NCBI RefSeq assembly: GCF_001186365.1
Contig: NZ_LDTZ01000014.1
Location: 434,001-498,000 of the forward strand
DNA: 64,000 nucleotides
Reading direction: 5' to 3'
Origin: Gordonia jacobaea
GTDB lineage: Bacteria; Actinomycetota; Actinomycetes; Mycobacteriales; Mycobacteriaceae
Part shown: one piece after another, positions 1-64,000 of the stretch
How the letters are laid out: each line of letters opens with the position of its first letter
How positions within the stretch are numbered: position 1 is the first letter of the stretch
Made by a program: the position numbers and the translations under genes
Notes under the pieces: generated by a model
Told to the model about the DNA's origin: nothing
Seen by the model: only the letters and a program-made list of their open reading frames with translations
Databases searched by the model: none

Positions 1-84
1 ATTGCGGACGCATTCGGCTTGGCCGGGGCGCTCCTGAGCTCGCCGAACTCTTCCCACAAGGACCACACTCATGAAAATCACTGA
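1..84 (+). CDS. possible 3' end of an upstream gene (partial)
   Basis: The window opens inside what may be the tail of a gene upstream of catB. Frame 1 is open from base 1 to a TGA at 82-84 and has mostly G or C in third codon positions, as expected for coding DNA here. Frame 3 is also open, to a TGA at 72-74 that would overlap the catB ATG in the ATGA style. About 25 residues are too few to identify a product. A cat or ben gene or the operon regulator could be expected here, but nothing in the residues shows it. Confidence 0.25.
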   Translation: MADAFGLAGALLSSPNSSHKDHTHENH

Positions 85-1174
85 GATCGAAGCGATTCCG
101 TTCGCGATCCCGTACACCAAACCACTGCGCTTCGCCTCCGGTGAGGTCCACGCGGCCGAGCACGTACTCGTGCGGGTCCACACCGACGAGGGCATCGTCG
201 GCGTCGCAGAGGCGCCGCCACGACCGTTCACCTACGGCGAGACGCAGGACGGCATCGTCGCAGTCATCGACAAGGTATTTGCCCCGCAGCTCGTTGGTCT
301 TACAGTGCTCGAACGCGAGGTCATCGGCGAACGGCTCGCACGCACCGTCGGCAATCCGACCGCGAAGTCGGCGATCGACATGGCCGTCTGGGACGCACTC
401 GGCAAGATCCTCGGCTACCCGGTCGCCGACCTGCTCGGCGGCTACACCGACCGTATGCGCGTCAGTCACATGCTCGGATTCGACGAACCGTCGGTCATGG
501 TCGCCGAGGCCGCGCGCATGCGCGACACCTACGGCATCAACACGTTCAAGGTGAAGGTCGGGCGGCGGCCGGCGTCGCTCGACACCGCGGTGGTCCGCGC
601 ACTAAGGGAGAGCTTCGGCGAGTCCATCGATCTCTACGTCGACGGCAATCGGGGGTGGTCGGCGTCGGAGTCGATGCGCGCCATGACCGAGATGGCTGAC
701 CTCGGCCTGCTCTTTGCCGAAGAGCTCTGTCCCGCAGACGATGTGCAGGGTCGACGCTGGCTCGTCGAACGTCTCGACGTCCCCTTCATCGCCGACGAAT
801 CGGTGCCAGAACCCGCGGACATCACACGCGAGGTGCTGGGTGGTTCGGCCACGGCGATCAGCATCAAAACGGCCCGAACGGGTTTCACCAGATCGCGCCG
901 GGCGCACCACCTCGCAGAAGGCCTCGGCCTCGAGGTGGTGATGGGCAATCAGATTGACGGACAGATCGGCACCGCATGCACTCTCGCGTTCGGAACGGCC
1001 TTCGAGCTGACGTCGCGGCAGGCCGGTGAGCTCTCGAACTTCCTCGACATGAGCGACGACCTACTCGCCGAGCCGCTGCAGATCTCCGACGGCCTGCTGC
1101 ATCGCTCCGAAGCGCCGGGTATCGGTGTCGAGATCGATCCCGAAAAACTCACCCACTATCGACTCGACCACTGA
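71..1174 (+). CDS. catB: muconate cycloisomerase (CatB)
   Basis: Converts cis,cis-muconate to muconolactone, the second step of the catechol branch of the beta-ketoadipate pathway, in the cytosol. The 367-residue length fits the muconate/chloromuconate cycloisomerase branch of the enolase superfamily. Visible active-site elements are the KVK pair at residues 160-162, the metal ligands at D191 (DGN), E217/E218 (AEELCP) and D242 (ADES), and the lysine at K266 (ISIK). An AAGGA ribosome site lies 8 bases before the ATG. catC follows after 13 bases, then catA. Related dipeptide epimerases share the fold, but the catC and catA neighbours settle the role. Confidence 0.95.
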   Translation: MKITEIEAIPFAIPYTKPLRFASGEVHAAEHVLVRVHTDEGIVGVAEAPPRPFTYGETQDGIVAVIDKVFAPQLVGLTVLEREVIGERLARTVGNPTAKSAIDMAVWDALGKILGYPVADLLGGYTDRMRVSHMLGFDEPSVMVAEAARMRDTYGINTFKVKVGRRPASLDTAVVRALRESFGESIDLYVDGNRGWSASESMRAMTEMADLGLLFAEELCPADDVQGRRWLVERLDVPFIADESVPEPADITREVLGGSATAISIKTARTGFTRSRRAHHLAEGLGLEVVMGNQIDGQIGTACTLAFGTAFELTSRQAGELSNFLDMSDDLLAEPLQISDGLLHRSEAPGIGVEIDPEKLTHYRLDH

Positions 1175-1187
1175 GAGAAGACCACCG

Positions 1188-1472
1188 ATGCTCTTCCACG
1201 TACGCATGGACGTCAACATTCCCCACGACCTCGCTCCCGATGTCCGGGCCGAGACCGTCGCGCGCGAGAAGGCGTATTCGCAAGAGCTGCAACGCAAAGG
1301 CGCATGGCCACACATCTGGCGGATCGTCGGCGAGTACTCCAACTTCTCGATATTCGACGTCGCCGACAACGACGAACTGCACTCCATCCTGTCCGGACTT
1401 CCGCTGTTTCCGTACATGACGATCCACGTGACGCCCCTCGCCACCCACCCATCAGATATCGCCGCGGGCTGA
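1188..1472 (+). CDS. catC: muconolactone delta-isomerase (CatC)
   Basis: Isomerises muconolactone to 3-oxoadipate enol-lactone, the third step of catechol ortho-cleavage. It is a small ferredoxin-like-fold enzyme that usually forms decamers. The ATG at 1188 gives 94 residues, the family's normal size, and the protein opens with MLFHVRMDVN as is typical. Longer in-frame starts inside catB would add residues absent from the family. Conserved WPHIWRIVGEYSNFSIFDV-type core residues are present near the middle. The spacing to catB (13 bp) and the 85-bp gap to catA with no hairpin support one transcript. Confidence 0.95.
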   Translation: MLFHVRMDVNIPHDLAPDVRAETVAREKAYSQELQRKGAWPHIWRIVGEYSNFSIFDVADNDELHSILSGLPLFPYMTIHVTPLATHPSDIAAG

Positions 1473-1542
1473 CCGACCCGCCCGCGGCCCACTTCTCGCT
1501 CAACTCGCAGCCCCTGGTCACCCAGCACACAGCCCGAAGTAA

Positions 1543-2436
<894 letters not shown>

Positions 2437-2448
2437 GTCCAGCTTTCA

Positions 2449-2480
2449 GATCGGGCGTCCGCGTAATCGGACGCCCGATC
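2449..2480 (+). terminator. hairpin terminator after catA
   Basis: A perfect 13-bp inverted repeat (arm GATCGGGCGTCCG, 2449-2461 and 2468-2480) encloses a 6-base loop and starts 12 bases after the catA stop codon. There is no T tract, as is common in actinobacteria. It separates the cat operon from the AAA+ ATPase gene that begins 21 bases further on. Confidence 0.75.
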
Positions 2481-2501
2481 GACGACCAGGGAAGGTCGAT
2501 C

Positions 2502-4097
2502 ATGTTGGTAGCACCGACAACACTCGTCGCGGGTACAACGTCGGACGACCTGGCGCGGGTTCGTGGTCAGGCGTCGTCGTGGCGTTCGCCCGAGATCGCC
2601 ATCGCCGACCGGGATCTCACCGACGCGGCGCTGAGCGACCTGATCGCGACGGCGGATTCCCTTGGCGAGGACTCGTTCTCGCGTGTCGTCGGCGCGATTG
2701 TGTCGTCGCGGGCAGGCGACTTTGCGCCGATCCCACACCTCGACGCCGCCGTCGAGATCTTCCGGACCTTCTTACGACACGAGATGATCGACGGCTGGCT
2801 CTACGTCCGCGAGTCCGACGGTTACCTTCATCCGTATCTCGTCATGGACATCACGCTCGAGCACGGTGACCGAACACATGGTCCGCGAATCAAATTCACG
2901 ATGGAAGCAGACAATGCCACCGTGAAGCGACCCTCACGTAAGCCTCGGGTTCTCTACTTCGAAGACACCGAGGTCGTCGGAAAGACACCCGCGGACGTGC
3001 TGTTGGCCGGCGGTGCGTACAAGGAGAGCAGCGACCTCAAGGCCGAGTACCAGGCGCGCCGTGACCGCTACCAGCACATCATCGACACCGGTTTCGGACA
3101 GCAATACACGTTCAGCGGCAGGGTGATTCGTAACGACGACTATCGCTCGCCCAACTCGCGAAACGATCGCAAGGTGGTGCACGACGTCGCACCCGACGAG
3201 ATCGCACCACTGCGCATGGTCGCCGCCTCGGTACTGTTCGACAGCAACCGTTACGGCGGAGACGATTTCGGTCCCGTGCCGGTCACCACAGCGGTGCGGG
3301 TATTCGATCTCGGAGCGCAGGACTTCCTCGACGTCAACACCGCCGACCTCGCCGAGTACGTCTACGAGACACACCTGCAGGACAAACTCGTTCTACCCGA
3401 CGATCAACGAGAACTGCTGAACATCCTCACGACAGACATTTCGGTGTTCACCGGCGACATCATCGGCGGTAAGTCGGCAGGCAACGTCATCCTCGCCAAG
3501 GGAAGGCCGGGCGTCGGGAAGACACTTACCGCCGAGGTCTATGCCGAGGTCACCGGACGTCCGCTCTACTCGATCCACTCCGGATCACTGGGCATCACAG
3601 CCGAATTGGTGCGCAAGAACCTCGAAGTGATCTTCGATCGCGCCAAGCGATGGGACGCGGTTCTCCTGCTCGACGAAGCCGACGTGTTCGTCATGGAGCG
3701 CGGACTCGATCTCGCGCAGAACGCCATCGTCGCCGAATTCCTGCGCACCCTCGAGTATTTCGACGGCTTGCTGTTCCTCACCACCAACCGCATCGACGGT
3801 GTCGACGAAGCGATCCTCGCCCGCTGTGCAGCGATCATCTCTTACGCGCCGCCCGGACCGAAGGACGCCCGACAGGTCTGGCAGATCCTGGCTGCCGGCA
3901 ACGACGTCATCCTGGGGGAGGACCTGCTCGACGACCTCGTGGGCGGGTTCCCCGACATCACACCGCGCGACATCAAGATGCTCCTACGGCTCGCGCTGCG
4001 TATGGCGCGGCATCGTGACGTCGAACTCGACGCATCGGTGTTCGCGAGCAGCGCGGTGTTCCGAGGGCTGACGTACGTGCCGCGTTCGGAGAGATGA
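2502..4097 (+). CDS. AAA+ ATPase with an unrecognised N-terminal domain
   Basis: A 531-residue protein. The C-terminal third is a single AAA+ module with Walker A GRPGVGKT at 334-341, Walker B LLLDEAD at 388-394, a sensor-1-like TTN at 427-429 and a candidate arginine finger near R441. It looks like the spastin/katanin-type or FtsH-type fold rather than a DNA helicase. The first 320 residues match no family I can name and carry no membrane segment or protease motif. It is separated from the cat operon by a hairpin and sits 31 bp before a MOSC gene. A remodelling or chaperone role is a guess. The ATG at 2502 has a weak upstream AGGGAAGG. Confidence 0.85.
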   Translation: MLVAPTTLVAGTTSDDLARVRGQASSWRSPEIAIADRDLTDAALSDLIATADSLGEDSFSRVVGAIVSSRAGDFAPIPHLDAAVEIFRTFLRHEMIDGWLYVRESDGYLHPYLVMDITLEHGDRTHGPRIKFTMEADNATVKRPSRKPRVLYFEDTEVVGKTPADVLLAGGAYKESSDLKAEYQARRDRYQHIIDTGFGQQYTFSGRVIRNDDYRSPNSRNDRKVVHDVAPDEIAPLRMVAASVLFDSNRYGGDDFGPVPVTTAVRVFDLGAQDFLDVNTADLAEYVYETHLQDKLVLPDDQRELLNILTTDISVFTGDIIGGKSAGNVILAKGRPGVGKTLTAEVYAEVTGRPLYSIHSGSLGITAELVRKNLEVIFDRAKRWDAVLLLDEADVFVMERGLDLAQNAIVAEFLRTLEYFDGLLFLTTNRIDGVDEAILARCAAIISYAPPGPKDARQVWQILAAGNDVILGEDLLDDLVGGFPDITPRDIKMLLRLALRMARHRDVELDASVFASSAVFRGLTYVPRSER

Positions 4098-4128
4098 CCG
4101 GTCGATGCGGGCTGCGTAGCCTGGGAGC

Positions 4129-4680
4129 ATGGAGTTCAGGTACGACGTCGAGATCGTGACGTTCGTCGTCTCGCCTGCACACGCCTACTTCGGACGACCG
4201 AAGGACGGTCCGGCCGCAGACGTGCCGACCGAGACGCCGTCGAGCGTTGAGATAGTCGCCGACAAGGGGATTCGCGGTGACAGGTTCTTCGGCGTGCGCG
4301 CTCACACCGAAGCGGCCGTGACGTTCTTGGCGCTAGAAGCGTGGGAGGCGGCGGCCGGTGACGCCGACCCGGTTGTCGCCCGTCGCAACGTGGTGGTGCG
4401 TGGCCTCGAACTCGACCCGTTGCGCGGGAGGGAGTTCAGCGTCGACACCGGCGACGGTCCCGTGCGATTCCGCGGCGGACGTCCGGCGCACCCGTGCGCG
4501 TGGATGGACACGATGGCCGGCGAGGGTGCCCGTAAGGCGCTGATCGGTCGCGGCGGCCTGCGGGCGCAGCCGCTGACCTCGGGGACGCTGCGCGTGGGCC
4601 GGGCGTCGATCGTCACCGACATCGAACTCGACGCCGCCCGCGCCGCCGCACAGGTCAAGCGCGCGCAGCCGCTGGGGTGA
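4129..4680 (+). CDS. MOSC-domain protein
   Basis: A 183-residue stand-alone MOSC domain (molybdenum cofactor sulfurase C-terminal type). Seen motifs are RRNVVVRGLELDPLRG at about 85-100, the conserved cysteine in HPCAWMD (C123), and the closing RGGLRAQPLTSGTLRVG-like segment. Such domains handle Moco sulfur or reduce N-hydroxylated compounds, as in the YiiM/YuaD type. No partner protein is encoded next to it, so the substrate is unknown. The gene has its own short upstream gap (31 bp) from the AAA+ gene and may be co-transcribed with it. A repeat array starts immediately after the stop. Confidence 0.85.
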   Translation: MEFRYDVEIVTFVVSPAHAYFGRPKDGPAADVPTETPSSVEIVADKGIRGDRFFGVRAHTEAAVTFLALEAWEAAAGDADPVVARRNVVVRGLELDPLRGREFSVDTGDGPVRFRGGRPAHPCAWMDTMAGEGARKALIGRGGLRAQPLTSGTLRVGRASIVTDIELDAARAAAQVKRAQPLG

Positions 4681-4683
4681 GCC

Positions 4684-5056
4684 CCCGCTGGTCGAGCGAG
4701 CCCCCCGCTGGTCGAGCGGGCGCGAGCGTAGCGAGCACCCGAGTCGAGACCACCCCTCCCGCTGGTGATCTCGACAAGCTCGATCAGCGGTAGACGGTTC
4801 GCTCCGCGGGTGGCCCCCCGCTGGTCGAGCGGGCGCGAGCGAAGCGAGCACCCGAGTCGAGACCACTGCCCCCCGCTGGTGATCTCGACAAGCTCGATCA
4901 GCGGGAAAGGCTCTATCGGCGGGCCCCACCGCTGGTCGAGCGGGCGCGAACGTAGTGAGCACCCGAGTCGAGACCACTTTGGCCGGCGGTGATCTCGACA
5001 AGCTCGATCCGCGGGTAGAGCTCGATCAGCGGTAAAACAGCTCGATCAGCGGAGGG
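4684..5056. repeat. three-unit array of the dispersed CTGGTCGAG / GGTCTCGACAAGCTCGA repeat
   Basis: The whole gap between the MOSC gene and proline dehydrogenase is repetitive. A composite unit starts at 4707, 4820 and 4931 (period 113 and 111 bp). Each unit has a first half beginning GCTGGTCGAGCGGGCGCGA and ending GAGTCGAGACCAC, and a second half GCTGGTGATCTCGACAAGC... at 4761, 4875 and 4985. Broken fragments (AGCTCGATCAGCGG) fill 5010-5056. The halves read as imperfect inverted repeats of one another, so RNA from either strand could fold. Relatives occur at 15048-15203, 45231-45256, 51896-52045 and 54755-54900. Confidence 0.9.
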
Positions 5057-5062
5057 CCCCCC

Positions 5063-6013
5063 TCAGCCCGACACCAGCGCGCGCAGGAAGAATCCCAGGT
5101 TGGCGGGCTTCTCGGCGAGGCGTCGGACGAAGTAGCCGTACCACTCCTGGCCGTAGGGGATGTACACGCGGACGGCGTGGCCGGCGGTGGCCAGGCGCTG
5201 TTGCTCGTCGGCTCGGATGCCGTAGAGCATCTGGTGTTCCCAGCTGTGTGGCTCCCGGCCGAACTCGATCGCCATCAGCTCGGCCGCCTCGATCATCGTC
5301 GGATCATGGCTGGCGACCATCGGATATCCGGTGCCCTTCATCAGGATTCGTAGACATCTCAGATACGCCTCGTCGATCAGTGAGCGTTCGGGATAGGCGA
5401 CCGACGCGGGCTCGGAGTAGGCGCCCTTGCACAGCCGGATGCGAGCGCCGGATGCCGCGAACTCTTGACAGTCGTCCTCGGTGCGACGCAGGTATGCCTG
5501 CAAAACCGTTCCCAATTCAGGGTATTCGCCGCGCAGAGTCCTGACGATGTCGAGTCGTTCGTCGACGGTGCCGTGGTCCTCGGCGTCGACCGTGACCAAT
5601 ACGCCTGCCGCGGCAGCGGCACCACAGATGGTGTGCGTGTTCTCCTCGGCAATCTTTCGACCATGCCGCGGCAGACACTGGCCCAGCGCAGTGAGCTTCA
5701 ACGACACTTCCAGTGCCCCTGGCGGCGCCTCGAACTGCGACATCCCCTGCAGGAGACTCAGATACGCCGCGACCGTCGCCGACGCCTGAGTTTCGTCGGT
5801 GGTGTCCTCGCCGAGGTGGTCGATGGTCACCGACAGTCCGCTGCCGAGTGCGTCGGCGATTGCCGCGAGTGCGTCGGATTCCGACTCGCCCGCAACAAAG
5901 CGGTCGACGACGCGTTCGGTGACCGGAAGCCGCTGCGATGTCTGCTTGATGCGTTGGCTCCCCGCCGCGCGTGTGATCACCGGGCGCAGAACCGAATCGA
6001 AGAGTGCGCTCAT
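5063..6013 (-). CDS. pruB: proline dehydrogenase
   Basis: Flavoenzyme (PutA/PRODH barrel) that oxidises L-proline to delta-1-pyrroline-5-carboxylate, passing electrons to the quinone pool. The 316 residues match the monofunctional actinobacterial and Thermus type. Recognisable signatures are GTVLQAYLRRT (about 168-178), RLCKGAY (193-199), ASHD (234-237), EHQMLYGIR (259-267) and the closing YFVRRLAEKPAN (294-305) that binds proline and FAD. It lies 11 bp after the P5C dehydrogenase gene and is surely co-transcribed with it. The repeat array lies immediately downstream. Confidence 0.96.
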   Translation of the reverse strand: MSALFDSVLRPVITRAAGSQRIKQTSQRLPVTERVVDRFVAGESESDALAAIADALGSGLSVTIDHLGEDTTDETQASATVAAYLSLLQGMSQFEAPPGALEVSLKLTALGQCLPRHGRKIAEENTHTICGAAAAAGVLVTVDAEDHGTVDERLDIVRTLRGEYPELGTVLQAYLRRTEDDCQEFAASGARIRLCKGAYSEPASVAYPERSLIDEAYLRCLRILMKGTGYPMVASHDPTMIEAAELMAIEFGREPHSWEHQMLYGIRADEQQRLATAGHAVRVYIPYGQEWYGYFVRRLAEKPANLGFFLRALVSG

Positions 6014-6024
6014 GTCATGTCACC

Positions 6025-7674
6025 TCAGTCCTTCTCGGTGGCATCAGTTGCCATGTGCGGGTAGGCCGAATCTTTCGGCGGTACAAAGGTTTCCTTGATG
6101 GTCCGCGTCGACGTCCAGCGCATCAGGTTCGCTTTCGAACCTGCCTTGTCGTTGGTGCCCGATGCGCGCGCCCCACCGAACGGCTGCTGGCCGACGACGG
6201 CGCCGGTCGGTTTGTCGTTGATGTAGAAGTTGCCTGCCGCGTTGCGCAGCAGATTCGACGCCGTCGACACGGCGGCGAGGTCGGTGGCGATGATCGAGCC
6301 GGTCAGCGCGTACCGCGCGGTGGAATCGACCATGCGCAGCGTCGATGCGAAGTCGGCGTCGTCGTAGACGTGGACAGACAAGATGGGTCCGAAGTACTCG
6401 GTGGAGAAGGCTTCGTCGGTCGGGTCGTCGCCGAGCAGCACCGTCGGCCGGACGAAGTAACCCTCGGTGTCGTCGCACTGCCCGCCGACCGCGACGGTCG
6501 TCGAGGCGACGGTCTTCGCACGGTCGATCGCGGCGACCTGCTTGTCGAAGGCGCGTCGGTCGATCACGGCACCGCCGAAGTTGGACAGGTCCCGTACATC
6601 GCCGTAGGTCAATTCGGCTGCCTCGCTGAGGAAGTCGTCGCCCATGCGATCCCACACCGAGCGCGCGACATACGCGCGCGATGCGGCCGAGCACTTCTGC
6701 CCCTGATACTCGAAGGCGCCGCGAATCAGGGCGGTGCGCAACACATCCGGGTCCGCTGACGAATGCGCGACGATGAAGTCCTTGCCGCCCGTCTCGCCGA
6801 CGACGCGCGGGTAGTTGCGATAGTCGTTGATGCGGTTGCCGACTTCGCGCCACAGATGCTGGAAGGTTGCGGTCGAGCCGGTGAAGTGGATGCCCGCGAG
6901 ATTCTCGTCGGCGAGCGCGACGTCGGACATCGCGCGTCCGTCGCCGTTCACCAGATTGATGACGCCGGCCGGGAGTCCGGCCTCTTCGAGGAGCCTCATG
7001 GTGATGTGCGCGGCGTACGCCTGTGTCGGAGAGGGCTTCCACACCACGGTGTTGCCCATCAGCATGGGTGCGGTCGGGAGATTGCCGGCGATGGCGGTGA
7101 AGTTGAATGGTGTGATGGCGTAGACGAATCCGTCGAGCGGACGGTGATCGAGGCGATTCCACACACCCGGCGACGACATCGGCTGCTCGGCGAGGATCTC
7201 CCGCGCGAACTCGACGTTGAACCGCCAGAAATCGACGAGCTCGCACGGCGCGTCGATCTCGGCCTGCTGCACAGTCTTCGACTGCCCGAGCATCGTTGCG
7301 GCAGCTAGCTTTTCACGCCACGGTCCGCTGAGCAGGTCTGCCGCGCGCAGGAGTACGGCCGCTCGATCGTCGAAAGTGGTGTGCGCCCAGGACTCCTGCG
7401 CTGTCATCGCCGCGTCGACGGCGGCGCGGGCATCGTCGTGGGTGGCGTTGGTCATCGTGCCGAGCACCTCGTGATGAGAGTGTGGCTGCACGACGTCGAG
7501 TCGCTCACCGTCTCCGATGTGCGCCGCGCCACCGATGATGTGCGGCAGCTCCGCCGGTTCGGCCGACGACTGTCGCGAGAGTTCCTCGACGATCCGTCGA
7601 CGTTCCGGGGTGCCGAGCGCGTAGGTGTGCACCGGCTCGTTGATTGGGCGTGGGGGAGTGGTGATCGCATCCAT
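6025..7674 (-). CDS. pruA: L-glutamate gamma-semialdehyde (P5C) dehydrogenase
   Basis: NAD-dependent aldehyde dehydrogenase that completes proline breakdown to glutamate. Counting from the chosen ATG (7674), ITPFNFTA lies near 187, the catalytic glutamate in GETGGKD near 294 and the catalytic cysteine in GQKCSAASR near 328. The length of 549 residues is normal. An in-frame TTG at 7716 would add 14 residues that look unlike the family, so the ATG is preferred. The 141-bp gap upstream (7675-7815) should hold the promoter of this two-gene operon. No clear operator was recognised in it. Confidence 0.95.
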   Translation of the reverse strand: MDAITTPPRPINEPVHTYALGTPERRRIVEELSRQSSAEPAELPHIIGGAAHIGDGERLDVVQPHSHHEVLGTMTNATHDDARAAVDAAMTAQESWAHTTFDDRAAVLLRAADLLSGPWREKLAAATMLGQSKTVQQAEIDAPCELVDFWRFNVEFAREILAEQPMSSPGVWNRLDHRPLDGFVYAITPFNFTAIAGNLPTAPMLMGNTVVWKPSPTQAYAAHITMRLLEEAGLPAGVINLVNGDGRAMSDVALADENLAGIHFTGSTATFQHLWREVGNRINDYRNYPRVVGETGGKDFIVAHSSADPDVLRTALIRGAFEYQGQKCSAASRAYVARSVWDRMGDDFLSEAAELTYGDVRDLSNFGGAVIDRRAFDKQVAAIDRAKTVASTTVAVGGQCDDTEGYFVRPTVLLGDDPTDEAFSTEYFGPILSVHVYDDADFASTLRMVDSTARYALTGSIIATDLAAVSTASNLLRNAAGNFYINDKPTGAVVGQQPFGGARASGTNDKAGSKANLMRWTSTRTIKETFVPPKDSAYPHMATDATEKD

Positions 7675-7815
7675 GGTCTCAGTCCATCGAGACGGAGACG
7701 ATTCGGCTATGTCCAATCGGCCAACGTCGATGCAAACAGTTCAGCGGATTGCACAACGGAGATCGCGCAACGGCGCCCGATTGCACGGCAACCGGACGTC
7801 CGTCGTGCCAGCCGC

Positions 7816-8607
7816 CTACGCTGCTCGCGTGCGGATTCTGCCGAGAACAGTGAGCGCGACCAGCGTCGTCGCCAGCAGCACCGTCGTGCAGGCTGCCGCC
7901 GAGAAGACCTGACCGCGATCGGAGAGTCCGAAAATGGTCACCGGCAACGTCTTCCAGGTCGCGGGGTACACCATGACCGTCGCGCCGAGCTCACCCATCG
8001 AGAGTGCCACCGCGAGACCTGCGGCAGCCCCGAGTGCGGGCGTCAACAGAGGTAGCGTGACGCGGGTCAGCACGCGGAACGGGCTGGCGCCCAACGATTC
8101 CGCCGCCTGCTTGTAGGCGGGATCGAGTCGTTCCAACGCAGCGGTGACCGAACTGAACGCGAAGGCCAGGACGAGCACGGTGTGCGCCACGATCACGATC
8201 CAACGGGTGCCGCCCAAGAGCAACGGCTTCGAGTTGAAACTGATCAGCAAACCCAACCCGATGGCGACCGAAGGCACCGCGATCGGCAGGTGGAAGACCG
8301 CGTCGGTGAATCGGCGTATCGGCGCGGGCGCCTCCCTGGACGAGAGCGCGGCCCAGGTGCCGAGAACCAGCGCGATGGCGCCGGCGATGAAGGCCGTCTG
8401 AATGCTGACCGACAGCGATGCCAGGTTCTCGCCCGAGAGCGCATCCCCGAAATGGTTGAGACCCAGGTTCGACGGCAGTGGGCCCGTCCACGAGCCTGCG
8501 AACCCGGCGATGACGACGGTGGCAATCGGTGCGACGAAGACCACGAGTACGACGACCGCGAAGATCGTCCAGGTGATTACCCGGCTGGCGCGAGTCCAGA
8601 GCAACAT
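7816..8607 (-). CDS. phnV: phosphonate-type ABC transporter permease, second subunit (PhnV-like)
   Basis: A 263-residue inner-membrane permease with about six hydrophobic segments. It has the EAA loop of binding-protein-dependent permeases, seen as AAESLGASPFRVLTRVTLP near 168-186. It pairs with the preceding permease gene, sharing one base with it (TGATG). With the ATPase and lipoprotein upstream it makes a complete importer. Closest recognisable type is the 2-aminoethylphosphonate (PhnSTUV) or iron/spermidine-like group. The phosphonate assignment rests mainly on the linked catabolic genes. Last gene of the minus-strand run. Confidence 0.85.
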   Translation of the reverse strand: MLLWTRASRVITWTIFAVVVLVVFVAPIATVVIAGFAGSWTGPLPSNLGLNHFGDALSGENLASLSVSIQTAFIAGAIALVLGTWAALSSREAPAPIRRFTDAVFHLPIAVPSVAIGLGLLISFNSKPLLLGGTRWIVIVAHTVLVLAFAFSSVTAALERLDPAYKQAAESLGASPFRVLTRVTLPLLTPALGAAAGLAVALSMGELGATVMVYPATWKTLPVTIFGLSDRGQVFSAAACTTVLLATTLVALTVLGRIRTRAA

Positions 8608-9488
8608 CAGATCTTCTCCCTGCGAGTCGTGATGCGTGCGAACAACAATCGGTAGGCGCCGTACAGGGCAAGTGACAGTGCGACCTGGACAGTCGCGATC
8701 ACCGCCGCCCCCGGCAGGTCGAACGTGACGATGCCACGGGTGTAGATCAGGACGGGCAGCGTCGTGACGTCTTTGGCGCCCGTGAAGGCGACGATGCCGA
8801 ACTCGTTGAGCGTCAACAGCAGAACCAGGCTTCCGCCCGCTGCCAACGCGGGCCACGCTTCGGGAAGGATCACCGAGCGGAGCACCCGCAACGGCGAAGC
8901 GCCCAGCGATGCAGCCACATTCAGTTGATCCGTCGACATCATCGCGAACGCGGCCAACAGCGGTCGGACGACGAAAGGGGTGAAGAAGGTGATCTCGGCG
9001 AGGATCACGCCCCACGGCGTCGTGAGAAAGTGCAGTGGACGTTCTCCGGTCACCGCGGCGATCGCCGAGTTCACCGCTCCCGCAGAGCCATACAGAAATG
9101 TGAACGCCAGGGTGATGAGAAACGAGGGCAGTGCGAGCACTGTATCGATCATGCGCGCCACCAGGCCCGAACCTGGGAAGGGCACGAACGCCAGGACCAC
9201 GGACAAAAACGTGCCGAGCACAACGCATCCGACCGTCGACGCGATCGCGATCCACGCGGTCGTGGTCAACGCCCGCACGAACGCCTCGCTGCTCAACACT
9301 GCGCCCCAGGTGCTTTGACCTTGACCGTCAGCGGATTCGGCCAGCATCCGGATCAGCGGATACACCGCGATGACGGCGATCACCACGAGAGGCGGCAACG
9401 CCCAGACGAGTGCTCCGAGGCGACGCGGTGCCTGATTCGACGGCGGTGGTGCGGACGTCGCCTGCTCCGCGAGGGTTGCCGACGTCAT
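8607..9488 (-). CDS. phnU: phosphonate-type ABC transporter permease, first subunit (PhnU-like)
   Basis: A 293-residue permease with about six transmembrane segments and an EAA loop (VAASLGASPLRVLRSVILP, near 191-209). The ATG at 9488 overlaps the stop of the ATPase gene in the ATGA arrangement, which fixes the start and implies translational coupling. A longer open frame upstream into the ATPase gene is only a shadow. It should form the membrane channel together with the PhnV-like subunit. Substrate is inferred from the neighbouring phosphonate catabolic genes, because permeases of the putrescine, iron and aminoethylphosphonate groups look alike. Confidence 0.87.
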   Translation of the reverse strand: MTSATLAEQATSAPPPSNQAPRRLGALVWALPPLVVIAVIAVYPLIRMLAESADGQGQSTWGAVLSSEAFVRALTTTAWIAIASTVGCVVLGTFLSVVLAFVPFPGSGLVARMIDTVLALPSFLITLAFTFLYGSAGAVNSAIAAVTGERPLHFLTTPWGVILAEITFFTPFVVRPLLAAFAMMSTDQLNVAASLGASPLRVLRSVILPEAWPALAAGGSLVLLLTLNEFGIVAFTGAKDVTTLPVLIYTRGIVTFDLPGAAVIATVQVALSLALYGAYRLLFARITTRREKI

Positions 9489-10663
9489 CGCGGACCTCCG
9501 GCTGTGTCGACCAATGTGCCTGCCGGGTCGGGCAACCGCACGCCGACGACCTCGTCGACCGGGTGGTCGGCGCGGCCCGCGACGTCGGCGTCGATCAGTT
9601 GATCGGGCAGACCGTCGACGGCGAGCGTCAAGCGTGTCGACGCCCCGCGCCAGACCGACGTCGTCACGCGGGCACGCAGTGATCGCTGTGCACCGACTGC
9701 GGTCACTTCGATTTCGTGTGGGCGGATGCACAGGTGCGCAGGCAATCCCGGCGTCCACCTCGACATCGGTTCCGGGGCGGTCGCCGACAGCATCTTCTCA
9801 CCGACCTCGACCAAAGCCGTTGCGCCGGACACGCGTCCGACCTTGCAGGGGAGAAGATTGGCGCCACCGAGGAACGACGCCGTGAAGCCCGACGGTGGTC
9901 GAGACCACAGTTCATCGGTTGTGCCGATGTCGACGAGGCGAGCATCGCGCATGACGCCGATCCGATCTGCCAGCGCGAGGGCCTCGGTCTGATCGTGCGT
10001 CACATACAGCATGGTGGTGTCGGGCAATGCATCTCGCAGTCGTTGGAGCTCCCCGACCATGGTCTGGCGTAGGGCGGCGTCGAGCGCAGCGAGTGGTTCG
10101 TCGAGCAGTAGGACGTCGGGCTTGATGGCCAGTGCCCGGGCAATGGCCACGCGCTGCTGCTGTCCGCCGGAGAGTTCGCGGGGCAGGCGTGAACCGTACT
10201 CGGACATGCTGACCATGCCGAGTGCTTCCTCGACCCGCTCGCCGACCTCGCGCTTGGAGAGTTTGCGTGCTCGCAACCCGAAGGCGACGTTGTCACGCAC
10301 CCGCATGTGTGGGAAGAGTGCGTACGACTGCACGACGACGCCGATCCCGCGACGTGCGGGCGGAAGGTCGGTGATGTCGTTGCCGGACAGTCGAACCCGA
10401 CCGGCTGTCGGGCGCACGAACCCTGCGAGCGACTTGAGTGCCGTCGACTTTCCGGAACCACTCGGACCAAGCAGCGCGACGGTCTCACCACGGCTGACGC
10501 GCAACGTGAAGTCGCGCAACGCATCTGTGGAGTTCTTACCGCGTCCATAGGAGACGGTCACGCGATCGAAGGCGATCGCCGGTTGCTGTGGGGAGGCCCC
10601 CGAGGGGGTCGACGCCGAGAGCTCGGCGTCGACCTTCCTGCGAGTCAACGGATTCTGTGCCAT
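9485..10663 (-). CDS. phnT: phosphonate-type ABC transporter ATPase (PhnT-like)
   Basis: Cytosolic ATPase of the importer, 392 residues. Walker A is GPSGSGKST at 66-74, the signature LSGGQ at 164-168, Walker B VLLLDEP at 184-190, and the H-loop falls in THDQTEA. The last 100 residues form a TOBE-like regulatory domain (CIRPHEIEV), as in the PotA/FbpC/PhnT group. There is a roughly 28-residue N-terminal extension before the ABC core. The gene starts one base after the stop of the binding-protein gene and overlaps the PhnU-like permease gene by 4 bp. Confidence 0.93.
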   Translation of the reverse strand: MAQNPLTRRKVDAELSASTPSGASPQQPAIAFDRVTVSYGRGKNSTDALRDFTLRVSRGETVALLGPSGSGKSTALKSLAGFVRPTAGRVRLSGNDITDLPPARRGIGVVVQSYALFPHMRVRDNVAFGLRARKLSKREVGERVEEALGMVSMSEYGSRLPRELSGGQQQRVAIARALAIKPDVLLLDEPLAALDAALRQTMVGELQRLRDALPDTTMLYVTHDQTEALALADRIGVMRDARLVDIGTTDELWSRPPSGFTASFLGGANLLPCKVGRVSGATALVEVGEKMLSATAPEPMSRWTPGLPAHLCIRPHEIEVTAVGAQRSLRARVTTSVWRGASTRLTLAVDGLPDQLIDADVAGRADHPVDEVVGVRLPDPAGTLVDTAGGPR

Positions 10664-10664
10664 G

Positions 10665-11714
10665 TCAGTTACCGGTTGCCTTCTGATATGCGGCGACGTC
10701 GGCGTCGAGCGTGGAGAGCACCGACTTCCAGTCCGGATGCCAGATCGTCACGCCTTGGATTGTCTGTGCGGGGCTCGGCGACGTGGTGGGCGCGGCGACG
10801 TCGGTGCGAACGGAGACGCCGAGAGCGTCGGTGCCGACCGTGTTCTGTACGTCCTTCGAGAGCAGGAACGTGAGCAGCTTCTTGGCGTCGTCGGCGTGCG
10901 GTGCTCCCTTGGTGATTCCCGCGAAGTACGGCAGCGACACCGTGGTTCGCGACCCGTCAGGCATCGCGGGGAAGAACAGGTCGAACTTCGAGCCGTCGTC
11001 GCGGATCGATGCGAGGTTCATCTGTACGTCACCGTTGGCGACGAGGAGTTCGCCGTTGCTCACCTTCGGCTGCAGCTTTCCGGTCGAGCTCGACGGCCCG
11101 ACGTTGTTGGCCTGCAACTTGCCGAGGTAGTCGAGCGCACCCTGCTTGCCCATCAGATGTTGCAGGAGCAGGAGTACCGCGGTGCCGTCGCCTGCCTGGC
11201 CCGGCGTCGAATACTGGATCTTGCCCTTGAAACGAGAGTCGAGAAGGTCATTCCACGACGCGGGCGCAGGCTGTGCGGACGGGTTGCGGATGAATGACAG
11301 ATAGTTGTCGACGATGCCGACGTAGTTGCCGCCGACGGCAGACGGATCGACGCCGGTGGTGTCGACGCCCGGTGCCGTGAGAAGTCCGTCGGCGTCGGCC
11401 TTCTGGATGAACGGGGGCAGCGTGACGAGCAGGTCGGCCTGCGGGTTGGACTGCTCTTTCTGCACGCGCGAGACGACCTCGCCCGAGCCTGCCTCGACGA
11501 TATTGACCGAAATACCGGTCTGGTCTTTGAATTTGGCGAACTCGCTCTTGTACCAGGTACCGAGTCCGTCTGCGGTGTAGACGGTCAGTGTCTTGCCGCC
11601 GCCGGAATCGGACGATCCCGTACCGCCGCAGGCCGCAGTCAGTGTGACCGCTGCGACCGTCGCAGCAAGAGCGACGGCTCGCATCGAGGTGCGAGTGAGA
11701 CGTGAAATGCGCAT
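10665..11714 (-). CDS. phnS: extracellular solute-binding lipoprotein of the phosphonate-type importer (PhnS-like)
   Basis: A 349-residue substrate-binding protein. It starts with a lipoprotein signal (MRISRLTRTSMRAVALAATV, then lipobox LTAAC), so it should be anchored to the outer face of the membrane. The mature part resembles family-1 extracellular binding proteins of the iron/2-aminoethylphosphonate type, with TLTVYTADGLGTWYKSEF at its beginning. The ATG at 11714 has a GGGGG purine run 6-10 bases upstream. A further 22 in-frame codons upstream are not signal-like. It opens the phnSTUV set, and the upstream gap contains a hairpin. Confidence 0.9.
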   Translation of the reverse strand: MRISRLTRTSMRAVALAATVAAVTLTAACGGTGSSDSGGGKTLTVYTADGLGTWYKSEFAKFKDQTGISVNIVEAGSGEVVSRVQKEQSNPQADLLVTLPPFIQKADADGLLTAPGVDTTGVDPSAVGGNYVGIVDNYLSFIRNPSAQPAPASWNDLLDSRFKGKIQYSTPGQAGDGTAVLLLLQHLMGKQGALDYLGKLQANNVGPSSSTGKLQPKVSNGELLVANGDVQMNLASIRDDGSKFDLFFPAMPDGSRTTVSLPYFAGITKGAPHADDAKKLLTFLLSKDVQNTVGTDALGVSVRTDVAAPTTSPSPAQTIQGVTIWHPDWKSVLSTLDADVAAYQKATGN

Positions 11715-11759
11715 GAGAGAACCCCCTGTGGGTGATGAAGTGGGCGTGGCGGATGGCGC

Positions 11760-11781
11760 TGTGCTGCGCCGATGCAGCACA
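11760..11781 (-). other. small hairpin between the HAD hydrolase gene and phnS
   Basis: A perfect 8-bp inverted repeat (TGTGCTGC / GCAGCACA) with a 6-base loop lies in the 114-bp gap between the HAD hydrolase stop and the phnS start. It could be a partial terminator or an mRNA stabiliser that sets the amount of binding protein relative to the catabolic genes upstream. Confidence 0.45.
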
Positions 11782-11828
11782 ACGGATGTGGATGGATGGT
11801 GAAATTCTGGGTGGTGTCGACCGGGTGA

Positions 11829-12512
11829 TCAGTTGCCGAACAATGCTGCGGCGGCACCGATGTCGGCGACGACATCGGTTGCGCCTGCCGCGCGAAGGGT
11901 GTCTTCGTCATGTGCGCCGGTCAGTACGCCCGCGACGATGCCCGCGCCGGCGCGCACGCCGCTGGTGATGTCATTGGCGGTGTCACCGACGACCGCAACC
12001 TGACGCACATCGTCGATGCGCAGCGTGATGAGGGCCGAGAGGATCATGTCGGGAAAGGGCCTGCCGCGCAGAGTGTCCGACGGCGCGATGACGAGGTCGG
12101 CGAGATCGTGCCAGCCGAGGGAGTCGATGAGTAGTTTCTGAGTGTTCGCGCTGAAGCCAGTGGTCAGCGCGACCTTGATTCCTGAGTCACGCAGCTGTGA
12201 AATGGACTGTGCCGCACCGTCGATAGGGGTGGCACCGCCGTCGGCGATCTGCGCGTCGTACGCCTTCTCGAAGGCCGCATTGGCCGCCTGGGCGCGTGCT
12301 TCGTCGCCATCGACGAGGTGCCGGAAGACGGTGATCTTGGATTGCCCCATCGTGTCGACGACGTATTGCCTCACCTCGTCGTGGCTGGGGCCGTCGGTGG
12401 GTAGGCCTGCGGCTGCTGCCGCGGCGTCGAACGCGGCGAGGACCGAGCCGCCGTCGGCGACCGTCGTGCCTGCCATGTCGAGGACTGCGAGTGTGATCGG
12501 GTTGTCGGACAA
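11829..12512 (-). CDS. phosphonatase-like HAD hydrolase (TIGR03351 type)
   Basis: A 227-residue HAD-superfamily C-P hydrolase relative. The nucleophile motif is LDMAGTT (D12), the DxAGT form peculiar to phosphonatases. The usual motif-III lysine is an arginine (LRGRPFPD, near 149-151), and motif IV is VGDTANDI (D177, D181). The cap contains MGQSKITVFRHL with K59 where PhnX carries its Schiff-base lysine. Family knowledge says this clade keeps PhnX chemistry but is linked to FAD oxidoreductases instead of the transaminase PhnW, exactly the arrangement here. Expected substrate is phosphonoacetaldehyde or a close 2-oxoethylphosphonate, yielding phosphate. Confidence 0.9.
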   Translation of the reverse strand: MSDNPITLAVLDMAGTTVADGGSVLAAFDAAAAAAGLPTDGPSHDEVRQYVVDTMGQSKITVFRHLVDGDEARAQAANAAFEKAYDAQIADGGATPIDGAAQSISQLRDSGIKVALTTGFSANTQKLLIDSLGWHDLADLVIAPSDTLRGRPFPDMILSALITLRIDDVRQVAVVGDTANDITSGVRAGAGIVAGVLTGAHDEDTLRAAGATDVVADIGAAAALFGN

Positions 12513-12540
12513 GGTATTTCCCTTCAGGTGTGGCGTGTGG

Positions 12541-13695
12541 TCAGAGGTTCATGAGGTCTGCGGTGTCTTCACCGATCGCGGGGCCGAGCGTCATTCCACG
12601 CCCACCCGGGCCGGTGACGACCCAGACGCCTGGCGAGACCTCGCTGCGGTAGACGAGTTCTGAGGAGTCGAGGCACTGCGAGTAGACACCTGCCCAGCGT
12701 CGTGCGATGGGCGGAAGGCGTCGCCCGAGCAGGTTCTCGACGACCGAAACCAGATGTTGGTAGGGGTCTTCGGTGACGTCGAAGCCGAAGATGTCGGCGT
12801 CGTCGCCGTCCGCGGTGCGGTCATAGGCGTGTGTGTCGCCGATCGTCAGGCCGCCGTCGAGGCGTTGCACGCACAGCAGTTGCATGTGGTGTTCGGCAGC
12901 GACCGGTGACTGCGACTGCACGCGGCCGAGGTGGTCGAGGGCCTCGCCTGCGAATGCGGGGTAGTAGCGGAAGCTGTCGCCGTCGGCGATCGCGGTGGTG
13001 AGCTTCTCATCGAACGGCGCGGTCTGCATCATCTGCAGCCTGACCCGGCGGACCGGTGGTTGCTCGCCGACCAGTTCGCGTAGCAGACCCGAGTGCGCGG
13101 CGCCGGTGCACACGACGACGGCGTCGCCGCGATGGGTGGCACCGGTGTCGTCGGTGACCTCGACCGTCCCCGACGTCGACGTCACCGACCGCACCTCACG
13201 CCCGCCGAGATACTCGAAACGCCCGGTGGTGGAGAGGAACCCACGCAATGCGGGGAGTGCGACACGAGATTCGACGGCTCCGTCGCGTGCGCAGTGCAGA
13301 CCCGCGACATAGGTGCCCTGCAGTGCGGGATTGATCGCGCGCACGTCGGAGGGATCGAGGAGTGTGAACTCGCGTTGGGCGGAATCACTCTGTGCGAGAG
13401 TCTCTTCCGCGACGGCCAGCTCAGCAGCGGTGCGGACGAGTGTGATCGAGCCGCACGGCCGGAAGCCGATACCGGGAACGTCGGCTCCGATCTTCTCCCA
13501 GAGGTCACGTGAGCGCTGCACCGCGGGGAGTTCGTCCGCCGAACGTCCGGACACCCAGACGAGTCCGAAGTTTCGGACTGTAGCGCCGCGCGCCTCACGC
13601 TCTCGTTCGAGCAACAGCACCTCGTGTCCGCGCTCGATGGCGGCACGCGCATGCGACGTACCGAGGATTCCGCCTCCGATGATGATCACCTTCAT
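12541..13695 (-). CDS. FAD-dependent amine oxidase linked to phosphonate use (TIGR03364 type)
   Basis: A 384-residue DAO-family flavoprotein. The dinucleotide-binding start is MKVIIIGGGILGTSHARAA, followed by GATVRNFGLVWVSGR, characteristic of the phosphonate-associated clade. The C-terminal WVVTGPGGRGMTLGPAIGE segment completes the FAD site. Such enzymes are thought to deaminate aminoethylphosphonate, its N-methyl form or 1-hydroxy-2-aminoethylphosphonate, releasing an aldehyde for the HAD hydrolase next door. It is the first gene of the minus-strand run, 28 bp before the HAD gene. Twin GntR-type palindromes lie 19-79 bp upstream of its start. Confidence 0.9.
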   Translation of the reverse strand: MKVIIIGGGILGTSHARAAIERGHEVLLLEREREARGATVRNFGLVWVSGRSADELPAVQRSRDLWEKIGADVPGIGFRPCGSITLVRTAAELAVAEETLAQSDSAQREFTLLDPSDVRAINPALQGTYVAGLHCARDGAVESRVALPALRGFLSTTGRFEYLGGREVRSVTSTSGTVEVTDDTGATHRGDAVVVCTGAAHSGLLRELVGEQPPVRRVRLQMMQTAPFDEKLTTAIADGDSFRYYPAFAGEALDHLGRVQSQSPVAAEHHMQLLCVQRLDGGLTIGDTHAYDRTADGDDADIFGFDVTEDPYQHLVSVVENLLGRRLPPIARRWAGVYSQCLDSSELVYRSEVSPGVWVVTGPGGRGMTLGPAIGEDTADLMNL

Positions 13696-13713
13696 GCGAA
13701 CTAGTCTGCTGGT

Positions 13714-13727
13714 TTGGTCTAGACCAA
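13714..13727. promoter_or_regulatory. GntR/HutC-type operator 1
   Basis: The 14-bp perfect palindrome TTGGTCTAGACCAA is centred between 13720 and 13721, 25 bp upstream of the FAD oxidoreductase start. TGGTCTAGACCA is the classical half-site arrangement of HutC-subfamily regulators (NagR, DasR and PhnF type). The regulator gene of that type is the second gene of the divergent operon. Confidence 0.8.
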
Positions 13728-13760
13728 TAAAGGTCCTTTCGGAGAACTCTGGGTTAACTC

Positions 13761-13774
13761 TTGGTCTAGACCAG
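13761..13774. promoter_or_regulatory. GntR/HutC-type operator 2
   Basis: A second copy of the TGGTCTAGACCA palindrome (13762-13773) lies 47 bp centre to centre from the first and 21 bp before the start of the HD-domain gene. One copy near each divergent gene suggests coordinated repression of both directions by the local GntR protein, and feedback control of the regulator itself. Confidence 0.8.
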
Positions 13775-13793
13775 ATTGGGTACAGTGAATCTC

Positions 13794-14327
13794 ATGTGTG
13801 CGGATGTGGTTGCAGAGGTCGAGGACGTGCTGCGCTCGCTGCGCGGAGTCTGGGACGAAGAGGCCGTCGACGAGCTCGATCACGCGCTGCAGGCGGGCCG
13901 CAATGCCGTGGTGGCAGGCGCGGATGACGAACTGGTGCTCGCCGCTGTGCTCCACGACGTCGGGCACAGTCGCCTCGTCGAGTCCACTGCTCGCCACGAC
14001 GACGATGCGCGGGCCTGGCTGACTCCTCGATTCGGCGAACGTGTCGGATGGCTTGCGGGTTCGCATGTCGCGGCGAAGAAGTGGCTGGCGGCTCACGATC
14101 CGGCCTACACGGATGGGCTGACCGCGACATCGGTCGCCTCGCTCGCGGAGCAGGGAGGCGCAGGCGATCTCGGTGCGGAGTGGACACGGCACCCGTGGTG
14201 GCCAGATGCCCTCGCATTGCGCCGATTCGACGACGCCGCGAAGATTCCCGGGGCTTCGGCACTCTCGATCGACGAGGTCGTGGTGGTGGCCCGGCGTGTG
14301 CTCGACGTCGAGCGGGGTGGCCACTGA
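13794..14327 (+). CDS. PhnZ/TmpB-like HD-domain mixed-valence diiron oxygenase
   Basis: A 177-residue HD-fold protein. The metal ligands expected for PhnZ are all in place: H30 (ELDHALQAG), H54 and D55 (LHDVGH), H68, H91 (GSHVAAKKWL) and D146 (RRFDDAAKIPG). Characterised relatives oxidatively split 1-hydroxy-aminoalkylphosphonates to phosphate and an amino acid. The residue aligning with the iron-capping Tyr of PhnZ appears to be W20, while a glutamate (E23) fits the amine-sensing Glu. No 2-oxoglutarate hydroxylase partner (PhnY/TmpA) is encoded nearby. The ATG at 13794 is chosen over an upstream TTG (13776). The gene ends in a TGATG overlap with the regulator gene. Confidence 0.85.
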   Translation: MCADVVAEVEDVLRSLRGVWDEEAVDELDHALQAGRNAVVAGADDELVLAAVLHDVGHSRLVESTARHDDDARAWLTPRFGERVGWLAGSHVAAKKWLAAHDPAYTDGLTATSVASLAEQGGAGDLGAEWTRHPWWPDALALRRFDDAAKIPGASALSIDEVVVVARRVLDVERGGH

Positions 14328-15031
14328 TGGCGCCCGAAACTCAGCCGAAGTACGTGCGGGTGCGGACTGAACTCGAGCACGTCCTCGCCGATCTCGAAGA
14401 GGGCGACTCGGTGCCATCCGAACGCGTGCTGTCCGAACGTTTTTCGGTTGCGCGCGAGACGGTGCGGCAGGCGTTGCAGGAACTACTCGTCGAGGGCCGG
14501 ATCGAACGGCGCGGGCGCGGAACGGTCGTGTCGGCGCCAAAGATGGTGCAGCCGTTGTCGTTGAAGTCCTACACCGAGGGAGCGCGCCAGTTCGGCCGGG
14601 TACCCAGCCGTATCATGGTGACATTCGCCGACGCCGTACCCGAAGAATCCGTCTGCGCAGGTTTGGGTTTGGCGCCTGGTTCGACCGTGATGCACCTTGA
14701 ACGCGTGCTGCTCGCCGACGGCCAGAAGCTCGGGCTGGAGAGTACGTTTCTCCCGAAAGAGCGATTCGGGCACTTCTACGAGACCTTCGATCCGGAGACC
14801 TCGTTGTACACCGCGATCCGTGCCGAGGGCGTCACGTTCGCCAGCGCCGAGGAGCGGATCGAGACGGCGCTGCCGAGCCCGCGGCAGGCCCAGCTACTCG
14901 AAACGTCGACCGCCATGCCGATGCTGTTGCTGCGCAGGCGATCTTTCGACGCCGCCGGCCTGCCCGTCGAGGTGGTGTGGTCGCTCTTCCGCGGCGACCG
15001 CATCGCCTTCGAGGCCACGCTGCGGGAGTGA
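14327..15031 (+). CDS. GntR/HutC-family transcriptional regulator with UTRA domain
   Basis: A 234-residue regulator. An N-terminal winged helix (VPSERVLSERFSVARETVRQ at about 29-48) is followed by a UTRA ligand-binding domain from about residue 75 to the end. The start ATG overlaps the stop of the oxygenase gene by one base, which fixes it. It most probably binds the two TGGTCTAGACCA palindromes at 13714 and 13761 and responds to a phosphonate or a pathway intermediate. The pairing with the oxygenase gene is like TmpR/PhnF-type local regulators. Ligand unknown. Confidence 0.92.
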   Translation: MAPETQPKYVRVRTELEHVLADLEEGDSVPSERVLSERFSVARETVRQALQELLVEGRIERRGRGTVVSAPKMVQPLSLKSYTEGARQFGRVPSRIMVTFADAVPEESVCAGLGLAPGSTVMHLERVLLADGQKLGLESTFLPKERFGHFYETFDPETSLYTAIRAEGVTFASAEERIETALPSPRQAQLLETSTAMPMLLLRRRSFDAAGLPVEVVWSLFRGDRIAFEATLRE

Positions 15032-15047
15032 GCGATGCGGGGCGAGT

Positions 15048-15203
15048 GGTTTCGACTCGGCTGCTCGCTGCGCTCGCGGCCGGCTCAACCAGCGGAAGGG
15101 TCGAGCGATTTCCCGCTGGTCGAGCTTGTCGAGACCACCCTCGCGTGGGTGTGTGGTTTCGACTCGGCTGCTCGCTGCGCTCGCGGCTGGCTCAACCAGC
15201 GGG
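15048..15203. repeat. dispersed repeat cluster, inverted orientation
   Basis: Two copies of a roughly 50-bp unit begin at about 15048 and 15155 with GTGGTTTCGACTCGGCTGCT and end in CTCAACCAGCGG. They are the reverse complement of the first half of the array unit at 4707. Between them, at 15112-15140, lies a copy of the core CTGGTCGAGCTTGTCGAGACC. The cluster fills the gap between the convergent GntR and PucR genes. Confidence 0.88.
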
Positions 15204-15207
15204 GCAC

Positions 15208-16833
15208 TCAGCCGGCGGGCCGCGGGACCCGGAGCGTCAGCGCGACGACCAGGCGGGTGGTCGGGTCGTCGAGGTCAATGCCCGTCAGCTCCTGCACGCG
15301 ACGAATGCGGTAGCGCAACGTGTTCGGATGGATGTGAAGCGCGGCGGAGGCCGCGCGGACGTCGCCGAAATGGTCGAGGTAGGCGCGCAGCGACGGTGTG
15401 AGTTCACTTCCCGACGTTTCGTCGCGCGCCGCGAGGTCGAGGACGCGCGCGTCGATCAGCTCCGGGTTTTCTTCGATCAGCGCGACGATCTCGCCGAGCA
15501 GCACTCCCGTCGTCGACGCCGCGACCGTCGTGACGGGCTCGATCAGATCCGATTCACGTTGTGCCGCATCGAGAACGCGATCAGTCTGAGTCCGCAATGT
15601 CGGTGCAGACCCGAGTCCCGCGGCGGGCCCAGCGACCACGGCCCGTGCGTCGACACCGAACTGTCGACGCGCCGCCGCAACCGCCGAGCGGGCCCACGCG
15701 ACCGTTGTCGCCTGATTGGCAGCGGGAAGTACGACGTAGGCGCGTGGTCCGAGCGTCGACGTCACCGACAACGGGCTGAATGCGCTGGCGTGCAACGTCA
15801 ATGCGGAGATCATCGCGGGTGTTGGCGCGGCCACCGATGCTCTCGACGGGTCGGTGAGCAGGCCGCCGAAAGCAACCACCATAAGGTCCGCGTCGGACGA
15901 TATGCCCAGTTGGTTACCAAGGAACTCCGAGTCGATCGTCTCGCCGCGCGCTCCGAGAAGTCTGCGTACCAGTTCGTCGTGCCCGCTGCCCGCGCTGCGT
16001 CGTCGAGAAATGATGCGCGCTGCGACAGCGGCGGCGCCCGCGAGAATGTCGGAGGTGTTGTCGGCGAACCGATCTCGCCCTTCCTGCAACCAGATCGCGC
16101 CGAGGTAGTCGCCGACTCCCTGCTCGTGCGGAGAGCGGATCGAGATCGCCAGCCGCGGGCGCAACCCGAGTTCGCTGCGTTCCTCGACGGACACCAGTGT
16201 CTCGGTGGTGCGCAGCGCATCCAGCACGCCCCACTGGCGCAACCAGGCGAGCATCTCCGGTGGTCCCTCGCGCCCGAGGATCGACAATCGTCGAAGCTCG
16301 TCGGCTTCGTCGCCGGCGCTGCTGTAGGCGAGTACATGGGAACGCGCGTCCTCGATGCTGACGAGCCCACCGGTGCGGCGCGCGACCTCTGCGGCGAGTT
16401 CGAAGAGGTCGCCGATGCTGCCCGCCTGCATGGATTCGGCCCCGGGCGGTGCCGACGACGCATCCAGCACCCGCAGCACGAGTCGGTAGATGCGTTCCCA
16501 CCGAGCATGCGGATCGACGTCGATGACCGCGACGGAATGCTCGGCGATGCGGGAGATGGCTTCGGCAGACGGCGATTTGAGCATGACGGCGACGGGCATC
16601 TGCGCTCCGAACCCGTCGAGCCAACCGACAACGTCGTCGGCGTCGACCCCGACCATCAGGAACAGGTCCGCGTCGCGCGCCGACGTGTGTAGCGGCAGGC
16701 GCAGGTCGTCGGGGTCGATGAGCGCGACCGAGTCGATCACGACGTCGAGGCCCCGCGGTGCGGCAGCCAGTGACGCCAGCGTCGCGTCGAGCGCGAGCAA
16801 CAGCCGCCCCACACCGACACCGGATTCATCCAT
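15208..16833 (-). CDS. PucR-family transcriptional regulator
   Basis: About 541 residues. The C-terminus has the PucR-type helix-turn-helix (LRAYLDHFGDVRAASAALHI, then HPNTLRYRIRRVQELTGIDL). The middle resembles a GGDEF-like CdaR/PucR sensor domain, and the N-terminus is a PucR leader domain. The ATG at 16833 is chosen. A TTG at 16872 would add 13 residues but has no ribosome site. Mycobacterial PruC, which activates proline genes, has a similar size and family, so it might control pruBA 7.5 kb away. Its position beside a glutamine synthetase also suggests nitrogen control. Both are guesses. Confidence 0.85.
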   Translation of the reverse strand: MDESGVGVGRLLLALDATLASLAAAPRGLDVVIDSVALIDPDDLRLPLHTSARDADLFLMVGVDADDVVGWLDGFGAQMPVAVMLKSPSAEAISRIAEHSVAVIDVDPHARWERIYRLVLRVLDASSAPPGAESMQAGSIGDLFELAAEVARRTGGLVSIEDARSHVLAYSSAGDEADELRRLSILGREGPPEMLAWLRQWGVLDALRTTETLVSVEERSELGLRPRLAISIRSPHEQGVGDYLGAIWLQEGRDRFADNTSDILAGAAAVAARIISRRRSAGSGHDELVRRLLGARGETIDSEFLGNQLGISSDADLMVVAFGGLLTDPSRASVAAPTPAMISALTLHASAFSPLSVTSTLGPRAYVVLPAANQATTVAWARSAVAAARRQFGVDARAVVAGPAAGLGSAPTLRTQTDRVLDAAQRESDLIEPVTTVAASTTGVLLGEIVALIEENPELIDARVLDLAARDETSGSELTPSLRAYLDHFGDVRAASAALHIHPNTLRYRIRRVQELTGIDLDDPTTRLVVALTLRVPRPAG

Positions 16834-16891
16834 ATCGACAAAGATACCGACCAGACCTGGCTGATCGTCCAAGAAAGTTCGTGAAATGCGA

Positions 16892-16923
16892 CGTGCCCGC
16901 CGGGAGATATCCCGGCGGGCACG
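16892..16923 (-). terminator. hairpin terminator of the glutamine synthetase gene
   Basis: A perfect 14-bp inverted repeat (CGTGCCCGCCGGGA / TCCCGGCGGGCACG) with a GATA loop begins 16 bp past the stop of the glutamine synthetase gene on the minus strand. It lies upstream of the PucR start, so it should stop glutamine synthetase transcripts from entering the regulator gene. It has no T run. Confidence 0.8.
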
Positions 16924-16939
16924 CTGCGTGGTGTTCGCG

Positions 16940-19111
16940 TCAGAGAATGGTCAGCATCTCGTTGTACGTCGGAAGCGGCCACAGATCGTCGGCGACGACT
17001 CCCTCGAGTGCGTCGGAGACGTCGCGCACGCCGTTCATCGCGGGGATCAGCGACTTCAGTGCGTACTCCGACTCCTCCTCGACGGTCTCTCCGTGGAAGC
17101 CCTCGATAGCGGACTCGAGCGTATCCATGGCGGCGTTGAGCTCGCTGACCTTGCCGGTCATGGTGCCCAGCGCCGGGGTCTCCATCTCGATGCCCGCAGC
17201 CTTGAGGCTGGCCGCGGTGCTCGCGAGTTCGCCCATGTAACGCGTTGCCGCGGGCAGGATCATCGTCTTGGCGATCTCGAGTGTCTCCTTGGCCTCAACC
17301 AGCAGGGCCAACGAATACTGTTCGAGCACAACGTCTTTACGCGCCTCGAGCTCGCGCTCGGACAGGATGCCGTACTTGCTGAACACCTCCTTGATCTCCG
17401 GGAGGTCGTACTGCTCCATCGCGTCGACGGTGGTGCGGAGGTTCAGCAGACCGCGCGACGCGGCCTCCTCCTGCCACTCGTCGGAGTAGCCGTTGCCGTT
17501 GAAGACCACCTTGCCGTGCTCGGTGATGATGCCCTCGAGCAGTTTCTGCACTGCGGCGTGGAACTCGGTTCCCGCAGCGATCTCCTTGTCGAGGAAGTCG
17601 GCGACGTACTCGAGCGAATCGGCGAGCATCGCGTTGATCGCGATCATCGGGTCGGCGATCGACTGGTTGGAGCCGGGCGCGCGGAACTCGAAACGGTTGC
17701 CGGTGAAGGCGAACGGGCTGGTGCGGTTGCGATCGCCGGCGTCGGCCTTGAACGGCGGCAGCGTGTCGACGCCGAGTTCGATGACGCCCGACGTCTTGCT
17801 CTCCTTGGCACCACCCTTCGCGATCTGGTCGAAGATGTCGGAGAGCTGCTCGCCGAGGAAGATCGAGATGATCGCGGGCGGCGCCTCGTTGGCGCCCAAG
17901 CGGTGATCGTTCGACGCCGAGGCGATCGAGGCACGCAGGAGGCCGCCGTACTTGTGCACGCCGCGGATGATCGCCGCGCAGAAGACGAGGAACTGCTCGT
18001 TCTCGTGCGGGGTGTCGCCGGGGTTGAGCAGGTTGCCCTGGTTGGAGTTGCCCATCGAGAAGTTGACGTGCTTGCCCGAGCCGTTGACTCCGGCGAACGG
18101 CTTCTCATGCAGCAACGCGATCATGCCGTAGCGCTCTGCGACCTTCTTGATGGTGGTCATCATGAGCTGCTGGTGATCGTGGGCGATGTTCGAGCGCTCG
18201 AAGACCGGGGCGATCTCGAACTGTCCCGGTGCGACCTCGTTGTGGCGGGTCTTGGCCGGGATGGCCTGCTTGAACAGTTCGCGGTCGAGCTCGATCATGA
18301 ACGCGAGCACACGGTCGGGGATCGCCCCGAAGTAGTGGTCGTCGAACTCCTGACCCTTCGACGGCTTGGCGCCGAACAGCGTGCGGTTCGTCGTCATCAG
18401 GTCGGGGCGGGCGAAGTAGAAGTGGCGGTCGATCAGGAAGTACTCCTGCTCCGGGCCCGCGTACGAGACGACGGTGTCGACGTCCTCGTGGCCGAACAGT
18501 CGCAGCACGCGCATCGCCTGCTTGCTCATGGCCTGCTGGCTGCGCAGCAGCGGCACCTTCTTGTCGAGGGCCTCGCCGGTCCACGAGATGAAGATCGTGG
18601 GGATGCACAGCGTGTTGCCGTTGGGGTTCTCCAGGATGTACGCCGGGCTGGTGACGTCCCATCCGGTGTAACCGCGGGCCTCGAAGGTGCCGCGCAGGCC
18701 GCCGTTGGGGAAGCTCGACGCGTCGGGCTCGCCCTGCAGCAGCGTCTTACCTGCGAATTCGGCGAGCGAACCGTCGGCGCCGTCGGGTTCGAGGAAGGAG
18801 TCGTGCTTCTCGGCGGTGAATCCGGTCAGCGGGTAGAAGACGTGCGCGTAATGCGACGCACCCTTCTCGATGGCCCAGTCCTTCATCGCGGAAGCTACGT
18901 AGTCGGCGAGGGTCGGGTCGAGTGGAACGCCCTTGTCGATGGTTGCCGCGACAGCCTTGAAGACGTGCTTGGGCAGGCGGGTCTTCATCGCCGAGAGGGT
19001 GAAGACGTTGCGGCCGAAGGTGTCTGCCAGGGGCTCGGGGAAGCCGTCGCATTCCATCTCATACGTGGTCACGGCCTCGATGGCCTGACGGCGGGACATG
19101 CTGCCACTCAT
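16940..19111 (-). CDS. glnN: type III glutamine synthetase
   Basis: Cytosolic ATP-dependent glutamate-ammonia ligase of the large GSIII class, 723 residues from the ATG at 19111. AGGAG sits 7 bases upstream of that ATG. Class features seen are [12 protein letters not shown] near the N-terminus, [54 protein letters not shown] and [16 protein letters not shown], covering the glutamate, ammonium and ATP sites. Upstream in-frame codons to 19246 lack family similarity. A candidate GlnR-like box lies 136 bp upstream. This is an additional synthetase beside the usual type I glnA, likely used under nitrogen limitation. Confidence 0.95.
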
Positions 19112-19246
19112 ACATAAACTCCTGGGTCGGCTCTCCGGTTGCGACGCGTGTGCGCCTGTCGTGGCCGGGTGGCCCCGAAGAGTGAGTGTCGTTGGTTCAA
19201 GCAAAACGACGCTATGAGGACCAGGTACCCAGGTCATTGCCTCCAT

Positions 19247-19273
19247 GTGACGCTCGTGAAAACACGCTTCACA
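19247..19273. promoter_or_regulatory. candidate GlnR-like box upstream of glutamine synthetase
   Basis: The order GTGAC, 6 bases, GAAAA, 6 bases, TCACA at 19247-19273 fits the a-site/b-site rhythm of actinobacterial GlnR boxes (gTnAC-n6-GaAAC). It lies 136-162 bp before the glutamine synthetase start, in the 185-bp gap shared with the end of the FUSC exporter gene. It matches on spacing and most bases only. Confidence 0.4.
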
Positions 19274-19296
19274 ATGGTGCGGAAGCCGTCAGGTTG

Positions 19297-20526
19297 CTAG
19301 CTGCGCGAACGATTCGACGCCGAGTTCGGTTGGGACAGCTCGGTGTCGGAGTTCTCCGGCGCAGGTGCGTTCGCGGCGTGTGCACGCAGCGCCGCAATAT
19401 CGTGTCCGCGGACCGCCAGGGCGGCCACGACGATGCCGACCACGATTCCGATCGCGGTGTCGAGAACGCGATCGACGGCCGCCTCGGGACTCAAACCCGC
19501 GCTGAGGCCGGTGAGCAGGAGTGCCATGGGTGTCACCGCGAGTGAGCAGAGTGCGTAGTTGACGGTCGAGAGGATCTCGGCGAGCACCTGGAATATGACG
19601 ATTCCCGCGACCGCGCCCCAGTATCCCAGCGGCACCGCGAGGAGTATTCCCGCGATCACCGCGCCGCCCAGATTGCCCAGCAGTCGCTGGACTCCGCGTC
19701 GAACAGTGAGGTGATACTCGACGCCCTGCATCGCCGCGACCGCACCCATCGCGGCCCACATCGGGTGATCGAGATGGACGGCGACGGCGATCGTCGCCGC
19801 GATCGCCGCAGCGATGGCGATGCGGATCGCGGTGACGGCGAGGTGCTTGCGATGCGCGGGGGCCTGTCCGCCCGCGAGGGTGACCCAGATCGATTCACGT
19901 TGCGCTGGAGCGGTTTTCGACGTGTTGTCGTGTGTTCTCGATTTCGGGAGTCGCGACCTGAGTAGCTCGACGAACCACGGAGCCAGCGCGATGAGAATGC
20001 CGATCACGGCGCCGATCGCCGAGGCGAGCGTCGCGCGGCCGATGTCGGCTGCACTGTGTGCGTACCCTGCTGCGCCGGTCGCGGCGAAGACGAAGATGAC
20101 GGCGCCCGGTCCGACGATGCGCAGCGCCGACACGACATAGCACGCGATCCCGGCCAGCACGGCGGTCACGACGATCTCGGTGACGATGGAATTCGCGTAG
20201 GTGCCCATCGTCGCGCCGACCGCGATGACCGCGGTGACCCCGACGCCGAGCGCGATGAGTCGGGGAGCGCGGACGGGGTAGGGGTCGGGTCGGCAGAATG
20301 CCGAGACCAGCGCGCCGAGTGCAGCGAGTCCCGCGAGGTCGCGCAAGCCGAGCAGTGCACCGACGACGAGGACAACGCCCACGGCCACACCCACCCGCAG
20401 CGGGGCGGCAACGCTGGTGCGGCTGAAGTCGAGTCGCAGGGCGTCGCGCCAGGTGGTCGGGCTCACGACGTGCTGCAGGGCTGCGCCGCGGACACGGACG
20501 TGCGGGGTGATCAGGGAGCTCTGCAT
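19297..20526 (-). CDS. FUSC-family membrane protein (aromatic-acid-exporter type)
   Basis: A 409-residue integral membrane protein with two hydrophobic blocks. Each is a set of about five to six segments, at roughly 40-180 and 230-380, separated by a charged cytosolic stretch near 190-225. This is the arrangement of fusaric-acid-resistance/AaeB-like efflux proteins. Substrate is not shown by the sequence. Small hydrophobic acids or drugs are likely. The MarR gene starts 61 bp away on the other strand, and an AT-rich operator-like region between them suggests that MarR represses the exporter. Confidence 0.82.
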   Translation of the reverse strand: MQSSLITPHVRVRGAALQHVVSPTTWRDALRLDFSRTSVAAPLRVGVAVGVVLVVGALLGLRDLAGLAALGALVSAFCRPDPYPVRAPRLIALGVGVTAVIAVGATMGTYANSIVTEIVVTAVLAGIACYVVSALRIVGPGAVIFVFAATGAAGYAHSAADIGRATLASAIGAVIGILIALAPWFVELLRSRLPKSRTHDNTSKTAPAQRESIWVTLAGGQAPAHRKHLAVTAIRIAIAAAIAATIAVAVHLDHPMWAAMGAVAAMQGVEYHLTVRRGVQRLLGNLGGAVIAGILLAVPLGYWGAVAGIVIFQVLAEILSTVNYALCSLAVTPMALLLTGLSAGLSPEAAVDRVLDTAIGIVVGIVVAALAVRGHDIAALRAHAANAPAPENSDTELSQPNSASNRSRS

Positions 20527-20538
20527 TCGACTAATTTA

Positions 20539-20562
20539 TCACTGTTTTACTAGTGAAGTAAA
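20539..20562. promoter_or_regulatory. divergent promoter region with overlapping MarR-type inverted repeats
   Basis: The 61-bp gap is strikingly AT-rich for this genome. It contains TTTACT-N5-AGTAAA (20546-20562) and an overlapping TCACT-N8-AGTGA (20539-20556). Reading toward the exporter on the minus strand, TTTACT and TAAATT are 18 bases apart and make a plausible -35/-10 pair lying on the repeat. Binding here would block the exporter promoter. Confidence 0.6.
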
Positions 20563-20587
20563 TGAAGGTGCTAGTTATGATCGTCAC

Positions 20588-21097
20588 GTGACCGACATCC
20601 CCGACGCCCGAGCGAGCCGTGACCTGGTCGACCGGATCGAAGCGGAATGGGCACGGTCGTATCCGCACCTCGACATCGAGCCGATCGGCATCCTCGGTCG
20701 GATTCAGCGCATCGCGACGGTCTCCAACCACCGACTCGACCGCAAGCTGGAGGCGCACGGGATCGGACGGTCGGAGTTCGACGTCCTCAGCGCTCTGGCC
20801 AGGTCGGATCGCCCACTGCGCGCCAGTGAGGTGGTGTCGACGACCATGCTGAGCGGGGCGTCTATCACCAAGATCAGCGAGACGCTCTCGCGGCGCGGAC
20901 TGCTTGCGCGACGAAAGTCCGAGCGCGACGGCAGGGTGGTGCTGCTGGAACTGACCGAGGCGGGACGGGCACTGGTCGACGCCGAACTCCCCAACAGACT
21001 CGCCGACGACGCCGATGTTCTCTCCCCGCTGAGCGCCGACGAGCGCGCACAACTCGTCGATCTTCTGCGACGGATCTCGGCGGACCTGGGCGAGTGA
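20588..21097 (+). CDS. MarR-family transcriptional regulator
   Basis: A 169-residue winged-helix regulator. The recognition region (LRASEVVSTTMLSGASITKI, about 79-98) and the wing with RKSERDGRVVLLELTEAG (about 110-127) are typical of MarR proteins, including the DGR turn. GTG at 20588 is the only suitable start. No clear ribosome site precedes it, so the message may be almost leaderless. It is divergent from the FUSC exporter and probably represses it, being released by the exported compound. Confidence 0.9.
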   Translation: MTDIPDARASRDLVDRIEAEWARSYPHLDIEPIGILGRIQRIATVSNHRLDRKLEAHGIGRSEFDVLSALARSDRPLRASEVVSTTMLSGASITKISETLSRRGLLARRKSERDGRVVLLELTEAGRALVDAELPNRLADDADVLSPLSADERAQLVDLLRRISADLGE

Positions 21098-21192
21098 GGC
21101 GCGACCCGATTGTCGACGTCGACAACGGGTAATGGAACATTGTCCGTAGTTGCGTCCACCGCCGTCTTGGCGGAACAACACGAGGAGTGCAG

Positions 21193-21624
21193 ATGCCAGG
21201 GGTGAGCCACAGCGCGGTGATCGATGTGCCACGTCAAAGGGTGTTCGACTACGTCAACGACTACAACAACGTGCCCGGCTACATGTTCGGGATCACTCGC
21301 TTCGATCCGACCACTGACCACACCTCAGGTCTCGGCGCGACGTTCAATGCCGAGATGAGCGTGGGGCCGAAGGTGCTCAAGTCCACTGTCGAGACCAAGG
21401 AATGGGTCGACGGTGAGCTGATCGCGCTGGTGTCGGTCGACGGCTTTCCCGCGAACACGACCTGGCGATTCGCCGACGCCGACGGTGGAACGAAGGTCGA
21501 GGTGGAGTTCCAGTACAAACTGCCCGGCGGACTCAGCGGGCGTGCGCTCGGTGCCATTCTCGAGCCGTTCGTCGGCCAGGCGATCAAGCAGACCGACAAC
21601 AACCTGCGGTCGCAGCTCGTCTGA
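21193..21624 (+). CDS. SRPBCC (START-like) family protein
   Basis: A 143-residue single-domain protein of the helix-grip fold. It begins VSHSAVIDVPRQRVFDYVND and ends with a long helix (FVGQAIKQTDNNLRSQ), as in polyketide-cyclase/coenzyme-Q-binding Coq10-like members. It probably binds a lipid or hydrophobic ligand in the cytosol. The ATG at 21193 has GAGGAG 5 bases upstream. A GTG six bases earlier is less well placed. No operon partners are obvious. A 54-bp hairpin repeat follows 13 bp after the stop. Confidence 0.88.
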   Translation: MPGVSHSAVIDVPRQRVFDYVNDYNNVPGYMFGITRFDPTTDHTSGLGATFNAEMSVGPKVLKSTVETKEWVDGELIALVSVDGFPANTTWRFADADGGTKVEVEFQYKLPGGLSGRALGAILEPFVGQAIKQTDNNLRSQLV

Positions 21625-21636
21625 CGCCTCGGGCTC

Positions 21637-21690
21637 CGAGTTGCGTGGTCCCCTCGGGGGCATTTTTGTACCCGTACGTCCCACACAACT
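21637..21690. repeat. 54-bp hairpin repeat, upstream copy
   Basis: This is one of two near-identical elements that bracket the AbiEi/DUF559-type gene (other copy 22700-22753; 47 of 54 bases match). The outer arms pair GTTGCGTGG with CCACACAAC with one mismatch. The invariant centre is CGGGGGCATTTTTGTACCCG, itself ending in complementary CGGG/CCCG. It lies 13 bp after the SRPBCC stop codon. Confidence 0.85.
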
Positions 21691-21726
21691 TTGGCCTGTG
21701 GATAGATTTTCGGCGTCGCGTCGGAT

Positions 21727-22689
21727 GTGCGACATCCTGAGCGGGTGCGATCCGACGAGGGGTGGCTGGCGCTCGCGCACCGGCAGGACAACATCGCGAC
21801 ACGTGCGCAGCTCGCTGAGGCAGGCGTCGACAAGCGAACCGTGCGGCGGCGAGTCAGCAGCGGCGAGTGGAAGGCGTTCGGCCCGCGAGTTCTGATGCTC
21901 GCTCCAGGTGCTCCGAGCGAGACTCAGCGCGTCTGGATCGGTGCGCTACACCCTTGTGGCACAACAGCTCTGGCAGGTCGCGCTGCTCTGTCGGCGCATG
22001 GGTTGAAGGGCTGGGAGGATGGGCCAGTCGTGTTCCTTGTCGGAGCAGACGATCGCAGCGCGCGGAGGGCGCCTGACGGAATCGACTACGTCCGTACCCG
22101 CCACGACCTGACCTCGCTCTCCGTGCAACGCGCGGGAATGGCGACGCTGCGGGTCGAGCCCGCGACCCTCACATTGGCTTCGGCGCTCAATGCTGGTGCG
22201 TGGGGTGAGCATGCGTCGGCACGGTCGGCGGGCGGTCTTCTCGCCGCCGTGGTGCAACAGCGACTGACAACGGCCGAGGCTCTGCTCTCCTGGTGCGACA
22301 AGCTGCCGCGGCTGCGCCATAAGCCTCTGCTGCGCGGATTCCTCGACGACATCGCGGGTGGCTCGGAGTCGATGGCCGAAATCGACCTGGTCACGATGTG
22401 CCGTGACTTCTCCCTGCAACCTCCCGTGCGTCAGCGTCCTCGCACCGACAGCGATGGTCGACGCCGCTACACCGATGGCGAATGGGATCTGCCCGACGGA
22501 TCGACGGTGGTGCTCGAGGTCGACGGGTCGTTTCACAGGGACCACACGTCGTGGGAGGACGATCTACGTCGCCAGCGCCGATTGTCTACTCCCGGCCGCC
22601 GCCAGCTGCGTTGTACCGCCGTGGAATTGCGCACGGAGCCCGAAGAAGTGGTCAAAGATCTCCTGGCCGCCGGAGTGCCGCGGATCTGA
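21727..22689 (+). CDS. AbiEi-like winged-helix protein with C-terminal DUF559/Vsr-like nuclease domain
   Basis: A 320-residue protein. Residues 12-60 resemble the AbiEi antitoxin winged helix (NIATRAQLAEAGVDKRTVRR). Residues 215-315 resemble the restriction-like DUF559 fold, with E218, the acidic stretch YTDGEWDL (250-255) and LEVDGSFH (263-270) as likely catalytic residues. No AbiEii toxin gene is adjacent. Solitary proteins of this design are common in Gordonia-like genomes and their function is unknown. GTG at 21727 or 21745 could start it. The gene lies between two hairpin repeats and 143 bp before tRNA-Arg, which suggests a mobile or defence unit. Confidence 0.8.
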   Translation: MRHPERVRSDEGWLALAHRQDNIATRAQLAEAGVDKRTVRRRVSSGEWKAFGPRVLMLAPGAPSETQRVWIGALHPCGTTALAGRAALSAHGLKGWEDGPVVFLVGADDRSARRAPDGIDYVRTRHDLTSLSVQRAGMATLRVEPATLTLASALNAGAWGEHASARSAGGLLAAVVQQRLTTAEALLSWCDKLPRLRHKPLLRGFLDDIAGGSESMAEIDLVTMCRDFSLQPPVRQRPRTDSDGRRRYTDGEWDLPDGSTVVLEVDGSFHRDHTSWEDDLRRQRRLSTPGRRQLRCTAVELRTEPEEVVKDLLAAGVPRI

Positions 22690-22699
22690 GTCGAGGCGT

Positions 22700-22753
22700 C
22701 GAGTTGCGTGGGATCCTCGGGGGCATTTTTGTACCCGCGTGTCCCACGCAACT
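22700..22753. repeat. 54-bp hairpin repeat, downstream copy
   Basis: Second copy of the element, in the same orientation, starting 11 bp after the stop of the AbiEi/DUF559-type gene. Here the outer arms are perfect (GTTGCGTGGGA / TCCCACGCAAC). Where the two copies differ, the changes fall at arm positions and next to the centre, while the T-rich centre is unchanged. Confidence 0.85.
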
Positions 22754-22802
22754 GTTTGGTGCGCCCGCGGGAATCTCTCTTTAGCCACACAGTGGGCGCA
22801 CA

Positions 22803-22817
22803 CCGGCCGGAGGCCGG
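22803..22817 (-). terminator. possible terminator of tRNA-Arg
   Basis: A short GC-only inverted repeat (CCGGCC GGA GGCCGG) lies 15 bases beyond the 3' end of the minus-strand tRNA gene. It could end the tRNA transcript. Confidence 0.4.
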
Positions 22818-22831
22818 CAAGGATGTCAGTG

Positions 22832-22904
22832 TGCCCCCGGCAGGAATCGAACCTGCGACACCCGCTTTAGGAGAGCGGTGCTCTATCCACTGAGCTACGA
22901 GGGC
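22832..22904 (-). tRNA. tRNA-Arg(CCU)
   Basis: On the minus strand a complete cloverleaf can be drawn. The acceptor GCCCTCG pairs with CGGGGGC, the D-arm is GCTCAGTGGATAGAGC, the anticodon stem CCGCT/AGCGG encloses the loop CTCCTAA with anticodon CCU, and the T-arm is GCAGGTTCGAATCCTGC. The discriminator is A and CCA is not encoded. tRNA-Arg(CCU) genes are frequent integration sites, and the repeat-bracketed nuclease-like gene lies beside its 3' end. Confidence 0.95.
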
Positions 22905-23037
22905 GGGTCGTGAAGACCGACGGAGGCAGTCTACGTGACGGGCCGATCCGCGATCGGAGCGGGAGCCGTTGCGCCAGGGCGGGCTCGGCTTAGGTGCTTC
23001 TGATCTCGCGGGCGCAGCGAGACGATACGGTGAAGCG

Positions 23038-23853
23038 GTGACACCATCTCAGCTCACCGTCCTCGTGACCGGCGCGACCAGTGGAATCGGCGAAGAGGTG
23101 GCGCGGCAGTTCGCCTCCGCGGGCCATCGAGTCTTCGGCACCAGTCGACACCCCGACAAGGTGGCCGATCCGATTCCCGGCGTGACCTACGTACGTCTCG
23201 ACAACGCCGACTACGAGAGCGCGACGGAGTGCGCCCACGAGGTCGGCGCCGTCGACATCCTGATCAACAACGCGGGCGAGTCGCAGGCAGGCGCTCTCGA
23301 GGACACGCCGATCGGTGCTGTCGAAGATCTGTTCCGTATCAACGTGTTCGGGCCGATCGCGCTGACCAAGGCCGTGCTCCCGGGTATGCGTGAGCGGCGT
23401 CGGGGAACTGTCGTGATGGTCGGGTCGATGCTGTCGAGCTTCCCGGTCGCGTTCCGATCCAACTACGCCGCAACGAAGTCCGCGCTGAAGGCGTATGCGT
23501 TCGCGACCCGACGTGAGGTCGCGCCGTACGGGATCCGGATGATCAGCGTCGAACCGGGAACGATCGCCACCGGCATCGGCGATCGGCGCAGCATCTACAT
23601 CGGTGAGAACTCGCCCTACCGTGACGAGTACGAAACCCTCGCGGCCGCAACGCGACATAACGAAGAAGAGGGCATCAGTGGGGCGGAGATGGCGGCGGTC
23701 ATTGTCGACGCCGCACTCGCCGAGCATCCGAAGCCGTTCTACGCCAAGGGAAATTCTGCGGGACTCGTCTTCGCCTTGCGACGCCTCCTGCCGCGCCAGT
23801 TCATCCTCGACATGACCGCCCGCAAACACGGGCTGCGGCGCGTGAAGATCTGA
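23038..23853 (+). CDS. short-chain dehydrogenase/reductase
   Basis: A 271-residue classical SDR of unknown substrate. The cofactor motif is TGATSGIG near the N-terminus, followed by INNAG (about 90) and the catalytic Ser in MVGSMLSS, with YAATKSALK supplying Tyr and Lys. R after the first strand (GTSRHPDK) favours NADP(H). GTG at 23038 is the start, because upstream codons read into intergenic DNA. The C-terminus (PRQFILDMTARKHGL) resembles SDRs acting on lipid or ketoacyl substrates. cobF follows after 8 bp, perhaps in the same transcript, although no functional link is evident. Confidence 0.88.
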   Translation: MTPSQLTVLVTGATSGIGEEVARQFASAGHRVFGTSRHPDKVADPIPGVTYVRLDNADYESATECAHEVGAVDILINNAGESQAGALEDTPIGAVEDLFRINVFGPIALTKAVLPGMRERRRGTVVMVGSMLSSFPVAFRSNYAATKSALKAYAFATRREVAPYGIRMISVEPGTIATGIGDRRSIYIGENSPYRDEYETLAAATRHNEEEGISGAEMAAVIVDAALAEHPKPFYAKGNSAGLVFALRRLLPRQFILDMTARKHGLRRVKI

Positions 23854-23861
23854 TTTCGACG

Positions 23862-24620
23862 ATGCGAATAACGTTGCGGGTCATCGGGATCGGTCCCGGT
23901 GATCCACGGCAGATCACGCTCCAGGCGATCGAAGCGATGTCCGACGTCGAGGTATTCGTCGCGTTGGAAAAGGGGAGTGCGAAGACGAGGCTGCTCGACG
24001 CCCGCAAAGAGATCCTTGCGAGCCATGCCAATTCGTCGCACCGGCTCATCGAGATCGCTGACCCGCCGCGTGATCGCACGCCGGCCGACTACGACGCCGA
24101 GGTGCGGCGCTGGCACGCGGCACGAGCCGAGCTGATCGCTTCCGCGCTGCGTGACGAACTGCCCGGCGGGGGTGTCGCGGCGTTCCTGGTCTGGGGCGAC
24201 CCGGCGCTGTACGACAGCACCCTGCGCATCGTCGACGATCTGTCCGACCGCCCCCACCTGACCCTCGACGTCGAGGTCATTCCGGGCGTGACGAGTGCGA
24301 GCGCGCTGACCGCCGCGCACGGAATCGTCGCCAACCGGATCGGCGAACCCATCCACATCACCACGGGGCGTCGGCTCGCCGACACACCGCCGGGCGTCGA
24401 CTCCAACCAGATCGTGATGCTCGACGCCGACCTCGCGTTCCGGCAGACCGCAAACCCCGACGATCACATCTGGTGGGGCGCCTATCTGGGCACCTCGGAC
24501 GAGATCCTCATCAGCGGCCGGGTGGGCGACGTGGGCGAGCGCATCGCCGCGGAGCGCGCGGCGGCCCGCGAGCGCGTGGGCTGGATCATGGACATCTACC
24601 TGCTGCGCAAACAGCGCTGA
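23862..24620 (+). CDS. cobF: precorrin-6A synthase, deacetylating (CobF)
   Basis: SAM-dependent methyltransferase of the aerobic cobalamin pathway that methylates C1 of precorrin-5 with loss of acetate. The 252 residues show the tetrapyrrole methylase fold. The glycine motif VIGIGPGDPRQITLQ is at the N-terminus, FLVWGDPALYDST near 108-120 and VEVIPGVTSASALTAAHGI near 141-159. The CobF-specific end GWIMDIYLLRKQR is present. It is isolated from other cob genes in this window, as cobF often is in actinobacteria. It runs convergent to cysQ with a 12-bp gap. Confidence 0.93.
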   Translation: MRITLRVIGIGPGDPRQITLQAIEAMSDVEVFVALEKGSAKTRLLDARKEILASHANSSHRLIEIADPPRDRTPADYDAEVRRWHAARAELIASALRDELPGGGVAAFLVWGDPALYDSTLRIVDDLSDRPHLTLDVEVIPGVTSASALTAAHGIVANRIGEPIHITTGRRLADTPPGVDSNQIVMLDADLAFRQTANPDDHIWWGAYLGTSDEILISGRVGDVGERIAAERAAARERVGWIMDIYLLRKQR

Positions 24621-24632
24621 GCGGGCGGGTTG

Positions 24633-25373
24633 TCACCAGATCCGGGCGAGGACGCCGAGTAGGTCGTCGGCGATCTCGGATCGGCAGATGACGAAGTCGG
24701 GCATGTACGGGCGTGGGCGGTTGTAGACGATGGGCGAGCCGTCGAGGCGGCTGCAGTGCAGCCCCGCGGCGAGCGCGACGCCGACCGGGGCGCAGTTGTC
24801 CCATTCGTACTGGCCGCCCGAGTGCACGTATGCGTCGACATCGCCGCGGACCACGGCCATCGCCTTGGCGCCCGCCGACCCGATCTCGACCGGCGCCAGA
24901 CCGAGTGCGCGCGATACCGCGGCCACTTCATACGTTCCGCCCCAACGGGATACGGCCATGCGATGTCGTAGCGGTTCGCTTGTGGGTTCGACGGTGTCGG
25001 TGCGGAACAACTCGCCGGTCGCGGGTAGCGAGACCGCCGCCGCTGTCACCACGCCGGACTCGGTGAGCGCGACGTGAACTGCCCAGTCGGCAGTGCCGGA
25101 AGCGAACTCGCGCGTGCCGTCGAGCGGGTCGATGATCCAGACGCGATCGGCTTTCGCGCGGTCGCCGACGTCGTCGGCTTCTTCCGAGAGCACAGCGTCG
25201 GAGCCGCGATGCCGGCGCAGCACGTTGCCGATCCACGCCTGGGCCATCGCGTCGCCGAGGTCGCCGAGTTGTCGACCACCCAGCAACTGCCCCGAGCGCA
25301 CTCCGACGAGGATCTCGCCTGCGCCGTCCGCGATCCGAGCGGCGAGCTCGGCGTCGGAATGTGCGGAGATCAT
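24633..25373 (-). CDS. cysQ: 3'(2'),5'-bisphosphate nucleotidase / inositol monophosphatase family (CysQ-like)
   Basis: A 246-residue Mg-dependent phosphatase. Metal-binding motifs are SEEADD (about 71-76) and WIIDPLDGTREF (about 88-99), with the second aspartate in YEWDNCAP near the C-terminal third. Removal of adenosine 3',5'-bisphosphate during sulfate assimilation is the usual role of the mycobacterial CysQ. Fructose-1,6-bisphosphatase and inositol phosphatase activities occur in relatives. ATG at 25373 is chosen. The glycosylase gene starts 25 bp away on the opposite strand, so the two promoters overlap. Confidence 0.88.
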   Translation of the reverse strand: MISAHSDAELAARIADGAGEILVGVRSGQLLGGRQLGDLGDAMAQAWIGNVLRRHRGSDAVLSEEADDVGDRAKADRVWIIDPLDGTREFASGTADWAVHVALTESGVVTAAAVSLPATGELFRTDTVEPTSEPLRHRMAVSRWGGTYEVAAVSRALGLAPVEIGSAGAKAMAVVRGDVDAYVHSGGQYEWDNCAPVGVALAAGLHCSRLDGSPIVYNRPRPYMPDFVICRSEIADDLLGVLARIW

Positions 25374-25398
25374 GCACTTACTAGAGCACACTGGAGGC

Positions 25399-26289
25399 AT
25401 GCCTGAGCTGCCTGAGGTCGCCGCCATCGCCGATTACGTCGACGAGCACGCTGCCGGCTTCCCGATCCGACGCGTCGACGTCGCGTCGCTGTCGGTACTG
25501 AAAACAGCAGATCCGCCGTACACAGCGCTGATCGGGCGCATCGTCGACTCCGCGTCGCGGATCGGTAAATACCTCGTCATCACGACGATTCCCGGCAGCG
25601 CCGAACAGGTCGACGAACCGACGATCAGCCTGGTCATCCACCTGTCGCGCGCGGGGTGGCTGCGCTGGAGCGAGGATCTCTCGCCGCGCCCGCTGCGTCC
25701 CGGCGGCAAGAGTCCGATCGCGCTGCGCGTCCACTGCGGGCTACCCGGAGAGGGCTTCGACGTCACCGAGGCCGGCACCCAGAAGCGGCTGGCCGTGTGG
25801 GTGGTGCGGGATGTGTCCGACGTCGAGCGCATCGCCTCACTCGGACCCGACGCGATGGGTGTCACTCGCGACGAGCTCGCCGAGATCCTGCACGGCACGT
25901 CGGGCCGAATCAAGAACGTGCTGACCGATCAGCGGGTGATCGCCGGGATCGGAAATGCCTACTCCGACGAGATCCTGCACACCGCAAAGCTTTCGCCGTT
26001 CGCGTCGTCGAAAACACTGTCCGACGCCCAGATCGACACACTCTACGAGTCGATGCGGGGCGTACTCACCGATGCGACCGGGCGGCTCGAAGGTCTCGGC
26101 GTCGCAAAACTGAAGTCGGAGAAGCGAACCGGGCTGCGGGTGCATGCCCGCACCGGGATGCCGTGTCCGGTGTGTGGCGACACGATCCGGGAGGTCAGCT
26201 TCACCGACCGATCATTCCAGTACTGCCCGACGTGTCAGACCGGCGGAAAGGTGCTCGCGGACCGTCGAATGTCACGGCTGCTCAAGTGA
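25399..26289 (+). CDS. Fpg/Nei-family DNA glycosylase
   Basis: A 296-residue base-excision repair glycosylase/AP lyase. The mature N-terminus is PELPEV, whose proline is the nucleophile. The H2TH region includes RIKNVLTDQRVIAGIGNAYSDE (split near 170-190), and a zinc finger is formed by CPVCGD and YCPTC near the C-terminus. The strand before the H2TH domain is reminiscent of the plant/actinobacterial Nei2-type group. ATG at 25399 has GGAGG just upstream. The next gene starts inside its stop codon region (GTGA overlap), so they are translationally coupled. Confidence 0.93.
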   Translation: MPELPEVAAIADYVDEHAAGFPIRRVDVASLSVLKTADPPYTALIGRIVDSASRIGKYLVITTIPGSAEQVDEPTISLVIHLSRAGWLRWSEDLSPRPLRPGGKSPIALRVHCGLPGEGFDVTEAGTQKRLAVWVVRDVSDVERIASLGPDAMGVTRDELAEILHGTSGRIKNVLTDQRVIAGIGNAYSDEILHTAKLSPFASSKTLSDAQIDTLYESMRGVLTDATGRLEGLGVAKLKSEKRTGLRVHARTGMPCPVCGDTIREVSFTDRSFQYCPTCQTGGKVLADRRMSRLLK

Positions 26290-27146
26290 CGGACGCACAG
26301 TCGGCGCGAGGAGACGCCCAGTCGGCAGTAGGAGGCGCCCAGTCGGCAGTACGAGGCGCCCAGTCGGCAGCGCTGGCCGCGCGGCTGCGGGCGGCGGGCT
26401 GTGTGTTCGCGGCGGAGGAGGCGGCCATCCTCGTCGACGCCGCGCGCGACGTCGAGCAGCTGGAAGAGATGACCGCTCGGCGTTGTGCGGGTGAGCCGCT
26501 CGAGCATGTGGTGGGGAAGGTCCGGTTCGGGTCGATCGACCTGCATGTGGGGCCGGGGGTGTTCATCCCTCGACAGCGCTCGCTGTTGCTCGCGCAGGTC
26601 GCTGCGGAGGTGCTGCGCCAACGTCACGTCGAGCACCCCGTGGTCATCGAGGCGTTCTGCGGAGTCGCGCCGGTAGCGGCGGCGGTGGCAGAAGCGGCGA
26701 GCGGTGCGCGCATCCACGTCGTCGACGTCGACGCGACGGCTCTGGCTTACGCGCGCCGCAACCTGCCCGCCGGTGCGCACGCTCACCTCGGTGACGGACT
26801 GTCGACGTTGCCGCGGCGGTTGCTCGGCGCGGTCGACGTGATCGCGGCCGTATCGCCCTATATCCCCGACGGTGCCGTCGAGCTCCTACCGCACGAGACC
26901 GAATACGAACCACGGACTGCACTTCTCGGGGGCAGCGACGGACTCGACCACATTCGACGGCTGGTCGGTGCCGCCCCTGACTGGCTCGCCGACGGTGGCG
27001 CACTGCTGATGGAGATGAACACCGCGCAGGCAGGGCAGATCCTCGCCGAGCGCAGCGACGACTGGGCCGACGCCGACCGGATCGTCGGCGACGACGGTCA
27101 GACCGCGGTGGTACGTCTCGTTCGACGTCCCCGCGCGCAGGGGTAG
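26286..27146 (+). CDS. PrmC/HemK-related methyltransferase with degenerate NPPY motif
   Basis: A 286-residue protein, GTG start overlapping the glycosylase stop by 4 bp. It resembles the PrmC-related actinobacterial group of putative protein-glutamine N5-methyltransferases. Residues VGKVRFGSIDLHVGPGVFIP and RQRSLLL form the N-domain link, VIEAFCGVAPVAAA is the SAM-binding loop, and HETEYEPRTALLGGSDGLD follows the catalytic loop. Where PrmC has NPPY this protein has VSPY, so the substrate-binding asparagine is missing and amide methylation is doubtful. The N-terminus carries a four-fold heptapeptide repeat of recent origin. Confidence 0.8.
   Translation: MTDAQSARGDAQSAVGGAQSAVRGAQSAALAARLRAAGCVFAAEEAAILVDAARDVEQLEEMTARRCAGEPLEHVVGKVRFGSIDLHVGPGVFIPRQRSLLLAQVAAEVLRQRHVEHPVVIEAFCGVAPVAAAVAEAASGARIHVVDVDATALAYARRNLPAGAHAHLGDGLSTLPRRLLGAVDVIAAVSPYIPDGAVELLPHETEYEPRTALLGGSDGLDHIRRLVGAAPDWLADGGALLMEMNTAQAGQILAERSDDWADADRIVGDDGQTAVVRLVRRPRAQG
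26292..26372 (+). repeat. 21-bp tandem repeat at the start of the methyltransferase gene
   Basis: About four units of 21 bp, starting at 26292, 26313, 26334 and 26355, encode GAQSAVR-type heptapeptides. Units two to four are nearly identical at the DNA level. A number divisible by three keeps the frame whatever the copy number. Confidence 0.9.
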
Positions 27147-27156
27147 GTTGTCCTGC

Positions 27157-27900
27157 GTGACGACCCGACAGAAGATCCTGATCACCGGCGCGAGCTCGGG
27201 GCTCGGCGAGGGGATGGCCCGTGAATTCGCCGCGCGCGGCCGTTCGCTGGCCCTGGCCGCCCGACGCCTCGACCGCCTCGAGACCCTCGCAGACGAACTC
27301 CGGCCGAGCGCGTCGCAGGTCGCCGTGAGCGCACTCGACGTCACCGACGTCGACGCCGTGCCCGTCGTCTTCGGCAAGCTGCGCGACGAACTCGGCGGTC
27401 TCGACCGCGTGATCGTGAATGCGGGGCTGGGCAAGGGCGCCCCGATCGGGACGGGCAAGGCGCACGCCAACATCGAGACCGTGCAGACCAACCTCGTCGG
27501 AGCGCTCGCACAGGCGGAGGCCGCGATGGAGATCTTCCGCGCGCAGAACCACGGCCATCTGGTGCTGGTCAGCTCGATCAGCGGAATCCGTGGACTTCCC
27601 AAGGCACAGACCGCGTACTCGGCGTCGAAGGCCGGTGTCACGGCAATCGGGCAGGGTTTGCAGGCAGAACTCGTCAACTCGCCGATCACGGTGTCGGTCG
27701 TCGCGCCCGGCTACATCGAGACCGACATCAACCGCGGGGTGAAGACCGCTCTGATGGCCGACACGGAGTCCGGAGTCGCGGCGATGGTCAAGGCCATCGA
27801 GGCCGAAAAGGGCTACTCGCCGGTGCCGCCGTGGCCGTGGACTCCGATCGCCGCGGCACTGAAGTATCTGCCCGCGTTTGTCACGCGTCGGATGATCTGA
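27157..27900 (+). CDS. short-chain dehydrogenase/reductase
   Basis: A 247-residue classical SDR. The cofactor loop is ITGASSGLGEGMAREFA at the N-terminus with LAARRLDRLE after it, which suggests NADP(H). VNAG replaces NNAG, the catalytic serine is in LVSSISG, and YSASKAGV supplies Tyr and Lys. The C-terminal [11 protein letters not shown] fits the actinobacterial group of membrane-associated SDRs of unknown substrate. GTG at 27157 is chosen, nearly without leader. A TTG at 27148 is possible. Its last 20 bases overlap the end of the convergent P-type ATPase gene. Confidence 0.88.
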   Translation: MTTRQKILITGASSGLGEGMAREFAARGRSLALAARRLDRLETLADELRPSASQVAVSALDVTDVDAVPVVFGKLRDELGGLDRVIVNAGLGKGAPIGTGKAHANIETVQTNLVGALAQAEAAMEIFRAQNHGHLVLVSSISGIRGLPKAQTAYSASKAGVTAIGQGLQAELVNSPITVSVVAPGYIETDINRGVKTALMADTESGVAAMVKAIEAEKGYSPVPPWPWTPIAAALKYLPAFVTRRMI

Positions 27901-30586
27901 CCGATTCGAATCGTCGCGCAACGGCTTTCGCGATTTCGATGATGAAGAAGATCGCGATGGCCAGACCGATGGTGACGCCCCATCCGACGCCGGTGAGGGG
28001 AGCGGACCCGAACCACGTGTGCATGAACGGCGCGTAGATGAACACCAACTGCAGCACGATGAGTGCTGCCGACGTGTACCAGACCATCGGATTGCCGCGC
28101 AGCGCACCGACTTTGAGGCTCGAACCACTGAGGTAGCGGCAGTTGAACAGGTAGGCCAGTTGGCCGAGCGCGAGCATGTTGACCGCGGCCGTCTGGGCAA
28201 TGGCCAGGGAATGCCCGTCCGACTTCGCCACGAAGTACACCGAGATGGCAGCGGCGGCAACGAGGATGGAGACGAAGGTGATCATCGCGAGGTCGCCGCG
28301 TGCGATCAGCGGACCGTCGGTCGACCGTCTCGTTCGCGACATGATCCCCGGTTCGGCGGGCTCGAAAACCAATGCGAGCGAAAGGGTCACGGCAGTGATC
28401 ATGTTGACCCACAGGATCTGGACGGGCGTCAACGGAAGCGAGAATCCGAACAGGATCGCGACAAGTATGACCAGCGATTGCGCGCCGTTGGTCGGCAACA
28501 GGAACAGGATTGATTTGCGGATGTTGTCGTAGATCCGACGACCCTCTTCGACCGCACGCTCGATGGTCGCGAAGTTGTCGTCGGCAAGGACGATGCCCGC
28601 GGCCTCCTTGGTGGCCTCGGTGCCCTTGATGCCCATCGCGACACCGATGTCGGCGCGCGTCAGTGCCGGCGCATCGTTCACGCCGTCGCCGGTCATCGCC
28701 ACGATCTCACCCTGTGCCTGCAGTGCGGTGACGATCCGCAGCTTGTGCTCAGGGCTGGTGCGCGCGTAGATGTCGACCTCACCGGCCACCTCGCGCAGCC
28801 GTGTCTGACTCATCTTCTGCAGGTCGGCGCCGGTGAGCACCGGAGCGGCCGGATCGTCGATGATGCCCATTTCCGCCGCGATCGCGCGTGCGGTGCCCGC
28901 GTGGTCGCCGGTGATCATCTTGACCCGGATTCCTGCGCTGTGGCAGTTGGCGATCGCTGTGATCGCCTCGGGCCGTGGGGGATCGACGATGCCCGCAACG
29001 CCCAAGAATGTCAGTCCATGATCGACGTCGTCGAGCGTCAGCGAGTCGGCGTCGGGTGCGGGTCGTCGTGCCGCGGCGAGCACTCGCAGTCCCTGCGCGC
29101 TGAGCTCGTCGATGACGCTTTCCCAACGAGGTCGGTCGAGGGGCCGGAGTTCACCGTGCTCGTCCAATTCGAACTCGCTGCGGTCGAGCAGGCGGTCGGG
29201 AGCGCCCTTGACGAGAATGGTGCGCCCGCCGTCGGGTAGATCCGAGAGCGTGGCCATGAACTTGTTCTGCGACTCGAACGGGACTTCACCGAGCCGCGCG
29301 ACGTCGGCGTCGAACCCGGCCTTGAGGGCCAGAGTCCGTAGCGCGCCCTCCGTCGGCTCGCCGATGAGTTGCCAGCGCCCGTCGACCTCGGCGACTCGTG
29401 CGTCGTTGCACAGCGCCATGGTCTCGACGAACAGTGCGAGATCGGGATCCGCGCTCAGCGATGCGACCTGTCCGTCCGCGGTGATCGATCCCCTCGGGTC
29501 GTAGCCGGTGCCGTCGACGGAATAGCGTTGTGCGCCTGTGACGACGGTGCGCACCGTCATCTCGTTCTGCGTCAGCGTGCCGGTCTTGTCGGAGCAGATC
29601 ACGCTGACCGAGCCGAGTGCCTCCACCGCGGGGAGCTTGCGTGTGATCGCGTGTCGTCGCGCCATCTGCTGCACCCCGAGCGCCAGCGTGATCGTGACGA
29701 CTGCGGGAAGTCCCTCGGGGATTGCTGCGACAGCGAAACCGATTGCGGCCGAGATCAACTCGTCGATGGTGAAGTTGTGGATGACCTTGCCGATCACCAT
29801 GATCGCCGCGGCGAGGCCGAGGATGCCGAGCGAGAGTTGTGTTCCGAACTTCTCGAGGCGCTGGGTCAGCGGGGTATCGACCTGCTCGATGTCGGAGATC
29901 ATCGACTGGATTCGGCCGATCTCTGTCGACGGTCCGGTCGCGGTGACCACGCCGACGCCGGTGCCCGCCGAGACGATGGTGGACGAGTACGCCATCGATT
30001 GTCGGTCGCCAATGCCTGCGTCGACGTCGACGGCAAGGGTGTCTTTGCTGGCGGGGACGGATTCGCCCGTCAGCGCCGACTCCTCGATACGCAGATTCGT
30101 CGCCTCGAGCAGCCGTATGTCGGCGGGCACTCGATCGCCCGACCTGATCGACACGACGTCGCCCGGAACGAGGTTCTCGGCGTCGACGTCGACCCACTCG
30201 CCATCGCGGCGGGCACGCGCGTGCAGCGACAGCATGTTCCGGATGCCCGCGAGTGCGCTCTCTGCCCTGCCCTCTTGGACGAACCCGACGACGGCGTTGA
30301 TCACCGCGACCGCGACGATGACCGCGAAGTCGATCCAGTCGCCGAGGATCGCCTTCAGCACACCTGCGCCGATGAGGATGTAGATCAGGATGTTGTTGAA
30401 CTGCGCGGCGAAGCGCAGCACCGCCGGTCGAGTCTTTGCGGCCGCGAGCCGATTGGGGCCGACGTGCTCGAGTCGTCGTGTCGCGTCGGCACTGGTCAGG
30501 CCCTGCGCGGAGGTATCAAGTGCTGCGAGGACCTCCGAGCGTCCCACGGCGTGCGAATCGGTCAGCACCGCATCTGTTGTCGTCAA
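27881..30586 (-). CDS. ctpF: P2-type cation-transporting ATPase (CtpF-like, probably Ca2+)
   Basis: A 901-residue inner-membrane pump. Seen are TGES (173-176) in the actuator domain, PEGLP (290-294) in the ion-binding helix, the phosphorylation site SDKTGTLTQ (D333) and the hinge TGDGVNDAP. An N-terminal cation-ATPase domain and six C-terminal membrane segments complete a P2A/P2B architecture. PEGLP with an N-terminal cation domain is typical of Ca2+ or Na+/K+-type pumps. The mycobacterial CtpF, of equal length, is a Ca2+ exporter. The 3' end overlaps the convergent SDR gene by 20 bp. The gene appears to be transcribed alone. Confidence 0.93.
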
Positions 30587-30668
30587 CGTGGAGACCTCTC
30601 AGACCGTCGTCGCACTCGCTGCCCCTTAGGCAGACTCTAATCCGAATAGGCGACGTCGGCTGTGCGGC

Positions 30669-31334
30669 TCAGCCTGCGGGTGGCGCGGGGGAACTGCTCG
30701 CGACGTCGGCCGGATTGCGCCACACGACGGGCGCCTGCTTGTAGTCGAGTGAGTCGTCGCCGGTGGTGTCGGCCCAGTAGATGACCTGAGTCAGCTTTTG
30801 CCCCTCATCGGCGTAGGCGACGAGGCAGGTGGCGTAGGACTCGCCGCGACGCATCGTCTCGGGGGGCTTCGGGTTGGCGCAGTCCTTCAGTGAGGTCGAC
30901 GGCGGCAGCGTCAGCGCTGCGGTGCGCCCATCGGCCGAACCGGCGAGGCCGAGGACCTTGGGGGCGGGCGCCGGCCCTTGTGCCAGAGACGTCACTGTGA
31001 CGTAGACGAAATATGCTGTGCCGCCGCGGGTTTGCGCGCTGGGTACGTCTTTGCCCTGTGTGATGCCGGTGACCGTGTACAGCGCCGTCGACCCGCCCGC
31101 ACGATAGGCGTCGGCGGGCAGTGACGCCGAGGCGCCGAAGTCGAGCGTGGTTCCGGGTGCGGTGCGCGGATGCTGCTGCCCGGGTGCGACGGTCACGGCC
31201 GCTGATCGGGGCACCGACGTCGCGGATTCGGCGGTACCACCGGAGTCGGACGAGCATGCCGCGACGCCGAGCACGCCCGCGACACAGGCCAGCGACACCA
31301 CGAGCAGTCGCGGCCGCAAAACGGTAGTCCTCAC
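30669..31334 (-). CDS. secreted lipoprotein of unknown function
   Basis: About 220 residues with a clear lipoprotein signal: a hydrophobic stretch (LLVVSLACVAGVLGV) ending in the lipobox GVAAC. A serine/glycine-rich linker and a single extracellular domain with two cysteines follow (LKDCANPK and YATCLVAY, likely a disulfide). The fold may be DUF4352/immunoglobulin-like. I do not recognise a specific family. GTG at 31334 abuts the start region of the divergent gene (CACGTG). An AGGA 8 bases before a TTG at 31319 makes that the better-supported start. Confidence 0.75.
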   Translation of the reverse strand: MRTTVLRPRLLVVSLACVAGVLGVAACSSDSGGTAESATSVPRSAAVTVAPGQQHPRTAPGTTLDFGASASLPADAYRAGGSTALYTVTGITQGKDVPSAQTRGGTAYFVYVTVTSLAQGPAPAPKVLGLAGSADGRTAALTLPPSTSLKDCANPKPPETMRRGESYATCLVAYADEGQKLTQVIYWADTTGDDSLDYKQAPVVWRNPADVASSSPAPPAG

Positions 31335-31352
31335 GTGCGTAAGGTAGCGGAT

Positions 31353-31886
31353 GTGGGTTCCACACAGGGGCAAGTGGTCGCCAATGGCGCGTTCGCACTC
31401 TTCTCACGACGACGAGTCGACGACATGAGTGAACTACTCGAGTCGATCTTCGGCCGCGACGACATCACCGCGGTCGGCGCGGATTGGCGCGGGATCGTCT
31501 ACTTCACCCTCGACGACGATGAGGAACTCGCACCCGATACCGTCGTCGGCTTCGACCCGTCGAGCGGAGCGTCGGGACCGCTGGCCACGCTCGATGAGGT
31601 ACTCGCGGCGGTTCGCGACGGCGAGATCGCCGAGGCCGTCGACGTGTCCGGGTTCGACGCCTGGCGGGTTGCGACCGGCACCCGTGAACTCGCGATGGGC
31701 GACTGTGTGCCGCCGCTCGTACTCGAGTTCCTCGGCGGCGACCCGGCTGAACGCGCCGACGAGCCGCAGGACCTCATCACCTACGTTGCGGTCGCGGCCG
31801 CGCTCATGGGTCGGCTCGAGGCGCTCGGAGTACAACCGGGCGATGAGATCCCGCCCGAGGTGTTCGACGACGAGCGCTGGTCCTGA
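31353..31886 (+). CDS. hypothetical cytosolic protein, possibly DUF1851/GAD-like
   Basis: A 177-residue acidic protein. The pattern IVYFTLDDDEELAPDTVVGF, then TLDEVLAAVRDGEIAEAV, and near the end CVPPLVLEFLGGD and DLITYVAVAAALMGRLEALG recalls DUF1851/Tdi1-type immunity-like domains. The match is by eye only. No toxin gene is next to it. GTG at 31353 is preferred because AAGG lies 8 bases upstream, and a GTG at 31335 would collide with the divergent lipoprotein start. It ends 1 bp before the convergent pgi stop. Confidence 0.65.
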   Translation: MGSTQGQVVANGAFALFSRRRVDDMSELLESIFGRDDITAVGADWRGIVYFTLDDDEELAPDTVVGFDPSSGASGPLATLDEVLAAVRDGEIAEAVDVSGFDAWRVATGTRELAMGDCVPPLVLEFLGGDPAERADEPQDLITYVAVAAALMGRLEALGVQPGDEIPPEVFDDERWS

Positions 31887-31887
31887 C

Positions 31888-33564
31888 TCAGGCCTTACGT
31901 CCGCGCTCGGCGCGGTACCAGCGCACCAGTGCGTCGGTCGACGAATCAGCTTGCTGCGCAGGCGCTTCGGCGTCGGTGATGACGCCCAGAAGCTCCTTGG
32001 CCTGCGTCTTGCCCAATTCGACGCCCCACTGGTCGAACGAGTTGATGCCCCACAGCGTGCCCTCGACGAACACCTGATGCTCGTAGAGCGCGATCAACTG
32101 ACCGATCACCGCCGGGGTCAGTTCGGACGCGAGTATCGACGTCGACGGTCGGTTGCCGGGCATCACCTTGTGCGGCACCACCTTCTCGTCGACGCCCTCG
32201 GCCCTGATCTCGTCCGCGGTCTTCCCGAACGCCAGCACCTTGGTCTGCGCGAAGTAGTTGCTCATCAGTAGATCGTGCATCGAGCCGGTGTCATCGGCGG
32301 TGGGCAAATCGTCGGTGGGGTTGGCGAAGCCGATGAAGTCGGCGGGCACCAGACGTGTTCCCTGGTGGAGCAGTTGGTAGAAGGCGTGCTGGCCGTTGGT
32401 ACCCGGCTCGCCCCAGAAGATCTCGCCGGTGTCGGTGGTCACGTGCTCGCCGTCGGCCTTGACCGACTTGCCGTTGGACTCCATCGTCAACTGCTGCAGG
32501 TACGCGGCGAAGCGCGCCATGTCGTTCGAATAGGGGAGCACCACCCGCGACTGTGCGTCCCAGAAGTTCGAGTACCAGAATCCGATCAATGCCAGCAGTA
32601 CGGGCGCGTTGCTCTCCAGCGGCTGCGTACGGAAATGAGTGTCGACGGTGTGGAATCCGCCGAGGAATTCGGCGAAGCGTTCCTTGCCGATCGCCGCCAT
32701 CACCGAGAGGCCGATCGCGGAATCCACCGAATAGCGGCCGCCCACCCAGTCCCAGAAGCCGAACATGTTGACCGGGTCGATTCCGAAGTTCGACACCGCC
32801 TCCGCATTGGTGCTGACTGCGGCGAAGTGCTTGGCGACGGCGTCCTCACCCGCGCCGAGTTTGTCCAGCAGCCACCGCTTGGCGGCAGCCGCGTTGGTCA
32901 GCGTCTCCAGCGTCGTGAAGGTTTTCGACGCGACGATGAACAGCGTCTGCTCGGCGTCGAGGTCGGCGAGTGCCGCGACCATGTCGGCCGGGTCGACATT
33001 GGACACGAAGTGGCAGCGGATGTCGGTATCGACGTAGTGGCGCAGCGAGCCGTACACCATGACGGGCCCGAGGTCGGAGCCGCCGATGCCGATGTTGACG
33101 ACGTCGGTGATGGGTTTTCCGGTGTGGCCCTTCCACTCTCCGCTGCGCAGCTTGTCGGTGAATGCGCCCATCGCGTCGAGCACTTCGTGGACGTCGTGCA
33201 CGACGTCCTGGCCGTCGACGACGAGTTGCGCGTCGGCGGGGAGGCGGAGCGCGGTGTGCAGGACCGCGCGGTCTTCGGAGGTGTTGATGTGCACGCCTGC
33301 GAACATGTCGTCGCGGTGCTGTTCGAGATTTGCTTCACGCGCGAGCGAGAGGAGGAGCTCGATGGTCTCGGCGTCGATTCGGTGTTTGGAGTAGTCGATG
33401 TGCAGATCACCGACGTCGATGGTGAGCTCGCGCCCACGGGAGGGGTTGTCGGCGAACAACTCCCGGAGATGGCGTTCGGCGAGGATCGGCTTGTGAGCCT
33501 CCAACGCCTGCCAGGGTTGAGTAGTGGTGATGTCCTTGCCGCTGCGCGAGACGTCGGTGCCCAT
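31888..33564 (-). CDS. pgi: glucose-6-phosphate isomerase
   Basis: Interconverts glucose 6-phosphate and fructose 6-phosphate in glycolysis and gluconeogenesis. The 558 residues match the E. coli-type enzyme. Signatures are [46 protein letters not shown] and the C-terminal [12 protein letters not shown], with the catalytic glutamate in the [11 protein letters not shown] region. ATG at 33564 is the natural start. In M. tuberculosis pgi (Rv0946c) also precedes the chorismate mutase and uvrD1 genes, so the order is conserved. Confidence 0.97.
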
Positions 33565-33662
33565 GAACCAACACTAGGTCTTCACGGCGTGGCGCGTACT
33601 CGATAAGAGGGCAGACAGACGTCTCGTAACCGATGGTTCACCAATCGCGAACCCGCGGGCGG

Positions 33663-34031
33663 TCAGCGGCCGAGGGGACCCCTGCCGAGACGCAGCAGCA
33701 GCATGGCCAGCGTGTGGCCCTCCTGGCCGAGCGCGGCGAACCGGTCGATGACCTTCACCTCGCGCGAATGCACCAGCCGCGGGCCACCCGACGCCATTCG
33801 GGTTGCGCCGACCTTCTTCGACACAGCGGTCCTGCGCTTGATCGCGGCGAGGATGATCGCGTCGAGGCGGTCGATCTCGACCCGCAGGTCGTCGATCTCG
33901 TCTGACAGGTCGTCGATGGAGGGGTCGAGGCGGTAGTACTCGAGATCGATCGTCTCCTCGAACGGCACCGGCACGTCCGACGCGGCGTCGGGTGTCGTCG
34001 CAGGGTTCTGATCGTTGCTCGCATCGCTCAC
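33663..34031 (-). CDS. chorismate mutase (AroQ, actinobacterial class II)
   Basis: Rearranges chorismate to prephenate for Phe/Tyr synthesis. From GTG 34031 it has 122 residues: an acidic, probably disordered first 40 and then the AroQ helices. Active-site residues are visible in EIDRLDAIILAAIKRRTAVS and in ATRMASGGPRLVHSREVKVI, and the C-terminus LLLRLGRGPLG matches the Rv0948c type that needs contact with DAHP synthase for full activity. It is divergent from the membrane protein gene (47 bp apart). Confidence 0.92.
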   Translation of the reverse strand: MSDASNDQNPATTPDAASDVPVPFEETIDLEYYRLDPSIDDLSDEIDDLRVEIDRLDAIILAAIKRRTAVSKKVGATRMASGGPRLVHSREVKVIDRFAALGQEGHTLAMLLLRLGRGPLGR

Positions 34032-34078
34032 CGGGGTGATTTTGCCACGCGCCACCCGCGGCGGTTCTACTAGATCCC

Positions 34079-36082
34079 ATGCCGAGCAGCCCGACGGTGA
34101 CGTCGCAGTCACACACATCCGACGAGCCGCATCGACCCCGATCCCTCGCGGGCCGGATCGGTTCGCTCACCGTGGTGGCGGCGATCGTGCTGATCGTTGC
34201 GCACCTGGTGGTCCGCGCGTGGCTGGTCGCGACCGGCAACTTCTACTGGGACGACCTCATCCTCATCGGACGTGCGTCGACCGTGCCCATCTGGTCGTGG
34301 GACTACCTGGGCCAGAGTCACGACGGCCACTTCATGGCCGCAGCCTTCCTGGTCGCTGGTCTCTCGACGCTGGCAGCGCCGGTCAACTGGGTCATCCCGG
34401 CTGTCACGTTGGTCGTGTTGCAGGCGCTCGCGTCGCTGTCGGTGTGGCGAATGATTCGCGTGGTGGGATCGGCTGCGGGAGGTGACCGTGCGGGTCGTCG
34501 ACGGCCCGCGCTCGAGGTGGGCGCGCTGGCCGCCCTGGCGTTCTATCTGTTCACTCCGCTGACCGTGCCCGCGTACATCTGGTGGGCCGCCGGCCTGAAC
34601 TCGCTGCCGATGCAGGCGGCGATGGCCTGGATCGTCGCCGACGCCGTGCTTCTGTGCACCGGTCGCGTCCCCGAGTCGTCGCGACGACTAGTCGTCATCC
34701 GGTCGACGGTGATCTTCGTCGTCGCGCTCGCCTTCTTCGAGAAGTCGCTGTTCATCCTGCCGGTGGCCTTCATCGCGGCCGTGCTGGTTGCGCGGTTCGA
34801 CAGCACCGCAGAAACCTCGGACGACAGCGAGAAGTCTGCCGACCGCACTGCCTCGGCGCTCCCGCGCACCCCGCTCATCACCGCCTTCACGCGTGGGCGC
34901 GCTCTCTGGACGCCGCTGACCGTCGTCTTCGTGGTGTGGGTCATCGTCTACTTCTCGGTCTCCGACGCGACGGCGGGAACGCACTCGGTGTCGCAGACCG
35001 CGCAACTCGTGTGGCGCTCGATCAACAAGGCACTCGTGCCCTCCCTGGTCGGAGGTCCGTGGGACTGGGAACGCTGGGTGCCTTCTCCGCCCATGGGATT
35101 CCCGTCGATCTGGATGATCGTCCTCGGCTGGATCGTGGTTGCCGGTTTCGTCATCTGGGCGATCAGGACGCGCGTCGGTGCGATCGGCGTGCTTGTCGCC
35201 GTCGCGCTGTACGTGGTGGTCGTGCAGATCCCGCCCATGTGGAATCGGTCGAGCGCCAACACTGCTCTCGAACTCGCACAGACGATGCGCTATCTACCCG
35301 ACGCCGCGCTCGTGCTGGCCCTGGCGTTCACTCTGCTCGTGGCCTCGCCGCTTCGTGCGTCCATCGGGGCGTCGGAGCCGGATGGCACCGATCGGGGTGC
35401 CGCGCGGCACGCGCGCGAGGCGGGGACGTCGCCGCTGCTGCTCGCCGGGGTCATGGCGGTGGCGTTCGCTGTCGCGTCGTCGATCATCTCCACCGCGGCC
35501 TACTCGGCGTCGTGGAATGACGATGCGACCGGCCCGTATCTCGCGAACGCGAAGCGAGCACTCGCCGCGAACAAGGACACGACGATGTTCGACCAGGCGC
35601 TACCCCTCGAAGTGCTGCTCCCAGTCGCCTACCCGGAGAACCAGATCAGCCATACCTTCGGCAAGCTGCGCGATCGGCCGACATTCGGCACTCACACCGA
35701 CCGTCTCATCGTGCTCGACAATTCGGGCAACGCGGTCCCCGGTGCCGTGACGCCGCGGCGTGCGATCAAAGCCGGGCGCGGGTCGTGTGCGCGTCCCGAA
35801 CTCGACGGCCCGAGTCGACTCCAACTCGACGGTCCGCTGATCCAGTGGCAATGGACCATCGCTCTGGGATACTGCGCCAATTCCGCTGGGCAGGTGCGTT
35901 TCTCGCTCGACGGTGGGGCACCGGTCACCGTGCCTGTGACGGCTGGTCTGCACGTCGTCTACGTGCAGTTGGGCGGTCGCGGCACCGAACTCGACGTTCA
36001 GCCGCTCACGCCCGGCCTCGCGCTGCACACCGGGGACGGGCGCGTGGGTGAGGTTGTGGACGCGCGCCTGCTCGGGGGCTGA
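34079..36082 (+). CDS. polytopic membrane protein, GT-C glycosyltransferase-like
   Basis: A 667-residue protein with about ten transmembrane segments across residues 30-460 and a soluble C-terminal domain of some 160 residues that should lie outside. After the first membrane helix the loop GNFYWDDLILIGRAS has the paired acidic residues that mark the catalytic loop of GT-C enzymes. On this evidence it may transfer sugars from polyprenyl-phosphate donors to cell-wall or lipid acceptors. No closer family was recognised. It ends 36 bp before pcrA and may share its transcript. Confidence 0.75.
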   Translation: MPSSPTVTSQSHTSDEPHRPRSLAGRIGSLTVVAAIVLIVAHLVVRAWLVATGNFYWDDLILIGRASTVPIWSWDYLGQSHDGHFMAAAFLVAGLSTLAAPVNWVIPAVTLVVLQALASLSVWRMIRVVGSAAGGDRAGRRRPALEVGALAALAFYLFTPLTVPAYIWWAAGLNSLPMQAAMAWIVADAVLLCTGRVPESSRRLVVIRSTVIFVVALAFFEKSLFILPVAFIAAVLVARFDSTAETSDDSEKSADRTASALPRTPLITAFTRGRALWTPLTVVFVVWVIVYFSVSDATAGTHSVSQTAQLVWRSINKALVPSLVGGPWDWERWVPSPPMGFPSIWMIVLGWIVVAGFVIWAIRTRVGAIGVLVAVALYVVVVQIPPMWNRSSANTALELAQTMRYLPDAALVLALAFTLLVASPLRASIGASEPDGTDRGAARHAREAGTSPLLLAGVMAVAFAVASSIISTAAYSASWNDDATGPYLANAKRALAANKDTTMFDQALPLEVLLPVAYPENQISHTFGKLRDRPTFGTHTDRLIVLDNSGNAVPGAVTPRRAIKAGRGSCARPELDGPSRLQLDGPLIQWQWTIALGYCANSAGQVRFSLDGGAPVTVPVTAGLHVVYVQLGGRGTELDVQPLTPGLALHTGDGRVGEVVDARLLGG

Positions 36083-36118
36083 CTGTCTGTCGGTGGCGGC
36101 GAGTAACCTGAACTCTCG

Positions 36119-38635
36119 ATGACCAGTTCCACCCGCACCTCCGCCACGCCCGCCGGCCGCGCCCCGGCAGCAAGCTCCGACGACGCGTCCGCGCGTCTGC
36201 TGGCAGGGCTCAATCCGCAGCAGCGCGAGGCCGTATTGCACTCCGGCTCGCCGCTGCTGATCGTTGCGGGCGCGGGGTCGGGCAAGACGGCGGTGCTGAC
36301 GCGACGCATCGCGTACCTGCTCGCCGAGCGTGACGTATCGCCCGGGCAGGTGCTGGCGATCACCTTCACCAACAAGGCGGCCGCCGAGATGCGCGAACGC
36401 GTCATCGGCCTCGTCGGTCCGCGCGCCAACTTCATGTGGATCTCGACCTTCCACTCGACATGCGTGCGCATCCTGCGCGCACAGTCGGCGCTACTGGAGG
36501 GGCGTAACTCCAACTTCTCGATCTACGACGCCGACGACTCCAAGCGACTCCTCGGCATGATCATCCGAGATCTCGACCTCGACCCCAAGAAGTTCGCGCC
36601 GCGCGGGGTGTCGGTCATCATCTCGAACTACAAGAACGAACTGGTCAAGCCCGAAGAAGCCATCACCGCGACGGCCGAAGGCGACCCGACCGAGCAGGCG
36701 ATCGCGCAGATCTACGCCGAATACCAGCGCAGGCTGCGCACGGCGAACGCCTTCGACTTCGACGACCTGATCGGCGAGACGGTCGGATTGCTGCAACGTC
36801 ACCCCGAGGTCGCCGAGTACTACCGCAGACGCTTCCGCCACGTACTGGTCGACGAATACCAGGACACCAACCACGCGCAGTACGTCCTGGTCCGCGAGTT
36901 GGTGCTCGGCAGCACTTCAGACGACTCCGACGACGAGCCCGACGCTCGCGCCGTCGAGCCGTCGGAGCTGTGCGTCGTCGGCGACGCCGACCAGTCGATC
37001 TACGCATTCCGCGGTGCGACGATTCGCAACATCGAGGAGTTCGAGCGCGACTTCCCGAATGCGGAAACCATTCTGCTCGAACAGAATTACCGCTCCACCC
37101 AGACCATCCTGTCCGCCGCGAACGCGGTCATCGCGCGCAATCCGAATCGACGTGAGAAGCGGCTGTGGACGGATTCGGGCGACGGTGAACTGATCGTCGG
37201 ATACGTGTCGGATTCCGACCGCGACGAGTCGATGTTCATCGGCACCGAGATCGAACGCCTCACCGACCACACCATCGGCGGAGTCTCGGAGTCATACAAG
37301 TACTCCGACATCGCCGTGTTCTACCGAACCAACACCGGCTCACGACCCATCGAAGAAGTCTTTGTGCGCCACGGCATTCCGTACAAGGTGGTCGGTGGCA
37401 CCCGCTTCTACGAGCGCAAGGAGGTCCGCGACGTCGTGGCCTACCTGCGCACCGTCGCCAATCCCGACGACTCGGTGAGTCTGCGCCGAATCCTCAACAC
37501 GCCACGCCGTGGCATCGGAGACCGCGCCGAGGCGTGCGTCGCGGTGCACGCAGAGAACGCGGGTGTCAGCTTCTATCAAGCACTGCTCGACGGCGCCGAA
37601 GGCAAAGTGGCGCTGCTGAATTCGCGTGCGGTCAAGCAGATCGGCACATTTGTCGACCTGATCGAGGGATTGCGTCGCGACTTTTTGACCACCTTCGGAC
37701 AGGCCGACGACGCGGGCGCCGACGTGGCGACCGTGTCGGATGCCACGGAGGAGGGCGCCGACATCGGCGAGTTGGTCGCCGCGATCGTCGATCGCAGCGG
37801 GTATCGGGCGGAGCTGGAGGGATCGAGCGATCCGCAAGACGCCGCGCGCCTCGACAATCTCAACGAACTGATCTCCGTCGCGGCCGAATTCAGTACGGAG
37901 GCAGCCGAACTCGATGTCGACTTCGACGACGAAGCGGTTGGCGACGAAGACCTGGGCGGAACCGACGGCGAACCTGAACCCGGCTCACTGGCCGCCTTCC
38001 TCGAGAAGGTCGCGCTCGTCGCCGACGCCGATCAGGTGCCCGACGAGGGCGATGGCGTCGTCACACTGATGACCCTGCACACCGCGAAGGGTCTCGAGTT
38101 TCCGGTCGTGTTCGTCACCGGCTGGGAGGACGGCCATTTCCCGCATATGCGTGCCCTCGGCGACCCGGCCGAGTTGAGCGAGGAGCGCCGACTCGCCTAC
38201 GTCGGTATCACCCGCGCCAAGGAACGGCTCTACCTGACCCGTTCGGTGACCCGCGCATCGTGGGGACAACCCGTCTCGAATCCGGAATCGCGCTTCCTGC
38301 AGGAGATCCCGCAGCATCTCATCGATTGGCGACGCACCGAGCCCAGGCGGGGTGCGCGTGGATTCGGTTCCACCGGAGGCGTTTTCGGGCGATCCGACGG
38401 CGGATCGTCGCGCACGCTCGGTCGCTCGCAATACTCGACCGACCCCAATCGCGGCCGGAACAAGCAGATCCACCTCGACGTCGGCGATCGACACAACCAT
38501 CCCAAGTACGGCATGGGGAAGGTCGTGGGCAAAGAGGGGAGCGGTGCCACCGAGCGAGTGGTCATCGACTACGGCGGCAAGACCGGTCGCATCACCCTGC
38601 TGACCGCGGGCGGAATCCCGGGCGACAAGCTCTGA
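36119..38635 (+). CDS. pcrA: ATP-dependent DNA helicase PcrA/UvrD1
   Basis: Superfamily 1A 3'-5' helicase for repair and replication restart. In 838 residues it shows the Q motif LNPQQREAV (31-39), Walker A GAGSGKT (51-57), motif Ia ITFTNKAA, motif II VDEYQDTN, motif III GDADQSIYAFRGA, motif IV EQNYRST, motif V TLHTAKGLEFP and motif VI YVGITRAKERLYLT. The C-terminal Tudor-like end (HPKYGMGKVVGKEG), which contacts RNA polymerase or Ku, is intact. Orthologue of M. tuberculosis uvrD1 (Rv0949) with the same neighbours. Confidence 0.97.
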   Translation: MTSSTRTSATPAGRAPAASSDDASARLLAGLNPQQREAVLHSGSPLLIVAGAGSGKTAVLTRRIAYLLAERDVSPGQVLAITFTNKAAAEMRERVIGLVGPRANFMWISTFHSTCVRILRAQSALLEGRNSNFSIYDADDSKRLLGMIIRDLDLDPKKFAPRGVSVIISNYKNELVKPEEAITATAEGDPTEQAIAQIYAEYQRRLRTANAFDFDDLIGETVGLLQRHPEVAEYYRRRFRHVLVDEYQDTNHAQYVLVRELVLGSTSDDSDDEPDARAVEPSELCVVGDADQSIYAFRGATIRNIEEFERDFPNAETILLEQNYRSTQTILSAANAVIARNPNRREKRLWTDSGDGELIVGYVSDSDRDESMFIGTEIERLTDHTIGGVSESYKYSDIAVFYRTNTGSRPIEEVFVRHGIPYKVVGGTRFYERKEVRDVVAYLRTVANPDDSVSLRRILNTPRRGIGDRAEACVAVHAENAGVSFYQALLDGAEGKVALLNSRAVKQIGTFVDLIEGLRRDFLTTFGQADDAGADVATVSDATEEGADIGELVAAIVDRSGYRAELEGSSDPQDAARLDNLNELISVAAEFSTEAAELDVDFDDEAVGDEDLGGTDGEPEPGSLAAFLEKVALVADADQVPDEGDGVVTLMTLHTAKGLEFPVVFVTGWEDGHFPHMRALGDPAELSEERRLAYVGITRAKERLYLTRSVTRASWGQPVSNPESRFLQEIPQHLIDWRRTEPRRGARGFGSTGGVFGRSDGGSSRTLGRSQYSTDPNRGRNKQIHLDVGDRHNHPKYGMGKVVGKEGSGATERVVIDYGGKTGRITLLTAGGIPGDKL

Positions 38636-38717
38636 CACGCGCGCTGCGTCGTCACCGCAAGGGGAGACTCAGGCGGCAGGCGGTGTGGCCCTCAGATCAA
38701 AGGCCGGGCGAGGTGAA

Positions 38718-39890
38718 TCAGCCCGTGTAGGCCGACATCCGGACGCCGTGCTCGGCGAGCCACGGGGCCGGGTCGATCTTGGTGGTGCCGTTCTTCCAGA
38801 CCTCGAAGTGGCAGTGCGGGCCGGTCGACTGACCGTCGGACCCGACGAGGCCGATCACGTCGCCTGCCCTGACGGTCTGACCCTTCTGAACCAGCACGCC
38901 GGACGAGTACATGTGGCCGTACACGGTGACGGTGCCGTCCGCGGCTTGCACCTGAATCCAGTTGCCGAAGCCCGAGGCCGGTCCCGCTTCTTTGATGACG
39001 CCGTCGGTTGCCGCGTGGATCGGGGTGCCGAGCGGGGCGGCGAAGTCGACGCCGCCATGCATGCTGCCCCAACGCATCGCGAAGCCGGAGGTGAACTGGT
39101 AGAGCCCCATCGGGAGCGGTGACTCGTAGTACGGGCGGCTCGCTGCTGCCTTGCGCGCTGCCTCGTCCTTGACGAGCTGCTCACCCTCTGCGAGCTGCGA
39201 GGTGAAGACGCTCATGTCCTGCGAGGAGTTGTCGGGTGCTGCGATGCCAGGTCCCAGGTCGGGGACAGGAGCTGCGTTGCCGACGTTCGCGGTGTTGGTG
39301 GGAGCCGTCGCGGGTGCCGGTGCCTTCTCGGTGGTGCCGGCGTGGGCCGCCGCGGCCACTGCTGCGCCTGCGGCCATCGCGACGAGGGCGGCACGACCGC
39401 CGCGCAGGGCGGTCGGAGGTGCAGCAAGGCGGTGCTTGCCGCGGGTCCGGGTACGGCCGGGCTCAGGAATCTGGCGGAAAGGCTTCTCGGCGGGCCGTAG
39501 GTCGATCTCTCCGCTGTGCGTGAGGTCGAGGTCGGCGTCGGAGGGGAACGAATCGAGCTGCGCGCCCTCGCTCTCGAAGGGGTCGTCGGCATACGCCTCG
39601 AATCCGCCCTCGGGGATGAGGATGTCCTGCGTCAGTTCGGAGCGGGTTGGCCGGTAGTAGGGGTCCCACGTGGAAGGCGACCAGGTGGTCTGGTCGAAGC
39701 CGTCCGTCGCGTACTCGTGTTCGGCGGTATCAGTGGCCCAGGGATCGTACGAGTCGAGCTCGTCGATCGGGATGATCGCGGTCATCTCCTCGGCTGGGAT
39801 GTCGTCGTAGGTACTGCCGCGTCGTGATGTCACGGTGCCGACCGTCGACGTCGACCTGCTCGGAGCTCCGCGTTCCGCCAAGTCGCCCAC
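38718..39890 (-). CDS. M23 (LytM-type) peptidoglycan endopeptidase, membrane-anchored
   Basis: About 390 residues. A long N-terminal cytosolic, acidic region is followed by one membrane helix (AALVAMAAGAAVAAAAHAG) and then an Ala/Pro-rich linker. A helical segment leads to a C-terminal LytM domain with zinc ligands in HGGVDFAAPLGTP and GPHCHFEVW. It should cut peptide cross-links in the wall. GTG at 39890 has AGGA 6 bases upstream and is preferred. An ATG at 40064 gives 58 extra residues without wall-hydrolase character. Orthologue by position of Rv0950c, divergent from sucC. The upstream 459 bp contain an inverted repeat. Confidence 0.85.
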   Translation of the reverse strand: MGDLAERGAPSRSTSTVGTVTSRRGSTYDDIPAEEMTAIIPIDELDSYDPWATDTAEHEYATDGFDQTTWSPSTWDPYYRPTRSELTQDILIPEGGFEAYADDPFESEGAQLDSFPSDADLDLTHSGEIDLRPAEKPFRQIPEPGRTRTRGKHRLAAPPTALRGGRAALVAMAAGAAVAAAAHAGTTEKAPAPATAPTNTANVGNAAPVPDLGPGIAAPDNSSQDMSVFTSQLAEGEQLVKDEAARKAAASRPYYESPLPMGLYQFTSGFAMRWGSMHGGVDFAAPLGTPIHAATDGVIKEAGPASGFGNWIQVQAADGTVTVYGHMYSSGVLVQKGQTVRAGDVIGLVGSDGQSTGPHCHFEVWKNGTTKIDPAPWLAEHGVRMSAYTG

Positions 39891-40349
39891 CTCAATTCCT
39901 GTTGCTTCGTTCCCGATATCGATCTTGTTACCGTTCGTGACCGATTCGTGATCCGTACTGCTCGACTGACGGTAACGAAACGATTGCGGCAAGTCCAACG
40001 ATCGACCGTAAGAACCCGCCCAAATGTGAGCTGGGTCACGAGTCAGAGCCGTGCATGGACCCATCGCAAAGACGGTGTTCTAGATGTCGAACATCGCCCA
40101 AAACCGTTGCGCTACGCCCTTCTTCCCGACTTCGTGCCCGCGTGCGGCGAGCCGAGGGCAGACTCTATACGAGGAGCGTGGTGCGCTGATCGATGGCCGG
40201 TGTCCTGCGATGGGGACGCCGACCGAACGAGTGATCTGCCGCACAAGCCACGCAGGCCCCCAACAGGGCTGTGTCCGGCAGGTTTAGAGTCCGATATGGC
40301 CCGTGTTACACCCAACATCAGCGGGCACAACGACGAAATGGTGAGCTGA
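39891..40349. other. 459-bp divergent region between the M23 peptidase and sucC
   Basis: No gene fits here. A perfect 8-bp inverted repeat, GTTACCGT (39927-39934) and ACGGTAAC (39969-39976), with a 34-base loop lies 37-86 bp upstream of the peptidase start. Next to it is the direct repeat TTCGTGACCGA / TTCGTGATCCG. These could be operators for cell-wall or envelope-stress control of the peptidase. The sucC side shows GGTTTAGAGT (40280s) as a possible -10 region. I looked for a c-di-AMP riboswitch because such genes often carry one, and could not draw it. Confidence 0.5.
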
Positions 40350-41513
40350 ATGGATCTCTTCGAATACCAGGCGAAGGAACTGTTCGCCAAGCATGGGGTT
40401 CCCACCACACCCGGTCGGGTCACCGACTCCGCCACCGATGCACGAGCGATCGCCGAGGAAATCGGCAAGCCCGTGATGATCAAGGCGCAGGTCAAGACCG
40501 GCGGGCGTGGCAAGGCAGGCGGCGTGAAGTACGCCGCGACCCCTGACGACGCGCAGACCAACGCAGAAAACATCCTGGGCCTCGACATCAAGGGGCACAT
40601 CGTCAAGAAACTCCTCGTGGCAGAAGCCAGCGACATTGCCGAGGAGTACTACATCTCATTCCTTCTCGATCGCGCCAACCGCACCTACCTGGCGATGTGC
40701 TCGGTCGAGGGCGGCATGGAGATCGAAGAAGTCGCAGCGACCAAGCCGGAACGGCTGGCCAAGGTGCCCGTCGACGCCGTCAAGGGTGTCGACATCGCCA
40801 CCGCGCGATCGATCGCCGAGCAGGGCCATCTGCCCGCTGAGGTGCTCGACGCCGCTGCCGTGACCATCGCCAAGCTGTGGGAGGTCTTCGTCGCAGAAGA
40901 CGCCACGCTGGTCGAGGTCAACCCGCTGGTCCGCACGCCCGACGACCAGATCCTCGCCCTCGACGGCAAGGTGACACTCGACGAGAACGCCGACTTCCGT
41001 CACCCCGACCACGTCGAGTTCGAGGACAAGGACGCCACCGATCCGCTCGAGCAGAAGGCCAAGGAGAACGACCTCAACTACGTCAAGCTCGACGGCCAGG
41101 TCGGAATCATCGGCAACGGCGCGGGACTGGTGATGAGCACGCTCGACGTCGTCGCGTACGCGGGTGAGAACCACAACGGCGTCAAGCCTGCCAACTTCCT
41201 CGACATCGGTGGCGGCGCGTCGGCCGAGGTCATGGCCGCCGGTCTCGACGTCATCCTCGGAGACGAGCAGGTCAAGAGCGTGTTCGTCAACGTCTTCGGC
41301 GGCATCACCGCGTGTGACGCGGTCGCCAACGGCATCGTCGGTGCGCTCAACAAGCTCGGCGACGAGGCCAACAAGCCTCTGGTGGTCCGCCTCGACGGCA
41401 ACAAGGTCGAAGAAGGCCGCAAGATCCTGGCCGATGCGAATCACCCCCTGGTGACGCTCGCCGAAACGATGGACTCAGGCGCCGACAAGGCTGCCGAACT
41501 GGCGAGCAAGTAA
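40350..41513 (+). CDS. sucC: succinate-CoA ligase, beta subunit
   Basis: ATP-grasp subunit of succinyl-CoA synthetase, which makes ATP or GTP from succinyl-CoA in the TCA cycle. The 387 residues start [20 protein letters not shown]. The nucleotide-binding lysines are in [18 protein letters not shown], metal ligands in VEVNPLV, and the subunit contact in [13 protein letters not shown]. It lies 14 bp before sucD with an AGGCGGAGA ribosome site between, so the two are one operon. Same position as Rv0951. Confidence 0.97.
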
Positions 41514-41527
41514 GAGGCGGAGAATCA

Positions 41528-42430
41528 ATGTCGATCTTTTTGAACAAGGACAACAAGGTCATCGTCCAGGGCATCACCGGCGGTGAGGGCACCAAGCACA
41601 CCGCGCTGATGCTCAAGGCGGGCACCAACGTCGTCGGCGGCGTCAACGCGCGCAAGGCCGGAACCACCGTCACCCACAAGGACAAGGACGGCAACGACAT
41701 CGAGTTGCCGGTCTTCGGATCTGTCGCCGAGGCGATCGAGAAGACCGGTGCCGACACGTCGATCGCGTTCGTGCCGCCGAAGTTCTCGAAGGACGCCATC
41801 ATCGAGGCGATCGACGCGGAGATCCCGCTGCTCGTCGTCATCACTGAGGGCGTTCCGGTGCAGGACACCGCGTACGCGTGGGCCTACAACGTGGACAAGG
41901 GTGCCAAGACCCGCATCATCGGACCGAACTGTCCGGGCATCATCACGCCGGAGGAGTCGTTGGTCGGCATCACGCCCGCCAACATCACCGGCAAGGGTCC
42001 GATCGGTCTCGTCTCCAAGTCGGGAACCCTGACCTACCAGATGATGTACGAGCTGCGCGACCTCGGCTTCTCGACCGCCATCGGCATCGGCGGCGACCCG
42101 GTCATCGGTACCACGCACATCGACGCCATCGAGGCCTTCGAGAAGGACCCCGACACCAAGGTCATCGTGATGATCGGTGAGATCGGCGGCGACGCCGAGG
42201 AGCGTGCGGCCGACTACATCAAGGCCAACGTCTCCAAGCCGGTCGTCGGCTACGTCGCGGGCTTCACCGCCCCCGAGGGCAAGACGATGGGTCACGCCGG
42301 CGCGATCGTGTCGGGCAGCTCCGGCACCGCTCAGGCGAAGAAGGAAGCGCTCGAGGCTGCGGGCGTGAAGGTCGGCAAGACGCCGAGCGAGACCGCCAAG
42401 CTGGCCCGCGAGCTCTACGAGAATCTGTGA
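41528..42430 (+). CDS. sucD: succinate-CoA ligase, alpha subunit
   Basis: Carries the CoA site and the phosphohistidine of succinyl-CoA synthetase. In 300 residues the CoA-binding loop [10 protein letters not shown] is near 16-25, NCPGIITP near 134-141 and the active histidine H256 in [15 protein letters not shown]. It follows sucC by 14 bp and is closed by a very strong hairpin 25 bp after the stop. Same position as Rv0952. Confidence 0.97.
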
Positions 42431-42455
42431 TCGCGTAGCTTTCGCATAAACCACA

Positions 42456-42493
42456 ATCGGGTACGACGCCGCAACCGCGGCGTCGTACCCGAT
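42456..42493 (+). terminator. hairpin terminator of sucCD
   Basis: A perfect 17-bp inverted repeat (ATCGGGTACGACGCCGC and its complement at 42477-42493) with an AACC loop begins 25 bp after sucD. It is followed by TGTATTTGT, a weak T-rich stretch. It is among the strongest hairpins in the window. Confidence 0.9.
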
Positions 42494-42525
42494 GTGTATT
42501 TGTCGCCTTATCGATTGGATCCAAC

Positions 42526-42897
42526 TTGGAAACCGCAGCTATCACCGCATGGACATTCGTCAGTGAGTGTCCGATTCCCGGAGATATCGGTCCACTATTG
42601 GTGCAAGGTGAGCAACCCTGGGCCGCGTACAAGACGTTCCGAGACTCGGCGATTTTCACCAACAAGCGGTTGATCGTTCGCGATGCTCAGGGACTAACCG
42701 GTAAGAAGGTTGAGATCTACTCGCTGCCGTACTCGTCGATCACGATGTGGTCGAGCGAGAACGCCGGGCGCATGCTCGATTTCAACGCTGAGATGGAACT
42801 GTGGACCCGGGCCGGGCATATCAAGGTCAAGCTCGGCAAAGGCGTGGATATTCGCAAGATTGACCATCTGATCTCCAGCGCGGTGCTCCTCGGCTGA
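42526..42897 (+). CDS. bacterial PH-domain protein (YokE/bPH-like)
   Basis: A 123-residue single-domain protein. The pattern IFTNKRLIVRDAQGLTGKKV, then SLPYSSITMWSSENAGRML and the closing helix VDIRKIDHLISSAVL is that of the YokE-like bacterial PH domain, whose biological role is unsettled. The only in-frame start before the conserved part is TTG at 42526, with no clear ribosome site, so the start is uncertain. It lies alone after the sucCD terminator. Base composition is less GC-rich than its neighbours, especially in the first 100 bases. Confidence 0.72.
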   Translation: METAAITAWTFVSECPIPGDIGPLLVQGEQPWAAYKTFRDSAIFTNKRLIVRDAQGLTGKKVEIYSLPYSSITMWSSENAGRMLDFNAEMELWTRAGHIKVKLGKGVDIRKIDHLISSAVLLG

Positions 42898-42917
42898 CAA
42901 TCCGCGCATCGCCGACG

Positions 42918-42945
42918 GCTTTCGTACCGTCTAACGTGCGAAAGC
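42918..42945. terminator. weak hairpin after the PH-domain gene
   Basis: A 7-bp inverted repeat (GCTTTCG / CGAAAGC) with a 14-base loop starts 20 bp past the stop codon. It could end the PH-domain transcript. The loop is long, so this is a modest candidate. Confidence 0.35.
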
Positions 42946-42988
42946 GATCGCAATCGAGGGTTCGGAACCGATCGCATCAGTGTTTCAG

Positions 42989-42998
42989 GTGCGATAAT
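42989..42998 (+). promoter_or_regulatory. extended -10 promoter of a leaderless mRNA
   Basis: TGCGATAAT (TGn extended -10 followed by GATAAT at 42993-42998) ends 6 bases before the GTG at 43005. Transcription starting about 7 bases after the -10 would begin on the GTG, giving a leaderless message, which is common in mycobacteria and relatives. A palindrome, GGTTCGGAACC (42959-42969), lies at the -35 side. Confidence 0.5.
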
Positions 42999-43004
42999 CA
43001 GGCA

Positions 43005-43808
43005 GTGAACAGTGACGCTCGCGCGCGACAAAATCGTGGCTATGGGACGAGTGTCGACGGCGTATCGCTCGCCGGCATGGTGAAACTCCCGTTCCGCGCC
43101 GCGTCGGCGGTGTTCGACGCCGCTGAGCATGTCCCCGTGGCGGGTTCGGTTGTTCGTGATGTGCGACGGTCCGCGCACAACGTTGTCGATTCGGCGAGCG
43201 GATTGGCAACGGCGGGTGTGCAGACCGGCATGGGCGCGCTGATCCGCGAGATCGTCGACGTGTTCACGTCCGAGATCGACCTCACCGCGCTGGTGCTCGA
43301 CAACGTCGACCTCGACAAGATCATCGCGTCGGTCGACATGAACGCGATCGTCGACCTTCTCGACCTCGACGCCATTGTCGCGCGCGTCGACCTCGATGCT
43401 GCGGTTGCGCGGGTGGACCTGGACGCGGCCGTCGCGCGGGTGGACCTGGACGCTGCGGTTGCGCGGGTGGATCTGGACGCGGCGGTCGCGCGCGTCGACA
43501 TAGAGGCGGTCATCGCGACCGTCGACCTCGACGCGATCATCGACACCGTCGACCTCGACCGTGCCGTCTCGCATGTGGACGTCGACGCGGTGATCAATCG
43601 CGTCGACCTCATCGGACTCGCCGACGTCATCATCGACGGCGTCGACCTTCCCGGGATCATCCGCGAGGCGAGTACGTCGGTGACCGCGGACGTGATGACT
43701 GATGTGCGCAGCACCAGCGAGCGTGCCGACGACGCCGTCGCCGACATGGTCGGCCGACTGTTGCGCCGACGAGTGGTTGCGGAGGTGGAGACACGTGAGC
43801 GTGACTGA
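43005..43808 (+). CDS. nonapeptide-repeat protein (VARVDLDAA repeats)
   Basis: A 267-residue protein of unknown function. After a 90-residue N-terminal region with a possible amphipathic helix, residues about 88-225 are a run of nine-residue repeats with the pattern V-A-x-V-D-L-D-A-x. The core repeat (residues 125-160) is nearly perfect in DNA as well as protein. Asp at two fixed positions and Val/Leu at others suggest a regular solenoid or a long helical bundle that may bind metal. The C-terminus is helical. It overlaps the RDD membrane-protein gene by 14 bp, so both act together, perhaps at the membrane. GTG 43005 is supported by the adjoining -10. Confidence 0.8.
   Translation: MNSDARARQNRGYGTSVDGVSLAGMVKLPFRAASAVFDAAEHVPVAGSVVRDVRRSAHNVVDSASGLATAGVQTGMGALIREIVDVFTSEIDLTALVLDNVDLDKIIASVDMNAIVDLLDLDAIVARVDLDAAVARVDLDAAVARVDLDAAVARVDLDAAVARVDIEAVIATVDLDAIIDTVDLDRAVSHVDVDAVINRVDLIGLADVIIDGVDLPGIIREASTSVTADVMTDVRSTSERADDAVADMVGRLLRRRVVAEVETRERD
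43377..43511 (+). repeat. 27-bp tandem repeat inside the nonapeptide-repeat gene
   Basis: Units begin at 43377, 43404, 43431, 43458 and, diverged, 43485. Each encodes VARVDLDAA. Units two to four differ by only a few bases (for example GTTGCGCGGGTGGACCTGGA), which indicates recent copy-number change. Older, diverged units continue on both sides. Confidence 0.92.
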
Positions 43809-44370
43809 ATCCCAGCCCGATTCGTCCCAGCCTGATTCTTCTGAGCCCGAGTCGCACAACGAGTCCGTCGGCAGCAACCCCTCCGATACCGCAGCCGACG
43901 AGCACGCAGCCCGCGCAGAGGCCAGGAAGAGCAAGGCCCACGCGGTGCACGACACCTCGAAGACAGCGGGCATCGTGAGTCGCGGAGCGGGTGCGGTGAT
44001 CGACCTGATCGTCGTGCTGGTCATCATGAGTGCCATCTACCTGGGCGTCGTGATGGCCCGACTGCTCTACAACGTTCACGACTTTTCGATGCCGAGCACC
44101 AACGGGTTCTTCACTGTCGGTGCGTTCATAGTCGTGTCGATCGTCTACCTGGCCACGTGTTGGGCGGTGTCGGGCCGCACGCTGGGTAGCGTCGTGATGG
44201 GTATTCGGGTGGTGAACCGCAAGGGTGATCGTCTGCGCCCATCCGTGGCTGCGATTCGGGCTGCGATCTGCGTGCTCTTCGCCATCGGATTGCTGTGGGC
44301 CGGAGTCGATAGGAAACGACGATCCGTCGCCGACCTGGTGCTGCGGACGCGGGTCGTGTACTCGCGCTGA
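43795..44370 (+). CDS. RDD-family membrane protein
   Basis: A 191-residue integral membrane protein. A hydrophilic, Ser/Glu-rich 60-residue tail precedes the RDD domain, which begins RGAGAVIDLIVVLVIMSAIY with the variant R...D signature. Two more helices follow, and the sequence GRTLGSVVMGIRVVNRKGDR is typical of the family. Some RDD proteins work as Na+(Li+)/H+ antiporters, but most are uncharacterised. GGAGG lies 9 bases before the GTG at 43795. A GTG at 43801 is also possible. Translationally coupled to the nonapeptide-repeat gene. Confidence 0.88.
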   Translation: MSVTESQPDSSQPDSSEPESHNESVGSNPSDTAADEHAARAEARKSKAHAVHDTSKTAGIVSRGAGAVIDLIVVLVIMSAIYLGVVMARLLYNVHDFSMPSTNGFFTVGAFIVVSIVYLATCWAVSGRTLGSVVMGIRVVNRKGDRLRPSVAAIRAAICVLFAIGLLWAGVDRKRRSVADLVLRTRVVYSR

Positions 44371-44444
44371 GGTTCCTCACCCGCCGGGTTTCTTCACCCG
44401 CCGAGGCGTCGTCGGCGACTAGCGTTGGTGAAGTGGTCGAGCGA

Positions 44445-46367
44445 ATGACGACAGACGAACTGGTAGCCGCGCTCGTCGATGATGGCACCTGGCAGTCCTG
44501 GGACGAGGCGCCCAGCTACGTTGCTCTCGACCTGGACTATGCCGAAGCGTTGGGGCGGGCACGCAAGCGAACCGGCGTCGACGAGTCGGTGATCACCGGT
44601 GTCGGAGAGATCTCCGGCGCTCCGATTGTGTTGGTTGTCAGCGAATTCGGATTCCTGGGCGGATCTATCGGGCGTGCGGCAGGCGAACGCGTGGTCGGCG
44701 CTGTTCGACGCGCGACACGCGAGAGACTACCCGTGCTGGCTCTGCCCGCGTCCGGCGGCACCCGAATGCAAGAGGGCACGGCGGCGTTCCTGCAGATGGC
44801 ATCCATCGCCGAGGCGGTCGGAAGTCACCGACGGGCGGGGTTGCCGTACCTCGTGTATCTGCGCCACCCGACCACCGGCGGTGTATTCGCGTCGTGGGGT
44901 TCCATGGGACACATCACCTGGGCCGAACCCGGTGCACTCGTCGGATTCCTGGGACCACGAGTCTATGAAGGCCTGCACCGCAAGCCTTTTCCCGACGGCG
45001 TGCAGGTGTCAGAGAATCTGGCCGCCCACGGGATCGTCGATGCCATCGTGCCGGTGGACGAACTCGCCGGCCGCGTAGCCCGGGTCGTCGAATTGCTCGC
45101 CGAGCCGGTTGACCCGCCGGCGTCACCTCCGGTCGTCGCTCCTTCTCGGTCGGTCGGCGCTCCTTCCCCGCCGGTCGACGCTCCATCCCCGTCGGTCGAC
45201 GCTCCATCCCCGTCGGTCGAGCCGCCACCGCCGCCGGTCGAGCTTGTCGAGACCTGGGATCGCGTGCTCGCGACGCGCGCTGCGGATCGTCCCGGTCTGC
45301 GCGCGCTGCTGCTCGCTTCCGATGCCGCCATGATTCACGACACCGGACCAATTGTCCTGGCGCTGAGCCGTTTCGGGCGAACGACGGCCGTGGTGATCGG
45401 GCAGGACAGAACCGTGCAGGCCGACGGTCGGCTGATCGGACCGGCGGATCTGCGGGTCGCGCGGCGGGGCCTGGCGTTGGCAACCGAACTGCGCCTGCCC
45501 GTCGTCACGGTGATCGATACACCGGGCGCCGACCTGTCCGTCGACGCAGAGGAGGGTGGCCTCGCGCGTGAGATCGCGCTCTGCCTGGCTGACCTCATCG
45601 CGGTGCCGCGGCCGACGGTGTCGGTGTTGCTCGGTGAGGGGGCGGGTGGAGCGGCGCTCGCGTTGTTCCCAGCGGATCGTCGACTTGCCGTGGACGACGC
45701 ATGGCTGTCGCCGCTGCCGCCGGAGGGGGCGAGCGTGATCGTGCATCGCGATACAGCACACGCACCCGAACTCGCCGCGGCGCAGGGCATCGCGGCCACC
45801 GACCTCGCCGAACACGGTGAGATCGACGAGATCGTGCACTGGGGAGCCGACGGTCTCCGCGCGAGCATCGGGCGGGTGTTGGCGGGACTCGTGCCCGATC
45901 ATGCACGGCGCGTGCGTCATTCGGCCGACCGGGGCGGGCGTCGGACACTCGCCGTCGGCGCGATCGTCCGCGACGTCGACGGGCGCTTTCTCCTCGTGCA
46001 ACGACTTCGCGATCCCCAGGCAGGCCGGTGGACGGTGCCCGGCGGCAAGGTCGATCCGGTCGACGCTGTCGGCCCCGATGGAATCCGTGACGACGAAGGC
46101 ACACTCGTCGCCGCGGTGATCCGCGAGATCGCCGAGGAGACCGGACTCGACATCGAGGTCGGCGCCAAGGCGTGGGTGGTCGACATACCCGACGGCAGGG
46201 GCGGGACCTTCGAGATCCACGATTTCGTCGCGGTCCCCGTCGGTGGCACAGTGCGCGCAGCCGACGACGCCGCTGACGCCGGATGGTTCACGGTCGACGA
46301 GATGCGGGCATTGCCACTCACCGACGGCTTGCTCGAGCACCTGACAGCGGGCGGGTTCGTCGAATGA
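44445..46367 (+). CDS. accD3: fused acyl-CoA carboxyltransferase (AccD3-like) with C-terminal Nudix domain
   Basis: A 640-residue fusion. Residues 1-215 form the beta-type carboxyltransferase half (VLALPASGGTRMQEGTAAF, TTGGVFASWGSMGHITWAEP) without the zinc finger. Residues about 265-485 form the alpha-type half (VIDTPGADLSVDAEEGG, LLGEGAGGAALALFPADRR). A Pro/Ser linker of heptad repeats lies between and ends in PPVELVETW, the translated dispersed repeat. Residues 500-640 are a Nudix hydrolase with REIAEETGL. The conserved box glutamate is displaced (DDEG in place of PGE-type) after an insertion. AccD3 of M. tuberculosis lacks the Nudix part. ATG 44445 is preferred to GTG 44433. Confidence 0.85.
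   Translation: MTTDELVAALVDDGTWQSWDEAPSYVALDLDYAEALGRARKRTGVDESVITGVGEISGAPIVLVVSEFGFLGGSIGRAAGERVVGAVRRATRERLPVLALPASGGTRMQEGTAAFLQMASIAEAVGSHRRAGLPYLVYLRHPTTGGVFASWGSMGHITWAEPGALVGFLGPRVYEGLHRKPFPDGVQVSENLAAHGIVDAIVPVDELAGRVARVVELLAEPVDPPASPPVVAPSRSVGAPSPPVDAPSPSVDAPSPSVEPPPPPVELVETWDRVLATRAADRPGLRALLLASDAAMIHDTGPIVLALSRFGRTTAVVIGQDRTVQADGRLIGPADLRVARRGLALATELRLPVVTVIDTPGADLSVDAEEGGLAREIALCLADLIAVPRPTVSVLLGEGAGGAALALFPADRRLAVDDAWLSPLPPEGASVIVHRDTAHAPELAAAQGIAATDLAEHGEIDEIVHWGADGLRASIGRVLAGLVPDHARRVRHSADRGGRRTLAVGAIVRDVDGRFLLVQRLRDPQAGRWTVPGGKVDPVDAVGPDGIRDDEGTLVAAVIREIAEETGLDIEVGAKAWVVDIPDGRGGTFEIHDFVAVPVGGTVRAADDAADAGWFTVDEMRALPLTDGLLEHLTAGGFVE
45132..45256 (+). repeat. linker repeats and in-frame dispersed repeat in accD3
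   Basis: Four to five roughly 21-bp units (CGGTCGACGCTCCATCCCCGT-like) encode VDAPSPS heptapeptides. They run directly into a copy of the dispersed core at 45231-45256 (CCGGTCGAGCTTGTCGAGACC), read as PVELVET. The repeat lies exactly between the two carboxyltransferase halves, where extra sequence can be tolerated. Confidence 0.8.
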
Positions 46368-46392
46368 GCCAATTCGGTTCATCGTGAACACA

Positions 46393-46411
46393 ATTCGACG
46401 ACGCGTCGAAT
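46393..46411. terminator. hairpin after accD3-nudix
   Basis: A perfect 8-bp inverted repeat (ATTCGACG ACG CGTCGAAT) lies 26 bp after the stop. It is preceded by a smaller one, GTTCA-TCG-TGAAC at 46377-46389. It probably ends the accD3-nudix transcript before metQ. The rest of the 163-bp gap shows no riboswitch that I can draw. Confidence 0.5.
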
Positions 46412-46530
46412 CCGCAGGTCCGCACGTTGGGTGATGATCGTGACATCGGCGTGTGGTCGGAGGCCCGGTTTGTGGGCATTAGCGTCTTGCAGAGTCAGAT
46501 CAGTGTCGATTGTGATTCGCGGAGGTCGTC

Positions 46531-47403
46531 GTGCGCTCGAAGGTTCTCGCCGTCTTGTTGTTGCTCGTGTTCGGTGGGGCGGTACTGACGGCCTGTGGTG
46601 GCGACGACGACTCGTCGAAGGTCAAGATCGGCGTCGCCGATGCGTCCGAGGAATACTGGAATGTGTTCAAGCAGAAGGCTTCTGCGCAGGACATCGACGT
46701 CGAGCTGGTGAACTTCACCGACTACAACCAGCCCAATCCTGCGCTCGCAGAGGGCGAACTCGACCTCAACGAATTCCAGCACCTGCTCTACCTCGCCACC
46801 TACAACGCGAAGAACAAGCAGAACCTGGTGCCGATCGGTGCGACGGCCGTCTACCCGTTGCCGCTGTACTCGACCAAGCACAAGTCGGTGTCGGAGATCC
46901 CGCAGGGTGGGCAGGTCGCGATCCCGAATGATCCGACGAACCAGGCGCGTGGACTGCTGGTCCTCGAGCAGGCGGGCCTGATCACCCTCACCAAGCCGGG
47001 CAATGCGTTCTCGACCCTCGCCGACATCGACCAGGGCAAGTCAAAGGTGAAGGTCATCGCCGTCGACGCCGGTCAGACTGCGGCCAACCTGGATTCGGTC
47101 GATGCCGCGATCGTCAACAACAACTACGCGACGTCGGCAAAGCTGACCAAGGACCAGATCATCGCGTCCGACGATCCCAACTCGCCCGGGGCCAAGCCAT
47201 ACATCAACGCGTTCGTCGCCCGCAACGACGACAAGGACAACCCCACTTACGCGAAGCTCGTGAAGATCTACCACGACCCCGAGGTGATCGCCGCCGTCAA
47301 GCGTTCGCTCGGTGACAGCGGTGTGATCAAGGACAATTCGGCTTCCGAGCTCCAACAGACGACGAAGGACCTGCAGGCGTCCGTCAACACCAATGGCTCC
47401 TGA
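46531..47403 (+). CDS. metQ: methionine-type ABC transporter substrate-binding lipoprotein (MetQ/NlpA)
   Basis: A 290-residue lipoprotein of the NlpA family. The signal ends in LTAC (C22). The mature domain starts KVKIGVADASEEYWNVFKQK, and continues with ELDLNEFQHLLYL, VAIPNDPTNQARGLLVLEQAGLI and DAAIVNNNYA, all typical of MetQ. It captures D- or L-methionine outside the cell and delivers it to MetI. GTG at 46531 has GGAGG 5 bases upstream. The gene overlaps metN by 11 bp. Confidence 0.94.
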   Translation: MRSKVLAVLLLLVFGGAVLTACGGDDDSSKVKIGVADASEEYWNVFKQKASAQDIDVELVNFTDYNQPNPALAEGELDLNEFQHLLYLATYNAKNKQNLVPIGATAVYPLPLYSTKHKSVSEIPQGGQVAIPNDPTNQARGLLVLEQAGLITLTKPGNAFSTLADIDQGKSKVKVIAVDAGQTAANLDSVDAAIVNNNYATSAKLTKDQIIASDDPNSPGAKPYINAFVARNDDKDNPTYAKLVKIYHDPEVIAAVKRSLGDSGVIKDNSASELQQTTKDLQASVNTNGS

Positions 47404-48487
47404 CGTCGACGCGGCGTCGGACATCGGTTCACCCGCCGGGTCCGACACCGCGATTGACTTCGTCGGCGTCTCAAAGCGTTTCGACAAGTCGGGGCCGGCA
47501 GTTCTCGACGGAATCGATCTGAGTGTCCGCTCGGGGGAAATCGTCGGGATCATCGGTCCGTCCGGTGCGGGAAAGTCGACGCTCGCCAGGCTCATCAACG
47601 GTCTCGAACGGCCAACCGGCGGGCAGGTATTCGTGCACGGTGCAGAACACAGTCGGGCGTCGGAACGTGAGCTCAACCGGCTGCGTACCGACATCGGCAT
47701 GATCTTCCAGCAGTTCAACCTGTTCAACTCGCGGACCGTCGCGGGAAACGTCGACTTCGCATTGAAGGTCGCTCACTTTCCGAAGGCCAAGCGGCGCAGT
47801 CGAATCGACGAGCTTCTCGACTTCGTGGGCATCGCCGACAAAGCCGATCAATGGCCGGCGGCGCTCTCGGGCGGACAGAAGCAGCGCGTCGGAATCGCGC
47901 GAGCACTCGCCACCTCACCGTCGACCCTCATCGCCGACGAGGCGACGAGCGCGCTCGATCCGCAGACGACGTCGGACACCCTGAAGTTGTTGCGCCGCAT
48001 CAACTCCGATCTCGGTACGACGATCGTCGTGATCACCCACGAGATGGACGTCATACGTGACGTGTGCGAGTCGGTCGCTGTCCTCGACCACGGTCGGCTC
48101 GTCGATCACGGAGATGTGTACTCCGTCTTCGAGCGTCCCACGTCCGACGTCACACGGGGACTGCTCCGGCATGCCGTTGCGGGGGTTCCAGACGCCGACG
48201 CACTGGCGACCTTGCGCGCGCGGCACCCCGGACTGCTCGCGACAGTGTCGGTACGCGACGACGGTGCGGTTCGCGGTCACCAGGACGCCACGTTCGACCT
48301 GCCCGCGGCCGTTGCGGAGCGCGGCGCTCGATCGACGGTGATCGCGGGCGGCATCAGCGACATCGCGGGCCGACCGTTCGGCGCATTGACCTACGAGATC
48401 ACCGGCGACGCAACGTCGGTCGACGCTGCGCGTGCGCAACTGGTGCGCATCGACGGCGTCGTCGTACACGAGGAGACGAAGCAGTGA
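47393..48487 (+). CDS. metN: methionine-type ABC transporter ATPase (MetN)
   Basis: A 364-residue cytosolic ATPase. Walker A GPSGAGKST is at 55-63, the Q-loop at MIFQQFNLF, the signature LSGGQKQRV and Walker B LIADEATSALDPQ. The last 80 residues (DALATLRARHPGLLATVSVR to the end) form the NIL domain that binds methionine and inhibits transport when the pool is full. An N-terminal extension of about 20 residues precedes the usual start. It overlaps metQ by 11 bp and metI by 4 bp. Confidence 0.95.
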   Translation: MAPDVDAASDIGSPAGSDTAIDFVGVSKRFDKSGPAVLDGIDLSVRSGEIVGIIGPSGAGKSTLARLINGLERPTGGQVFVHGAEHSRASERELNRLRTDIGMIFQQFNLFNSRTVAGNVDFALKVAHFPKAKRRSRIDELLDFVGIADKADQWPAALSGGQKQRVGIARALATSPSTLIADEATSALDPQTTSDTLKLLRRINSDLGTTIVVITHEMDVIRDVCESVAVLDHGRLVDHGDVYSVFERPTSDVTRGLLRHAVAGVPDADALATLRARHPGLLATVSVRDDGAVRGHQDATFDLPAAVAERGARSTVIAGGISDIAGRPFGALTYEITGDATSVDAARAQLVRIDGVVVHEETKQ

Positions 48488-49188
48488 CCGCCCAGACGTT
48501 CGTGCTCGCCGACGGCGAGAGCTTCACGCGGGTCTTCGGGCCGGAGCTGCGGCCGTTGTTGATCCAATCCATCTGGGAAACCTTCGAACTCGTCGGCGTG
48601 ACGCTGCTGATCGGAGGTTTGCTGGGGCTGGTCATCGGAGTGATCCTGTACGCGACGAGTCCCGGAAATCTCTGGTCCAACGCGTGGATCTTCAACGGGT
48701 TCAACGTCGTTGTGAATATCGTCCGTCCGATCCCGTTCATCATTTTCATCACCGCGATCGCCCCGCTCACCAAAGCTGTGATGGGCACGCGCATCGGTAC
48801 CGAGGCGGCGATCTTCCCGATGACGCTGATGGCGATGGTGGTCATCGGGCGCGTCGTCGAACAGAGTCTTGTGTCGGTTGACCCGGGCGTCGTCGAAGCG
48901 GCACGGGCGTCGGGTGCCAGTCGGCTGCGTACGTTGCTGACCGTCGTGGTTCCCGAGGGCTTCGCGCCGCTGGTCCTCGGATACACGTTCATCTTTGTCG
49001 CCATCGTCGACATGTCGGCGATGGCCGGGTACGTCGGCGGTGGCGGTCTCGGCGATTTCGCCTTCCAGTACGGCTATCAGCAGTTCGACTGGAAGCTGAC
49101 CGTCGTGGTGATCGCCCTGCTGGTCATCCTGGTGCAAGCGGGCCAGTACTTTGGGAACTGGCTGGCACGCCGCGCACGGCACAGATGA
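48484..49188 (+). CDS. metI: methionine-type ABC transporter permease (MetI)
   Basis: A 234-residue permease with five membrane segments. The EAA loop is EAARASGASRLRTLLTVVVP, and the family hallmarks NVVVNIVRPIPFIIFITAIAP and MAGYVGGGGLGDFAFQYGYQ are present. GTG at 48484 overlaps the metN stop (GTGA), which fixes the start. Any upstream extension in this frame lies within metN. It completes the MetNIQ importer. Confidence 0.95.
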   Translation: MTAQTFVLADGESFTRVFGPELRPLLIQSIWETFELVGVTLLIGGLLGLVIGVILYATSPGNLWSNAWIFNGFNVVVNIVRPIPFIIFITAIAPLTKAVMGTRIGTEAAIFPMTLMAMVVIGRVVEQSLVSVDPGVVEAARASGASRLRTLLTVVVPEGFAPLVLGYTFIFVAIVDMSAMAGYVGGGGLGDFAFQYGYQQFDWKLTVVVIALLVILVQAGQYFGNWLARRARHR

Positions 49189-49201
49189 CCCGAGGAGCAC
49201 G

Positions 49202-49822
49202 ATGACCGACCTTCTGCCGCTGAACCCCGACGAGTTGTTGACGACGACCCGTTCGGTTCGCAAGCGCCTTGACCTGGAGCGACCTGTTCCGATCGAGGTC
49301 GTCCGTGAAGCGCTCGAGGTTGCGATTCAGGCCCCGACGGGGTCGAACGCGCAGGGCTGGCATTGGATCGTCATCACCGACGCCGACCTCAAGCGCAAGG
49401 TGGCCGATTACTACGCGCGCTCGTTCGCCGACTACTCGGCGCAGCGCACATTGTCGACCGAGTCCGCCCGCCGCGTCGCCGCCAGCGCCCAGTACCTTGC
49501 CGACGTGATGGGCGAGGTGCCCGTGTTGATATTGGGTGCGATCAAAACGGGAGCTGACCTGCCGACGGGCAACCAGGCCGGGGTGTGGGGGTCGTTGCTT
49601 CCGGGGGCTTGGAATCTGATGCTCGCCCTGCGCGCACGCGGGTTGGGTTCGGCGTGGACCACCTTGCACCTCGTGTACGAGCAGGAAGTGGCCGACCTGC
49701 TCGGGATTCCCGACGGCGTGCACCAGGGAGTGCTGCTGCCGGTCGCCTACACGCAGGGCACCGACTTCACCCCGGCACAACGCAAGCCGCTCGACGACGT
49801 CCTACACATCAACGGTTGGTGA
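49202..49822 (+). CDS. nitroreductase-family flavoprotein
   Basis: A 206-residue FMN-dependent oxidoreductase. The phosphate-binding start is TTRSVRKRLDLERPVP, followed by APTGSNAQGWHWIVI. WGSLLPGAWNLMLALRARGLGSA and LLGIPDGVHQGVLLPVAYT complete the fold. The actual substrate is unknown. Relatives reduce nitroaromatics, quinones or enones, and in actinobacteria some take part in lipid or cofactor metabolism. GAGGAG sits 4 bases before the ATG, 13 bp after metI, so it may be the last gene of the metQNI operon. Confidence 0.9.
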   Translation: MTDLLPLNPDELLTTTRSVRKRLDLERPVPIEVVREALEVAIQAPTGSNAQGWHWIVITDADLKRKVADYYARSFADYSAQRTLSTESARRVAASAQYLADVMGEVPVLILGAIKTGADLPTGNQAGVWGSLLPGAWNLMLALRARGLGSAWTTLHLVYEQEVADLLGIPDGVHQGVLLPVAYTQGTDFTPAQRKPLDDVLHINGW

Positions 49823-49837
49823 ATTAACGGCGCGAGC

Positions 49838-49854
49838 ACCGCCGTACCGGCGGT
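49838..49854. other. inverted repeat between the nitroreductase and TetR genes
   Basis: ACCGCC-GTACC-GGCGGT lies 16 bp after the nitroreductase stop and 15 bp before the TetR ATG. It may be a short terminator or part of an autoregulatory operator. TAGATT directly after it is a possible -10. Confidence 0.35.
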
Positions 49855-49869
49855 AGATTCGATGACACC

Positions 49870-50517
49870 ATGACCCCAGCAGACCCCGTTGAGACCGCGA
49901 CGTTCGCCGCGTCTGTCACGCCGCCGCTCACTAAGCGAGGCGAGGCGAAAGCCGCTCGACGTCGAGAAATGCTCGACGCCGCCGCCCGGCAAATGGCCGC
50001 ACGGGGATTCGCGGGCGTACGCCTCGAGGACATTGGCGGCGCCGTCGGCGTGAGTGGCCCCGCGATGTATCGACACTTCGCGTCGAAGACCGACCTGCTC
50101 GATCAGATGCTGCTCGACATCAGCCGCCGACTCCGCGACGGCGGTGCCGAGGTCGTCGACCGCGGCCTCGCGCCAGCGGAGACCCTCGAGGCGCTGATCC
50201 ACTTCCACATCGACGTGCTCGTCACCAAGCCGGACCTGATCGTCGTGCAGGATCGCGATCTGCACAACCTGACACCCGAGGCCAACCACGAGGTGCGCTC
50301 GCTGCAGCGCCGATACGTCGAGCAGTGGGTCGACGTGCTGCTCGCGCTGATGACCGAACGCGGCGCGACCCTCGCGCGACCGGAAGCCCGCGTCCGTGTG
50401 CACGCGATGTTCGGCCTGCTCAACTCCTCGCCGCGACTGCCTTCACTCGACAGCTCCCGCCTCCGCACCGTCCTGACCGCCATGGCCACCGCCGCGCTGG
50501 AGTGCGCGGGGGAGTGA
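49870..50517 (+). CDS. TetR-family transcriptional regulator
   Basis: A 215-residue regulator. The helix-turn-helix is near residues 45-68 (DIGGAVGVSGPAMYRHF), after a 20-residue basic tail (KRGEAKAARRREMLDAA). The C-terminal domain is of the acyl-CoA-responsive type by general look. In M. tuberculosis a TetR gene (Rv2506) accompanies the accD1-accA1 leucine genes. Here the regulator is separated from accD1 only by the 2-oxoacid oxidoreductase gene. It is the natural candidate for binding the 32-bp palindrome before accD1. Ligand and target are inferred. Confidence 0.88.
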   Translation: MTPADPVETATFAASVTPPLTKRGEAKAARRREMLDAAARQMAARGFAGVRLEDIGGAVGVSGPAMYRHFASKTDLLDQMLLDISRRLRDGGAEVVDRGLAPAETLEALIHFHIDVLVTKPDLIVVQDRDLHNLTPEANHEVRSLQRRYVEQWVDVLLALMTERGATLARPEARVRVHAMFGLLNSSPRLPSLDSSRLRTVLTAMATAALECAGE

Positions 50518-50671
50518 GCGGGGCCTTCGGCGGCGTCGGGCCGTGCAGAAACTAGGGGAAGGGTTGTTTTCTCGGGTTGTGTGCGTTTCCGCGGGTTGTT
50601 TCGCGGGGAACGGTCAGAACCACGGGGAAGAGTTCGGCCGGCCTGGTGCGGGGTGGTCGGAGCGCTACGCA

Positions 50672-50703
50672 GAAAGTGGGGGAAGAACCCTTCCCCCACT
50701 TTC
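50672..50703. terminator. bidirectional hairpin between TetR and oxidoreductase genes
   Basis: A perfect 14-bp inverted repeat (GAAAGTGGGGGAAG / CTTCCCCCACTTTC) with an AACC loop lies 155 bp after the TetR stop and 24 bp after the end of the convergent oxidoreductase gene. It should stop transcripts from both sides. A diverged half-copy of its left arm is visible near 50548 (GAAACTAGGGGAAG). Confidence 0.85.
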
Positions 50704-50726
50704 CGCGCACCCAGTCTGGACGGCCG

Positions 50727-53700
50727 TCAGATCCCGAGCTCGGCGCGGCGGCGTGCGACCTCGGCGCGATACCGTGCGACGTTGTCCATCTTGATCTGCT
50801 CGTAGCCGCGGACCATGTCGGGCAGGGCCGCCAACTCGGCCAGCGCCGACAGACGTCCAGGATCGTGAGCGCCCGGATCGGTAGACCCTGAGCCGACGGC
50901 GCCGAGGATCGCGTCGACGAGTTCCCGATACTCGACGATGAGCTCGCGCTCGGTGCGTCGAATCTCGGTGTAGCCGAACGGATCGAGGCGCGTGCCGCGC
51001 AACTTCTTCATCTTCGCGAGGCCGGCGAGCATCGGGGCTGTCCGCGCACCGAACGACATCTTCTCCTTGCGGCCAAGTGCGCGCAGCAGCGGGGGATGCA
51101 GTCGCACAGCGACTTTGGCGTCGTCGCCGTACTCGCCGGTGATCTGCGCGGCGAAGGTCGGATCGGCGGTGAGGCGCGCAACCTCGTACTCGTCCTTGTA
51201 CGCCATGAGCTTGTACAGGTTGCGTGCCACCGCGTCGACGAGTTCGGGGCTGTCCGATTCGCGCGACACACGGTCGACGACGTCCAGATACTCAGCGGCA
51301 TAACGCTCGTCGGCGTAGGCGACCAGTTCGTCGACGCGGATGCCGACGCTGTGCGCGAGGTCGTCGTCGAGGTGTAGTCGTGCGACCCGCTCACGAGCGT
51401 ACGAACTCGGCTCCACCGCAACCGATTCGACGCCGGTCAGCTCTCGCGACACGGCATCCGGATCCGCGATCACCTGACGACCACGCCGGAACGCCTGCAG
51501 GTTTGCCGACACCGCAACGCCGTTGAGTTCGACGGCGCGCTCGATCGACTCGGCCGAGATCGGTAGTGCTCCGGTCTGATATGCCGCGCCGACCATCAGC
51601 ATGTTGGCGAACTGCTCGTCGTCGAACAACTCTGTCGCGAGCGCGCCCGCGTCGAGGTATGCGGCTCGTGCGACCCGCGCGTCGATCGAGTCATGGACGG
51701 CGGTGTCGGCGGGGAAGCCGACCGAGGTGTCGATGACCATGGCGCCGGTGGGAATCCGGGTCGTCGACACCACCGCGACGGTCCGATCCGGCGCGGTGAC
51801 CTTCAGGTTCACCGGGTCGGTGCCGACGAGGGAGTCGCACGCGAGGTACAGGTCGCACGTGTCGGCCGCGGCCTTGGCGGCCTGCTCGAGGGGGCGGGGG
51901 AGGTGGTCTCGACAAGCTCGACCAGCGGTATCGGCTCGACCAGCGGGATCGGCTCGACCAGCGGTGGGGTGGTCTCGACAAGCTCGACCATCGGTCGAAT
52001 CAGCTCGACCATCGTTCGGGGTTCGACCAGCGGGACCAGCGGCGTCGGCGGAGTGCAGCGCAGAGACCTTGATGTCGCTGACCACGGCGCCGCCCTTTTG
52101 GGCGAGGCCGGTCATGTCGACCGTGCGGGCAGCGTGACCGTCCAAAAACGCTGCGGTGGCGAGGATCTGGGAGACGGTGACGACGCCGGTCCCGCCGATG
52201 CCCGTGATGCGCATCGTGAAGTCGGTGTCGGCGGTGACGGGTCGAGTGGTCGGGGGAGTGGGGACGGCGGCGGCGTCGATCTCGGTTGCACGCCGCGTCG
52301 CGGGTGTGTGGCCCGGCGTGACGGTGACGAACGACGGACAATCGCCCTTCAGGCACGAGAAGTCGAGGTTGCACGAGCTCTGGTCGATGCGTGTCTTGCG
52401 GCCGAACTCGGTCGAGACCGGGTGCACCGAAAGGCAATTGGACTTCTCGCCGCAGTCGCCGCAGCCCTCGCAGATGCGTTCGTTGATCACGACGCGCTGT
52501 GTGGGAGTTGGCATCTGGCCGCGCTTGCGCTTGCGGCGCTTCTCCGCGGCACAGTGCTGATCGTGGATGAGGACGGTGACGCCGGGGATCTCGGCGAGTT
52601 CGCGCTGGACGTCGGCGAGGTCGCCGCGATCACGCACCACGACGCCGTCGGCGAGGTCGGCGGAACGTGTGCGCGACGGGTCGTCGGAGGTGACGACGAT
52701 GCGCGAGACCCCTTCCGCGGCAAGCAGACGCGTCAACTGAGCGAGACTGAACTCGCCGACGGGGTCCTGTCCGCCGGTCATCGCGACGGTGCCGTTGTAG
52801 AGCAGCTTGTAGGTGATGTTCTCGCCCGAGGCGACCGCAGCGCGGAGGGCGAGAGATCCCGAATGCGTGAACGTGCCGTCGCCGATGTTCTGCACGAAGT
52901 GGTCCGCGGGTACGAACGGTGCCATACCGAGCCACTGCGCGCCCTCGCCGCCCATCTGGGTGACCCCGGCGATGTCGCCGACCTGATCCGGATCCATCAG
53001 CAACACCATTGCGTGACAGCCGATTCCGCCGCCAACGAGCGTGCCGGGGCTCACCTTGGTCGAGCTGTTGTGCGGACATCCCGAACAGAAATACGGCGTG
53101 CGCACCGCGAGGGGAAGGTCGATCCGGGTACTCGACCGGCGCGCGTTGTGCTCGTCGAGCCATGCCTGCGCGGCGTCGAGGTGATGGTGTCTTGCCAGGC
53201 GTGTTGCCAGGCCGAGAGTGACTGCGTCGACGTCGAGTTCGCCGAAACGCGAGAACAACGTCGAACCGTCTTCGTGGACCTTTCCGACGATGCGCGGGGC
53301 GCGCGGATGGCGATACAGCATGTCGCGCATCATGGTTTCGATGAAGTCGCGCTTCTCCTCGACGACGATCACCTCGTCGAGTCGACCGGCGGCGGTGTCG
53401 GTGATGAAGCGTTCGAGGATCTCGCGGTCCAGCGGGTAGACCATGCCGAGTTTGAGGATGCGAATACCGGCCCGTTGCAGATCGGCGTCGTCGAGCCCCA
53501 TGAGCCGCAACGCATTCCGCAGATCGAGGTAGGTCTTTCCCGCGGCGACCAGCCCGATCCTGTCGTCGCCACTGCGTACCGCGATTCGGTTGATGCCGTT
53601 GTGTCGTGCATATGCCAGCGCGCGGGGGATGCGCGTCGTCAACTGATTCTGTTCGAGCTCCATGAGATTGGCGCCGAGCAGTTTGCCGCTGGGTACGTGC

Positions 53701-54500
53701 GGGCTGCGCCCCAGATCGCCGTAGACGGGCACGACGCGATCGGGATGCACCACCGCGGTCGACGATCCGTCTGCCACGTGTGCGGAGATCTTGAGCGAGG
53801 TCCACAGGCCGCTGACCCGGCTCATCACCGCGGCATGGACGCCGAGGTCGAGGATGTCCTGGGAATCGGCCGGGTAGAGCGTCGGAATGTAGAGGTCGGC
53901 GAGCGCCATCTCCGACGTGCAGGGGACGGTCGAACTCTTGGCTGCGGGATCGTCGCCGACGAGCGCCACGGCACCGCCGTCGGGATGCGTGCCGATCAGG
54001 TTGGCGTGCCGTATGGCGTCGGATGCGCGGTCGAGACCGGGTGCCTTGCCGTACCAGTAGCCGACGACGCCGTTGCGCTGCTGCCCGTCGTCGTCAGCCG
54101 CGAGCGGGCCGAGTGTCGGGGCGAGTTGCGATCCCATGACCGACGTCGCGGCGAGTTCTTCATTGAGACCTGGGCGGTGTACGACGTCGAAGGGTGCGAG
54201 GAGCGACTGACGTCGCATGAGTTCGAGGTCGAAGCCTGCGAGCGGCGAGCCCTCGTAGCCGGAGATGAACGACGCCGTGCGCAGATTCTGTCTCCGATCG
54301 ACGCGGGCGCGATCGGCGATCATCCGGACGAGCGCTGTGATGCCGCCGAGGAAGATCGGACCTTCTTCGCGGGTGTATCGGTCGTCGAGTGTGAAATCGG
54401 CGGGGCGTGTCGTCGCACGCGCTCCTGCCTGCGTCGATGCTGAATTCTTCGCGGTTGCGTCGCGCCGGAATCGGTCGGCTCGATCATCTGCGAGGGTCAC
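50727..54500 (-). CDS. fused 2-oxoacid (indolepyruvate-type):ferredoxin oxidoreductase
   Basis: A 1257-residue thiamine-diphosphate enzyme that oxidatively decarboxylates 2-oxo acids to acyl-CoA, reducing ferredoxin. Order: N-terminal pyrimidine-type domain (SGYEGSPLAGFDLEL), thiamine-diphosphate domain (GCHAMVLLMD, NIGDGTFTHSG), a cysteine cluster (ICEGCGDCGEKSNCLSVHP), then the gamma-type domain (GIGGTGVVTVSQILATAA) and a C-terminal helical region. Near residues 818-870 a 50-residue in-frame insert made of [13 protein letters not shown] units comes from the dispersed repeat. Divergent from the leucine operon, so branched-chain oxo acids are plausible substrates. Confidence 0.92.
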   Translation of the reverse strand: MTLADDRADRFRRDATAKNSASTQAGARATTRPADFTLDDRYTREEGPIFLGGITALVRMIADRARVDRRQNLRTASFISGYEGSPLAGFDLELMRRQSLLAPFDVVHRPGLNEELAATSVMGSQLAPTLGPLAADDDGQQRNGVVGYWYGKAPGLDRASDAIRHANLIGTHPDGGAVALVGDDPAAKSSTVPCTSEMALADLYIPTLYPADSQDILDLGVHAAVMSRVSGLWTSLKISAHVADGSSTAVVHPDRVVPVYGDLGRSPHVPSGKLLGANLMELEQNQLTTRIPRALAYARHNGINRIAVRSGDDRIGLVAAGKTYLDLRNALRLMGLDDADLQRAGIRILKLGMVYPLDREILERFITDTAAGRLDEVIVVEEKRDFIETMMRDMLYRHPRAPRIVGKVHEDGSTLFSRFGELDVDAVTLGLATRLARHHHLDAAQAWLDEHNARRSSTRIDLPLAVRTPYFCSGCPHNSSTKVSPGTLVGGGIGCHAMVLLMDPDQVGDIAGVTQMGGEGAQWLGMAPFVPADHFVQNIGDGTFTHSGSLALRAAVASGENITYKLLYNGTVAMTGGQDPVGEFSLAQLTRLLAAEGVSRIVVTSDDPSRTRSADLADGVVVRDRGDLADVQRELAEIPGVTVLIHDQHCAAEKRRKRKRGQMPTPTQRVVINERICEGCGDCGEKSNCLSVHPVSTEFGRKTRIDQSSCNLDFSCLKGDCPSFVTVTPGHTPATRRATEIDAAAVPTPPTTRPVTADTDFTMRITGIGGTGVVTVSQILATAAFLDGHAARTVDMTGLAQKGGAVVSDIKVSALHSADAAGPAGRTPNDGRADSTDGRACRDHPTAGRADPAGRADTAGRACRDHLPRPLEQAAKAAADTCDLYLACDSLVGTDPVNLKVTAPDRTVAVVSTTRIPTGAMVIDTSVGFPADTAVHDSIDARVARAAYLDAGALATELFDDEQFANMLMVGAAYQTGALPISAESIERAVELNGVAVSANLQAFRRGRQVIADPDAVSRELTGVESVAVEPSSYARERVARLHLDDDLAHSVGIRVDELVAYADERYAAEYLDVVDRVSRESDSPELVDAVARNLYKLMAYKDEYEVARLTADPTFAAQITGEYGDDAKVAVRLHPPLLRALGRKEKMSFGARTAPMLAGLAKMKKLRGTRLDPFGYTEIRRTERELIVEYRELVDAILGAVGSGSTDPGAHDPGRLSALAELAALPDMVRGYEQIKMDNVARYRAEVARRRAELGI
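51896..52045. repeat. dispersed repeat cluster inside the oxidoreductase gene
   Basis: Two full cores GGTGGTCTCGACAAGCTCGA (51903 and 51967 regions) and several shorter GCTCGACCAGCGG and TTCGACCAGCGG fragments make up about 150 bp. It is read in frame by the host gene as Asp-Gly-Arg-Ala rich peptides. It lies between the FAQKGG-like strand region (LAQKGGAVVSDIKVSA) and the next helix of the gamma-type domain. Confidence 0.88.
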
Positions 54501-54607
54501 GGGTTCACCTGGCCTTCGTGGTGTGTCGGCGTCGGCACGGGGTACGGCCGACGACGTGTGGGCTGGGTCCGGGGGTGGTGGACCTCATCACCCACACTAC
54601 GAAATTG

Positions 54608-54623
54608 CGTGACGCCCGTCACG
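54608..54623. promoter_or_regulatory. inverted repeat upstream of the oxidoreductase gene
   Basis: CGTGAC-GCCC-GTCACG lies 108 bp upstream of the oxidoreductase start. It may be a binding site for a regulator of that promoter. No partner was recognised. Confidence 0.35.
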
Positions 54624-54646
54624 TCAGGGACAACAATGACAAGTAG

Positions 54647-54675
54647 ATGACAGCCGCGCCGCGATCCGCTAGAGT
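54647..54675 (+). promoter_or_regulatory. promoter of the leucine/isovalerate operon
   Basis: ATGACA (54647-54652) and TAGAGT (54670-54675) are separated by exactly 17 bp, a good housekeeping-sigma arrangement. The predicted start of transcription, about 54682, falls inside the palindromic operator that follows directly. Confidence 0.6.
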
Positions 54676-54707
54676 CGCTTTCAGTTAATTGCAGCTAACT
54701 GAAAGCG
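54676..54707. promoter_or_regulatory. 32-bp palindromic operator before accD1
   Basis: A perfect 12-bp inverted repeat, CGCTTTCAGTTA and TAACTGAAAGCG, with an 8-base spacer. It directly follows the -10 element and lies 39 bp before the accD1 GTG. Length and symmetry suit a TetR-type repressor, and the TetR gene at 49870 is the obvious candidate. Confidence 0.75.
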
Positions 54708-54746
54708 CGTGGCTGCACGCATTCCAGCCAAGCGAAAGGTCTGCCT

Positions 54747-56450
54747 GTGACGAGGGTGGTCTCGACAAGCTCGACCAGCGATGACGGCTCGACCAGGGTG
54801 GTCTCGACAAGCTCGACCAGCGATGACGGCTTGACCGGCGGTAAGGGCTCGACCATCGGGAAGGGCTCTACCGGCGGGAAGGGCTCGACCAGCGGTCGGG
54901 CGGTGCACGAGTCCAACGTCGCGACGCTGAGGGAGCGCCTTGCGCGGGTCGCGGTCGGCGGCGGCGAGCGGGCTCGGGAACGGCACATCTCGCGCGGCAA
55001 GCTGCTCCCTCGCGATCGCGTCGACGGCTTGCTCGACGTCGGGTCGCCGTTCCTCGAGGTCGGATCGCTTGCGGCGTTCGGGATGTACGACGACAAGGCG
55101 CCGTCGGCCGGTGTGATCGCCGGTGTCGGACGGGTGGCCGGGCGCGAGTGCATGATCGTCGCCAACGACGCCACGGTGTCGGGTGGCACCTACTACCCGA
55201 TGACGGTCAAGAAGCATCTGCGCGCGCAGGAGATCGCCGCCGCCAACCGGCTGCCCTGCATCTACCTCGTCGATTCCGGTGGCGCGATGCTCCTCGCGCA
55301 GGACGAGGTCTTCCCCGACCGCGAACACTTCGGACGCATCTTCTACAACCAGGCGACGATGAGCGCGGCAGGTATCCCGCAGATCGCGGCGGTGCTGGGA
55401 TCGTCGACGGCAGGCGGCGCCTATGTGCCGGCGATGAGCGACGAGACCGTCATCGTCCGCAATCAGGGCACCATCTTCCTCGCGGGACCCCCGCTGGTGA
55501 AGGCGGCGACCGGCGAGGACGTCAGTGCGGAGGACCTCGGCGGCGGTGCCATGCACTCGTCGGTCTCCGGGGTCACCGACCACCTCGTCGACAACGACCA
55601 GCAGGCGCTCGCCAAGGTGCGCGAAATCGTCGCGACCCTCGGACCGCGCGAACAACCGCAGTGGGACACGATCGCCCCGCGTGAACCCGCGCGCAGCCAG
55701 ATCGACATCTACGACGTCGTGCCCACCGATCCGCGTACCCCGTACGACGTTCGACAGGTCATCGAGATCATCAGCGACGCAGGAGAATTCACCGAGTTCA
55801 AGGCTAACTACGGCACCACGCTGGTCACGGCGTTCGCGCACGTGCACGGCCATCCCGTCGGCTTCATCGCCAACAATGGTGTGCTGTTCAGCGAATCAGC
55901 GCTCAAGGGAGCGCACTTCATCGAACTGTGCGACCAGCGTCGAATTCCATTGGTGTTCTTGCAGAACATCACCGGATTCATGGTCGGGCGTGCCTACGAG
56001 GAAGGCGGTATCGCCAAGAACGGCGCCAAGATGGTCAATGCCGTTGCGTGCGCGCGTGTTCCGAAGTTCACCGTGATGATCGGCGGCTCGTTCGGCGCGG
56101 GCAATTATTCGATGTGCGGCCGCGCGTACTCGCCGCGGTTCCTGTGGTCGTGGCCCAACGCGCGCATCTCCGTGATGGGTGGACCACAGGCCGCCGACAC
56201 TCTTGCGACGGTGCGCCGCAACCAGATCGAACGATCCGGCAAGGAGTGGTGTGCCGACGACGAGGAGGCGTTCAAGACGCCGATTCGAGAGCAGTTCGAC
56301 GAACAGTCCGATGCGTATTACTCGACGGCGCGCCTCTGGGACGACGGCATCGTCGATCCGGCACACACCCGCACGTTGCTCGGGCTCGCGCTCGAAACCG
56401 CCCGTTACGCACCGCTGGCCGATCAGCGCTACGGCGTCTTCCGGATGTGA
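54747..56450 (+). CDS. accD1: methylcrotonyl-CoA-type carboxylase, beta (carboxyltransferase) subunit
   Basis: Transfers carboxyl from biotin to 3-methylcrotonyl-CoA in leucine breakdown. 567 residues from GTG 54747, which has AAAGG 7 bases upstream. The first 50 residues ([11 protein letters not shown] repeats, then GGKGST repeats) are translated dispersed repeat with no counterpart in the family. The conserved part begins [16 protein letters not shown] at 54903, just after the repeat, is an alternative start. Core motifs are [43 protein letters not shown] and [16 protein letters not shown]. First gene of the operon. Confidence 0.93.
54755..54900 (+). repeat. dispersed repeat cluster at the 5' end of accD1
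   Basis: Two tandem cores GGTGGTCTCGACAAGCTCGA (54757 and 54797 regions) are followed by four degenerate GGCTCGACC/AAGGGCTC units up to 54900. The cluster begins directly after the start codon and ends just before the first conserved codon. It looks like an insertion between ribosome site and gene body that kept the frame. Confidence 0.88.
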
Positions 56451-56484
56451 CCGACCGATGCGACACGAGATGGATGAGAACGTC

Positions 56485-58548
56485 ATGACGACACCGACAG
56501 CCCGCCCGATCCGCAGCGTGCTCGTGGCCAACCGAGGCGAGATCGCGTGCCGCGTCATTGAGACATTGCGCCGCATGGGGATTCGGAGCATCGCCGTCTA
56601 CTCCGACGCCGATGCCGACGCTCTGCATGTGCGGATGGCCGACGTGGCGGTACGACTGGGACCCGCGTCGGCCGCACGCAGCTACCTCGACATCGACGCG
56701 GTGGTGCGCGCCGCGCAGCAGACCGGCGCCGACGCGGTGCACCCCGGCTACGGATTCCTCTCGGAGAACCAGAAATTCGCGGTCGCGCTCGACGCCGCGG
56801 GGATTGCCTTCATCGGACCTCCGGCGGACGCGATCGCGACGATGGGCGACAAGATCACCGCGCGGGCCGCCGTCGTCGAACGTGACGTCCCGGTGGTGCC
56901 CGGTCTGTCGCGGCCTGGGCTGACCGACGAGGATCTGATCGCGGCTGCGCCCGAGATCGGATTCCCGGTGCTGATCAAGCCGAGCGCCGGTGGCGGCGGC
57001 AAGGGTATGCATCGCGTCGAGAACGCCGACGAACTCCCGGCAGCGCTCCAGCGTGCACGACGAGAGGCCGGATCGGCATTCGGCGACGACTCGCTGTTCC
57101 TCGAGCACTTCGTCGACACCCCCCGCCATATCGAGGTGCAGGTCCTAGCCGACCAGTACGGCAACGTGATTCATCTCGGCGAGCGCGAGTGCTCGCTGCA
57201 ACGTCGACACCAGAAGGTCATCGAGGAGGCGCCCTCGGCGCTCCTCGACGAGGCGACGCGCGCACGTATCGGTGAGGCCGCCTGCGACGCTGCACGCAGT
57301 GTCGGCTACACCGGTGCGGGCACCGTCGAATTCATCGTCTCCGCCAAGCGACCCGACCAGTTCTTCTTCATGGAGATGAACACCCGGCTGCAGGTCGAGC
57401 ATCCCGTCACCGAACTGGTCACCGGAGTCGACCTCGTCGAGCAGCAGATCCGGGTTGCGCGCGGTGAGAAGCTCGCGCTCACCCAGTCCGACATCGTCTT
57501 GTCGGGCCACGCGATCGAGGCGCGGGTATACGCAGAAGATCCGGCACGAGGATTCCTGCCGACCGGCGGCACGATAGTCGCGCTCGAACAGCCGGGTGGA
57601 CACGGAGAGAATGCCGAATACAGCGGCATCCGTGTCGATTCCGCGATGTTCGAGGGCATGGTCGTCGGGAGTGACTACGACCCGATGCTCGCCAAGGTCA
57701 TCGCGTACGGCAGCGACCGCGACGAGGCGATCGAACGCCTCGACCAGGCTCTCGCGCACACCAGAGTGCTCGGTGTGGTGACCAACATCGACTTCTGTCG
57801 CTTCGTGTTGGCGCAGGACCGCGTACGCGACGCCGAACTCGACACCGAACTGCTCGACAGGCTCGTCGTCGACTACGCTGCGCCGCAACCGGTTCCGGAA
57901 GCATTGGTGCTCCTGGGTGCTGCCCGCACCGGGTTTCGGCAGCCCGGCGACGTCTGGAATACCGAAGTCGGTTGGCGCATCGGCGTACCCGCACCGGTGG
58001 TGACCCGCATCGTCGACGGCGACAACAGGCACTGGACGGTCTCGTTTTATGTCGACGCCGCCACCGACGATATTCTGCGTGGACATGCGACGGTCTCCGG
58101 CGACGACGTCGACTCCTGGGAAGCCGACGTCGAGTACCGTCGAATCGACCAGGGCGGCAACGGAGATCACGTCGACCGCTTGATCGTCGACGGCGTCAGT
58201 CAGTCGTGGTCTCACTCCGAGATCGACGGATCGTGGTGGGTCGCGGGTCCCACGGGATCGTGGACCCTCGAACTCGCGCGACCGATCCTCGACGAGGCCG
58301 CAGACGAGAAGGCCGGAGAGATCACCTCGCCCATGCCCGGGACCATCGTTGCCGTGTCGGTCGATGACGGCGACGCCGTCGAGGCAGGCGCACCCGTGAT
58401 CGTCGTCGAGGCGATGAAGATGGAGCACACGCTGACGGCGCCGACTGCAGGCGTCGTTGCGCTCGCGGCACAGGTCGGCGACAAGGTCGCGGCCGGTCAG
58501 ACACTTGCACACGTAACCGACGAGAATTCGATGGAGCAGGCCAACTGA
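56485..58548 (+). CDS. accA1: methylcrotonyl-CoA-type carboxylase, alpha subunit (biotin carboxylase + BCCP)
   Basis: 687 residues from the ATG at 56485 (ATGs at 56458 and 56470 are also in frame). Order: biotin carboxylase N-domain ([20 protein letters not shown]), ATP-grasp ([54 protein letters not shown]), carboxylase C-domain, a linking domain about residues 470-600, and a C-terminal biotinyl domain with EAMKMEH. It supplies carboxybiotin to AccD1. The stop overlaps the start of the acyl-CoA dehydrogenase gene (TGATG). Confidence 0.95.
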
Positions 58549-59693
58549 TGGAATTGACACAGGACTACACCGACCTGATCGACACCGTGCGCGACTTCGC
58601 GCAGTCGGTGGTGGCGCCGGTCGCTGCGAAACACGATGCGGAACACAGCTTTCCGTACGAGGTTGTCTCGCAGATGGGAAAGATGGGCCTCTTCGGGCTT
58701 CCGTTCTCCGAAGAGTACGGCGGCATGGGTGGCGACTACTTCGCACTGTCGCTCGCGCTCGAGGAACTCGGCAAGGTCGACCAGTCGGTCGCGATCACGC
58801 TCGAGGCGGGTGTGTCGCTTGGAGCGATGCCCATCTACAAGTTCGGCACCGAGGAGCAGAAGCAGCGCTACCTGCCCGACCTGACATCTGGTGTCGCACT
58901 GGCCGGATTCGGCCTCACCGAGCCGGGAGCCGGCTCCGATGCCGGGGCAACCGCCACAACTGCGCGCGACGACGGCGACAGCTGGATCATCAACGGCGCC
59001 AAGCAGTTCATCACCAACTCGGGAACCGACATCACGTCGCTGGTGACGGTGACCGCGGTGACCGGTGTCAAAGACAATGGGCGCAAGGAGATCTCGACCA
59101 TCATCGTGCCGTCGGACACGGTCGGGTTCACCGCGGAGCCGGCGTACAACAAGGTCGGCTGGAATGCGTCGGACACCCATCCGCTGACCTTCACCGACGC
59201 GCGGGTGCCGACCGAGAATCTGCTGGGGGAGCGTGGCCGCGGCTACGCGAACTTCCTGTCCATCCTCGACGAGGGACGTATCGCCATCGCGGCACTCGCG
59301 ACGGGCGTGGCGCAGGGGTGCGTCGACGAGAGCGTGAAGTACGCCAAGGAGCGGCAGTCCTTCGGTCAGCCCATCGGCAACTATCAATCGGTGTCGTTCT
59401 CAATCGCCCGCATGGAGGCGCGAGCACACGTCGCCCGCACCGCATACTACGACGCCGCGGCGAAGATGTTGGCGGGCAAGCCCTTCAAGAAGGAGGCGTC
59501 GATCGCCAAGATGATCGCCAGCGAAGCCGCGATGGACAACGCGCGGATGGCCACACAGATCCACGGCGGCTACGGGTTCATGAACGAGTACCCGGTGGCA
59601 CGCCACTACCGGGACTCGAAGATCCTCGAGATCGGGGAGGGCACCACCGAGGTGCAACTCATGCTCATCGCGCGAGAGCTGGGGTTCTCATGA
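58548..59693 (+). CDS. fadE19: acyl-CoA dehydrogenase (isovaleryl-CoA step candidate, FadE19-like)
   Basis: A 381-residue FAD enzyme. Motifs are GFGLTEPGAGSDAGATATTA for substrate and flavin binding, EYPVARHYRDSKILEIGEGT and TEVQLMLIARELG at the end. Position in the operon (third, after accA1) matches M. tuberculosis fadE19, so isovaleryl-CoA or another branched short acyl-CoA is likely. Unlike classical isovaleryl-CoA dehydrogenases the IGEGT motif keeps a Glu at the catalytic position used by short/medium-chain enzymes. Start overlaps accA1 by one base. Stop overlaps the MaoC-like gene by 4 bp. Confidence 0.92.
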   Translation: MELTQDYTDLIDTVRDFAQSVVAPVAAKHDAEHSFPYEVVSQMGKMGLFGLPFSEEYGGMGGDYFALSLALEELGKVDQSVAITLEAGVSLGAMPIYKFGTEEQKQRYLPDLTSGVALAGFGLTEPGAGSDAGATATTARDDGDSWIINGAKQFITNSGTDITSLVTVTAVTGVKDNGRKEISTIIVPSDTVGFTAEPAYNKVGWNASDTHPLTFTDARVPTENLLGERGRGYANFLSILDEGRIAIAALATGVAQGCVDESVKYAKERQSFGQPIGNYQSVSFSIARMEARAHVARTAYYDAAAKMLAGKPFKKEASIAKMIASEAAMDNARMATQIHGGYGFMNEYPVARHYRDSKILEIGEGTTEVQLMLIARELGFS

Positions 59694-60199
59694 GTGATGG
59701 AGCCCAATCGCCCACATCGACTGCTCGGAGGGTGATACAACGCGGGTTGTGGTTCGAGGAGTTCGTCGAGGGCACGGTGTACGAGCACCGGCCGGGACGC
59801 ACCGTGACCGAGGCCGACAACGTGCTGTTCACCACGCTCACCATGAACACCCAGGCACTGCATCTCGACGCTGCGTGGTCGGCGCAGCAACCCGGCTTCG
59901 GCGGTCAGCGACTCATCAATTCGATGTTCACGCTGTCGACCATCGTCGGATTGTCGGTGTCGCAACTGACCCAGGGGACGCTCGTCGCAAACCTCGGTTT
60001 CAGCGAGGTCTCCTTTCCCGCACCGTTGTTCGCGGGCGACACGCTGTACGCGGAGACGGAGTGCACCGGCATCCGCGAGTCCCGGTCGCGGCCCGGCGAA
60101 GGGGTTGTCAATCTGCTCCACGTCGGTCGCAATCAGGACGGGGTGGTTGTCGCCCGAGCCGCGAGGGCCACACTGGTACGGAAGCGACCCGACGACTGA
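59690..60199 (+). CDS. MaoC-like (R)-hydratase family protein
   Basis: A 169-residue single hot-dog-fold protein. The hydratase-type region is FTTLTMNTQALHLDAAWSAQ with the acidic/histidine pair, followed by MFTLSTIVGLSVSQLTQGTL and PAPLFAGDTLYAETE. It corresponds by place to Rv2499c. A hydratase step for methylglutaconyl-CoA or mesaconyl/citramalyl-type CoA esters is suggested by its place before the CitE-like gene. ATG at 59690 overlaps the fadE stop (ATGA). Confidence 0.88.
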   Translation: MSDGAQSPTSTARRVIQRGLWFEEFVEGTVYEHRPGRTVTEADNVLFTTLTMNTQALHLDAAWSAQQPGFGGQRLINSMFTLSTIVGLSVSQLTQGTLVANLGFSEVSFPAPLFAGDTLYAETECTGIRESRSRPGEGVVNLLHVGRNQDGVVVARAARATLVRKRPDD

Positions 60200-60249
60200 C
60201 ACCGCCGGAGACAACTCCGGCGACGTCTGAACGAACAGGAGTGAGAATC

Positions 60250-61170
60250 GTGACCACCGGCCCGATCGTGCCGCCCAATCAGTTCGGTATTTCCAGCCAG
60301 ATCGGCAATGAACCGCAGATGTTGGTCAACGCCTGGCTGCCCTCGGGGCCGGCGATGCTGTTCTGTCCGGCGGACCGTCCCGATCGCTACCAGAAGGCGC
60401 TCGAGCGAGCCGACGTCGTCATCCTCGACCTCGAGGACGCCGTCGCACCGGAGAATCGCGTGGCAGCGCGGGAAGCGTTGATCGCCAACCCGATCGACCC
60501 CGACCGAACCGTCGTGCGTATCAACCCGGCAGGTACCGGCGACTATCGGCGTGATCTCGCAGCCCTGAGTGACACCAACTATCGGGTGGTCATGCAGGCG
60601 AAGGCCGAAACCGCGACGTCGATCATCGAGACGGCGTTTCAGACGATCGCACTCATCGAGACACCACTCGGGGTCGTCAACGTCAACGAGATCGCTCAAG
60701 CCGTCAACTGCATCGGATTGATGTGGGGTGCAGAGGATCTCGTTGCCGGTCTCGGCGGCAAGTCGAGCAGATTCGGTCAGGGCGAGCGAGGAGCGGGTAC
60801 CTATCGTGACGTTGCCCGCTACGCACGCGCGATGGTGCGGATCTCCTCGGCAGCCGCCGGGATCTTTGCCGTCGACTCGGTGCACATCGACATCCCCGAC
60901 ACCGACGGCCTTGTTGCGGAGGTCCGCGACGCCGTCGCACTCGGATACGCCGCGACAGCATGTATCCACCCCTCGCAGGTGGAGATCATCCGCGCTGGCT
61001 ACAGCCCGGATGCCGACGAGATCGACTGGGCCAAGCAGGTTCTCGAGAAGTCGGAGGAGTATCACGGTGGCGTCTTCAGCCTCGACGGGCAGATGATCGA
61101 CGGCCCCGTGCTTCGTCAGGCCGAGGCTGTGCTGGCGCGTGCCGCCGCAGCCGAGAACCTCGACACCTAA
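60250..61170 (+). CDS. citE: CitE-like acyl-CoA lyase (HMG-CoA/citramalyl-CoA type)
   Basis: A 306-residue Mg-dependent lyase of the HpcH/CitE family. Seen are SGPAMLFCPADRPDRYQKAL, the metal region VVILDLEDAVAPENR, VVMQAKAETATSI, LIETPLGVVN and MWGAEDLVAGLGG, with CIHPSQVEII near the end. Its counterpart Rv2498c splits 3-hydroxy-3-methylglutaryl-CoA and (S)-citramalyl-CoA, giving acetyl-CoA and acetoacetate or pyruvate. GTG at 60250 has AGGAG 8 bases upstream and is preferred over GTG 60241. It is 50 bp after the MaoC-like gene. Confidence 0.9.
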   Translation: MTTGPIVPPNQFGISSQIGNEPQMLVNAWLPSGPAMLFCPADRPDRYQKALERADVVILDLEDAVAPENRVAAREALIANPIDPDRTVVRINPAGTGDYRRDLAALSDTNYRVVMQAKAETATSIIETAFQTIALIETPLGVVNVNEIAQAVNCIGLMWGAEDLVAGLGGKSSRFGQGERGAGTYRDVARYARAMVRISSAAAGIFAVDSVHIDIPDTDGLVAEVRDAVALGYAATACIHPSQVEIIRAGYSPDADEIDWAKQVLEKSEEYHGGVFSLDGQMIDGPVLRQAEAVLARAAAAENLDT

Positions 61171-61217
61171 ATGACCGCATGATCAGGATATGAGTCCACG
61201 AGAAGAGAGTGATCCGA

Positions 61218-62861
61218 ATGGCCGAGCCGACGGTCGAATTGGCCTATGCCCGTGGTGAAGACAACCCGCCGCTGCTGACGGAGACGATCGGGCAAACGCT
61301 CGCGCGAACAACCGAGGCGTACGGGGAGAACCTCGCACTGGTCGACGCGCCGAGCGGGCGCACCTGGACGTACCGAGAGTTCCGCACCGAGGTCCTCGCG
61401 CTCGCCGCCGGACTGCTGCGGCACGGCGTTCAGACAGGCGATCGGGTCGGGCTGTGGGCGCCCAACCGACCCGAATGGGTGATGGTGCAATACGCGACCG
61501 CCGAGATCGGTGCCATTCTCGTCAATCTCAATCCCGCCTATCGCCAGAACGAACTCGACTACGCGCTCACGCAGTCGGGTACGAGCGTCGTGCTCGCCGC
61601 CGACCGCTACAAGGACTCCGACTACCGGGGAATGCTCGACGCCGCTCGGCCTTCGACGCCGGAACTGCGTGAGGTCATCCTGTTCGAGACGCCCGAGTGG
61701 GATGAACTGCTCACCCGGCCGTCGGACGACGAGTTGGCTGCGGTGGCGCAACGCGCGTCGACGCTGCGGCCGGACGACTCGATCAATATCCAATACACCT
61801 CGGGTACAACGGGTTTCCCGAAGGGGGCGACACTCACACACGCCAATATCAGCAACAACGGTTATCTCGTCGGCGAACTCCTCGCCTATACCGACGCCGA
61901 CCGCATCTGCATCCCGGTGCCGTTCTACCACTGCTTCGGCATGGTGATGGGAAACCTGGCCGCGACGAGTCATGGTGCGGCCATGGTCATTCCGTCGCCG
62001 ACATTCGATCCCGAAGCCGCGCTCCGCGCCGTCGCGGACTATCGCTGCACGAGCCTCTACGGTGTGCCGACGATGTTCATCGCCGAGCTGGCGCTCCTCG
62101 ATCACGTCGAGCCCGGCCAGATCGATCTGTCGAGTCTGCGGACCGGGATCATGGCGGGTTCGCCGTGCCCCGAACACGTGATGCGGCAGGTCGTTGATCG
62201 CATGCACATGGGCGAGGTCTCGATCTGTTACGGGATGACCGAAACATCGCCGGTGTCGTGTCAGACGAGAGTCGACGATCCGCTGGAACTGCGGGTCGGC
62301 ACAGTCGGGCGCGTCGGCCCGCATCTGGAGATCAAGGTGATCGACCCGATCACGGGAGAGACACTGCCGCGCGGCGAGACCGGCGAATTCTGTACCCGCG
62401 GCTACAGCGTGATGAGTGGGTACTGGAACGAACCCGAGAAGACCGATGAGGCGCTCGACGCCGACGGCTGGATGCACACCGGCGATCTGGCCGTCATGGA
62501 TCCGAACTCGTACGTACGGATCACGGGGCGCATCAAGGACATGGTGATCCGCGGGGGAGAGAACATCTATCCGCGTGAGATCGAGGAGTTCCTCTACACC
62601 CACCCAGATATCCTCGACGCACAGGTGATCGGAGTGCCCGACGAGCGCTACGGCGAAGAGCTGATGGCGTGGATTCAGTTGCGCGACGGCGTCGCCGACC
62701 TCACGGCCGACGACGTGCGCGAGTTCGCGACGGGCAAGATCGCGCGCCACAAGATCCCGAGATACGTCCACGTGGTCAAGGAATTCCCGATGACCGTCAC
62801 CGGCAAGGTGCGCAAGGTGGCGATGCGCGCTGAGTCCGTCGACCTTCTCGGGTTGGCGTAA
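61218..62861 (+). CDS. fatty-acid/short-chain acyl-CoA ligase (FadD35-like)
   Basis: A 547-residue AMP-forming ligase. The phosphate loop is [16 protein letters not shown], followed by [10 protein letters not shown] and the hinge/catalytic region [20 protein letters not shown] and [20 protein letters not shown], with the catalytic lysine in TVTGKVRKV. Placement in the leucine operon is like FadD35 in mycobacteria, so a branched short acid such as isovalerate or methylcrotonate is a likely substrate. ATG 61218 is chosen over GTG 61209. The stop overlaps the aacS start (TAATG). Confidence 0.92.
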
Positions 62862-64000
62862 TGGCGTCGTCGACCGTCCCCAGATCTTCGGAGCGAGGCG
62901 AAATAACTACGCGCATCGACGACTTCGCGCGACAGGTCGCCGAGCGCTACGGCGTCGACACGTCGTCGTACGAGACGCTGTGGTCGTGGTCGGTGGACAG
63001 TCCGGCGCAGTTCTGGCGTGCGGTGTGGGACTTCTACGATCTCGACGCCATTGCCGGTCCGCTCGCCGAGGGAGACGACGCCGTCCTCGCGTCGACGGAA
63101 ATGCCGGGCGCGCAATGGTTTTCCGACGTCACCCTGAACTACGTGGATCAGGTCTTCCGGCATGCCGACGATCCCGACGCCGCTGCGCGGACCGCGATCG
63201 TCGGAGTCGACGAGAGCGGTACCCTTGTGTCGCTGACCTGGGCACAATTGCGTGAACAGTCGTTGTCGTTCGCGCGCACGCTTCGCCGGCTCGGGGTCGG
63301 TGTCGGCGATGTGGTCGCTGCTTACCTGCCCGACATTCCCGAGGCGTTGGTGGCGTTCCTCGGAACCGCGGCGGTCGGCGCGATCTGGTCGGGTTGCGGG
63401 CAGGACTACGCACCCTCAGGTGCCGCGGGCCGCCTCGCCCAACTCGAGCCCAAGGTGCTGGTCACCGCCGACGGCTACCGATACAACGGCAAAGACATGG
63501 ACAAGGCGGCCGACAGCGCGGAACTGGCAGGCCTTCTCGAAGGGCTGGGCTCCCACATCGTCGTCGGCGATCCGTCGCGCCAGCCCGCACGCGGAATCGA
63601 AGTTCTGAGCTACGAGAGCGCCATTGCGTCGAATTCGCAGGCGCAGTCCGACGTTCGCGACGCCGACATCCCGGTGCGGGTCGGGTTCGATCATCCGCTG
63701 TGGGTGCTGTTCAGCTCGGGAACAACGGGGCGCCCCAAGGGAATTGTGCACGGGCACGGCGGCGTCGTCGTCGAACATCTGAAAGCCGCTGGGCTGCATG
63801 CCGATCTGTCGCGTGACGACGTCTTCTTCTGGCACACCGCACTGAGTTGGATGATGTGGAACTTTCAGGCAGCGGGATTGCTGGTCGGTGCCGAGATCGT
63901 CTGTTACAGCGGCTCACCGCTCTACCCCGACGCCGATCGGCTCTGGGCACTCGTCGCCGACGAACGCGTCACCTACTTCGGCACCAGTCCCGGACAGTTG
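62861..64000 (+). CDS. aacS: acetoacetate-CoA ligase, 5' part (runs off the window)
   Basis: The first 380 residues of an acetoacetyl-CoA synthetase, a family of about 650. Typical segments are the N-terminal FARQVAERYGVDTSSYETLW, AQWFSDVTLNYVDQVF, PDIPEALVAFLGTAAVGAIW, CGQDYAPSGAAGRLAQLEPK and the nucleotide loop FSSGTTGRPKGIVHGHGG. It activates acetoacetate, the end product of leucine breakdown, to acetoacetyl-CoA for thiolysis. ATG 62861 overlaps the ligase stop by one base, so it belongs to the same operon. The frame is still open at base 64000. Confidence 0.93.
   Translation, partial: MASSTVPRSSERGEITTRIDDFARQVAERYGVDTSSYETLWSWSVDSPAQFWRAVWDFYDLDAIAGPLAEGDDAVLASTEMPGAQWFSDVTLNYVDQVFRHADDPDAAARTAIVGVDESGTLVSLTWAQLREQSLSFARTLRRLGVGVGDVVAAYLPDIPEALVAFLGTAAVGAIWSGCGQDYAPSGAAGRLAQLEPKVLVTADGYRYNGKDMDKAADSAELAGLLEGLGSHIVVGDPSRQPARGIEVLSYESAIASNSQAQSDVRDADIPVRVGFDHPLWVLFSSGTTGRPKGIVHGHGGVVVEHLKAAGLHADLSRDDVFFWHTALSWMMWNFQAAGLLVGAEIVCYSGSPLYPDADRLWALVADERVTYFGTSPGQL

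Follow-up and report, generated by a model that had tools for sequence, protein, structure and literature searches.

A Gordonia jacobaea gene cluster with two candidate arms for aminophosphonate C–P bond cleavage behind a single importer

Why would one bacterial locus encode both a hydrolytic and an oxidative type of C–P bond enzyme, and do the two act in separate routes or in a single chain? This question is raised by a locus from Gordonia jacobaea that lies within a window of 64,000 nucleotides (the whole stretch of DNA that was analysed; assembly GCF_001186365.1, NZ_LDTZ01000014.1, positions 434,001–498,000 of the forward strand). Positions 7816..15031 of the window contain eight genes, which encode four importer components, a HAD hydrolase, an FAD oxidoreductase, an HD-domain protein and a GntR regulator. 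The importer, HAD and FAD genes are on the minus strand and diverge, around two identical palindromes, from the HD and GntR genes on the plus strand. A sequence-only reading had placed all eight genes where we find them, and few boundaries needed correction.

That reading assigned the importer to the aminoethylphosphonate type. In agreement with this, the PhnS-like substrate-binding protein (10665..11714, minus strand; NF011620, 459.8 bits against a cut-off of 310) and the first permease, PhnU (8607..9485, minus strand; NF011624, 394.6 against 247; TIGR03226, 284.5 against 283.45), exceed curated cut-offs for 2-aminoethylphosphonate (AEP) transport. The binding protein also matches PDB entry 4r6y, annotated as a putative 2-aminoethylphosphonate-binding protein, at an E-value of 1.7e-85. 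Three other curated cut-offs are missed, by the binding protein (TIGR03227, 338.5 against 395.3), the PhnT-like ATPase (9485..10663, minus strand; TIGR03258, 350.5 against 499.15) and the PhnV-like second permease (7816..8607, minus strand; TIGR03255, 226.4 against 358.7), and we therefore refer to the importer as PhnSTUV-like rather than as a member of PhnSTUV. The start of this distal permease was revised to the ATG at 8607, which overlaps the stop of the first permease. Judging from its family, the importer probably brings in AEP and related compounds.

The HAD hydrolase (11829..12512, minus strand) is phosphonatase-like, as proposed earlier: it scores above the TIGR03351 cut-off (228.5 against 218.9) and below that of the PhnX model TIGR01422 (84.6 against 220). 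HAD residues D12, T118, R151, D177 and D181 pair with PhnX D12, T126, R160, D186 and D190 in all three MAFFT modes; we take these PhnX residues to be the catalytic Asp, Thr and Arg and the two Mg aspartates. The nucleophile has the same Asp-x-Ala context as in PhnX, and the MGQSKI motif that bears K59 is unchanged in all 10 relatives that were aligned. K59 pairs with the PhnX Schiff-base K53 in two of four alignments (hhalign and one of the three MAFFT modes), K53 being unpaired in the other two. Top Foldseek matches of the HAD model mix phosphatases with phosphonatases, so the fold of the model cannot separate these functions.

The adjoining FAD enzyme (12541..13695, minus strand) belongs, as anticipated, to the phosphonate-linked amine oxidoreductase clade, with a score above the TIGR03364 cut-off (335.5 against 285.1). 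PbfD1 carries the same annotation, and PbfD oxidases convert N-methyl-AEP, and in the case of PbfD2 also AEP, to phosphonoacetaldehyde without PhnW (PMC10590968). The G. jacobaea enzyme shares 24–32% identity, where aligned, with those TIGR03364 proteins of its order that score higher, and a long branch separates it from them in our tree. This distance makes AEP or N-methyl-AEP uncertain as its substrate.

Across the palindromes, the HD-domain protein (13794..14327, plus strand) is a probable diiron oxygenase of the PhnZ/TmpB fold, an identification that PDB matches, fold and metal ligands all uphold. PhnZ (1.7e-13) and TmpB (1e-10) are its significant PDB sequence matches, two nitrile hydratase entries following at E about 0.5. 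The predicted structure superposes on PhnZ (4n71) with a Foldseek TM of 0.86, and all 10 of its Foldseek matches with E <= 0.001 are PhnZ or TmpB. The protein falls under each of the three NCBIfam cut-offs that it matches (TIGR03276, 117.6 against 214.6; NF052439, 72.5 against 300; NF049941, 67.5 against 300). Six metal-ligand positions (H...HD...H...H...D), K95 and Q120 are invariant across the 84 rows of our alignment. The YxxE gating loop of PhnZ and TmpB reads WDEE in this protein, with the Tyr replaced by Trp20 and the Glu kept. Trp occupies the position of the iron-capping Tyr in 74 rows, Phe in 6 and Tyr in 4; the Glu position, said to meet the substrate amine, holds Glu in 55 rows, Asp in 17 and other residues in 12. 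Because the gate Tyr is absent and the Glu is not universal, 1-hydroxy-AEP may not be the substrate of the HD protein.

With revised boundaries, the HD gene is joined by an ATGA overlap to the single GntR/UTRA regulator gene that had been noted (14327..15031, plus strand), which is confirmed by PF07702 and PF00392; its closest NCBIfam model is PhnF (100.5 against a cut-off of 156.8). The palindrome TGGTCTAGACCA forms two putative operators, one adjoining the FAD start (13715..13726) and one the HD start (13762..13773). No further exact copy exists in the genome (4.92 Mb). The element is kept in relatives, where 88 of 91 regulator-bearing loci have it in the position expected, and among the fetched loci we counted 121 matches in 26.6 kb there compared with 10 in 2.23 Mb elsewhere. 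A search for consensus sigma-70 promoters found none.

Of the customary partners whose absence was remarked on before, PhnW is missing from the eight genes, and queries confirmed by Pfam found no relative of the C–P lyase proteins PhnI or PhnJ within the 64 kb. Genome-wide, we found no TmpA-like gene that could represent the 2-oxoglutarate hydroxylase PhnY/TmpA: a TIGR02409 profile search gave no match at E <= 1e-5 (a TmpA from locus L088 scores 340 bits on that profile), and the sole PhyH gene at E <= 0.001 looks EctD-like by eye.

The gene-neighbourhood search suggested by the sequence-only reading was carried out on 80 loci collected through the HD protein, which is thus present in all by construction. 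FAD and HAD genes adjoin it in 64 of these, and we reject the idea that the arrangement is an isolated oddity. In a survey of 199 genomes of the order (HD match, at least 140 bits; FAD and HAD, over cut-off), each of the 25 TIGR03364 matches has a TIGR03351 match within about 3 kb, and an HD protein of the window's type lies beside 6 of these 25 pairs. FAD plus HAD is thus the base unit and HD an add-on. Chance neighbourhood was likewise rejected: the FAD gene is present in 6 of the 7 genomes with an HD match and in 18 of the 192 without one (Fisher p 1.1e-5, kinship ignored), and the seventh HD-bearing genome (G144) has a partial match. Plasmid records hold 2 FAD, 13 HD and 2 HAD matches, all below 60% identity, and so give no sign that plasmids spread the cluster.

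Natural variants bear on how the enzymes relate to one another. Three loci (L089, L099, L101) have FAD and HAD without HD, and four (L058, L063, L081, L116) have HD without FAD or HAD, and importer and regulator are of one type throughout. An obligatory FAD–HAD–HD chain is rejected by these variants, which favour parallel routes, one of two alternatives raised at the outset. HD lacks a local FAD gene in 10 of the 80 loci, two of them at contig edges. Genomes in which HD lacks local FAD and HAD genes have another TIGR03364 gene elsewhere, so HD is not their sole candidate route. FAD and HD occur without an adjoining HAD in six of the 80 loci (L018, L025, L037, L072, L074 and, at a contig edge, L040). 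Four of these six genomes have TIGR03351 elsewhere; the L037 genome (M. tusciae) has no match over cut-off, a case that a scheme of parallel arms leaves unexplained. Phosphate/phosphite/phosphonate-type binding proteins adjoin the core or HAD in L043, L104 and L095, and FAD and HAD adjoin PhnI and PhnJ in L100.

With moderate confidence, we read the G. jacobaea cluster as an inducible aminophosphonate scavenging locus in which two parallel C–P cleaving arms share one importer. In the first arm, the FAD enzyme would replace PhnW, oxidatively deaminating AEP or N-methyl-AEP to phosphonoacetaldehyde; the HAD enzyme would then form a Schiff base with this aldehyde through its lysine and split it into acetaldehyde and phosphate. 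In the second, the HD protein would cleave an aminophosphonate with an alpha-hydroxyl group, for which 1-hydroxy-2-aminoethylphosphonate is the likeliest candidate, and so yield phosphate and an amino acid. This substrate may enter from the environment already hydroxylated, in which case no PhnY/TmpA would be needed. The GntR regulator is predicted to bind both palindromes at the divergent starts and to release both transcripts on a phosphonate signal. According to the passages of PMC8154272 used here, PhnW–PhnX fails to process R-HAEP (1-hydroxy-AEP) properly, and such clusters hold PhnZ homologues.

A rather unlikely alternative has the FAD enzyme feed both cutters: it would oxidise an imported hydroxylated aminophosphonate to 1-hydroxy-phosphonoacetaldehyde, which the Trp-gated HD protein, not HAD, would cut to glyoxylate and phosphate, while HAD would take the non-hydroxylated aldehyde. 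The six loci with FAD and HD but no local HAD, including the genome without TIGR03351 over cut-off, fit this sequence of steps, as does the tentative inference in PMC8154272 that 1-hydroxy-phosphonoacetaldehyde is not a PhnX substrate. So does the gate residue: within the clade of the window's HD protein, all tree rows with an FAD neighbour have Trp (69) or Phe (6), whereas Tyr occurs in all four rows that keep the importer without local FAD or HAD, and in this clade is confined to the two separate lineages that these rows represent. The correlation amounts to two events, however (sign test p 0.5), and two events prove nothing. Outgroup rows (L088, L118, L119) carry Tyr and, with the deep branching order of the tree left open, Tyr in the two lineages may be either regained or ancestral. 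Its presence is not explained by the absence of FAD alone, given Phe in an R. qingshengii plasmid locus with HD but neither FAD nor HAD (L138) and Trp both in four loci with neither FAD nor a window-type importer (L033, L045, L061, L051) and in one that has HAD and importer yet lacks FAD (L075). Further against a shared FAD step are a Tyr-gated HD protein of another clade (37% identity) beside FAD and HAD in L092, the retention of the amine-contacting Glu in 55 of 84 rows, the loci in which HD lacks local FAD, and the completeness of FAD plus HAD without HD in most FAD+HAD loci. We consider it quite improbable that Trp-gated HD proteins form a distinct functional class of diiron oxygenases acting on the phosphono-aldehyde product of a neighbouring FAD enzyme, with the Tyr-gated oxygenases of the two lineages using imported hydroxy-aminophosphonate like PhnZ.

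It is also unlikely that the HD protein serves mainly to clear a toxic hydroxy analogue that AEP importers may admit, leaving FAD and HAD as the nutritional arm. Racemic HAEP, once taken up, inhibits E. coli growth, and AEP-importing cells may find HAEP hard to exclude (PMC8154272); the add-on status of HD is consistent with such a role. The four loci in which HD is the sole enzyme kept with importer and regulator nevertheless fit feeding better. That HAD is an ordinary phosphatase in a locus for a non-phosphonate amine is very improbable: the mixed Foldseek matches and inconstant K59 pairing would allow it, but the PhnX-like Asp-x-Ala nucleophile, the invariant MGQSK, the PhnS-like and PhnZ-type proteins of the locus, and the binding proteins and PhnI/PhnJ adjoining relatives' genes all argue against it.

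The parallel-arm reading extends combined hydrolytic and oxidative phosphonate use to Mycobacteriales. The palindrome-defined regulon offers a place to seek further phosphonate genes, and the natural variants, among them the Tyr enzymes of Rhodococcus jostii and Gordonia polyisoprenivorans, together with a single gate position (Trp, Phe or Tyr), offer a direct test of the role of the iron-capping Tyr in HD oxygenases.

The claim that this combination had not been described holds for the exact gene set in the literature searched (supplements and most subscription papers apart): in this mainly open-access body we found no description of FAD, TIGR03351 and PhnZ-type genes in one cluster, nor of a Trp gate in PhnZ-type enzymes. 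It does not hold for hydrolytic/oxidative pairing as an idea, of which the locus is a new version, since PhnZ homologues are published in phnWX (15 of 1,186) and phnWAY (24 of 75) clusters (PMC8154272) and an FAD-plus-hydrolase route without PhnW is published as well (PMC10590968). The former clusters likewise unite a hydrolytic AEP route with a PhnZ-type oxygenase; the Gordonia locus differs in having a TIGR03364 FAD enzyme for PhnW and TIGR03351 for PhnX, and perhaps also in the Trp gate of its oxygenase. With PhnY–PhnZ and TmpA–TmpB, the Gordonia HD protein has the fold and all metal-ligand positions in common, but no hydroxylase partner was found in its genome and WDEE stands in place of YxxE. 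PbfD with PhnX, as presented in PMC10590968, similarly sets a TIGR03364-type FAD enzyme beside a phosphonatase-type HAD without PhnW, whereas the Gordonia HAD is TIGR03351 rather than PhnX, an HD oxygenase is added, and the FAD enzyme, when compared with the TIGR03364 proteins of its own order, proves distant from them. NCBI also annotates a TIGR03364/TIGR03351 pair, and the description of TIGR03364, quoted in PMC10590968, makes the two neighbours and proposes a function without test. The Gordonia proteins pass both cut-offs and adjoin as described, and the locus adds an HD oxygenase and palindromes, neither of which figures in the quoted part of that description.

The window carries the phosphonate locus that the sequence-only reading had described as pairing a hydrolytic with an oxidative C-P bond enzyme, and its genes, divergent layout and families were confirmed. 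On the minus strand, from 13695 down to 7816, lie in this order a TIGR03364-type oxidoreductase (FAD), a TIGR03351 phosphonatase-like hydrolase (HAD), a binding protein, an ATPase and two permeases. The plus strand (13794-15031) carries a probable diiron oxygenase of the PhnZ/TmpB fold (HD) followed by a GntR/UTRA regulator, the two genes sharing an ATGA overlap. The source genome is a Gordonia near G. sputi, whose HD protein shares 90% identity with the one here. Proline dehydrogenase-like, P5C dehydrogenase, PucR-like and glutamine-synthetase-like genes lie on both sides (5063-7716 and 15208-19246); among the flanks of the compared loci, the complete set occurs only in Gordonia, and these genes are likely unrelated neighbours.

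HAD scores over the TIGR03351 cut-off and under that of PhnX. Aligned to PhnX, its Asp12, Ala14, Thr118, Arg151, Asp177 and Asp181 occupy PhnX positions, whereas Phe120 stands where PhnX has Tyr128. Lys59, within an MGQSK motif invariant among aligned relatives, was placed opposite Lys53, the Schiff-base lysine of PhnX, by hhalign and in one of the three MAFFT modes. The importer is PhnSTUV-like: its binding protein and one permease exceed some curated cut-offs, the remaining subunits fall under theirs, and the binding protein's top PDB sequence match is annotated as a putative 2-aminoethylphosphonate (AEP)-binding protein. FAD exceeds the cut-off of TIGR03364, to which PbfD1, a characterised N-methyl-AEP oxidase, is assigned (PMC10590968). 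A long branch splits FAD and its tree neighbours from those TIGR03364 proteins of the order that score higher, with 3.1 and 4.1 changes per column to the two sides of a midpoint root. A second type of TIGR03364/TIGR03351 pair was seen in Rhodococcus, Mycolicibacterium and Antrihabitans genomes (fetched loci L125, L127, L131, L132, L136 and L137); in L137 it adjoins an MFS carrier related to GlpT/PgtP, under those cut-offs, and L131, L132 and L136 look alike by eye.

Between the divergent starts lie two identical palindromes, TGGTCTAGACCA, 47 bp apart; no further exact copy occurs in the 4.92 Mb genome. In 88 of 91 loci with a regulator at least 44% identical to that of the window, GGT(A/C/T)TAGACC or its complement sits where expected, with 121 matches in 26.6 kb vs 10 in 2.23 Mb of the rest of the fetched loci. 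It is present in 56/56 loci with FAD, HAD, HD and importer, 11/12 with FAD, HAD and HD, 4/4 with HD and importer, 2/4 with FAD, HAD and importer, 7/7 with HAD only, 4/4 with FAD and HD, and 4/4 of other types. The variants therefore look like parts of one regulon that would answer to one class of inducer.

Gene content was counted in 80 loci from named genomes, the loci having been found through the HD protein. FAD, HAD, importer and regulator all accompany HD in 53; FAD, HAD and regulator do so in seven without a PhnSTUV-like importer and in four with a partial one (three at contig edges). HD stands with FAD and regulator in four (one at a contig edge), with FAD alone in two, with HAD, importer and regulator in one, with importer and regulator in three, with regulator alone in three (two at contig edges), and without any of these partners in three. 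In L043 and L104, the core adjoins a binding protein of the phosphate/phosphite/phosphonate (PhnD-like) type; such a protein adjoins HAD and regulator alone in L095, which the HAD-regulator loci L120, L122, L123 and L133 resemble by eye. Regulator, FAD, HAD and importer occur without HD in L089 and L099, and in L100 PhnI and a PhnJ-PhnK fusion precede FAD and HAD. Across the regulator from the FAD/HAD/importer locus of L092 lies a different PhnZ-type HD gene (9370-10008; 37% identity), probably a second, independent pairing. Among 199 genomes of the order, TIGR03364 gave 25 matches over cut-off in 24 genomes, every one within about 3 kb of a TIGR03351 match over cut-off; the window-type HD adjoins six of these pairs and the L092 HD a seventh. 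Nine of 59 Gordonia genomes carry the HD gene, with FAD and HAD adjacent in seven and absent there in two (G273 being treated as the G. sputi record of L007).

Several further loci were observed. In L118 (8232-9707) and L119 (9210-10589), a PhnZ-type HD domain is encoded in the same open frame as an inositol-monophosphatase-family domain (PF00459) upstream of it; in L118, PhnI and a PhnJ-PhnK-like fusion precede the gene, which therefore belongs to a C-P lyase operon. The actinomycete locus L088 (4136-10529) encodes TmpA (over the NF049936 cut-off) and a TmpB-like HD, accompanied by ABC importer genes and a GntR regulator of their own. On an R. qingshengii plasmid (L138, 3589-10513), an HD oxygenase lies close to ABC importer genes and a gene annotated as arylsulfatase, without FAD or HAD, and might represent another phosphonate route. 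A contig titled Kitasatospora arboriphila (L056) carries a locus nearly identical to that of Williamsia muralis (L052); the assembly is probably mislabelled or contaminated.

The HD protein folds like PhnZ/TmpB and keeps all metal-ligand positions, and scores under the cut-offs of all three curated models matched. According to a review (PMC8177086), PhnZ and TmpB carry a YxxE loop whose Tyr ligates Fe2 before substrate comes and whose Glu contacts the substrate amine once it is present. This loop is instead WDEE in the window, with Trp20 at the position of the iron-capping Tyr (the gate). Across 84 rows (the window, the 80 loci, L094, L104 and L105), the gate is W in 74, F in six and Y in four, and the Glu position is E in 55, D in 17 and other in 12. 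A tree computed without the loop columns places the Tyr gate in two lineages of the window-type clade, Rhodococcus opacus/jostii/wratislaviensis and Gordonia polyisoprenivorans with genome G253, each surrounded by Trp or Phe rows, and Tyr may have been regained or retained there. Among 84 rows whose context is known, the only four Tyr rows are exactly the four with importer and regulator but without local FAD/HAD, a match that rests on two events. HD genes lacking both FAD and a PhnSTUV-like importer keep Trp or Phe, and L092, whose HD is of another clade, has a Tyr gate with FAD and HAD adjacent. The Trp gate, its role putative, is a structural feature worth an experiment.

The sequence-only reading had left open two parallel routes or one shared substrate. 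FAD and HAD form the basic unit to which HD is added, because they often occur without HD, and HD is at times found without them under the same importer type; two parallel arms would yield such separable variants. This scheme agrees with published reasoning by which hydroxy-AEP is unable to go properly through PhnW-PhnX and PhnZ homologues sometimes occur in such clusters (PMC8154272). The same paper reports hydroxy-AEP from Acanthamoeba castellanii, a soil amoeba that could plausibly supply it to soil actinomycetes. Against parallel arms stand six loci in which FAD and HD lack a nearby HAD; the genome of one has no TIGR03351 match over cut-off. Also against them, another TIGR03364 gene lies elsewhere in each of the five genomes whose HD is of the Tyr type (G205-G208, G253), and TIGR03351 is present in all four searched for it, so that HD is not their only candidate route. 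The interpretation given in the sequence-only reading is thus supported in part. Pairing a hydrolytic with an oxidative C-P enzyme is already known as such, and the locus is a new variation on that kind.
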